Shown here: one piece after another, positions 1 to 36,881 of the stretch | Layout of the letters: each line of letters opens with the position of its first letter | Position numbering within the stretch: position 1 is the stretch's first letter | Notes under the pieces: generated by a model | Database searches by the model: none | The model's input: only the letters and a program-made list of their open reading frames with translations | What the model was told of the DNA's origin: nothing | Program-made: the position numbers and the translations under genes | Assembly: GCA_003670925.1 (NCBI GenBank) | Contig: QWQG01000063.1 | Span: forward strand, 1 to 36,881 | Origin: Planctomycetota bacterium | Lineage (GTDB): Bacteria; Planctomycetota; Planctomycetia; Planctomycetales; Planctomycetaceae | Direction of reading: 5' to 3' | Length of the DNA: 36,881 nucleotides

Positions 1-2037
1 ATTGCCGTCAACGGGATTGGCAACGGCAATGCGATTGAAACGAACATCACGCAATTGGAAGCGAGTAATACGACAGCTGGTCTGATTGAGATCACGGAAG
101 TGGCCGCCGGTACGGACATTGCGTTGGGTGCGGTCAACAACGGGACGAGGGACGTCATCATTACAGCGGCAGCAGGCGCCATCACTGATGGCAACGGTGC
201 GACGCTGAATATCACGGCCGGCACGGCAACTCTGAATGCCGTCAACGGGATTGGCAGCGGTGATGCGATTGAAACGTACATCACGCAACTGAAAGCGAGT
301 AATACGGGTTTCAATAATATTCAAATTATAGAATCTAACGGCCTCAAAACAGGCGCACTGTCGAATCTCGGAGCCGGAGGAAATAGCATTGAAATCAATG
401 TGCTGACCGGAGATCTAGAGATTAACATGAATGTAACTTGTCTAGACGGGAATGTGTCTTCGGAAGAAACGATTTTGCTCGTAACGCAAACTGGAAAGAT
501 AACCCTTGCGGATAATATTACGATCAGCACAGACGACGATCCGACTGCAGGACAGTCTTCTGTTGTTTCTGGCGATCGGATCTCTCTCAACGCCAGCAGC
601 GGAACGGGTACTGTCACGGTCGGCGTGAACGTCGTCATACGTACTGACGGCGGTGTAGCGACTCACTTCTACGATCGCGTTGCGCCAAGTCTTACTGGCA
701 CATCACTTTTTGTCTGGAATGCTACAACTTACAGTCCGTCTCCGGTCGGAGGTGTAACTTATTTGGCGATTCCGTCGCTGGTCCAAAAAACTGGAGTGAA
801 TGAATTTACGGTTACATTTCAGGTTACAATCGGAGTTCCTGGGAGTACACTAGAAGAAAACCTCCGCATGGACATTGACTGGCGTGATCCCACCATTTTT
901 CGAGTTGAGTCTCTGTATCTGAATGCAGGCACGCAAACGATTTCGCATATTTATACGAACGCGGATTTCTTAATTTTTTTAGGGCACAATAAACCGATTT
1001 TTTTCGTTGATTTCAGTGTGTCACAACACCAGTCGATTCAAGTAGTCGGGGGCACGCTAATCCAAGATGGTAGTTCTGCAACGAAAGCGGATGGGATGCT
1101 TTCTACAACAGATTTGGATGAGCCTGCTCCGAACATCAATGGGCCATTTGCGAATCCTATTAACGGTGATCCAAACATCGTGGTGGATGATATCGCTTCA
1201 AACAACGACTATCACTTCGACGACGGGCTCGTTAAAATCGTGATCCCAACAGTCATTCTAGCACCGATAGTCCCTGATCCTCCTCGACTTGCACCATTGG
1301 CAACACCGGTCGTTGTGTTTGACCCGGTCGTGACTGTACTGGTGCATGTGGCGGCAGTGGAAGTTGCGGAAATGCCATTCAGTTTCGCCTCAACTCAATC
1401 GCAGGACTATTTTCAGTTGCGGGATGGAGTGACGGGCGATGTTATCCCGAACTACGAACACATTACTGATGAGTTCGGCGAATTATTGCTGCAACCGACC
1501 CGCTTAAGACAGTGGGTGACTGAAGAGAAACTTCAGGATCAGACAGAACTCGAACTCTGGCTGATCACCACCAAACACACTGGTAACGGTGCCGTCACCG
1601 TGGAGCGACCTGTATTGAAATTTGACATTGCCGATGGACGTCCGTTTCCTGCCAGAGAACTGATGCCGGAAGTCTTCGAAGACCTAAAACTGTTACCAAT
1701 CCCACTCGACGGCAATCTGAACGATCCAAGCACACCGATACCCGAAGATTCCGCGGCACCGATTGACGATCAGTCTCTCGACACTGAGAGCCAACCACAG
1801 GACGAAGACAACAACCATCTGAGTGCGGATGGACAGTCACAATTTATCCCATCTGACACAGAACGCGGAGACACGGAATCAGATGATTATCCAACGGTGA
1901 CAGGTGCCTCAGGTGCAGGCCGATCAATTCTGATCAGCGTGGTAGTTGCAGCGGTTCTCAACAAATCCCGCGTTACTTCAATCGCACCTTCAAAAAGCCG
2001 ACTCCTACTGAACCGCATCCTGAACCGTCAGAGTTAA
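1..2037 (+). CDS. C-terminal part of a giant repeat-containing surface protein (5'-truncated by window)
   Basis: The frame is open from base 1, so the gene begins outside the window; 678 codons are visible, ending in TAA. The first ~100 residues are Gly/Asn/Thr/Ala-rich beta-type repeats (motifs such as AVNGIG, NITAGTATLNA and ITQLEASNT) that recur with a 78-residue period. This is the style of filamentous-haemagglutinin-like or beta-helical adhesins, which planctomycetes encode as very long proteins. The middle part looks like beta-sandwich domain sequence. It is followed by a Pro/Val-rich stretch (bases ~1240-1340), a folded domain (~1370-1700) and an acidic Asp/Glu/Ser/Pro linker (~1710-1890). 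The end is a short hydrophobic segment (ILISVVVAAVLN) plus a basic tail, which could be a membrane or sorting signal. Nothing ties it functionally to the secretion genes downstream. The exact family is not recognised; a surface location is inferred from composition. Confidence 0.75.
   Translation: MAVNGIGNGNAIETNITQLEASNTTAGLIEITEVAAGTDIALGAVNNGTRDVIITAAAGAITDGNGATLNITAGTATLNAVNGIGSGDAIETYITQLKASNTGFNNIQIIESNGLKTGALSNLGAGGNSIEINVLTGDLEINMNVTCLDGNVSSEETILLVTQTGKITLADNITISTDDDPTAGQSSVVSGDRISLNASSGTGTVTVGVNVVIRTDGGVATHFYDRVAPSLTGTSLFVWNATTYSPSPVGGVTYLAIPSLVQKTGVNEFTVTFQVTIGVPGSTLEENLRMDIDWRDPTIFRVESLYLNAGTQTISHIYTNADFLIFLGHNKPIFFVDFSVSQHQSIQVVGGTLIQDGSSATKADGMLSTTDLDEPAPNINGPFANPINGDPNIVVDDIASNNDYHFDDGLVKIVIPTVILAPIVPDPPRLAPLATPVVVFDPVVTVLVHVAAVEVAEMPFSFASTQSQDYFQLRDGVTGDVIPNYEHITDEFGELLLQPTRLRQWVTEEKLQDQTELELWLITTKHTGNGAVTVERPVLKFDIADGRPFPARELMPEVFEDLKLLPIPLDGNLNDPSTPIPEDSAAPIDDQSLDTESQPQDEDNNHLSADGQSQFIPSDTERGDTESDDYPTVTGASGAGRSILISVVVAAVLNKSRVTSIAPSKSRLLLNRILNRQS
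4..306 (+). repeat. Direct repeat, 234-bp period, within the giant surface protein gene
   Basis: Bases 4-72 and 238-306 are near copies: by eye 63 of 69 positions match. The spacing is 234 bp, exactly 78 codons, so the repeat keeps the frame and encodes the same protein segment twice. Divergence begins after base ~306, which marks the last repeat of an array that presumably extends to the left of the window. Confidence 0.8.
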
Positions 2038-2117
2038 GATAACAATCTGCAAAAACACTGAGTCTGAGTGGCAATCTGGGTCACAAATCTGCAACATGCT
2101 CGACAGAGTAATCCCTC

Positions 2118-2142
2118 CGGGACAGCCAATGGGTTGTGCCCG
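2118..2142 (+). terminator. Possible hairpin between surface protein and kinase genes
   Basis: CGGGACA (2118-2124) can pair with TGTGCCCG (2135-2142) with one bulged G. It lies in the 146-bp gap after the first gene. No T-run follows, so a rho-independent terminator is only a weak possibility. Confidence 0.2.
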
Positions 2143-2183
2143 TAAGTTCTATTAGCCGTGTTTCAGATTAAGAGACGTCGCTC

Positions 2184-5100
2184 ATGACGCAGCGCAATTC
2201 CCAAGAGAGTGACCGGAGTGCCGAAAAAGCCCCAAAGCACTATGGAACTCAGGTTCCGTCCTTCGGGAACGACACGGATTCACCGAAGCCACCCGAAGCG
2301 AAGACGTCCCCCCCGGCGAATATTAAAAGCCCGCCCGGAAATATTGCACGCCTTGGCTTCGGCACTCAATTTGCCGCTCCAATTCATCACCAGGAAGCCC
2401 CTGTTACGGACGAGCGAAAGCAATTGCCGTCACAGGCCAGTTTTCAAGCGGTGAATCAGACAAGACGGGCTGATCCGATTCAAATACAGCGTCTCAGTCA
2501 AACTTTGAATGGCGCAGCAGCACATCAAATTTTAGCATCGCGAATTAGTTCTCATTCGTTGAATGAGTTTGAGAAGACGCTAGTGCCGAAACAGGCTTCA
2601 GGCAACACAGATCATCTAGGCGGCAAAAGTACTTGGGATTTACGAATCCACCGGCGAGATGTGCAAGGACAGATTTCTGGAATTATCAATCAGATTCCTG
2701 CCAGTGGCGACGCGACAACCGGACTGCAGTCCGCCTTCGCGGTTGATGACGATGCTCCGGAATACGAAGTCCTCGGGAAATTAGGTGCCGGCAGTATGGG
2801 TATCGTCTACCACGCTCGCCAGTTATCACTCAATCGTGAATTAGCCATCAAGACCCTCAAGCCAAACTCCAATCAGGCGCAACATGATCAGGCCATGTTT
2901 GTGTCAGAAGCTGTTGTGACAGCGAATCTAGTGCATCCGAATATCATTCCGATTCATGATCTCGGTCGCACACATGACGGGAAGTTGTTCTATTCGATGA
3001 AGAAAGTGACGGGCGTTCCGTGGAACGAAATCATTCGTGAACGGACGCTGGAAGAAAATCTGGACATCTTCATGAAATTCAGCGACGCGGTTGCATACGC
3101 CCATTCGCGGGGCGTGATCAACCGAGACCTGAAACCGGAGAATGTCGTCATAGGTGACTACGGTGAAGTCATTGTGCTGGATTGGGGTTTGGCAATCACG
3201 ACAGCGCGATTTGAAAAACGCCGCAGCGTGCTCGTCGATTTTCGCGGCGGGGCAGGTACACCCGTTTACATGGCGCCGGAACTTCTGGACGAGGATCTAA
3301 GCCGCGTTGGGCCGCAGAGTGACATCTACCTCCTAGGGGCCATTCTGTACGAGATTTTGGAGGGATTTCCGCCACACTTATTAAAAAGCACTTGGAATCT
3401 TACGCAGCCGGAGGACCAGTTTAACGCCGTGTATCGCGCTGTCATGTACAACGAGATCGAAGAGGACGTGAGTCATCGGGGTGAGTTAATGCAGATTGCC
3501 CGCAAGGCAATGTCCACGGAGTTGGCAGATCGATATCCCACGGTGGAGGCATTGCAGGACGCAATTCGGGAATATCGCATCACCGGGCGTGCCGAAGAAC
3601 TGATGAATTCCATTGATGCAAGTCAGGTCTCGGATTACACGTCTTACCAGAGCGCGGTTGCGCTCTACAGCGAAGCGTTGCTAAAATGGCCAGACAACCG
3701 ACGGGCCCTCAACGGCGATCGAAATGCACGGCTCGCCTACGCGAAACTGGCGCAAAAAAAAGGCGACATTGACCTCGGCCTGCAAGTTGTCGCTGGCCAG
3801 ACAGCCTCCGAATTTTCTTCTTTAGTTGCCAAGCTCAAAAAGACACGCTTGGTCCGCAAAATTATGCGAGGAACATGGGGAGTGACAACAGTGGCTGCGG
3901 TTTCGTTATCCTTCTATTGCTACTTACTTTATATCGAGGCTGTGCAAAGCAAAGACAATCTCGAGTCTCAAAACGGCGTTTTGGCGGTAGTTCAGGATAA
4001 AGTGGAAGGAGAAAAAGTCAAAGCACAAAAAGCGACAGATAAAGCGGTATCAGCCACTGCTGCCGCAGCAAAAGCCGTCATTGATGCTGAGATGGCTGTA
4101 GCAGAGACTCGAAAAGCAAAAAATGAAGCTGCCGCGGCCGATAATCAAGCTAAAGTCGCTAGAATTGAAGCTGAAAAATCTAACGAAGCGGCCAAGACTG
4201 CAGGAGCAGAGGCCGTCGCGGCTCAGTCCGACGTGGCAAAAGCCAACGCTGAAAAAAAAATGGCCATTGAAGCTGCTGAAGAAGCGAAGACGGGCGCTGC
4301 TGCTGCGAAGACTGAGAAGTACAAATATGAGCTCGAAGGAATCCAGAAGCAAATTGAGGCCGCTCAAGAACTGAGTGATTTCAATGAAGTCATTCGCCTT
4401 GCAAATCAGGCATTGGGAAAGGCTGAGGAGAATCCTGAGATCAAGGCGAAGGAAGTAGTGCTGAGAAAGCAACTCAAAAATGCCGAAGACGATAGGGGTA
4501 ATTCTGAGATACCATTGCCTGGTCCGCCGACTTCGGCTTCCATCAGTGCGGATGGATGTACGGTTGTGGTTTACTCCAACCATCTTGACGAAACCTCTGT
4601 CGCGGTATTCCGAAATGTTCGGGAATTTCGGGAAAATCTCTCGACGCCTCTGAAAATTCCGGTGACGATCAAGGGGAGTGTCAAGGTCGCCGTTTCAGGT
4701 GACGGTCGTTACTTCTGTCTTGCATCAGCCGCAGAAAAGCAGTTTTGGCAATTGCAGAACGAGCGATACGAACAACTGACGCCAAAGCACAACGCCGCAA
4801 TTAAGCCGATCGGACCGGTCAGCAAGATCTTCTTTTCTGAAAGCGGTAAGCATTTCTACGTGATTGGCAATGACCAGCACGCGACAATTGATATCTATTC
4901 CCTGAGTTCCGGAGTGTGCGAGTTGTTGTGGCAACAGCAATTATCCGGCGGCGATACGATCGACTTCCGAATTCGCGACGCTGTCCTGTTGCCGCCGAAT
5001 GAATCGGCCCTGATTGTGCAGTTCGAGAGTCAGCCGTGTTATGAATTTCGCATGAGCTGGTCAAAAGACGGACAACCGACATTTGATGAAGACCGACTGT

Positions 5101-8009
5101 CAAGGAAAGCGCCGACTCTAAAATCAGGCGAGATCGCGGCGTTGAATCAGAAGTCGGGCCAAATAGAAAAACTATTCGTTTCACCTGACGGACAGCGACT
5201 GGCGCTGAAGTGTCATGATACGGTTGTGTTTCTTCCCAGAGTTTCAGATCCGACGCCGGATCAGTTCTCGTTTGCGACGCCGGATGAGTCCTCAGATTTC
5301 GAAATCCTGAAAGCCACTGATCCGATCGACGAATTGCGATTCTCCAGACTCGACACGCAGCGGCGTATCGCAACCGGGCACGGGAAACGGTTTCTTCAGC
5401 TATGGGATCTGCAGGGCCATAAGTACGAACCGTGCAGGGCTGATGGGTTGTTCGAGCACCGTCTAAAAAGCGGAGACACGGCTGCATGTTTGAGAGGACA
5501 TTCCAAAGAAGTGAAAGCGTTTACGTTTGCCGGCGAGGATGCTGATCATCTGGTTTCAGTCAGTGCGGATCAATCAATCCGCACATGGCAGATTTCCACG
5601 TATGCGGAACTCACCACCCAGATAAAGAAAATTCGTGAGGCGTTTGGAACAGCATCAAGCATACCCTCCGCACGTATGGTAAGACCGAACACTGGTGACA
5701 GTGTTGGTGAAATTGCAGACAAGCTTAGGTCTCCAGCGTCAATGATTGACAGATCTCCAATGCGAGAATTTCCCAAGTACACCCTCACTGCCGGACCAAC
5801 GCTGCAGCCGCCATCAGCCTCTGATCCGATCATGATTCAACAGGGAAACGCTGTGTATTCAGCGCGTTTCAGCCCGGATGCCAAAAGATTTTTAATTGGC
5901 GCGGATGATTTGGCAGCACATGCTTTTGAAAGTAGGACTGGCCATGAAATAATGATCGCGCCGATGGATCGGATTGGGCGCCGCGACCTTCTGTTTGATC
6001 CTTCTCGAAACATGTTTTTGGAAGGGCATGTCGCGGAGATTTCAGCCATCCGTTTTCTGCCGCCGGACGGTGCTTTAGTTTTAAGCGCGGACTATTTTGG
6101 TTCAATTTCTGTGTGGGATTCACTCCCGGATGATAACGGTGTGGCATTCGAGCGATCACGACTTTTGTCGGAGTATTCGTTCAGTGAGTTTGTCGTATCG
6201 GATGACGGACAACTCGTACTCGTCGGAGGTGCGACCACCACGAATGCAACGAGTAAGCTAGACGAAGCCAAACTGCTCCATAAAGGAATTCTATGGCGGA
6301 AAGCAGACATCCTAAAGTCGCCGACTCCCGATACCTATCGGGAACTGAAGGACCATCATCCGGACTTTGCAATCACTGCAGTCGGGATTTCTCCGGATTC
6401 GGCAAAGGCCGTTACAGCGGGCCGGCGCGGAAAGATTGTCATCTGGAAGATCGAAGATGGAAGTGTCCTTGCTGAAGCCGATCAGCAGCACAACAGGGAC
6501 CAAGTTGCTGGCATATTTTTTGAAAACGAATCGCAACTGGTCAGCGCAGGATATGACGGAAAAGTGCTGCGGTCGAACGTCTCCGGTAATTCCATCACAG
6601 CAAGTGAAATCAAACGAAGTGCCGGTGCTAATCCAAGCTTCATTATCCGGCTGCGTCCTGCTCCTGATCGTCAGCGATTTGCGACATCAGAGGTTTCACT
6701 ACGAAATGATACGCAGGGGTTGAAATCCAGCGAGCTGAATATCACGATCTGGTCAAACGACGGTAGCACCCGCACCTTGTTAGACCAACCGATTATTATT
6801 CCTGAAGACGACAAGGAAATTGCGTTTCGGCATGATGTTTCTTGGTCATCGGATGGCCGTGAATTTATGCTCGTACATAACGGGATCATTGCGATCTACG
6901 ATACGGAAAAGTGGAAACTTCTTCGCAAATTTAAGAACGATGAACGTGGGTCTCGGCCTACTCGAGGTGCATTTTCGCCGTCTGCCAAAGCTGGATTGGA
7001 TCGGATCGCAACATTTGACGGCCGAGTTATGCATTTGTGGGATCTGCCGCAGGATGGCACGGGTGGCGTGCATGTTGCCGAGTTTCGATCACACGCCCGA
7101 TACGCGGTAAAAGCCGCATATTCGTCCGACGAGAAATATGTCGCGACTGCGAGTGAGACTCTCAGAATTTTTGACGCAGATGAAACAAGTCCGAATCATG
7201 GTAGTACATTGTACCGTTTGCCGGTCGGTATCCCGCACAAGAGTCCACTTGCTGACACGTCTTTTTCACCAGTCTCAGAGGATTTTCATCTAGCGACGAT
7301 CGACAACGATGGAACCCTCGCGGTCTGGCAATGGGATCCAAGAGCACCAACGCCTTTGACGATGATGTTCGACGCTGTCCCGGGCCATAGAAATTCGCCG
7401 GATTGGGCAGCGGGCCAAAAGTTCGAAAATTCCGCATTCTGGAATCCAAGAGGAAAATCGCTGGCCACGCTTCAGTCCGGACTCATTTCCATCTTAAAAA
7501 TTGAAAACGGCATTCCCGAGACGATCAACCTGCCCTTGCCGAAGGGACTCCAGTGCCGTTTCAATCAAGTAGACTTTTCAGAACAGAATTCGTTCCTGAC
7601 GGCGGGTGGTGTTGCGTGGAATGAGGACACGGGTAATCTCTCCAGTTTCGCGGCAGTGTGGGATGTCTCGAATGACGCGCCACAACTTATCGCGACGATC
7701 GACGGATCTGATCGGAATCATTCCATGGAAAGCGAAGGTACTTCGCGAAATGGGATCACCGCGATTGCGTTTGACGACCGGGAACATGAAATCGTGACCG
7801 GTGGAGCGGATAAGCGTCTCATCCGATGGCAGCTACCAAGCGCAGATGACAGATCAGTACCGTCTCTGAGTTACATCGGTGAAAAGAGCTCAGACAGTGA
7901 ATCCACCCACAAAGCTATGATTACAGCGATAGACGTTTCCGCGGCTGGCCAATTACTGACAGCAGATGAAAAGGGCCATATCATTTTATGGCCAGCGAAA
8001 AATAACTGA
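2184..8009 (+). CDS. Transmembrane Ser/Thr protein kinase with coiled coil and WD40 repeats
   Basis: This 1941-residue protein is predicted to phosphorylate Ser/Thr residues of unknown substrates. After a ~190-residue low-complexity leader comes a Hanks-type kinase domain (~194-470): glycine loop GAGSMG at 201-206, ATP-anchoring Lys223, catalytic loop with Asp315, Lys317 and Asn320, metal-binding Asp333 in DWG instead of DFG, and APE at 364-366. The HRD histidine is Asn here (NRD, 313-315). A TPR-like segment (~473-540) follows, then one membrane span (~566-584), an Ala/Lys/Glu-rich coiled coil (~590-770) and WD40-type repeats to the C-terminus, with blades ending in IRTWQI, ISVWDS, IVIWKI and IILWPA. 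Kinase-WD40 fusions are common in planctomycetes. T6SS loci elsewhere often carry a PpkA-type kinase, so a role in controlling the system downstream is plausible but inferred. The kinase call is firm; substrate and partner are unknown. Confidence 0.93.
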   Translation: MTQRNSQESDRSAEKAPKHYGTQVPSFGNDTDSPKPPEAKTSPPANIKSPPGNIARLGFGTQFAAPIHHQEAPVTDERKQLPSQASFQAVNQTRRADPIQIQRLSQTLNGAAAHQILASRISSHSLNEFEKTLVPKQASGNTDHLGGKSTWDLRIHRRDVQGQISGIINQIPASGDATTGLQSAFAVDDDAPEYEVLGKLGAGSMGIVYHARQLSLNRELAIKTLKPNSNQAQHDQAMFVSEAVVTANLVHPNIIPIHDLGRTHDGKLFYSMKKVTGVPWNEIIRERTLEENLDIFMKFSDAVAYAHSRGVINRDLKPENVVIGDYGEVIVLDWGLAITTARFEKRRSVLVDFRGGAGTPVYMAPELLDEDLSRVGPQSDIYLLGAILYEILEGFPPHLLKSTWNLTQPEDQFNAVYRAVMYNEIEEDVSHRGELMQIARKAMSTELADRYPTVEALQDAIREYRITGRAEELMNSIDASQVSDYTSYQSAVALYSEALLKWPDNRRALNGDRNARLAYAKLAQKKGDIDLGLQVVAGQTASEFSSLVAKLKKTRLVRKIMRGTWGVTTVAAVSLSFYCYLLYIEAVQSKDNLESQNGVLAVVQDKVEGEKVKAQKATDKAVSATAAAAKAVIDAEMAVAETRKAKNEAAAADNQAKVARIEAEKSNEAAKTAGAEAVAAQSDVAKANAEKKMAIEAAEEAKTGAAAAKTEKYKYELEGIQKQIEAAQELSDFNEVIRLANQALGKAEENPEIKAKEVVLRKQLKNAEDDRGNSEIPLPGPPTSASISADGCTVVVYSNHLDETSVAVFRNVREFRENLSTPLKIPVTIKGSVKVAVSGDGRYFCLASAAEKQFWQLQNERYEQLTPKHNAAIKPIGPVSKIFFSESGKHFYVIGNDQHATIDIYSLSSGVCELLWQQQLSGGDTIDFRIRDAVLLPPNESALIVQFESQPCYEFRMSWSKDGQPTFDEDRLSRKAPTLKSGEIAALNQKSGQIEKLFVSPDGQRLALKCHDTVVFLPRVSDPTPDQFSFATPDESSDFEILKATDPIDELRFSRLDTQRRIATGHGKRFLQLWDLQGHKYEPCRADGLFEHRLKSGDTAACLRGHSKEVKAFTFAGEDADHLVSVSADQSIRTWQISTYAELTTQIKKIREAFGTASSIPSARMVRPNTGDSVGEIADKLRSPASMIDRSPMREFPKYTLTAGPTLQPPSASDPIMIQQGNAVYSARFSPDAKRFLIGADDLAAHAFESRTGHEIMIAPMDRIGRRDLLFDPSRNMFLEGHVAEISAIRFLPPDGALVLSADYFGSISVWDSLPDDNGVAFERSRLLSEYSFSEFVVSDDGQLVLVGGATTTNATSKLDEAKLLHKGILWRKADILKSPTPDTYRELKDHHPDFAITAVGISPDSAKAVTAGRRGKIVIWKIEDGSVLAEADQQHNRDQVAGIFFENESQLVSAGYDGKVLRSNVSGNSITASEIKRSAGANPSFIIRLRPAPDRQRFATSEVSLRNDTQGLKSSELNITIWSNDGSTRTLLDQPIIIPEDDKEIAFRHDVSWSSDGREFMLVHNGIIAIYDTEKWKLLRKFKNDERGSRPTRGAFSPSAKAGLDRIATFDGRVMHLWDLPQDGTGGVHVAEFRSHARYAVKAAYSSDEKYVATASETLRIFDADETSPNHGSTLYRLPVGIPHKSPLADTSFSPVSEDFHLATIDNDGTLAVWQWDPRAPTPLTMMFDAVPGHRNSPDWAAGQKFENSAFWNPRGKSLATLQSGLISILKIENGIPETINLPLPKGLQCRFNQVDFSEQNSFLTAGGVAWNEDTGNLSSFAAVWDVSNDAPQLIATIDGSDRNHSMESEGTSRNGITAIAFDDREHEIVTGGADKRLIRWQLPSADDRSVPSLSYIGEKSSDSESTHKAMITAIDVSAAGQLLTADEKGHIILWPAKNN

Positions 8010-8216
8010 GGTGCACGATTCATGATTGCGGGGAGAATCGCGGAACCTTCCAGGATAAGCTGCGGCAGATTCTACCGAAACCATGATATAAAAATGCCCA
8101 GTATCGCGGCCAGATCATCCCGTCGACGGTGTTGTGGAGCCGTAGATTCTACCAATCCGTCGCGACCGCTCAAAGCGGGATAAAAGTTTCCGTTCATCAG
8201 GCATGGGAATGCAAAA

Positions 8217-8233
8217 GGCAATTGTAAATTGCC
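8217..8233. promoter_or_regulatory. Perfect inverted repeat upstream of the YHS-domain gene
   Basis: GGCAATT-GTA-AATTGCC is a perfect 7-bp inverted repeat with a 3-nt centre, about 50 bp before the chosen start at 8282. It could be a repressor operator or a hairpin in the 5' leader. The rest of the 8010-8281 gap shows no convincing gene; a TATAAA-like sequence lies near 8086. Confidence 0.35.
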
Positions 8234-8268
8234 GATATCAAGTCCAGTGACTCATTTAAGTCCAACAT

Positions 8269-8273
8269 GGAGG
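8269..8273 (+). promoter_or_regulatory. Ribosome-binding site deciding the start of the YHS-domain gene
   Basis: GGAGG lies 8 nt before the ATG at 8282, the ideal distance. The upstream in-frame ATG at 8267 overlaps this motif, so 8282 is the more likely start. Confidence 0.7.
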
Positions 8274-8281
8274 TTGCGGCG

Positions 8282-9550
8282 ATGTGTAGCAGGGCTCATC
8301 ACACCTTTGCAAAATTTCTGATTGTGGGTATCACCGTGTTTTGTGCGGCTACACCTGCAGGTTTTGCCCAAGACCAAGCTGCGCCTCCGTGGGGCGAGTT
8401 TTTGCGAAGGTTTAACAAGGACCCGTTGCTGAAGAAGCCGTTCCACATGTCTCCAGAGACTGAAGTGAAAGGCCTTTCCTCAAAGATACGCGCAAGAGAA
8501 CTAGATGTTCCCAATCGTAAACGCGCGATTCAATATCTCAAGGATCTGGACTGCACGCAGTTTCCTGAAGCAAAAGAAATGCTGGTCAGCCTGCTGGATC
8601 CTAATAAAGAAAAGTGGGAAGACGTACGCTTCGAAGCAGCAAAAGGGCTGCGTGATATGCTGGCTCGGCATTCCTGCAATCCAGACTCTCAAGCGAACAG
8701 CAAGGGTGAAAACTCGAAATATCATTCCGGCAGTTGCCCGAGTCGCCAAGCGGATGCTTGCGGCGACTCTTTGTGGCAACAGTGCTGTAATTCGTCAGCG
8801 TCTGTAGGAAAACGTGTTCGCGGTGAACGCACGAAAGCACAGGAACCGGCATGTCACTGCACCAGTTGCTGTGACGCAGAAACGCTGAATAAGCTGGCGA
8901 AAACGGCTTATGAAATGAATGAAAAAGGTTGCTGCTATGAACCGTCGCTGCGGGTTCGCGAGATGGCAGTTGAAGCCATTAAAGCATGTGGTGTCCCTTG
9001 TCACTATAAACCTTATTACGGCGAGTTCAACGCAGAACCGGGTCCTTCGCCACTTGACGAAGCCACTCAGAAAACGGGTCCTGGACGAGGGCAGGACCAG
9101 CCATCGAAATCAAATGATGGTGGAGATCAACCTCCGCAAGCAGAAGAGGCTCCGGACACTGCTCGTAGCCCGGTACCAGCAGTGACAAATGTCGTGACAC
9201 CGATTACCAGACTTACAAATCTGTGTATTGTGTCTTGGGCGAACGGTCAACGGATCAAACCTAATCCACAAATTTCAGCGACACATCGCGGTCGAATGTA
9301 TTACTTTTCCAGCGAATCAGCCAAGCGGACATTTGTCGAGAATCCAGAGCGCTATGCCGTCTCATTCGGTGGATGCGATCCAGTGCATTTTGTGCTGACA
9401 CAGCAAGCAGTCGAAGGCAGATTTCTGGCAGCACACGAAGGACGATTCTTTATGTTTGCAACCCAAGAAAATTTTGACATCTTCAAAGCCAACTCGGATC
9501 GATATACGCCGAAGGTAATGCAGTCTGATCGCGTGGCCTTAAATCAGTAG
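8282..9550 (+). CDS. Exported Cys-rich protein with HEAT-like segments and two YHS-like modules
   Basis: The protein is 422 residues from the ATG with a good RBS (five residues shorter than the longest frame). The N-terminus is a signal peptide: a short basic start, the hydrophobic core FLIVGITVF, and a likely cut after TPAGFAQ. Residues ~50-130 contain HEAT-like helical sequence (VRFEAAKGLRDML), with a related helix near VREMAVEAIKACG. Between them is a Cys-rich region with CC pairs and a CHCTSCC run, suggesting disulfides or metal binding. A Pro/Asp-rich linker leads to two tandem YHS-like modules: the first has GRMYYFSSESAKRTF then NPERYA, the second GRFFMFATQENFDIF then SDRYTP. YHS modules are small domains often linked to metal proteins. 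The gene lies between the kinase and tssL and converges on tssL. A link to T6SS rests only on position; the biochemical role is unknown. Confidence 0.75.
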   Translation: MCSRAHHTFAKFLIVGITVFCAATPAGFAQDQAAPPWGEFLRRFNKDPLLKKPFHMSPETEVKGLSSKIRARELDVPNRKRAIQYLKDLDCTQFPEAKEMLVSLLDPNKEKWEDVRFEAAKGLRDMLARHSCNPDSQANSKGENSKYHSGSCPSRQADACGDSLWQQCCNSSASVGKRVRGERTKAQEPACHCTSCCDAETLNKLAKTAYEMNEKGCCYEPSLRVREMAVEAIKACGVPCHYKPYYGEFNAEPGPSPLDEATQKTGPGRGQDQPSKSNDGGDQPPQAEEAPDTARSPVPAVTNVVTPITRLTNLCIVSWANGQRIKPNPQISATHRGRMYYFSSESAKRTFVENPERYAVSFGGCDPVHFVLTQQAVEGRFLAAHEGRFFMFATQENFDIFKANSDRYTPKVMQSDRVALNQ

Positions 9551-9675
9551 GGGAAATCGTCTAGACCAAAGCAAGCTTGCCACGGTCTGGCTCCGCGCCT
9601 CGATCTCAGCTATTCAAGCTGGACTCCAGAATGCACCTCGCGTTCGCGGGACATGTCGAGGACGAGGAGTCGAAT

Positions 9676-10413
9676 TCAGCATTTGAATTGCTGAGCCATT
9701 GGGAGGGAATAATGGGCCTCATCCACAACGACGTCTGGTGTCGGCTGCTTTTGCTTCTTTGCCTCTTGCAATAGCCACCATCCTGACACAACAATGAGGG
9801 CGAGCGTGCCGAGCAGAAACGTTGCAAATCCGGCATTCAAAGCGTCGCCTCTGGCTAGGGGTGCAATGTTTCCCTCGAGCGGTTCCCCCTGCAAATCCCC
9901 GGAAGACTCGTGACGAATTCGTCGTTGAACTTGCGTGGCCCAAAAACGTCTAGCTTGGTTAATATCGGTTTTTTTCCCTGGAAGCTCCCTATTCAGTTCA
10001 TGCTTAAACGCGCCTTCAATGTCGCCCTTGAATCCTAGGACGACAGCTAAGTAGAACAGTTCTGCGGCCTCTGAACTTCCGGTAGGAATACATTGTTCGC
10101 CTTCGACATAGAATTTCCATGCGCGGTTTTTCTCGCCAAAGTATTCCTGTTCTAGGACGTAGTTCTGCCAATCAGTGACGTGTGTGGTGAGAATCTCGTC
10201 AGCCCAATAGATCAGAACTCGTTTCAGGGATTGCCACTCACCGCTCGCAACAGATGCGATGCCAGAATTAACTTTCTGCTCGATGGCCTGAAGTTCGGCG
10301 GTGAGATGTCGCTGGAGTTGGGGCAACTGATCGACACCGGTGGCAGGTTGATTGACAAGGTCCAGCACCTTAAGAAAAAAAGGTTCTGCCAAAGTAATGA
10401 TGGGCACCGTCAT
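9676..10413 (-). CDS. tssL: Type VI secretion inner-membrane protein TssL (DotU/IcmH family)
   Basis: TssL is an inner-membrane component of the T6SS envelope complex that contacts TssM and docks the TssK baseplate. The 245 residues fit the short DotU form. Family signatures are the helical cytoplasmic domain with YWADEIL followed by W82 (residues ~69-82), YFGEKNRAWKFY (91-102) and ELFYLAVVLGFKGD (118-131). A single membrane span lies at ~195-214, leaving a ~30-residue C-terminal tail. There is no OmpA-like peptidoglycan-binding extension, so anchoring to the wall must come from elsewhere. Its start overlaps the tssK stop by 4 bp (ATGA), indicating translational coupling. The gene runs opposite to the main T6SS run. 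Confidence 0.9.
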   Translation of the reverse strand: MTVPIITLAEPFFLKVLDLVNQPATGVDQLPQLQRHLTAELQAIEQKVNSGIASVASGEWQSLKRVLIYWADEILTTHVTDWQNYVLEQEYFGEKNRAWKFYVEGEQCIPTGSSEAAELFYLAVVLGFKGDIEGAFKHELNRELPGKKTDINQARRFWATQVQRRIRHESSGDLQGEPLEGNIAPLARGDALNAGFATFLLGTLALIVVSGWWLLQEAKKQKQPTPDVVVDEAHYSLPMAQQFKC

Positions 10414-11840
10414 GCTGATGCTCCTGCTGGATCAGACGTGCGAATCGCGAACAAAGAAAATGCCAGAGACGCTAGGCCATTCGTCTCCCTGTCCGAAACG
10501 TCCATCCGATTTTCACCGTTGACTTGTTTCACCACCATCCGTTCATTAAATCGGATCCCTAAATTCAGGCTGCGTTCCACGATCCCCCATGCCTCATCGC
10601 GGTCCACTCGAAAATAATGCCAGTTGGCTTGAGGGAATGCACGTGGCGCATCGCCCACCGACATGAAGCGGACACCGCGGCGTCCGAAGCGATAAATGTT
10701 ATCCACTTCTTCGCTACTCCCGGCTTTCATTCCTAATTCTTTCTCGGACAACAGCTCTATCACGCGACTGAATTTTAAATTGGCTTCCACTCCGATATAG
10801 AATGACCAAGAACTTGCGAGCCACTCTGCTTGCAAACGCACAGACATCTGAAGTCCTTGAGCAGAAAACGGTGTTCGAACGTAAGGCTCTTCTGCGCCCG
10901 CATCAATCTCCAAGAGTTTCCTCAGTCCATTGAAGCAGAGCGCCAGATTATCATGGTCGTAGACGGGAAGTTCGGGCATCTTTCGTGGTCGTCGAAAGAT
11001 TGCAAGATGGCCCACTGCGCGGCTAAGTTCCGTATAAAGCACAAACGGGTGAATGCCGCGGCACGTGGGCAGCCACGAAAGTCCTCCCAGAGCCGTGTTG
11101 ATTGCGTGAAGATACAGGATCCGCTCAAGGTCTTCCTTGTGGCCGCTGGCAAAAGCTACCCCTCGATCGATCATCTGCCGCGCGAGTTGGTCGGCAGTGG
11201 CGCCAAGGCGATCAGTGATGGATCGGATGATCGATGCCAGTGGCGACCATCCTTCCTGTGTTAGAAGTGGCGGGATGTAGTCCTGATCAATCTGAGGTGG
11301 TGCCTCCGCACTGCTGCCAAGCCGGAGCTGAAAAATGGGAGTTGCGTCGAAGCCACGTGCCGCATCGTCGCCGATCAGAATTTGAGGATTCAGTTTGCGG
11401 AACTGAAGCTGCTGAGGATTTCCGGATCTGTTCTCATCTTCGACTTCTTCTTCGTGGACGACAAAACGGCTTGGCGTGCTCCCCTCTGAAAGCTCCGAAT
11501 TGTTAATGCCCCGACGAAGTTCAGCTACACCAAGGTAAACCCTGACACGCGAGTCACTGTTTCGAAACAGGGCGCGCGGAATACTTGCCGCCGGAATGTG
11601 ACAGTCTTCTGGAAAACGTATTTGGGTTCCGTCGGGTAATCGCAGATGACAGTCGCTGAGAGAAATGCGCCAGTTTGAAAAAGACTCCGGCTCCACATGC
11701 ATCATGTGAATGCCGTAGTGATATGCTGTTCCCCAAAATTCGGAGAGACGCAGCGATTCATGAAAATGAGCTTCGATTCGCTGAAAATGGTGCGGACGGA
11801 GAAAAAGACCTTCGCCCCACATGAGTGAATTTGACGGCAT
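10410..11840 (-). CDS. tssK: Type VI secretion baseplate protein TssK
   Basis: TssK links the baseplate wedge (TssE, TssF, TssG) to the membrane complex through TssL and TssM. The 476-residue length is normal. The N-terminal signature WGEGLFLRPHHFQ (residues ~8-20) is diagnostic for the family (ImpJ/VasE). The first ~300 residues form the shell domains; the last ~130 (from about SEKELGMKAGSSEEVDNIYR) correspond to the receptor-binding-like C-terminal domain. It is the first gene of a minus-strand pair with tssL and is divergent from the sigma-factor pair, so the 292-bp space at 11841-12132 should hold its promoter, though I see no clear one on that strand. The RBS is weak (AAAGAAA just upstream). 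Confidence 0.93.
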   Translation of the reverse strand: MPSNSLMWGEGLFLRPHHFQRIEAHFHESLRLSEFWGTAYHYGIHMMHVEPESFSNWRISLSDCHLRLPDGTQIRFPEDCHIPAASIPRALFRNSDSRVRVYLGVAELRRGINNSELSEGSTPSRFVVHEEEVEDENRSGNPQQLQFRKLNPQILIGDDAARGFDATPIFQLRLGSSAEAPPQIDQDYIPPLLTQEGWSPLASIIRSITDRLGATADQLARQMIDRGVAFASGHKEDLERILYLHAINTALGGLSWLPTCRGIHPFVLYTELSRAVGHLAIFRRPRKMPELPVYDHDNLALCFNGLRKLLEIDAGAEEPYVRTPFSAQGLQMSVRLQAEWLASSWSFYIGVEANLKFSRVIELLSEKELGMKAGSSEEVDNIYRFGRRGVRFMSVGDAPRAFPQANWHYFRVDRDEAWGIVERSLNLGIRFNERMVVKQVNGENRMDVSDRETNGLASLAFSLFAIRTSDPAGASA

Positions 11841-11940
11841 AACAATTTCTTTATTCGAGGTTTTTTGTCATCAGCAAATCGCGATTCATAGACTCGTGTG
11901 CCGATCCCTTGCAGGCCGTATATCAAATTGTGTCTAGTTT

Positions 11941-11969
11941 TTGAATTGCAACCGAACGTGAGCTAGGAT
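11941..11969 (+). promoter_or_regulatory. Candidate sigma-70-type promoter for the small gene/sigma-factor pair
   Basis: TTGAAT (11941-11946) and TAGGAT (11964-11969) are separated by 17 bp, each with 4 of 6 consensus matches. It lies ~165 bp before the first plus-strand gene in the divergent region 11841-12132. Otherwise that region shows no supported gene. Confidence 0.35.
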
Positions 11970-12132
11970 TCTATATCCAGAAGGTGGCATTCACCCTCAG
12001 TTATGCTGGGGAAATGCATCTAATGTTTCGTGTTTTGTACATGGCTGCGCAAATAGCAACCAGCGTCACACATGATACACTTCCCCGGTTGATTGGATCG
12101 ATGTTCCGCAATTTCAAATCAAAGAGGTGTTC

Positions 12133-12537
12133 GTGTCTCGAGATTCCAATGCCGAACAAACTCCCCCTGAACCAGTCAATCCTGCTGCAGAGGATGTCAT
12201 CTCCTCAGCCTCTAGGCGGCAGCCGCACGACCGCTTAACAGTAATTTTGGAACAGATTCTGTCGGCGACAGAGGACACCAGCAACGCAGATCCGGACCGT
12301 TGTCAGGCGGAATTACTGGCGGTCGCGGCCAAGTATTCTGCCCTCGAATTCTGCGTAGATCCTGTGCTGGTTGAACTGATTCAAGTGCTGACTCGTCGAA
12401 TGACGGGATTCTCTGACAATCGGCTCCTTGCCATGGAACGGGCCATGGCAGCATCGCTGGCTGACGACCATGTATCTTTTGGACGCCTGCAACAAATGTG
12501 GGAACAACTCAGAGGGCTGGCAGCAAATGGACGATAG
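12133..12537 (+). CDS. Small helical protein of unknown function, coupled to the sigma factor gene
   Basis: The protein is 134 residues from GTG at 12133, chosen because AGAGG (12123-12127) sits 5 nt upstream; the GTG at 12127 overlaps that motif. The first ~30 residues are Pro/Glu/Ser-rich and disordered. The rest looks all-helical, with hydrophobic helices such as LTVILEQIL and VLVELIQVL. No membrane span or recognised motif is seen. Its last 11 bp overlap the probable start of the sigma-factor gene, so the two are very likely translationally coupled. Such coupling is typical of a regulator with its partner, so an anti-sigma or sigma-cofactor role is conceivable, but the sequence does not show it. 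Confidence 0.6.
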   Translation: MSRDSNAEQTPPEPVNPAAEDVISSASRRQPHDRLTVILEQILSATEDTSNADPDRCQAELLAVAAKYSALEFCVDPVLVELIQVLTRRMTGFSDNRLLAMERAMAASLADDHVSFGRLQQMWEQLRGLAANGR

Positions 12538-13201
12538 TGCGGGTACGAGTCCTTCGCCAGCGGACTTAATTCACAGCTGTCAGGGTCTAGTCCGATCGAT
12601 CGCATGGAAAATCCATCAGAGGTTACCACGCCGTATTGAGCTTGACGACCTGATTGGGTACGGACAAGTTGGGCTAGCTGAAGCAGCCCGTGATTTTAAT
12701 CTAACGCGAGGCGTTCAATTTACCACTTATGCCTATTACCGGGTAAGGGGTGCTGTGTTGGATGGGCTTGGAACCATGGCTTGGTTTTCCAAAGCGGACT
12801 ATAGCCACGGGCGGTATGAGCAAGCTGCGAATGCAGTCTTGTGTGAATCTGCCACAGAAGAAGGAATTGGGGGGGAACTTAGTTGGTTCGTCAGCACAAC
12901 GCGTTCTCTCAGTGCAGCCTTTTTGATTAGCGATTATGCTAGTGCCTGTATCGAAAACCAGAATTCTGACGTTGTCTCACCCTCCTCCGCCGCCGAAGCA
13001 GACGATTTGAAGCGGATCATCGATCAGGCACTCGATCGACTCACTGAGCAGGAGCGAACCTTAGTCAAAGGCATCTATTTTCAAGGTTTGTCGATTAAAG
13101 ACGCTGGCGAACACATCGGGATCAGCAAGGCTTGGGCAAGCCGATTACACGCTAGAATTCTTCAGAATCTAGGGCTTCAGCTTTCAAGCTGTTCTCCGTG
13201 A
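12527..13201 (+). CDS. Sigma-70 family sigma factor (FliA/WhiG-like, divergent)
   Basis: The predicted RNA polymerase sigma factor has 224 residues. The start at 12527 is chosen because AGAGGG (12511-12516) precedes it by 10 nt and because the 33 residues encoded by the longer frame are just the other frame of the overlapping gene. Region 2 is clear: LVRSIAWKI, ELDDLIGYGQVGLAEAA (core-binding), then FTTYAYYRVRGAVLDGL (DNA melting and -10 recognition). Region 4 near the C-terminus carries LTEQERTLV, GLSIKDAGEHIGISKAWASRLHARIL, a typical helix-turn-helix. Regions 1.1 and 1.2 are absent. After RGAVLDGL, where FliA-type sigmas usually have a DW/PR-containing segment, this protein reads GTMAWFSKADYSHGR, and region 3 is short. 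It lies just upstream of tssA, so control of the T6SS run is a natural but unproven idea. Confidence 0.85.
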   Translation: MDDSAGTSPSPADLIHSCQGLVRSIAWKIHQRLPRRIELDDLIGYGQVGLAEAARDFNLTRGVQFTTYAYYRVRGAVLDGLGTMAWFSKADYSHGRYEQAANAVLCESATEEGIGGELSWFVSTTRSLSAAFLISDYASACIENQNSDVVSPSSAAEADDLKRIIDQALDRLTEQERTLVKGIYFQGLSIKDAGEHIGISKAWASRLHARILQNLGLQLSSCSP

Positions 13202-13230
13202 TTGAAAATCTCCCCACCCGGTGATACCAT
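13202..13230 (+). promoter_or_regulatory. Candidate promoter ahead of tssA
   Basis: TTGAAA (13202-13207) and TACCAT (13225-13230) are separated by 17 bp. The -35 matches 5 of 6 and the -10 matches 4 of 6, including both outer positions. It lies in the 92-bp gap between the sigma-factor stop and tssA, ~64 bp before the tssA start, so the T6SS run could be transcribed by a housekeeping-type sigma. Confidence 0.4.
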
Positions 13231-13293
13231 TTCTTTGGGCAGATGACGGGATACGATACTTAGATCGATTGACAAAGCAAAGATTTCCCTCGA

Positions 13294-14370
13294 ATGACAT
13301 TTGTGCTTGATATTCCTGCTCTCTTGCAACCATTTGACGTGGACTCACGCTGCGGCAAAGATTTGCGATCAGACGATGATCCAAACAATGCGTACCGGCG
13401 AATCCGTGATGCACGCAACGAAGCGCGGGAAGAAGAGCGGCAATCGGACATTGCAAGAGAAACGGCTAGCCAAACGATACGCCTCTGGCGCGAAGTTTGG
13501 GAAAGCGGCCAAGAATATTTAAAAAACTACGCAAAAGATCTTGAGATCGTCGCTTACATGATCGAGGGGTCGGTACGTTTGAGCGGTTTTGGTGGGCTAG
13601 CTTGCTCACTCCGACTGACGACCGAACTCCTCAAATCTTTCTGGGGTGAATTACTTCCGACTCCGGATGAAGAAGGTATCGAGACGACATTGCGCCCCAT
13701 TAGCCGACTGAACGGCGATGTGATCGTGTACCCGTTGATGCGCGTGCCGATGACGGAAGATACAACCCTAGGCACCATGGTAGTTTGGCAATATGGACAG
13801 GCCAAGCAGCTGGAAACGCTCTCTGGCGATGAACAGGAGCGCCGAGTTTCGTCTGGTGCGGTGACACTCCCGCAGTTCAACCGCGCAGTCGCAGAATCGT
13901 CGGATGAATTTTACTTGAATCTACGCTCACAGATTCAGGATGCTCGCGAGGCAGTTCTTGAACTGAGTGCCGTTCTTCACGAACGCGTCGACGAGGCGAC
14001 TGCGCCCAACTTGTCAAAGTTTCAGAAGGCCATTGATGATGCCGAATCTGTGCTGACACAAGTTGCGGGAAATCGAATCGCCAGAAACGATGCTCCAATT
14101 GCAGTTGTCGCTGCTGGCTCCTCCGGAGTTGCTGTCTCCGCCGTACCTGGACAAATCGGAAATCGATCCGCCGCGTTTGATCTGTTGGAAACCGTCGCAA
14201 AATGGTTTGAAATTCACGAGCCGCAAAGCATTCTGCCATCGGAAATCCGGAAGGCCATTCGCCGAGGAAAAATGTCGCCGCAAGAATTGTACATGGATCT
14301 AATTACGGACGCTGACGTGCGGCGACAACTCTACAAAGATGTTGGCATGCCAATGCCACAAAACGATTGA
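13294..14370 (+). CDS. tssA: Type VI secretion protein TssA (ImpA family)
   Basis: TssA caps or primes the growing tail and helps coordinate assembly with the baseplate. The N-terminal ImpA domain is visible from residue ~5: a CGKDLR motif, YRRIRDARNEAREEE, WREVWESGQEYL, KDLEIVAYMIE and FWGELLPTPDEEG. An Ala/Val linker follows. The C-terminal domain has SAAFDLLETVAKWF, HEPQSILPSEIRKAIRRGKM and a final VRRQLYKDVG, as in the shorter TssA class. The 358-residue length is ordinary. No strong RBS precedes the ATG. It is the first structural gene of the plus-strand run, 45 bp before tssB. Confidence 0.9.
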   Translation: MTFVLDIPALLQPFDVDSRCGKDLRSDDDPNNAYRRIRDARNEAREEERQSDIARETASQTIRLWREVWESGQEYLKNYAKDLEIVAYMIEGSVRLSGFGGLACSLRLTTELLKSFWGELLPTPDEEGIETTLRPISRLNGDVIVYPLMRVPMTEDTTLGTMVVWQYGQAKQLETLSGDEQERRVSSGAVTLPQFNRAVAESSDEFYLNLRSQIQDAREAVLELSAVLHERVDEATAPNLSKFQKAIDDAESVLTQVAGNRIARNDAPIAVVAAGSSGVAVSAVPGQIGNRSAAFDLLETVAKWFEIHEPQSILPSEIRKAIRRGKMSPQELYMDLITDADVRRQLYKDVGMPMPQND

Positions 14371-14415
14371 CCACCCACCGTACCCAATTATTTCTGAATC
14401 AGAGAGGTTCAAGAG

Positions 14416-14946
14416 ATGGCAAAATCAATCCAGCACAAGCTGGACCGAGTTCGCAAACCTCGGGTCCACATCACTTATGACGTTGAAATTGGTGATGCCG
14501 TTGTTAAAAAAGAGTTGCCTTTTGTGATGGGAGTGATGGGTGATTTCTCAGGAAATCCATCCACTCCCGCCAAAGCGCTGAGTCAAAGAAAGTTTGTCTC
14601 CATTGATCGAGATAACTTTGATGACGTCATGAAGAACATCAGTCCGGAACTTAACATCCGCGTCAAAAACACGCTCCAAGGTGACGACAGCGAGATTGCA
14701 GTGAAGCTAAATTTTCAGTCGATGGGTGATTTTGAGCCGGCTCGGATTGTCGAACAAGTCCCGGCCTTGAAAAGCCTTTTGGATTCACGTGATAAACTGC
14801 GTGACTTGTTAACGACGATGGATCAGTCAGAAGACCTTGAGGCGCAGCTCGAGAGTATCCTTAAGGACACAGCAAAGGTCCAGCAGGCAGCTGGTGAATT
14901 GGGCGTCTCTTCGTCTGAAAACGCGAACAACAAAGGTGGTGAATAA
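14416..14946 (+). CDS. tssB: Type VI secretion sheath small subunit TssB (VipA)
   Basis: TssB pairs with TssC to build the contractile sheath in the cytoplasm. The 176-residue length is typical. Diagnostic sequence is [13 protein letters not shown] followed by [15 protein letters not shown] (residues 33-47), then [15 protein letters not shown] and [11 protein letters not shown]. The C-terminal helix ([15 protein letters not shown]) is the part that packs on TssC. Its stop overlaps the tssC start by one base (TAATG), a coupling that helps equal expression. AGAG-type RBS sequence lies just upstream. Confidence 0.96.
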
Positions 14947-16436
14947 TGAGTACGGAACGGGAAAAAATAGTCACCACCGGGGCAACTGAACAAACATTGA
15001 GTCTCCTAGACCAAATCACATCAGCAATGCCGCGCGCAGTCGAGCGGAATGAAGCGCAGGATATGGTGAAGAATCTGATCAGTGCCGCCATGCACGGAAC
15101 ACTGGTCTGGGATAAGAGTGTTACGAAAACCATTCGGCAGGCGATCAAGCAAATCGACGAACGAATGTCGCGTCAATTGGCAGAGGTCATGCATCATGAA
15201 CAGTTCCAAAAATTGGAAGGTTCTTGGCGCGGTCTAAATCATCTGGTCATGAATACGGAGACCAGTAAACAGCTGAAGCTGAGAATGCTCAATCTGTCAA
15301 AACGTGATCTTTTTAAAGATCTGGATAAGGCGGTCGAGTTTGATCAGAGTCAGTTATTCAAGAAGCTGTATGAAGATGAATTCGGCATGCCCGGCGGAGA
15401 ACCGTTCGGGGCGTTGATTGGTGACTATGAAATTACGAATCATCCCGAAGACATAGATCTCTTGGAGAAGATTTCCGGTGTGTGTGCTGCCGCACACTGT
15501 CCGTTCATCTCTGCGGCTCATCCTGAGTTGTTTGGCTTTGAAACTTGGACAGATCTAACTAAGCCCAGAGATATCGAAAAAATCTTCATGGGGAAAAAGT
15601 ATACCAAATGGAACTCGTATAGGAATTCGGAGGATTCCCGGTACGTGACTCTGGTGCTCCCGCGAGTTCTGGCAAGACTTCCGTATGGCGCTTCAACAAA
15701 ACCTATTGACGCATTTGGCTACGAAGAATGTGTACAGGACGCAACCGGTGAAACAAAAAAGACGGGGCACAACGAGTACTGCTGGATGAATGCGGCGTAT
15801 GTGATGGGTACGAATATGACTCGTGCATCCGCAGAAACCAATTGGTGTACGGCGATTCGTGGAATGGAAAATGGGGGCAAAGTTGATGGGCTGCCAGTTC
15901 ATAACTTTTTGAGCGATGACGGTGACATTGATTCCAAGTGTCCGACTGAAGTTGGGATCACCGATCGCCGGGAAGCGGAACTCAGCAAAGAAGGCTTTCT
16001 CCCGCTGTGTCACTACAAGAACACGGATTATTCCGTGTTTTTCGGAGCACAAACATGTCAGCGACCTGTGGTTTATGATAATGCGGATGCAACAGCGAAT
16101 GCTGCGATTTCAGCTCGGCTACCATACATTATGGCTGCTTCTCGCATCGCCCACTTTTTGAAGTGCATTGCCCGCGACAAAATTGGTTCGTTCTTGGAAC
16201 GTCAGGACATGGAGGATTTCCTAAAACGATGGATTTCCAATTACGTGCTTGCTGATTCGAAGCCTACTCCGGAAATGAAGGCGCGCTACCCGCTTGCTGA
16301 GGCGGAAATCCGAGTTGAGGAGATCCCAGGATCCCCCGGATCATACAATGCGGTGGCTATGCTTCGACCTTGGCTGCAACTTGAGGAGCTTTCGACTTCC
16401 CTGCGCATGGTGGCCAAGCTTCCGAAGAAAGCATGA
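14946..16436 (+). CDS. tssC: Type VI secretion sheath large subunit TssC (VipB)
   Basis: This is the large sheath subunit that polymerises with TssB around the inner tube. At 496 residues it is a standard TssC. Key stretches are [29 protein letters not shown], the highly conserved [32 protein letters not shown]-type [15 protein letters not shown], and the C-terminal half with [21 protein letters not shown] and [20 protein letters not shown]. It is coupled to tssB by a one-base overlap. It is the better conserved of the two TssC proteins here, so probably the main sheath partner of TssB. Confidence 0.96.
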
Positions 16437-16452
16437 CATCACGTTTCACGGC

Positions 16453-16477
16453 GTCCTGTCCGGTCTCCGGGCAGGAC
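16453..16477 (+). promoter_or_regulatory. Strong intercistronic hairpin between the two tssC genes
   Basis: GTCCTGTCCGG-TCT-CCGGGCAGGAC forms an 11-bp stem with one G-U pair and a 3-nt loop, in the 91-bp gap. No T-run follows, so it is more likely an mRNA processing or stability element, or a partial attenuator, than a full terminator. A short repeat, CTGATTCTAG, occurs twice just after it (near 16480 and 16509). Confidence 0.55.
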
Positions 16478-16527
16478 TGCCTGATTCTAGTTCAAAACCG
16501 ATTTCAGGCTGATTCTAGGAGCAATTC

Positions 16528-18105
16528 ATGCCTGAAGAACTGTCTCATTTCACACGGGGTGAAGCTGTGCTGACACACGCGGCCAATCCGCTTGAAGCAC
16601 GGGCAATCCCTACGGAGTTGCTAGATTCGATCATGCAGGTGGGTGGCACTGGATCGCTTGCCGGGCGCGAAAAACTTCAACCATTCCTCAATGCGACATC
16701 GACGCTTGACGCCATTTGTCTTTGGCAGGGCAAAGTTCCTCTCGAGAAAATCGATCTAGAAATGGCCCGGCGGGGGATATCGCGGGACATCGGCCGAATA
16801 GATCTTCTGCTGACGGATCAGGTGAATCAAATCCTACATGACCCAACTTTCCAGGCTCTTGAATCGGGTTGGCGAGGTCTGCGGTTGATGTGGACCACCC
16901 GCAAGGCATTATTGATGGAACACGGCCTTGATGATAAAGCCGCGGACATCGAAATTCGCGTCCTGAATGTTTCCAAAAAAGAGCTGGTTAAAGACTTTGA
17001 AGATGCGGTTGATTTTGACCAGAACACGCTCTTCAAAAAAGTTTATGAAGAAGAGTTTGGGACTGCTGGCGGGCATCCTTATGGCTTGCTAGTGGCAAAC
17101 TATGCATTTACCAATCATCCGGAAGACATCGATTTGCTGGGGCAATTGAGTGGGATTGGCGCGGCCGCATTTGCACCCGTGATAGCCGCTGCGGCGCCTG
17201 CTCTCTTGGGGTTAGACGATTTTTCGACATTGGAGCAACCATCTGATCTGGATCGAATTTTTCAACAGCCGAAGCATCGTAAATGGAGAAGTCTTCGCGA
17301 AAAACCGGACTCGCAGTTTCTGGGTTTGACCGTTCCTCGGATTCTGATGAGAAGTCCGTATCGAAATGACGGTTCGACTCAACATGGGTTTTGCTTTGAT
17401 GAACGGGTTGAGGGTAAAAACCGAGATCATTATTTGTGGGGTTCATCCGCATGGGCACTTGCAACCGTGGTGATGCGGGCATTTGCCTCTTCCGGATGGT
17501 TCGCCGACATTCGCGGGGCGGAGCGGAGTGTGGAGGGTGGTGGCATCGTCTCCGGTTTTGATTCGCTGTCGTTCGGAACGGACGCTGCCGGCGTTGCTCA
17601 ACGAAGTTCGACGGAAGTTTCCATCTCAGATCATCGCGAGGCCGAACTTTGTCGCTTGGGTTTTGTACCACTGTCGCATTGCAAGGGAACGTCGTACTCT
17701 GTGTTTTATTCCAATCAGTCTGTGCATGAACCTCAGATCTTCGACGATGTCGCGGCGACGGTAAACGCCCGCGTTTCTGCGATGTTGCAATATGTTCTTT
17801 GCTGTTCCAGAGTCGCGCATTATTTGAAAGTGAAAGCCCGAGATAAAGTTGGTACCTTCGCGAATGCCCAGCAGATTGAAAATGATCTGGGGGCGTGGTT
17901 GGTCAATTACGTCACACCGGACGAGAAAGCATCACCGGCCATGAAGGCGAGATATCCTTTGCGAGAAGCTCAAGTCCAGGTTGATGACGTCGTTGGTCAA
18001 CCCGGAAAATATTATTTGACAATCCGACTGCTTCCGCACTACCAACTGGATCAGCTTTCATCGTCTGTGACCTTGGTGGCCCGCCGCATGGAATTCTGTA
18101 AATAA
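16528..18105 (+). CDS. Second TssC-family sheath protein (ImpD-like)
   Basis: This 525-residue TssC paralogue keeps the hallmarks of the family: [85 protein letters not shown] and a C-terminal YQLDQLSSSVTLVARR. It differs from the first copy by a ~80-residue N-terminal segment (LLDSIMQVGGTGSLAGREKLQPF, then an ImpD-like region) and by an Ala/Gly-rich insert (GIGAAAFAPVIAAAAPALLG) where the first TssC has a Cys/His-containing sequence. Rhizobial imp loci carry the same impC-impD tandem before impE. Whether it enters the sheath, caps it or has an assembly role is not known from sequence. AGGAG lies 6 nt before the ATG. Confidence 0.92.
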   Translation: MPEELSHFTRGEAVLTHAANPLEARAIPTELLDSIMQVGGTGSLAGREKLQPFLNATSTLDAICLWQGKVPLEKIDLEMARRGISRDIGRIDLLLTDQVNQILHDPTFQALESGWRGLRLMWTTRKALLMEHGLDDKAADIEIRVLNVSKKELVKDFEDAVDFDQNTLFKKVYEEEFGTAGGHPYGLLVANYAFTNHPEDIDLLGQLSGIGAAAFAPVIAAAAPALLGLDDFSTLEQPSDLDRIFQQPKHRKWRSLREKPDSQFLGLTVPRILMRSPYRNDGSTQHGFCFDERVEGKNRDHYLWGSSAWALATVVMRAFASSGWFADIRGAERSVEGGGIVSGFDSLSFGTDAAGVAQRSSTEVSISDHREAELCRLGFVPLSHCKGTSYSVFYSNQSVHEPQIFDDVAATVNARVSAMLQYVLCCSRVAHYLKVKARDKVGTFANAQQIENDLGAWLVNYVTPDEKASPAMKARYPLREAQVQVDDVVGQPGKYYLTIRLLPHYQLDQLSSSVTLVARRMEFCK

Positions 18106-18132
18106 CCGCCAGCTTCTGAAGGATAAAAATCC

Positions 18133-18939
18133 GTGACAAACCCGATCGAATTGTTTCAGGCTGGAGAATTGACCGAGGCTGTAGTCGCAGCGACTAATGC
18201 CGTTCGGCTGAAGCCCATGGATGTCAAAGCGCGAAGTCTATTATGCGAACTGCTTTGCTTTTGCGGTGAGTTTGAACGCGCTGACAAGCAACTTGATGCT
18301 GCATTACAGACAGACCCACAAACAATGGTAGGTGTCTCCCTTCTGAAGCACCTGATTCGCTCCGAACTATCTCGCCGTGAAGTTTATCGAGAAGGACGAA
18401 TTCCGGAGTTTTTGACGACTCCCACCGAGTCACAAAAGAAGCGTCTCGAGGCTCTTTTGTATCTCCGGATGGGGCAAACTGGCGAAGCCGCCCGTCTCAC
18501 GCATGAGGCATCCGAGCTGGATGACGAGATTGCGGGGGAAGTCGATGGACGGCCTTTCACGCAGTTTATTGACCTCGATGATTTACTGGGACCAACTCTG
18601 GAAGTCTACACGGCGACCGGAAAATACTATTGGATTGGATTTGAACAGATTGTCAATCTCGAGTTTAGCGCTGTAGAGCACTTGTCTGATATGCTCTGGC
18701 GCGCGGCGACGATTGAAACTGTGGGTGAGATCAACGGACGCATTCACGTCCCGGCACTTTATGAAAGTTCAGAGAAATCAACGGATCAACGAATTCGTAT
18801 TGGTCGCGCGACTGAATGGGTCAAAGCCGACGATGCTGGACCAACACGAGGTGCTGGACAGCGTGAATTCCTTGAAAATGATGACGTTGTGTCAATTATG
18901 CAAATCCGCAAGCTGTCATTTCGCAATACTGTTGGATGA
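18133..18939 (+). CDS. tagJ: Type VI secretion accessory protein TagJ/ImpE
   Basis: The ImpE/TagJ family binds the sheath subunit TssB in some systems and modulates sheath disassembly. The protein is 268 residues from GTG at 18133, supported by GAAGGA 9 nt upstream. The N-terminal ~130 residues are TPR-like (LFQAGELTEAVVAATNAVRLKPMDVKARSLLCELLCFCGEFERADKQLD reads as paired helices). The C-terminal domain has FTQFIDLDDLLGPTLEVYTATGKYYWI and the family motif around RAATIETVGEINGRIHVPALY. It sits between the second tssC and tssE, the standard impE position. Confidence 0.92.
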   Translation: MTNPIELFQAGELTEAVVAATNAVRLKPMDVKARSLLCELLCFCGEFERADKQLDAALQTDPQTMVGVSLLKHLIRSELSRREVYREGRIPEFLTTPTESQKKRLEALLYLRMGQTGEAARLTHEASELDDEIAGEVDGRPFTQFIDLDDLLGPTLEVYTATGKYYWIGFEQIVNLEFSAVEHLSDMLWRAATIETVGEINGRIHVPALYESSEKSTDQRIRIGRATEWVKADDAGPTRGAGQREFLENDDVVSIMQIRKLSFRNTVG

Positions 18940-18993
18940 AATTTTGAATGGTCTGACTTTGCTAGATTCCAAGGCAGAAAGGCGTGTTTCACA

Positions 18994-19473
18994 ATGAGCA
19001 GCGGAGCCGCAAAAACTACCATTCGACTGTCCCTGTTGGACCGCCTGATTGACAATGACCCTCAGATTTCTCAGGAAACGCCGCTGGATGACAACCAGCA
19101 GCTACGGATCCTGCAGGCTGGCGTGCGGCGGGACTTGGAAAATCTTTTGAATACACGCTTTCGATATGCGTCATGGCCACCGGAAATGACTGAACTAGAC
19201 GACAGCCTGATTAACTACGGGATCCCGGATTTTACTGCAGCCGGACTGAATTCTGCCCAAGATTCTGACATCCTGATCAAGGCCATACGCCTCGCCATCT
19301 CAATCTTCGAACCTCGCTTGGGAGAAATTCGAATGGAACGAATCAATGACGATTTTTTTGATCGTACCTTTCGCTTTCGCGTTGAAGCGATGCTGCTCAT
19401 CGATGACCAAAGACATCGAGTTCAGTTCGACTCATCGATGGAGTCGGCGACGGGGAAATTTGCAGTGACTTAA
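18994..19473 (+). CDS. tssE: Type VI secretion baseplate protein TssE (gp25-like)
   Basis: TssE is the baseplate wedge protein that starts sheath polymerisation, a relative of phage T4 gp25. The 159-residue length is normal. Characteristic sequence includes LLDRLIDNDP near the start, RRDLENLLNTR (~46-56), the conserved INYGIPDF, IRLAISIFEPRLGEIRM with the Glu-Pro-Arg-Leu motif important in gp25-like proteins, and FRFRVEAMLLIDDQ. It is 54 bp downstream of tagJ and 63 bp upstream of the chosen tssF start. Confidence 0.94.
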   Translation: MSSGAAKTTIRLSLLDRLIDNDPQISQETPLDDNQQLRILQAGVRRDLENLLNTRFRYASWPPEMTELDDSLINYGIPDFTAAGLNSAQDSDILIKAIRLAISIFEPRLGEIRMERINDDFFDRTFRFRVEAMLLIDDQRHRVQFDSSMESATGKFAVT

Positions 19474-19524
19474 CTGCATCCGGAAATACTATTATGAAAC
19501 GTTATGAGATATCTTGCGACGAGC

Positions 19525-19530
19525 AGGAGG
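19525..19530 (+). promoter_or_regulatory. Ribosome-binding site deciding the tssF start
   Basis: AGGAGG, the strongest Shine-Dalgarno in the window, lies 6 nt before the ATG at 19537. It excludes the in-frame ATG at 19504. Confidence 0.8.
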
Positions 19531-19536
19531 TCGTCC

Positions 19537-21387
19537 ATGAGCGAATCGCTTGATGCGTGGTATCAGCGTGAGTTGGACTATTTGCGAAACACAGCCTCGC
19601 AGTTTGCCGAACGGTTCCCAAAGATCGCCAACAGGCTCAGCCTCAGCACTACGGGAATTAAAGATCCGCATGTTGAACGTTTAATTCAGGCGTTTGCCTA
19701 TCTCAATGCGCGCACTCGACATAAGTTAGACGACAGTTTTCCCGAAATTGTCGATGCGATGCTTGGGATTCTTTATCCCCATCTTTTGTCGCCGGTTCCT
19801 TCGATGTCGATCCTCAGTCTCAAGCTGGATCCAAGCCAGAAAGATCAGACAACGGGGTATGTTATTAAAGCCGGAACGCTCATCGAAACAGAGCGAATTC
19901 GCGGATACAGTTGCTCATTCCGCACTACCTACCCGGTCAGGCTTTTCCCGCTGGAAACGCAGTCGGTTCGATTGCTGCCACGTCCATTTTCCGGACCGAC
20001 ATCTCCGTTACGAGGCGAAGCATCTTCGGTACTCCGATTCGAGTTCAAACCCGTCGATGCTAAACAATCGCTCGCGAACTTCGAGTTGGGAAGTCTGCGT
20101 TTCTACGTGAATATTTCCAACTTCGAAAAGGCGGCAAAGTTGCTTGAACTTGTGTTGTCGCAAACGCTGGAAGTCGTGATCACCGGCGACAATCCAACGG
20201 CGGCGGCTGTTGTTCTTCCGGCATCGGTTGTCAAAGCTGTTGGCTTTGAAGCAGATGAAGCTGTGCTGCCTCAGTCGCCACGTTCTTTTCCTGGTTACCG
20301 GTTGCTGACTGAGTACTTTGTCCTCCCGCAGAAATTTTTGTTTTTTGATATCAGTGGTTTATCACCAGCCGTCCTGTCCCGCCTCGGCAATCGTCTTGAA
20401 ATTTCACTGCTCCTGCGTGAGCACGCCCCAGAACTCGAATCTGTCGTCTCCAGTGAAACCGTGCGTTTAGGTTGTACGCCGATCGTGAATCTGTTTCGCA
20501 GAACGGCGGATGCTGTGTTGCTGAATTTCCGAAACACGGAGTATCGCATTATTCCGGATGCCAGAGCAGAGGAATCGATGGAGATCTTCTCTATCGACTC
20601 CGTGAGAGTAGATGATCAGGATGGAACAATGCATCAGTTCCAACCTTTCTATTCCGTGGCGCACGCTTCAACGGCGGATGAGAGTCGCTACTGGCATGCC
20701 GTACGACGTCCAGGTCCAGTGGAGGGTGACACGGGCTCTCTGAGGACTGCGACAGAAATGTATGTGTCACTCGTGGATTCGCAATTTTCACCGTTGCGAA
20801 GTGGTCAAGGATTGATCTACACAGATCTGACATGCTTCAATCGGGATCTTCCGGAAGAGCTCTCAAAACAGCGGGATGCCGGAAAAATCGCATTACAGAT
20901 CGTGGGTGGTCGTGGTCCGATATCAGAGCTTAAGTGTCTTGTTGCACCTACGGCCACATTGCGGCGGCATATGGGACGGCGTAACCTTTGGCCGCTGGTG
21001 TCACAGTTATCGCTCAACCACCTGTCTCTAATGGACAGTCCAGACGCGGTCGTAGCGATTCGTGAAATGCTGACCCTGAATGATCCACGGGAATCCGTCC
21101 AAACCAAGAACCTGATCGACGGACTTAAGTCCATCACAAGCGAAAAATGCGTGCAACGATTGGATGGAGCCTTTGTTCGGGGAACGCAAATCAACCTGCA
21201 ATTCGATGAAGAGAATTTCGCGGGTGACAGCGTCTTCATCTTCGCAAACATTCTGAACAATTTTTTCTCGATGTATACGTCGATCAATTCGTTTACACGA
21301 ATGACGGCGACAACCCAAGACCGAAAGTCACGCGGTCTAGAAAGCTGGAAATGGCCGGCACGGGCGGGGAACCGAAACCTGATTTGA
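19537..21387 (+). CDS. tssF: Type VI secretion baseplate protein TssF
   Basis: TssF forms the baseplate wedge with TssG, TssE and TssK. The protein is 616 residues from the ATG with an AGGAGG site; this start also gives the family N-terminus (YQRELDYLRNTASQFAERFPKIA). Further signatures are DPHVERLI-type KDPHVERLIQAFAYLNARTR, the FPEIVDAMLGILYPHLLSPVPSM segment, TATEMYVSLVD and TCFNRDLPEEL, and a C-terminal ESWKWPARAGNRNLI. Its 3' end overlaps tssG by 37 bp, implying coupled translation. Confidence 0.95.
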   Translation: MSESLDAWYQRELDYLRNTASQFAERFPKIANRLSLSTTGIKDPHVERLIQAFAYLNARTRHKLDDSFPEIVDAMLGILYPHLLSPVPSMSILSLKLDPSQKDQTTGYVIKAGTLIETERIRGYSCSFRTTYPVRLFPLETQSVRLLPRPFSGPTSPLRGEASSVLRFEFKPVDAKQSLANFELGSLRFYVNISNFEKAAKLLELVLSQTLEVVITGDNPTAAAVVLPASVVKAVGFEADEAVLPQSPRSFPGYRLLTEYFVLPQKFLFFDISGLSPAVLSRLGNRLEISLLLREHAPELESVVSSETVRLGCTPIVNLFRRTADAVLLNFRNTEYRIIPDARAEESMEIFSIDSVRVDDQDGTMHQFQPFYSVAHASTADESRYWHAVRRPGPVEGDTGSLRTATEMYVSLVDSQFSPLRSGQGLIYTDLTCFNRDLPEELSKQRDAGKIALQIVGGRGPISELKCLVAPTATLRRHMGRRNLWPLVSQLSLNHLSLMDSPDAVVAIREMLTLNDPRESVQTKNLIDGLKSITSEKCVQRLDGAFVRGTQINLQFDEENFAGDSVFIFANILNNFFSMYTSINSFTRMTATTQDRKSRGLESWKWPARAGNRNLI

Positions 21388-22448
21388 TTGATGAACTTCT
21401 GAAGAACTCGGAGCAGTTCGAATTCTTTCAGGCCGTTCGGCTCATTGAGCGAGCGGTTTTGGAACAATCACACGGCAGAAGTTTCAATCGAATCGGCGGT
21501 AACGATGGTCCTCACAACGAGGCAATCAGATTTCGCGCGCTGGCCTCGCTCACTTTCCCGGCGGGCCAGATTTCTAGCATCGCGCAACCTGTCGCAAGAT
21601 CTACTGCCAAACTTGAATTATCGCCGCATGAGATGACGGTTCCATTCATGGGATTGACAGGGCCCGCTGGGGTTCTTCCCGAACACTATACTTCACTTGT
21701 CATTGAGCGATCTCACCAGCGCCATAAAGATCATGCGCTGCGGGAGTTTTTTGACTTATTCAATCATCGCATCATCTCCTTGTTTTATCGCGCATGGGAG
21801 AAATATCGCTTTCCGTTTGCCTACGAGCGAAACCAGCAGGAGGGTCGACAGGATGATGATCTTTTCACGACATGCCTGTATAGTCTTGTCGGGCTTGGCA
21901 CAAATTATCTCCGCAATCAACAGGTCTTTGACGACCAAGCAATGCTCTATTTTGGAGGATTGTTTGCAACGCGTTTTCGCAACGCGGCATCACTGCAACA
22001 GCTAATTGCAGGTAACTTTAACCTAAATGCGGAAGTCGTCCAATTTCAGGGACAGTGGCTTTATCTCCCGGAAGAGTCACAGTCCTCGATGCCCTCAACT
22101 GCGTGTCGGAGTGGACTGAATCTTGCGCTTGGTCAAACTGCGGTTGCCGGATCACGCGTCTGGGACGTGCAAAGTCGTATCCGAATTCGCCTAGGTCCAT
22201 TGTCATGGGCTCAGTTCTCCCGACTCTTGCCAGGAACCGCAAGTATGTCTTGTATCAGGGATATGGTTCGGATGTATGTCGATGTCAATCTTGACTTTGA
22301 TGTTCAATTGATTCTGCTGCGGGAAGAAGTACAGTTTTGTCGACTTGAGGACAGTGACAGCTATCGCCCGATGCTGGGATGGAATGTGTGGCTAGGGAAA
22401 TCTCCTGACACGCAGGACCATGTGTGTGATGCAGTCTTTCGTTTCTGA
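21351..22448 (+). CDS. tssG: Type VI secretion baseplate protein TssG
   Basis: TssG is the TssF partner in the baseplate wedge. The length is 365 residues. The family sequence is EFFQAVRLIER (24-34), IRFRALASLTFPAGQI (59-74), MGLTGPAGVLPEHYT (100-114), then LFYRAWEKYRFPFAYER and LGTNYLRNQ. The C-terminus ends with MLGWNVWLGKSP, close to the usual TssG ending. It starts inside tssF with a 37-bp overlap and ends 63 bp before the chosen clpV start. Confidence 0.94.
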   Translation: MAGTGGEPKPDLIDELLKNSEQFEFFQAVRLIERAVLEQSHGRSFNRIGGNDGPHNEAIRFRALASLTFPAGQISSIAQPVARSTAKLELSPHEMTVPFMGLTGPAGVLPEHYTSLVIERSHQRHKDHALREFFDLFNHRIISLFYRAWEKYRFPFAYERNQQEGRQDDDLFTTCLYSLVGLGTNYLRNQQVFDDQAMLYFGGLFATRFRNAASLQQLIAGNFNLNAEVVQFQGQWLYLPEESQSSMPSTACRSGLNLALGQTAVAGSRVWDVQSRIRIRLGPLSWAQFSRLLPGTASMSCIRDMVRMYVDVNLDFDVQLILLREEVQFCRLEDSDSYRPMLGWNVWLGKSPDTQDHVCDAVFRF

Positions 22449-22511
22449 GTGTTCTCTTCGTTATACTTCGAACGGATTTCAAACGGTCATTCAAAAAAGA
22501 AAAATTACAAG

Positions 22512-25268
22512 ATGGCGACAGTAAACCTGAAGGCCTTAATTGGGAAGCTCAACAGCACCTGCACCAGAACGCTTGAAGGTGCCGCGGGACTCTGCCTGTC
22601 TCGCTCAAATTACAACGTGGAGGTTGAGCATTGGTTTTTGAAATTGCTCGAAGGTTCTCAGACGGATATTCAGGCCATTCTGAAAGCTTTCAACGTCGAT
22701 GTATCACGCCTCACTGCTGATTTGACGAAGTCGATTGATCGGCTAAAAACTGGAAACTCCAGCCAGCCCCTACTTTCACAGCATATTGTGGACATGGTTC
22801 GCGAGGCTTGGGTGCTTGGGTCCATCGATTTTGGTGCCAGTGTAGCGCGCTCGGGGTACCTCCTGCTGGCTCTGATAAGCGATCGATCACTCGTGCAGAT
22901 CGCCCACCAAATCTCGCCCGAATTCAGCAAGATCTCCGCTGAAAAACTTGCGCGGGATCTTCCGGCGATCGTGGCAGACACTTCTGAAGCTGGGGCCGAT
23001 GCGGCGGCAAGGTCAGCGTCTGGAACTTCGACGCCGGCGGCTACTGCGGGCAGTAGATCAACGCAAACGCCGGCGTTAGATCAATTTACCATCGACCTAA
23101 CGGCGCGGGCACGCGCGGGAAAGATTGATCCCGTCGTTGGACGTGATTCCGAAATTCGTCAGATCATTGATATTTTGACGCGCCGTCGGCAAAACAATCC
23201 GATCATGACGGGCGAAGCTGGCGTCGGAAAAACGGCAGTCGTGGAGGGATTTGCCTTGCGGATCGCGCAAGGTGATGTCCCGCCAGCCTTGCAGAATGTC
23301 GCGGTGAAAACACTGGATTTAAGCCTGCTTCAAGCTGGTGCCGGAGTGAAAGGCGAATTCGAAAATCGCCTAAAATCCGTGATTGCGGAAGTGAATAGTT
23401 CGGTGACACCCATCATCCTGTTTATCGACGAAGCCCACACGCTGATCGGTGCCGGTGGTCAGGCCGGACAGGGAGACGCGGCAAATTTACTGAAACCCGC
23501 TTTGGCGCGAGGAGAACTTCGCACAATCGCTGCCACGACCTGGGCTGAGTACAAGAAATACTTCGAACGCGATGCCGCGCTCGCTCGTCGATTTCAAGTC
23601 GTCAAAGTGGAAGAACCGAGTGAAGAGAAAGCCATCGCGATGATGCGAGGTCTTGTGAACACTTTACAAAATCACCACCAGATTGAAATTCTGAACGAAG
23701 CGGTTGAAGATTCGGTGCGACTTTCAAGCCGCTATATCTCAGGTCGGCAGCTTCCGGACAAATCCGTTAGTCTGCTCGATACGGCGTGCGCTCGAGTAGC
23801 AATCGGCCACACCACTGTGCCCCCTGCGATTGAAGACTGTCAGCGGACAGTAGACTTAACGACGACCGCAATCGAAATTCTTGAACGAGAATCTGCAATT
23901 GGTACGGACCATACTGATGGTCTTAAAAAGTTACACCATAAGAAATCGGAGGCTTTGGCTCGATATGAAACGCTGAAGATCCAGTGGCATGCAGAAAAAG
24001 ATTTGATCGCTCAGATTCGAATTCTCCGTGATCAACTGGCTCCACCGCTGGCGCCGATTCTCGCTAAGACGTCGTCGTCAGGCACGACACAAAAACAACC
24101 TGCAGCGACCGCTGCTGCCGTACTGGTAGTCCCAACTGCCGAAACGGTGACACCACCACTGTCCGATGAAGATCGAGCGAAGTTGATTATCGAACTTAGC
24201 GAACGCAACAAGCAACTTGCCGGCATTCAGGGAGATGCACCTCTGCTTCAGGCGTGTGTCGATTCGCAGGCCGTCGCTGAGATCGTAGCATCGTGGACCG
24301 GAATTCCTGTCGGTCGCATGGTCAGCGATGAGATCCAGAACATCATCAAGCTCAATGAGCGCATGGAAGAACGAGTCGTCGGTCAGTCGCACGGGCTAGA
24401 AGCCATCGCACAACGAATTCGCACCTCACGAGCCAATCTGACAGACCCTAGCAGACCGATAGGCGTGTTCTTCCTCGTCGGCCCAAGTGGCGTCGGTAAA
24501 ACCGAAACGGCGATTGCGTTGGCCGAATTGTTGTACGGTGGTGAACAAAACATGACCACAATCAATATGTCAGAGTTCAAGGAAGAGCACAAAGTCTCGT
24601 TACTCATGGGATCACCGCCGGGGTATGTGGGCTACGGCGAAGGTGGCATTCTAACAGAAGCAGTGCGTCGCAAACCTTACAGTGTTGTGCTGCTAGACGA
24701 AATGGAAAAAGCTCATCCCGGTGTTCAGGACGTCTTCTATCAGGTTTTCGACAAAGGCAACATGAAAGACGGTGAAGGACGGGACATCGACTTCCGAAAT
24801 ACGGTCATCCTCATGACTTCAAATGCGGCAACTGAAGCAATGATGAAACTTTGCGCCGACCCGGAAACGATGCCATCCCCGGAGGCCCTTGCCGAAGCCA
24901 TTCATCCGGAGCTTCTCAAGAGCTTCAAGCCAGCATTTCTCGGGCGGATCACGGTCATCCCCTACTTTCCACTCAGCGATCCGATCATGCGCCAGATTGC
25001 GACGCTGAAGCTCGGCAAAATCGCTCGCAGAATTCGCGAACACTACGACGCACCGTTCACGTGGTCCGAAGGTGTTCTCGACAATATTGTCAACCGCTGT
25101 ACAGAAGTTGACAGCGGTGCAAGAAACGTCGATCGAATTCTGACAGGAACCCTGCTGCCACTGTTGTCAGCTGAAGTTCTCTCAAGAATGGCTGACGGCG
25201 TCCCGATTAAATCCGTCGCCGTGGATGTCGGCGAATCGGATTCGGGATTTCGATTTGAATTGTCGTGA
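22512..25268 (+). CDS. clpV: Type VI secretion AAA+ ATPase ClpV (TssH)
   Basis: ClpV uses ATP to disassemble contracted sheath for reuse. The start at 22512 gives the normal ClpV N-terminus ([17 protein letters not shown]), 918 residues; the longer frame opens with a GTG directly after the tssG stop and adds 21 residues unlike the family. After the double Clp-N domain and an Ala/Ser/Thr linker (~157-185), the first ATPase module has Walker A GEAGVGKT (234-241) and Walker B DEAH (306-309). The second has GPSGVGKT (657-664) and DE at 729-730. Both are intact. The middle region holds an unusual Ala/Thr/Pro-rich insertion (~515-552) before the canonical [13 protein letters not shown]. Confidence 0.95.
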
Positions 25269-25564
25269 AACACATGTTCAACCGGCTAACCACCGCTCAG
25301 CTCAATGGCACACCTGAACTGGCACTCAAGACCTATCTGAAACCATCGTTACGCCTGCTGGATGAACGGGGCTCCGACCGCCTTGGCCCCGTCCAGATGT
25401 GCAGTGAAGCAATCGCTGAAGACCTGCACGCCCTTCGGAACTTGATCAGGCTCTCAAGCTCCGAAACTGTCAGCGGTACGACGCTAGGTCTCATCCCTCG
25501 CCCTCGCCCTGACCAGCGTGCGGCATCACCGCCAATGGCGGGCCGCTTGAGCCCCGTCTGGTGA
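25265..25564 (+). CDS. Doubtful small ORF overlapping the clpV stop
   Basis: The frame encodes up to 99 residues from GTG 25265 or 91 from ATG 25274. The GTG overlaps the clpV stop by 4 bp, a layout seen for coupled genes, and the first ~60 residues look protein-like (LTTAQLNGTPELALKTYLKPSLRLL). The C-terminal part is Pro/Arg-rich (IPRPRPDQRAASPPM) and reads like non-coding sequence. No family is recognised. It may be a small accessory protein, a degraded gene or chance. Confidence 0.25.
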   Translation: MKHMFNRLTTAQLNGTPELALKTYLKPSLRLLDERGSDRLGPVQMCSEAIAEDLHALRNLIRLSSSETVSGTTLGLIPRPRPDQRAASPPMAGRLSPVW

Positions 25565-25772
25565 ATCCGAGTCGAGTCGGCACCCGAAGTGCGGGCCTTG
25601 TCAACGAGCGGAGAATTACGCCCACTTTTTAAAGGTTTAAAGGCAAAGCGGCAAGCTTTCTTGCACGGTTGAAATTTGTTACCCTACCTGTGTTAGTCTG
25701 AGAGACACTTTGCAGGTGCGTTGTGCTGCGTTCCGAACGTTATTTCGCATGTCTCGAGGCAGGGAGTGCAGA
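25565..25772 (+). other. Gap before the membrane-protein trio
   Basis: No gene is supported here. It holds a tandem TTTAAAGG repeat (25628-25643), a short GCAAG-CTTT-CTTGC hairpin near 25651-25664, and a TTGAAA (25669-25674) with only a poor -10 beyond it. With the doubtful ORF before it, this is a ~500-bp break that suggests the following three genes have their own transcript. Confidence 0.4.
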
Positions 25773-28700
25773 GTGTCCAACAACCAAGGGCGTTCATGGC
25801 GTCCGGAAAAGAAAAGCCACCAACGGGATACCAGACGTCGACTGCTCTCTGCTCTCGGAATTTTGCTAGCAGCGCTTGTCGGAGCCTTGGTCTATTTACT
25901 GAGTGGACCGGCGGTCCCGCAACTGCATTTCGTGGTTGTGACTGAGCGCGGATTTCGCCTTGATGAGACGGCCCTCACGCCGCTGCCAGTTGGTGCAACC
26001 ACGCTAAACGCGACACGCCTGTTCGCGTTAGCGGAAAGGTTCCGCGAGGTTAATGACAAGCGAATTGGTCCGGGTGAAATACATGTGTCTGTTGCTGATT
26101 TCGTCAAGGGAGATGCACTGCCACACAAAGTGACTCTCGTCATTTATTGTGCGGCGGACGCATGGTGTGTTCCCGATCCGGAAAATCCTGAAAAAACGGT
26201 CCTCGAACTTCTTCCCGCAAAATTCTCAGACAAGCCAGTGCGGTTTTCTGAGCTGCTGGTTAGTCTTAAGAAACGCGAATCTGCGCAAACACTTCTGCTG
26301 CTGGAATTGACAGGACGTTACCCAGGGCTGGCCTCCGGTGCAGTGGCAGATGATATTCCGACGCTGGCTCGCGAAGAAATTAAACGCGCTGCGATTCCCG
26401 GTCTCACTTTAATTTGCGCGTGTGATCAGGGAGAACGTAGTTGGGAGTACGTTGCCGCATCTGCAGGTGCTTCAGGAACTGAGGCATCCATTCATCGCCA
26501 TTTTGAAGGCACTGCGTTTGGCCATTTTCTGTTCAAGGCAATGGCGGAGGGTAACGCTAACAGCGCTATGAACCTTCACAAAACGCTTAGGAAAGATGTC
26601 AAAGAGTGGGTCTTAGGGCATTTTGGAGAGACGCAAACTGTCTGGATGGTGTCCTCAGATGCGATGGCTGCAAAAAACGAGCTTTTGCAAGGAGTCACAC
26701 TTCCAAAGGAGATGAAGTCTGAGCTTGTTACCCCAAATCTTGAAAACGTCGCATCAAAAGAAGTTTCAACATCGGATTCAAAATCAACAAACGGCAAAAC
26801 AGAAGTTCCAATTGGGAACGAGTCCGTTGTCGATGACGAACCCGCTATGACACTGAAAAAATTGTTCGCCGACCGAGATGTGTTAGCTAATCAAACAAAC
26901 GCGGCCGTCCTGTATCCAGTTGAGTGGCTGCAGCTTCATACCAACCTGCTGGCAGCCGAACGTTTCGCAATGAACGGAAACCGGGAAGAGTTTAGTTCGC
27001 TAGACGAGGATGTGCTTCGCAAATCATTGCAGAAACTGAAAAGCGACGCTGCGGAATTGTCGTTGTCACCAAAACTTGTGGCAATCGACGATTGGATTGC
27101 CGTCGCGAGATTGACAGAACTCAGTCCAGAAGACGAGAAGATATTGAAGCAGACACGGCAAGATTTTAGCACCGAGTCGAACAAGTCGCCGTCGCGTCTC
27201 CCCGATCAAATTATCGACAACCCGGATCTGCGCAAGGAGTTTGTTGCCGGCGTGACGAGGGATTTGAAGTCGCTGTCTGAGACGATTGGCGACGAAAGTG
27301 TTGAAGCACAGAAGCGAAAAATTCAGGATCTTGGTTTCCTGATACAGAATCTTTCCTCCCGCTGGCCGCAGGAAGTCTTTCCCGAACAATTGGCAACGAT
27401 CAAGGAAGTTTTACATGGCGATGACATTTCGTGGCTGGCCAAAGCCACGAAGCCTCTCGTGCGGCTATTGGGTCTTCGCCATCAAGCTCTTCAATTTGCC
27501 GCCGGGAAAGATACCGGCGGGAAATTGCTCCGTGGCGAGCAGTGGCAGAAAATAGCGGCAGACATTGATGACGTTCTCGGCAATCTTCATGCGGCCGAAC
27601 GCTGGCTGTGTATCGGGCCGGATGCCGAGAAGTTGACAATGGATCGATTGGAGAAAGCAGAGCAGTCGCTGGCGAAACTGAAGGAACAGGTGGCGGTCAG
27701 AAGCAGGCTCACAAAGATTCAGGACGCTCAGCGATTTCAGATTCTGTTCTGGATTCAGTACCTTGCGATGCGACTTGAGGACACATCGCTGCCGGATAAT
27801 GAACTGGCTGCAGCGAAGATCATGGCAGAGAAGGCCGTCGCCGGCACGGTGGCTTGGCAGGATTTTCCGGAAGGCCAGTTGCCCGTGGGATTCACGCGGG
27901 AACAACACATCAAAGCGATGTTCGCGTTGACGCGTGATTTTTCAAAACCAAAGTCAGAGGTGAATCAGGATGATGAACAGTCCTACGCCATCCTTGACGG
28001 ATATCTGAAGGAGCGACTGGCCGATTCTGCCTCAGCTTCCGAGCGATTACAGTTCCTGACGAATCCTTCGATCCTGAATCGTGAAGAACACCTCCGCAGT
28101 TTCTCGATGCCGCGGGGCGGAGTTCCGCAAGACCCTCATGCGTCTGCAAGCAGGTCCGGGATCTGGACGAGCTTCTGGTCATTGAGACTGGTGGATGCGA
28201 TTGAACAGGAATCATCGGCGGATGACTGGCAGCAATGGAGTAGTCTGGTCACGGCAGTTGCTGACGATTCCAAAAAAGCAACATCCGCTCCCGCACAGCG
28301 TGCCGTGATGGCTCGAATGCTGCGAGGTCGCTGGATCAGGGCCATCGATAAGCTAAAAAAATTCCGCGATTCGGAGGTGTTTGTTCCGGAGCAGGAACTT
28401 CTGCAGTTGTTGTCGGAAGATGTGACTCGGCGAATTCATGCCACACCGTCCGAAAATCTCAGTTTGTATGCAAAGATTCAACAGACACTTCTGGATGCCG
28501 CACCACGTCCAAAACCCGCATTGCTTAGGGTTCTGAATCCGGAGGCTGAATTTTCTCCTGAGAACATGATCACGACGAACGTCCGGGTGAGTCGAGCTGC
28601 GGCACTCTATGTGCTCAACAACGGCGTGACACTGTCAAATGTGAAGACGCAGGCAGACAGAAACTGGTTCCGGCTGTCGGTTGATGCGGTGAACGAGATC

Positions 28701-30638
28701 GATGTATCACTGGAGTTGATGCTTCAGAATGCCCCGCTCGCTGCGACACCACTGGTTATTGTGGCGGTTGACGCACTGGGATCACCCATCAAGACGATGG
28801 TAGCCAGTCTGCTGCCGCCAGCAGAGAATTCATGGCAAATCAATGTCGTGCAGGTCGCTGAGGGCAAGCCGGATAAGCCAATCACACTGGAGGAAGTTCC
28901 GAGCCGGACAAATTGTAGGTTGCCACTTCTGCCATCGACACTGGATCCAGCGACGCAGATCCATGTGCCATTGCAACTGAAGCTGCAACTGCAGCGGATC
29001 AAAGGAAATTCCAGAAGTGTTCGAATCCGGGCGATTCATGCGGAGCATCCGGAGAGCGACGCGGCGGCGTGGTCATTAACTGAGCCGCTCGTGTTTCCGG
29101 ACGGCGTTGTGGTCATCGATATTCCGTTTCAGACACCAGCCGTGCCGCCTGCAGCCGGTGCGACCTCAGTTCCCGGAGTGCTGGACATATCACGTGGTTT
29201 GATCTTTGAGATTACGCCGGATGATCTGCCGAGAAAGATCACATCCAGATTTACAATGACGCCGAGACTGCTCAGGCCAGAAGAGATTCTGCGGCGACCG
29301 ATCCCAACGTACGATCCTGTGAAGGATGAATTGACGATTCCGCTGATTCGTGTTCAATTAAAAGATTCGACCGTCATGTTGCCTGATAAACTTCAGGCAG
29401 ACCTTGAACTGAGTCCAAAGTTGCAACAATACGTGATGCCGGGCACCAGTCCGACATTGAATGCGGATGGAGACAAATTCACAATTCCATTTGAATCAAG
29501 GATCAGAAATATCCTGAACGAAGATGGTTTAGAATTCGGCATTTCCATCGCGGGTATTCCCCATGCTTGGTGGTGGAAATTGGCTGACGGCATTCCGCAA
29601 CCTTTGGACGGAGATCGCCCTCAGATTCGTGCGTTTCTTAACGTCGACCACGCATCAGAAGTGCAGCCGCGTCTTGGTTTACCCGCGCTGGTGCTCGGTC
29701 AAGACTGGGATAAGGCAAAGTTAACGGCACGAGTATTTATTCACGGCGGTTCGCTCACTAATGAACAGCAATTGCGTCTGTATTTTCTGCGACAGGGCAC
29801 TGAGGCCTCCATTCGCGCAACTGACGCACCTTTTGAAGTCAGAGGCCGCTTTGTTGAAACGGTCAGAATCACACCGGGCGAAAACAGCGTTTGGCAGTTT
29901 TCGACGACGACCGACCCGTACGCAGTTGCTGCGTTCACACCGAATCAGAAGCAGCTCAAAAATGGAAACTACGACTTGATTGCCGAGCTTGAACAGCCTA
30001 GTTCAAATGAGGATCCAATCACTTCCAGTGTGCGCTTCACGCTCGACCGTACGAGCCCGGAAATGACTGCAGAAAACGTGCAGCTCAACCAGCTCAGAAC
30101 GAACATCAATGGTATGCTGAAAGGCATTATTCAGGTCACAGATCCGGAGTCTGATGTGATTGCTGTCCGTGTAGGACTGAATCCAGAAATGATGGAACCT
30201 CTGAAGATAACGCGTAGCAAACAGGTCAAGGCAGAGTTCAAACTGGACTCTGCGAAAGGTTTCCCGAAGCTGGTACAAGGGGAAAATGATGAAGAAGAGA
30301 CGATTACGCTTTACGTTGAAGCCGAGAATTTGGCTGGTGAAAAACAACTAATTAAGAAACCTGTGACGTTTTTTCTCCCCGGCAAAGCCGCGCCAATGCC
30401 CATCGCTCGTGGCACGATTGTGGTGAAGTTCAAGTCGAAGTCCCCGTTCGACGTTTCCCTCTCCGGTAAAGGCGTTTCCATGGCGGCTCCGGCAAGTATC
30501 GGAAGTGCCACGTTTGCTGACCTTGAGCCGGGCGATTACACCGTCAATTGGAAGCCAGTGCAGGGAACACTGGGAGAAGGCGCTGCCAAAGTGAAACTTG
30601 GAAGTGGGAAGACGGAAACCGTCGGCCCGGGCAAGTGA
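25773..30638 (+). CDS. Large membrane-anchored protein with a degenerate caspase-like domain
   Basis: The protein is 1621 residues from GTG at 25773, chosen because AGGGAG (25761-25766) sits 6 nt upstream. A basic N-terminus is followed by one membrane span (~24-43), so the bulk should lie outside the cytoplasm. Residues ~70-310 show the strand pattern of a caspase/metacaspase fold: VTLVIYCAADAW (from 120) where active members have YFSGHG, LLLLELTG (174-181) where they have a DxC motif, LTLICACDQGERSWE (~212-226), and GTAFGHFLFKAM (246-257). Catalytic His and Cys are not where expected, so it would be inactive. A long helical region follows, then several beta-rich Ig-like domains (FTLDRTSPEMTAENV near the end) and a PEGA-like C-terminal domain (DLEPGDYTVNWK). 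The caspase-like call is fold-level inference. It is adjacent to a TssM-like gene, so a T6SS envelope role is proposed. Confidence 0.6.
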   Translation: MSNNQGRSWRPEKKSHQRDTRRRLLSALGILLAALVGALVYLLSGPAVPQLHFVVVTERGFRLDETALTPLPVGATTLNATRLFALAERFREVNDKRIGPGEIHVSVADFVKGDALPHKVTLVIYCAADAWCVPDPENPEKTVLELLPAKFSDKPVRFSELLVSLKKRESAQTLLLLELTGRYPGLASGAVADDIPTLAREEIKRAAIPGLTLICACDQGERSWEYVAASAGASGTEASIHRHFEGTAFGHFLFKAMAEGNANSAMNLHKTLRKDVKEWVLGHFGETQTVWMVSSDAMAAKNELLQGVTLPKEMKSELVTPNLENVASKEVSTSDSKSTNGKTEVPIGNESVVDDEPAMTLKKLFADRDVLANQTNAAVLYPVEWLQLHTNLLAAERFAMNGNREEFSSLDEDVLRKSLQKLKSDAAELSLSPKLVAIDDWIAVARLTELSPEDEKILKQTRQDFSTESNKSPSRLPDQIIDNPDLRKEFVAGVTRDLKSLSETIGDESVEAQKRKIQDLGFLIQNLSSRWPQEVFPEQLATIKEVLHGDDISWLAKATKPLVRLLGLRHQALQFAAGKDTGGKLLRGEQWQKIAADIDDVLGNLHAAERWLCIGPDAEKLTMDRLEKAEQSLAKLKEQVAVRSRLTKIQDAQRFQILFWIQYLAMRLEDTSLPDNELAAAKIMAEKAVAGTVAWQDFPEGQLPVGFTREQHIKAMFALTRDFSKPKSEVNQDDEQSYAILDGYLKERLADSASASERLQFLTNPSILNREEHLRSFSMPRGGVPQDPHASASRSGIWTSFWSLRLVDAIEQESSADDWQQWSSLVTAVADDSKKATSAPAQRAVMARMLRGRWIRAIDKLKKFRDSEVFVPEQELLQLLSEDVTRRIHATPSENLSLYAKIQQTLLDAAPRPKPALLRVLNPEAEFSPENMITTNVRVSRAAALYVLNNGVTLSNVKTQADRNWFRLSVDAVNEIDVSLELMLQNAPLAATPLVIVAVDALGSPIKTMVASLLPPAENSWQINVVQVAEGKPDKPITLEEVPSRTNCRLPLLPSTLDPATQIHVPLQLKLQLQRIKGNSRSVRIRAIHAEHPESDAAAWSLTEPLVFPDGVVVIDIPFQTPAVPPAAGATSVPGVLDISRGLIFEITPDDLPRKITSRFTMTPRLLRPEEILRRPIPTYDPVKDELTIPLIRVQLKDSTVMLPDKLQADLELSPKLQQYVMPGTSPTLNADGDKFTIPFESRIRNILNEDGLEFGISIAGIPHAWWWKLADGIPQPLDGDRPQIRAFLNVDHASEVQPRLGLPALVLGQDWDKAKLTARVFIHGGSLTNEQQLRLYFLRQGTEASIRATDAPFEVRGRFVETVRITPGENSVWQFSTTTDPYAVAAFTPNQKQLKNGNYDLIAELEQPSSNEDPITSSVRFTLDRTSPEMTAENVQLNQLRTNINGMLKGIIQVTDPESDVIAVRVGLNPEMMEPLKITRSKQVKAEFKLDSAKGFPKLVQGENDEEETITLYVEAENLAGEKQLIKKPVTFFLPGKAAPMPIARGTIVVKFKSKSPFDVSLSGKGVSMAAPASIGSATFADLEPGDYTVNWKPVQGTLGEGAAKVKLGSGKTETVGPGK

Positions 30639-30771
30639 CATGACATAGACGATGCTGGCGTGAAAAATTCGCCGCAAGATCTTAGACTCAATGAGACGGA
30701 ACATTCTGATAGCACGCAATCGCAGATAGTTGCGCACCTAGGGACAGGTGATTTTGGGGAACAGCCGCACG

Positions 30772-32349
30772 ATGTCAATTCTGTTGCAAATGATCGAATG
30801 GGTCAAATGGATGTTCGGGATTGTACCACGATCTGCTGTGGGATCGCCGAGACTCTTCCTGATTGTGCATTATTCATTCATGGCATTTCTCGCGATTCTG
30901 TTTTCCGTCTTCAGTGATAGTCTTCGAAGACTGGTAGGTTTTCCACCAGATATGGTACACCTTTTTGCGTTAGATCGCATTCTGTGTGGTGCGTTGTTCG
31001 TGCTGAGCTACGCCATTATACGAGTCGTACTTTATCTGATGCTTCTGCTGGGAATCGAGGATGAATCTGATTTTCCGGACATCGAAGCCGACTGGAAGGA
31101 TATCCTCGCCGCTCTCAGCCGCGAGCGAATTTTCTTAGACGATCTTCCATTGTTTCTTGTGAACGGATTTACTCCGCAACAGGAGCAAAGTGCGTTTGAA
31201 GCCGCATCGAATATTGAGTGGCGTGTCATCGCGCCGCCGCTGTCTCAGACGTCTGCTGTGGTGCGGGTCTTCACGAGAGACGATGCGATCTTTCTTTGCT
31301 GCACGGGAGTTGGGGCCACGAATTGTCAGCAGGGCAAGGTTACCAACGTGACCGACAACAACTCAGGCGATACAGGCATGCCGCGTCCCGTTGTCGGGGT
31401 GACGGGAACCAATCAAGCCATGAACGCTCCTTCTGCTGAACTTCCAGGACAGCCCAAAGGCATGGGAGCCTTTTTCGGCACAATGGCGCCCGGTGGCTTA
31501 AAGCGGGCGATGGAAACATTCTCGGCCATCAATCGAGGTGACCAGAAGGGATATGGCAAGAAGCGTGTGATGCCGCTGTCAGAGGTCGAGGCCCAAGTAG
31601 GAATTCGAAGAATGCAGTTTCTGTGCGGACTGATTACGAAAGCTCGACGGCCATTCTGTCAGATCAACGGGATGTTACAGGCGATTCCGTTCTCATGGGC
31701 GTCAGAGGTGGATTATGCAAGAAAACTGGCTCCAGCGATTAAATATGATTTGATCGCTGTACACGAGACATTTCAACTTCAGTTCCCTGTCGTCGCCGTC
31801 GTGACCGAAATGGATTCCGTGGCTGGAATGCGTGACTTTTTGTTGCGTGCCGAGCGGATGCAGCCAGGACTTCGACTGTCTCGTTCAGGCTCAAGCTTCG
31901 CTGCCGGTGCGGACGTGAACGACAAAAATACGGAATGGATTGTCGATCGCGGGATGCAATGGTTTCGCGGCTGGGTTTATACGGCATTTTCCGCTGACAT
32001 TGATAACCGTGACAATCAAAAGCTGTTTCAGATGTTATGCGAAATCAGTCAACGAAGGCAGGGCTTAATGATTTTGCTGCGAGATTCAATGTACCGAATT
32101 GTGCAACCTGGTTTACGATTACACGGTGTCTATTTTTCAGCCACGGGACGTGCGTCAACCGAGCAGGGATTTATTCGCGGCGTGCTGGATAAACTGCCGG
32201 AATCGCAGGGAATGGTCGCGTGGACTCCGCAACTCTTGCGTTCGCACCAAAGGTCCAAAATGCTTTCGGTCTGCTTTTTCGCCGGAGGCGTGCTGATGGC
32301 AACAGCAGCAATCGCCGTCTACATCTATCGAATTGCAGGTGCCACATGA
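30772..32349 (+). CDS. tssM: TssM/IcmF N-terminal half (truncated form, degenerate NTPase)
   Basis: TssM normally is a ~1100-residue inner-membrane protein. This gene has only 525 residues from ATG 30772 (GGGGA 11 nt upstream; a GTG at 30748 is the alternative). Two membrane spans (~27-47 and ~63-93) precede a cytoplasmic domain arranged like TssM: LPLFLVNGF (126-133), where a Walker A should follow but reads TPQQEQSAF; IFLCCTG in place of the DxxG motif; INGMLQAIPFS (from 298), equal to the TssM INGVIL segment; and PVVAVVTEMD (ending at 348), equal to the PVYVVxTKxD motif with Lys replaced by Glu. A third span lies near the C-terminus (~499-521) and the protein stops there. The large periplasmic half is missing. 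Its stop overlaps the next gene start (ATGA). The TssM assignment rests on the motif order, not on an alignment. Confidence 0.7.
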   Translation: MSILLQMIEWVKWMFGIVPRSAVGSPRLFLIVHYSFMAFLAILFSVFSDSLRRLVGFPPDMVHLFALDRILCGALFVLSYAIIRVVLYLMLLLGIEDESDFPDIEADWKDILAALSRERIFLDDLPLFLVNGFTPQQEQSAFEAASNIEWRVIAPPLSQTSAVVRVFTRDDAIFLCCTGVGATNCQQGKVTNVTDNNSGDTGMPRPVVGVTGTNQAMNAPSAELPGQPKGMGAFFGTMAPGGLKRAMETFSAINRGDQKGYGKKRVMPLSEVEAQVGIRRMQFLCGLITKARRPFCQINGMLQAIPFSWASEVDYARKLAPAIKYDLIAVHETFQLQFPVVAVVTEMDSVAGMRDFLLRAERMQPGLRLSRSGSSFAAGADVNDKNTEWIVDRGMQWFRGWVYTAFSADIDNRDNQKLFQMLCEISQRRQGLMILLRDSMYRIVQPGLRLHGVYFSATGRASTEQGFIRGVLDKLPESQGMVAWTPQLLRSHQRSKMLSVCFFAGGVLMATAAIAVYIYRIAGAT

Positions 32350-35300
32350 CGTCAGATGGAAGGCAGGACTGGCGTGGCGGTCGTATTCCTCGGAATTCGG
32401 ACCGCGAGTCCGAAGCGACTCCCACGTGGAAACAGGCTCGGCATTCACCGCTCGGTAGATCGCGGTCCAAAGGTCTTTGGCCAAAGTTGCGGCTGGGGCT
32501 CATGGGGGGGGTGCTGCTGTTCCTCGTGGGAGCCATTATCGCTTTTATGTGGCCTGCGCGAATTCACCGAACGCATTTTTTGGTTCTATCATTGCTTAAG
32601 GACTCTCAGGATTTTGACTCTGCCACGACTCTGACACTGCCGGAAGGAATTGAAACAGCAACAAGCACACGAGTCGCCACTCTTTGCCCGTCTGATTCTT
32701 TGACGTGGCCGACGACCAGTAAGACTGATCAGCTCAACCTTGACAATGCTGACACGGTGGTTATCTATCTGCAGACCACCTTTGTTCCGGGACCAAAGGG
32801 TGAATTTCAATGCCTGATTCGCAACAGCACTCCGAACCTTGAAAATCCAAACGAGTACACCGAACTGGGGAAGCTGAAATTAGAGCTTGACGCGCTATGG
32901 AAGAAGGATTCCGAAAAGTATGTCCTGCTGCTAGTAGATTCCCCTCCTACGAGTTTTGAATGGCGTGCCGGCAGTCTGCACATCAGTCTGACTGACACTT
33001 TTGAACAATGGACAAAGGCTTCTCCGCAACTGGTTGTCCTCATGGGTTCACCGGTGAACGGAACCAGTGAGCTGGGCACGCCTGATACGGACGGGAAAAC
33101 CATCTTTGGGCACTTCGCATCCATTGGTTTGAGCAGTCTGGCAAACCTGAACTCAGACCAAGAATTGACCGTTGGCGAGTATTGCAGTTATGTGGCTGAA
33201 CGCACAAACCGCTGGGTGCAGGATCATCGTGATGTAGCCGGCCAGGCTGTGACAGTACTGCCGCCTTTGGAATCTTTGTCAAAGGCTGATCGGAATTTTA
33301 AACTCATCACCGATCTGATGCCATTTGAGGTGTCTCGTGAGCAGCTCAATGGCAAATTAAATGCTGACTGGTCGCAGATCGAGAAACTGTGGTCGCTGCG
33401 GCAATCGCTCCAGACGTGTGGAGGAATTCGCTGGAATCCACTGCTCTGGAAATCGGCGACAGACAAGCTCCTGCGTGCGGAGAGTGCCACGCTCCATGGC
33501 CAAGGTGATTTCGCTCGCCGCGCATTAAAGGAGGCGACGGAAACACTGCATGAACTGGAAATGCGTACGAATGAAATCTGCCCGCAGTCCGATTCCATGC
33601 TCGTCGATCGCGGAATAGCGTTGAGCGAATTTAGCGGACTGCCGTCGCTCAATCGCATTCGGCCGCTGTTTCCTACGGAAGAGGCAAATACGGGAGGCAC
33701 AGTTGAACATGCGTCTGCTGAAGACGTCATCGATTCGCAGCTCCGCGGATTTCCATTCAGCAGTATGGGGCTCACTGCACCGACGGACATGGATTCGATT
33801 CGATCACGGCGTGCAGCAGCTGAGACTGCCGTTGCTCAGCTGCTGGGATGTTCAGATCAGCTCGCACAAACGATGAAACACATGGAAGCTTCGCTGCTTT
33901 TGTCCGAAGACCGCCACTTCACACGCCCAGGTTCGGTCGAACCCGGAGCATTGGATGATGCGAATCCCGATGCCTTGATTAACGCCGTCACCGCGTTTTC
34001 TGAAGTCCGTGACCGCGCGGAGACCACTCTTTTTGAAGTGCTTGACATCGCACCTTCATTGGCGCTCTGGGCGGCAGAGTCAGGCAGCGGCATGTCGGAT
34101 GCTGATCGAAAGATCTGGCAAAAGGTGTTGTCGCAGAATTCGCCGGAAACAGACGTTGGTTCAGGAAGCCTGAGTTCGATGTTTGATCCTCTGAAAGCGA
34201 TCGGAAGTGAAGAAGGGAACGATATTGCCGACTACCAGCGTACGGCTAGGGATTTGCAAGCCAAGATTTATCAGCTCCTAGTGTATGGTCGAGCCCTGCA
34301 GCACAGTCTTATGCTGAAAGAACCGGACCAGGGATTCCATGCCGATGAACTTCGAGCGGTGACTCAAACATTGGATTCAGCACAGGGCAATGCGTCGCAA
34401 TCACAGCGAAAGACAATGGAACTTATTGAGAAAATGTGTGCGGAAGTTCTGGGTGAAGGGTCCGACAAGAGATATGGACAGGTGCGTGCATACCACTTTC
34501 TGCGCTCCACGCTGAAGTTGACTGCCATAAAAGCTGAGACCAGAAGTTTGGTGCTGCGAGCACTTCAAAAACTGGACGGGAAGTTGTCGAAGTCAGATCC
34601 CGTGGCGGACGCAGCGGCTGCTCAGGATAAGAATATTGCTCTGATGCAGCCGATCGCAGCCGACGAAGCACTGTGGATGCTGCAGATTCTGAACTTCCTG
34701 CCGAGTTCGGAAAAGCCTTCGACGTTACTCCGGGACGCCTGGCATGCGGCAAACTCGCTTGATGTGAGTGCGTCAGCCGAAAAGCATGATGCGGCAGCTC
34801 GGTTTGGGGAGGCGATTCGAGGACTCTGGAAGCAAAATCAGGACACCGTTGAGTCGGCATTGCAGGATACGACGTCGGACGCACACCGTCTGCTGAGATC
34901 AGCCGACCAGCGGGCTCGACTCTTTTCAGGTTTTGATGCCCGGCGTAAGTCACTGCAATCGTTAACAGAACGGTTGCGTCAACTCAATCGAATTCAGTAT
35001 TGCCTGATGCATGTCGATCGCCTGCTCTCGGGGCACTGGGTCGAACCTCAGGATAGCGCTCCGTTCATTCAGAACGGATGGTATGCCAAAGCGGCGCAAT
35101 CATGGTTGACAGCCGCAGACGACAGTCTGCAACGCTTGTCAAATGATGCGTTGGGAGCACCTGCAATCCTTGTAGATTCTATTCGGCTTCTTGAAACCCG
35201 TCTGTCGCAGTCCGAACAAATGATGCCGGTATTCGAGACGAAGCAGCCGGACCTGAATCTCAGCGAACAGTCAAAGGACAGCGGCACCATCAAAGGGATG

Positions 35301-36881
35301 GTCAGGATGAACGGGCTGGCAGACATGTCTGGTGAGGCCGCAGTTCTGGTGCGTCTTGATCCGAACATTCCGTTCGTCGTCGAAAACAATTCGCTGGGAC
35401 TGCCGATCGGTGGTGAGGCAAAGGAAGCAGTGTTTGCGCTGAAACGCAACGGAAATCCGGGGACCGATGGCTGCCAGTCCGTATGGCTGCGGCCCGAAAT
35501 ATTTTTTCGAGGGCGGTTCGAAAAATCGCCGCACCAAATCTCGGTCAATCCGTGTGCGCCGACAGAATTCGTCATGGATAAAACAGCTCGGCCCCAGACT
35601 GCAAGTGTGACGGTTTCGGGAGTTGATCCGCGCCCAATTGTACTCATTCTCGACTATTCCGTCAGTATGCTGGAGCCGATGGCAAACGGGACAAATCGAC
35701 CGAGGTTCATGGAGGCACTTGCGACTCTTAAACGACTCATCAATGACGAGGCATTGCAGGATTCCAGTGTCATTCTGACCGTGTATGGACATCGCACGAA
35801 GTTGATTGACGGGGCGCACGTTCCCAACCCGGATTATGCGAAGTGTTTTCCTGACAAAGTCGTACCGCCAGGATTGAAGGCCCATGACGATATCGAGACA
35901 GAGTTCAAGAAAACGATCAGCGGGCCTGATGACCGGATTGAGTTCATGAAGATTCTGGACAACTTAAGGTGTTCACAGCCTTCCGGAACAACGCCGCTCA
36001 CCAAAGCGCTTGCTGATGCCGTCCGGGTCACGCTTAAGGGAAAGCAGGGTATCGTCATTGCCGTGACCGATGGGGAAGCCACGGACATGGACGAGACCCG
36101 AAAATCGCTGCTCGCTGAGGCATTGAATGACAATCCGGGAACTTCGGTGGGAATCGTCGCGTTTGATCTTGGTGCACCCGGTCAACTGCTGCGACTCAAG
36201 AACGCATTCAGAGAATTTGACACGATCACCATTGATGACGCAGCGGAACAAGAACAGTTGTTGACGCGAATCCACGAATCGCTCGATCCGAGGAAGTTCT
36301 CGATAACCTGTCCGTCGGAAAAAAAATTGCGGGAAGCTGAACTGGGACAGGAAATCGGCGACCTGCCGTTGGCTCTCGATTACTCCGTCCAGTTTGATCA
36401 GCTGAGTTCATCCAGACCAATCGTGTTGAATTACGGTGATTTTTTAAAGCTTGATATTGATCGCAGCGCCAGGAGATTCGTGTTCCAGCGTGAAAAGAGT
36501 CCTGTCAGCAAGGATGCCATACATGGTGCGTTGGCGGACGATACACCCAGCCTCTTGAGATCCATTGTGCTGCCAAAGGTATCAGTTCTTCCGCCAGGTC
36601 GCAATTCGGAAATGGCCATGGCCAGGGCTGAACTCAGCCTGATGCTTGACCATCTGCGCGTTGATCTTCCGGTCCGGCAACCGGCAGAGATTGAGTTGGC
36701 TGTCAGGTCATCCAATTTGGAATCTGATTTCCGGCCCCCCCTGATTCACCAGGTCTTTACATCAAAGGCCGGTGCGCCGGGATGGAACCTGACGATTGAC
36801 GAGTGGCCAAAAGCACAACGATTTTTGGTCGATGCGATTTGGAAAATGGAACGGACACCGCCTGAGTATGTGGTCCCGTGG
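32346..36881 (+). CDS. Membrane-anchored caspase-like/VWA protein (3'-truncated by window)
   Basis: The frame from ATG 32346 stays open for 1512 codons to the last base. A Ser/Arg-rich cytoplasmic segment (~45 residues) and a membrane span (LGLMGGVLLFLVGAIIAFMW) lead to a second degenerate caspase-like domain: DTVVIYLQ (from 136), LLLVDSPP (D198, with no Cys at the usual DxC position), then PQLVVLMGSP, IFGHFAS and LTVGEYCSYVAERTN, as in caspase-like proteins. A helical region (~330-1000) includes ASLLLSEDRHF, resembling LLAAERFAMNG in the 25773 protein. A von Willebrand A domain follows with a complete MIDAS: DYSVS (D1103, S1105, S1107), T1215 in SGTTPLT, and D1242 in VTDGEATD, so metal-dependent ligand binding is likely. 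It is translationally coupled to the TssM-like gene by a 4-bp ATGA overlap, so the two may work as one unit, replacing the TssM periplasmic half. Confidence 0.75.
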   Translation, partial: MTSDGRQDWRGGRIPRNSDRESEATPTWKQARHSPLGRSRSKGLWPKLRLGLMGGVLLFLVGAIIAFMWPARIHRTHFLVLSLLKDSQDFDSATTLTLPEGIETATSTRVATLCPSDSLTWPTTSKTDQLNLDNADTVVIYLQTTFVPGPKGEFQCLIRNSTPNLENPNEYTELGKLKLELDALWKKDSEKYVLLLVDSPPTSFEWRAGSLHISLTDTFEQWTKASPQLVVLMGSPVNGTSELGTPDTDGKTIFGHFASIGLSSLANLNSDQELTVGEYCSYVAERTNRWVQDHRDVAGQAVTVLPPLESLSKADRNFKLITDLMPFEVSREQLNGKLNADWSQIEKLWSLRQSLQTCGGIRWNPLLWKSATDKLLRAESATLHGQGDFARRALKEATETLHELEMRTNEICPQSDSMLVDRGIALSEFSGLPSLNRIRPLFPTEEANTGGTVEHASAEDVIDSQLRGFPFSSMGLTAPTDMDSIRSRRAAAETAVAQLLGCSDQLAQTMKHMEASLLLSEDRHFTRPGSVEPGALDDANPDALINAVTAFSEVRDRAETTLFEVLDIAPSLALWAAESGSGMSDADRKIWQKVLSQNSPETDVGSGSLSSMFDPLKAIGSEEGNDIADYQRTARDLQAKIYQLLVYGRALQHSLMLKEPDQGFHADELRAVTQTLDSAQGNASQSQRKTMELIEKMCAEVLGEGSDKRYGQVRAYHFLRSTLKLTAIKAETRSLVLRALQKLDGKLSKSDPVADAAAAQDKNIALMQPIAADEALWMLQILNFLPSSEKPSTLLRDAWHAANSLDVSASAEKHDAAARFGEAIRGLWKQNQDTVESALQDTTSDAHRLLRSADQRARLFSGFDARRKSLQSLTERLRQLNRIQYCLMHVDRLLSGHWVEPQDSAPFIQNGWYAKAAQSWLTAADDSLQRLSNDALGAPAILVDSIRLLETRLSQSEQMMPVFETKQPDLNLSEQSKDSGTIKGMVRMNGLADMSGEAAVLVRLDPNIPFVVENNSLGLPIGGEAKEAVFALKRNGNPGTDGCQSVWLRPEIFFRGRFEKSPHQISVNPCAPTEFVMDKTARPQTASVTVSGVDPRPIVLILDYSVSMLEPMANGTNRPRFMEALATLKRLINDEALQDSSVILTVYGHRTKLIDGAHVPNPDYAKCFPDKVVPPGLKAHDDIETEFKKTISGPDDRIEFMKILDNLRCSQPSGTTPLTKALADAVRVTLKGKQGIVIAVTDGEATDMDETRKSLLAEALNDNPGTSVGIVAFDLGAPGQLLRLKNAFREFDTITIDDAAEQEQLLTRIHESLDPRKFSITCPSEKKLREAELGQEIGDLPLALDYSVQFDQLSSSRPIVLNYGDFLKLDIDRSARRFVFQREKSPVSKDAIHGALADDTPSLLRSIVLPKVSVLPPGRNSEMAMARAELSLMLDHLRVDLPVRQPAEIELAVRSSNLESDFRPPLIHQVFTSKAGAPGWNLTIDEWPKAQRFLVDAIWKMERTPPEYVVPW

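Follow-up and report, generated by a model that had tools for sequence, protein, structure and literature searches.

Gene content of the locus

The window, that is, the whole stretch of 36,881 nucleotides analysed here, comprises an entire contig and contains a planctomycete T6SS locus, the closing genes of which encode three proteins designated P1, P2 and P3 (Table 1). The start of P3 overlaps the stop of P2 (ATGA), and the 3' end of P3 is missing, its reading frame being still open where the contig stops; complete relatives of P3 are about 1,600-1,780 aa long. The gene next upstream of P1 encodes TssH/ClpV, and TssL (DotU) and TssK are encoded divergently in the same locus. The two TssC (VipB) paralogues are adjacent and full-length, and a mixed sheath is possible. 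A gene for a sigma-70-type factor lies between TssK/TssL and the TssA-TssH run, and a Ser/Thr kinase with WD40 propellers, encoded near the T6SS cluster, is a possible regulator of the system. An ORF that is open at the contig start has no Pfam match. Hcp (PF05638) gave no match in the whole genome to which the window belongs, while the positive control was detected; the tube protein of this genome would be either divergent or absent from the assembly, and because of this absence its T6SS could be divergent or incomplete.

Table 1. Genes and protein features in the window (positions in nucleotides)
Feature	Start	End	Strand	Remarks
ORF open at contig start	1	2037		678 aa
Ser/Thr kinase with WD40 propellers	2184	8009		1941 aa
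TssL (DotU), TssK	9676	11840	-
Sigma-70-type factor	12428	13201
TssA-like (ImpA_N), TssB, two TssC, ImpE, TssE	13294	19473	+
First TssC (VipB) paralogue	14946	16436
Second TssC (VipB) paralogue	16528	18105
TssF, TssG	19504	22448	+	Baseplate genes
TssH/ClpV	22449	25268	+	TIGR03345, 1285 bits
P1	25773	30638	+	1621 aa; membrane-anchored pseudo-caspase paralogue without VWA
P1 N-terminal membrane span	25842	25898	+	Residues 24-42; hydropathy
P1 caspase-like domain	25899	26744	+	Profile match, AF2 model, structural comparison
P1 YCAADAW (His position)	26145	26165
P1 LELTG (Cys position)	26301	26315
P1 LICACDQ	26409
P1 GTAFGHF	26508
P1 helical domain	26841	28514	+	Two W/AER motifs; homologous to that of P3 (hhalign)
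P1 C-terminal beta-rich (Ig-like) region	28515	30635	+	Weak Big_3_3 match
P2	30748	32349	+	533 aa; half-length TssM with two N-terminal membrane spans, cytoplasmic PF14331 domain, TM3, stop
P2 stretch at the P-loop position	31144	31188	+	LPLFLVNGFTPQQEQ
P2 TM3	32260	32328	+	Hydropathy
P3	32346	36881	+	1512 aa; membrane-anchored pseudo-caspase paralogue with VWA
P3 N-terminal membrane span	32493	32549	+	Residues 50-68; hydropathy
P3 caspase-like domain	32532	33335	+	Profile match, structural comparison
P3 YLQTTF (His position)	32766	32783
P3 VDSPP (Cys position)	32934	32948
P3 LVVLMGSP	33030
P3 IFGHFAS	33102
P3 helical domain	33357	35444	+	hhalign to P1
P3 VWA domain	35640	36086	+	Complete MIDAS

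A TssM that ends at its third membrane span

P2 was described as a half-length TssM in the first-pass annotation, and this description holds: the only Pfam match of P2 is PF14331 (E = 4.5e-9) and the protein stops 7 aa past TM3. Compared with the full-length TssM of other planctomycete classes, P2 corresponds (99.7%) to the cytoplasmic half up to TM3. It thus has the IcmF-related cytoplasmic domain and the membrane topology of a TssM, but neither the P-loop nor the large periplasmic C-terminal domain. Where full-length planctomycete TssM has its P-loop, GEPGSGKT, the aligned stretch of P2 no longer contains this motif (Table 1), which is found in none of 43 half-length TssM proteins versus all ten of the long TssM proteins read from other classes. 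Nearly all of the 43 relatives of P2 stop a few residues past TM3 (hydropathy missed TM3 in two of them); a few carry an extension of about 20-60 aa, and no TssM periplasmic domain was recognized in these longer proteins.

Within the phylum sample, half-length TssM is confined to the window's own class. In the other classes the P2 profile matches the PF14331 portion only, within ORFs mostly of 1,100-1,700 aa. A match to IcmF_C (PF06744) was obtained in one of 170 genomes, an absence that is uninformative because the four full-length planctomycete TssM proteins scanned gave no match to it either.

Architecture and common descent of P1 and P3

P1 and P3 share a common plan of one membrane span, a caspase-like domain and a helical domain, and differ in their C-terminal parts. 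The single N-terminal span noted at first reading in both proteins is borne out by hydropathy, and past it each extends for about 1,500 residues. The direct alignment of the two proteins, which had been proposed as a check, was carried out with 22 P1-type and 22 P3-type proteins and gave an hhalign probability of 100 (E = 5e-55) over about 750 columns; taken separately, the caspase-like domains gave 99.9% and the helical domains 99.6%. No relationship was seen between the C-terminal parts. On a tree of 60 proteins (a quick tree with long branches, the root position of which is not fixed), the VWA-bearing (P3) and VWA-free (P1) types required three changes, compared with 19.9 in shuffles, and the well-supported branches are compatible with a single origin, as one old duplication predicts. 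Other families of the class also hold pairs consisting of one P1-type and one P3-type gene. At the level of protein sequence, the suspected common ancestry of P1 and P3 as paralogues is confirmed by these comparisons.

A related helical motif, LLAAERF in P1 and LLLSEDRHF in P3, had also been pointed out. The helical domains are indeed homologous, but this pairing is out of register, for the profile alignment places LLAAERF (residue 391) against LLRAESA of P3 (375), and LLLSEDRHF (517) against NLHAAERW of P1 (604). The AF2 model of the helical domain is weak, with pLDDT values of 30-60 over much of its length. As for the C-terminal parts, homologues of P1 end in a CarboxypepD_reg domain (PF13620 in the P1-type proteins of loci L116 and L117), and P3 carries the MIDAS residues of a VWA adhesion domain (DxSxS, T, D) as DYSVS, TPL and TDGE, which are kept in those relatives whose sequence covers the VWA.

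A caspase-like fold without its catalytic residues

When compared by hhalign with eight genuine planctomycete Peptidase_C14 domains, the domain following the membrane span matched with 99.3% in P1 and 98.8% in P3, whereas 40 shuffled comparisons gave at most 0.3% and reversed ones at most 2.8%. Structure prediction and a fold search, as suggested in the first-pass annotation, returned a caspase-type alpha/beta fold for both proteins. The AF2 model of the P1 domain (pLDDT 66.8, pTM 0.75, from a seven-row alignment) had only clan CD proteins as its top Foldseek matches, namely MALT1, GSU0716, a metacaspase and legumain (best E = 5e-7), and was superimposed on procaspase-7 with Z 14.9 and rmsd 3.1 over 201 aligned residues. 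For P3 the model is of lower quality, with pLDDT 57.9 and a best Foldseek match to caspase-1 at E = 3e-3; its first 267 residues gave Z 13.4 and rmsd 3.3 against caspase-7, with 187 residues aligned, and the rows listed for this comparison were caspases and legumains. Since the P1 and P3 alignments had rows in common, the two models are not fully independent. The clan CD caspase-hemoglobinase alpha/beta fold is confirmed for the predicted structures of P1 and P3, at lower confidence for P3. HMMER searches of PDB sequences with the caspase-domain profiles found no caspase (the best matches were subtilisin fragments and an ABC transporter) because the domains are too divergent for this method. 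PF00656 (Peptidase_C14) matched neither window protein at the curated cut-off, nor anything above cut-off in the window's genome, and reaches single relatives only, one P3-type relative with 3.3e-8.

All of the motifs by which the fold had originally been recognized are present, and the reported replacement of both catalytic residues was borne out in a joint alignment of the P1/P3 domains with true caspases: the His position is occupied by D in P1 and by T in P3, and the Cys position by T and P, respectively. In the absence of the His and Cys of active Peptidase_C14 proteins, the caspase-like domains of these two proteins cannot be cysteine proteases, to judge from their residues. Among 73 P1/P3-type domains, 28 have the His only, four the Cys only (one of which does not cover the His position), 39 neither and two both, so that the His is kept in 30 and the Cys in six. 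The two with the complete dyad (GHG...DSCR) are P3-type proteins of one genus, in loci L116 (2687-7696) and L124 (3861-8786). The non-enzymatic character claimed at first reading therefore applies to both window proteins but not to the whole family, most of which, as far as these positions indicate, has lost protease activity. From the remnants of His and Cys across the 73 relatives it follows that the ancestor of the family was a catalytically equipped caspase.

Association with the T6SS

A P1- and/or P3-type gene directly adjoins all 25 of the closer P2 genes on the same strand (both in 19), and the P2 genes without both neighbours are mostly cases of contig ends or truncated genes. P1 relatives immediately precede P2 in 22 loci. 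Most of the distant P2 loci likewise have a P1/P3-type gene nearby, and in part of the class (e.g., genomes G438 and G501) P1 and P3 are encoded at a distance from P2.

Co-occurrence was scored in 391 genomes of the phylum, counting ORFs that match the P3 profile and are 1,460 aa or longer. In the window's own class, TssB and such ORFs occur in the same 21 genomes and in no others. Half-length TssM occurs in all of these 21 and additionally in G091, which is an exception to the rule: it has two half-length TssM genes (in loci L060 and L061) without TssB, and one weak match to the P1 profile (a 730-aa ORF in L060). TssB is also present in 53 genomes of other classes, all of which lack a P1/P3-type ORF of at least 1,460 aa; the one long P3-profile match there (1,420 aa, in G258) belongs to a genome without TssB. 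This co-occurrence follows a single class, and may reflect one ancestral event. A role in the T6SS envelope, as had been proposed from the genes, is strongly supported by the operon conservation and by the exact co-occurrence with TssB.

Comparison with known membrane complexes

The arrangement is real and unusual, and is best classed as a variant of the T6SS membrane complex. The locus shares with the canonical T6SSi (TssJ-TssL-TssM) the presence of TssL and a TssM cytoplasmic half, to which P2 is homologous as far as TM3, and the remaining T6SS core of the window is canonical. It differs in having no match to TssJ (none was found in 170 genomes of the order, the E. coli control being detected), in lacking the P-loop and the periplasmic domain of TssM, and in the addition of two pseudo-caspase proteins. 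In the T6SSiii of Bacteroidota, the membrane complex consists of TssNQOPR, of which TssR with a VWA and TssP with an Ig-like PKD are periplasmic (PMC10781749). Like the complex proposed for P1 and P3, it is a phylum-specific periplasmic set of single-span proteins or lipoproteins; however, TssL and TssM are absent from T6SSiii, no caspase fold is reported there, and P1 and P3 are far larger. By analogy, a periplasmic role of P1 and P3 would parallel that of TssP and TssR, for which no Pfam match on P3 or P1 was obtained at E 1, in a search where the TssR control gave no match either. In the non-canonical membrane complex of Acinetobacter (PMC10564176), TssJ is missing as well and new envelope proteins compensate, but its TssM gains a domain and keeps the periplasmic half, and the abstract mentions no caspase-like components.

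Dead variants of the caspase p20 fold are known among bacterial caspase homologues (Peptidase_C14): the pseudo-orthocaspases described so far carry Tyr/Ser and are linked to photosynthesis, with no mention of planctomycetes or secretion (PMC6426788). Unlike these, the domain in P1 and P3 is anchored to the membrane, is joined to helical and VWA/Ig parts, and is linked to a T6SS.

Interpretation

We consider it probable that this lineage has a T6SS membrane complex of its own with P1 and P3 as the periplasmic part, in which they most likely are the structural replacement for the lost outer half of TssM. They would have arisen as an ancient pair of inner-membrane paralogues from a caspase-type protease. 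P2 and TssL would form the inner-membrane base that holds the baseplate there, and P1 and P3, assembled with P2, a periplasmic cage or channel, the role of the TssM periplasmic domain elsewhere. The caspase-like domain would act as a rigid protein-protein interaction scaffold, for dimerisation or docking, and the MIDAS of the P3 VWA would likely mediate metal-dependent binding to an outer partner. In this scheme the topology of P1, P2 and P3 rests on hydropathy, and the later steps are inferred. P1 and P3 as a fission product of TssM were also considered and rejected (hhalign to the TssM periplasmic half at most 0.3%); since they show no similarity to that half, the replacement would be non-homologous.

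P1 and P3 might instead be T6SS-linked sensors or regulators, or VWA/Ig surface adhesins serving firing control or prey binding, with an unseen protein completing the complex. Domains such as theirs (VWA, Ig-like, CarboxypepD_reg) typically occur in binding proteins, and the kinase-WD40 gene and the sigma factor in the locus imply that the system is regulated; yet both proteins are strictly present in every T6SS of the class sampled and adjoin TssM rather than the regulators, which fits a core part better, and we regard such a role as unlikely. Still less credence is given to P1 and P3 as active or recently active proteases (for processing of the complex, or for self-destruction or defence), the window copies being decayed or inactive partners of an active paralogue. 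The dyad kept in L116 and L124 speaks for it, as do the caspase-like domains of polymorphic toxins, which are active processing and releasing peptidases (PMC3482391), a use different from that of P1 and P3. However, in 71 of the 73 domains at least one catalytic residue is replaced or not covered, and the window proteins have lost both in a genome with no PF00656 match above cut-off.

That the halving of TssM is only apparent, an interrupted gene being restored by frameshifting, is very improbable. In Citrobacter rodentium a TssM form without the C-terminal domain is functional, and slippage additionally yields the full-length protein, which is required (PMC4256274); in the window, the reading frame of P3 continues without a stop through the end of P2. 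Against this, the stop point just past TM3 recurs in nearly all of the 43 relatives, the gene downstream is P3, with a span of its own and unrelated to the TssM periplasmic half, and, unlike in C. rodentium, no downstream part of TssM was found (the TssM periplasmic profile matched in none of 22 genomes of the class, with only three of ten controls detected). Finally, the resemblance to caspases could be a generic alpha/beta similarity, in keeping with the failure of the HMMER profiles and the restricted reach of PF00656. This explanation has a negligible chance, and is already refuted by the profile-profile matches to true caspases, which shuffling abolishes, the caspase-only top structural matches, and the His and Cys remnants in the correct columns.

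Returning to P1 and P3 as the periplasmic part of the complex, there is an even chance that the locus represents a further type of envelope anchor, in which TssM is reduced to a membrane half without a P-loop, a duplicated pseudo-caspase pair replaces the periplasmic channel, the caspase fold, once enzymatic, has become a structural element of a secretion machine, and the lineage that still has the dyad represents an intermediate or an active form. A search of the open literature on the planctomycete T6SS with TssM or caspase (subscription papers and preprints lying outside its scope) found nothing matching, and P1 and P3 provide two marker genes for a T6SS subtype undescribed in that literature. 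If this reading is true, planctomycetes anchor the T6SS in the envelope in their own way, as Bacteroidota do, and a protease fold familiar chiefly from cell death can serve as the scaffolding of a machine.
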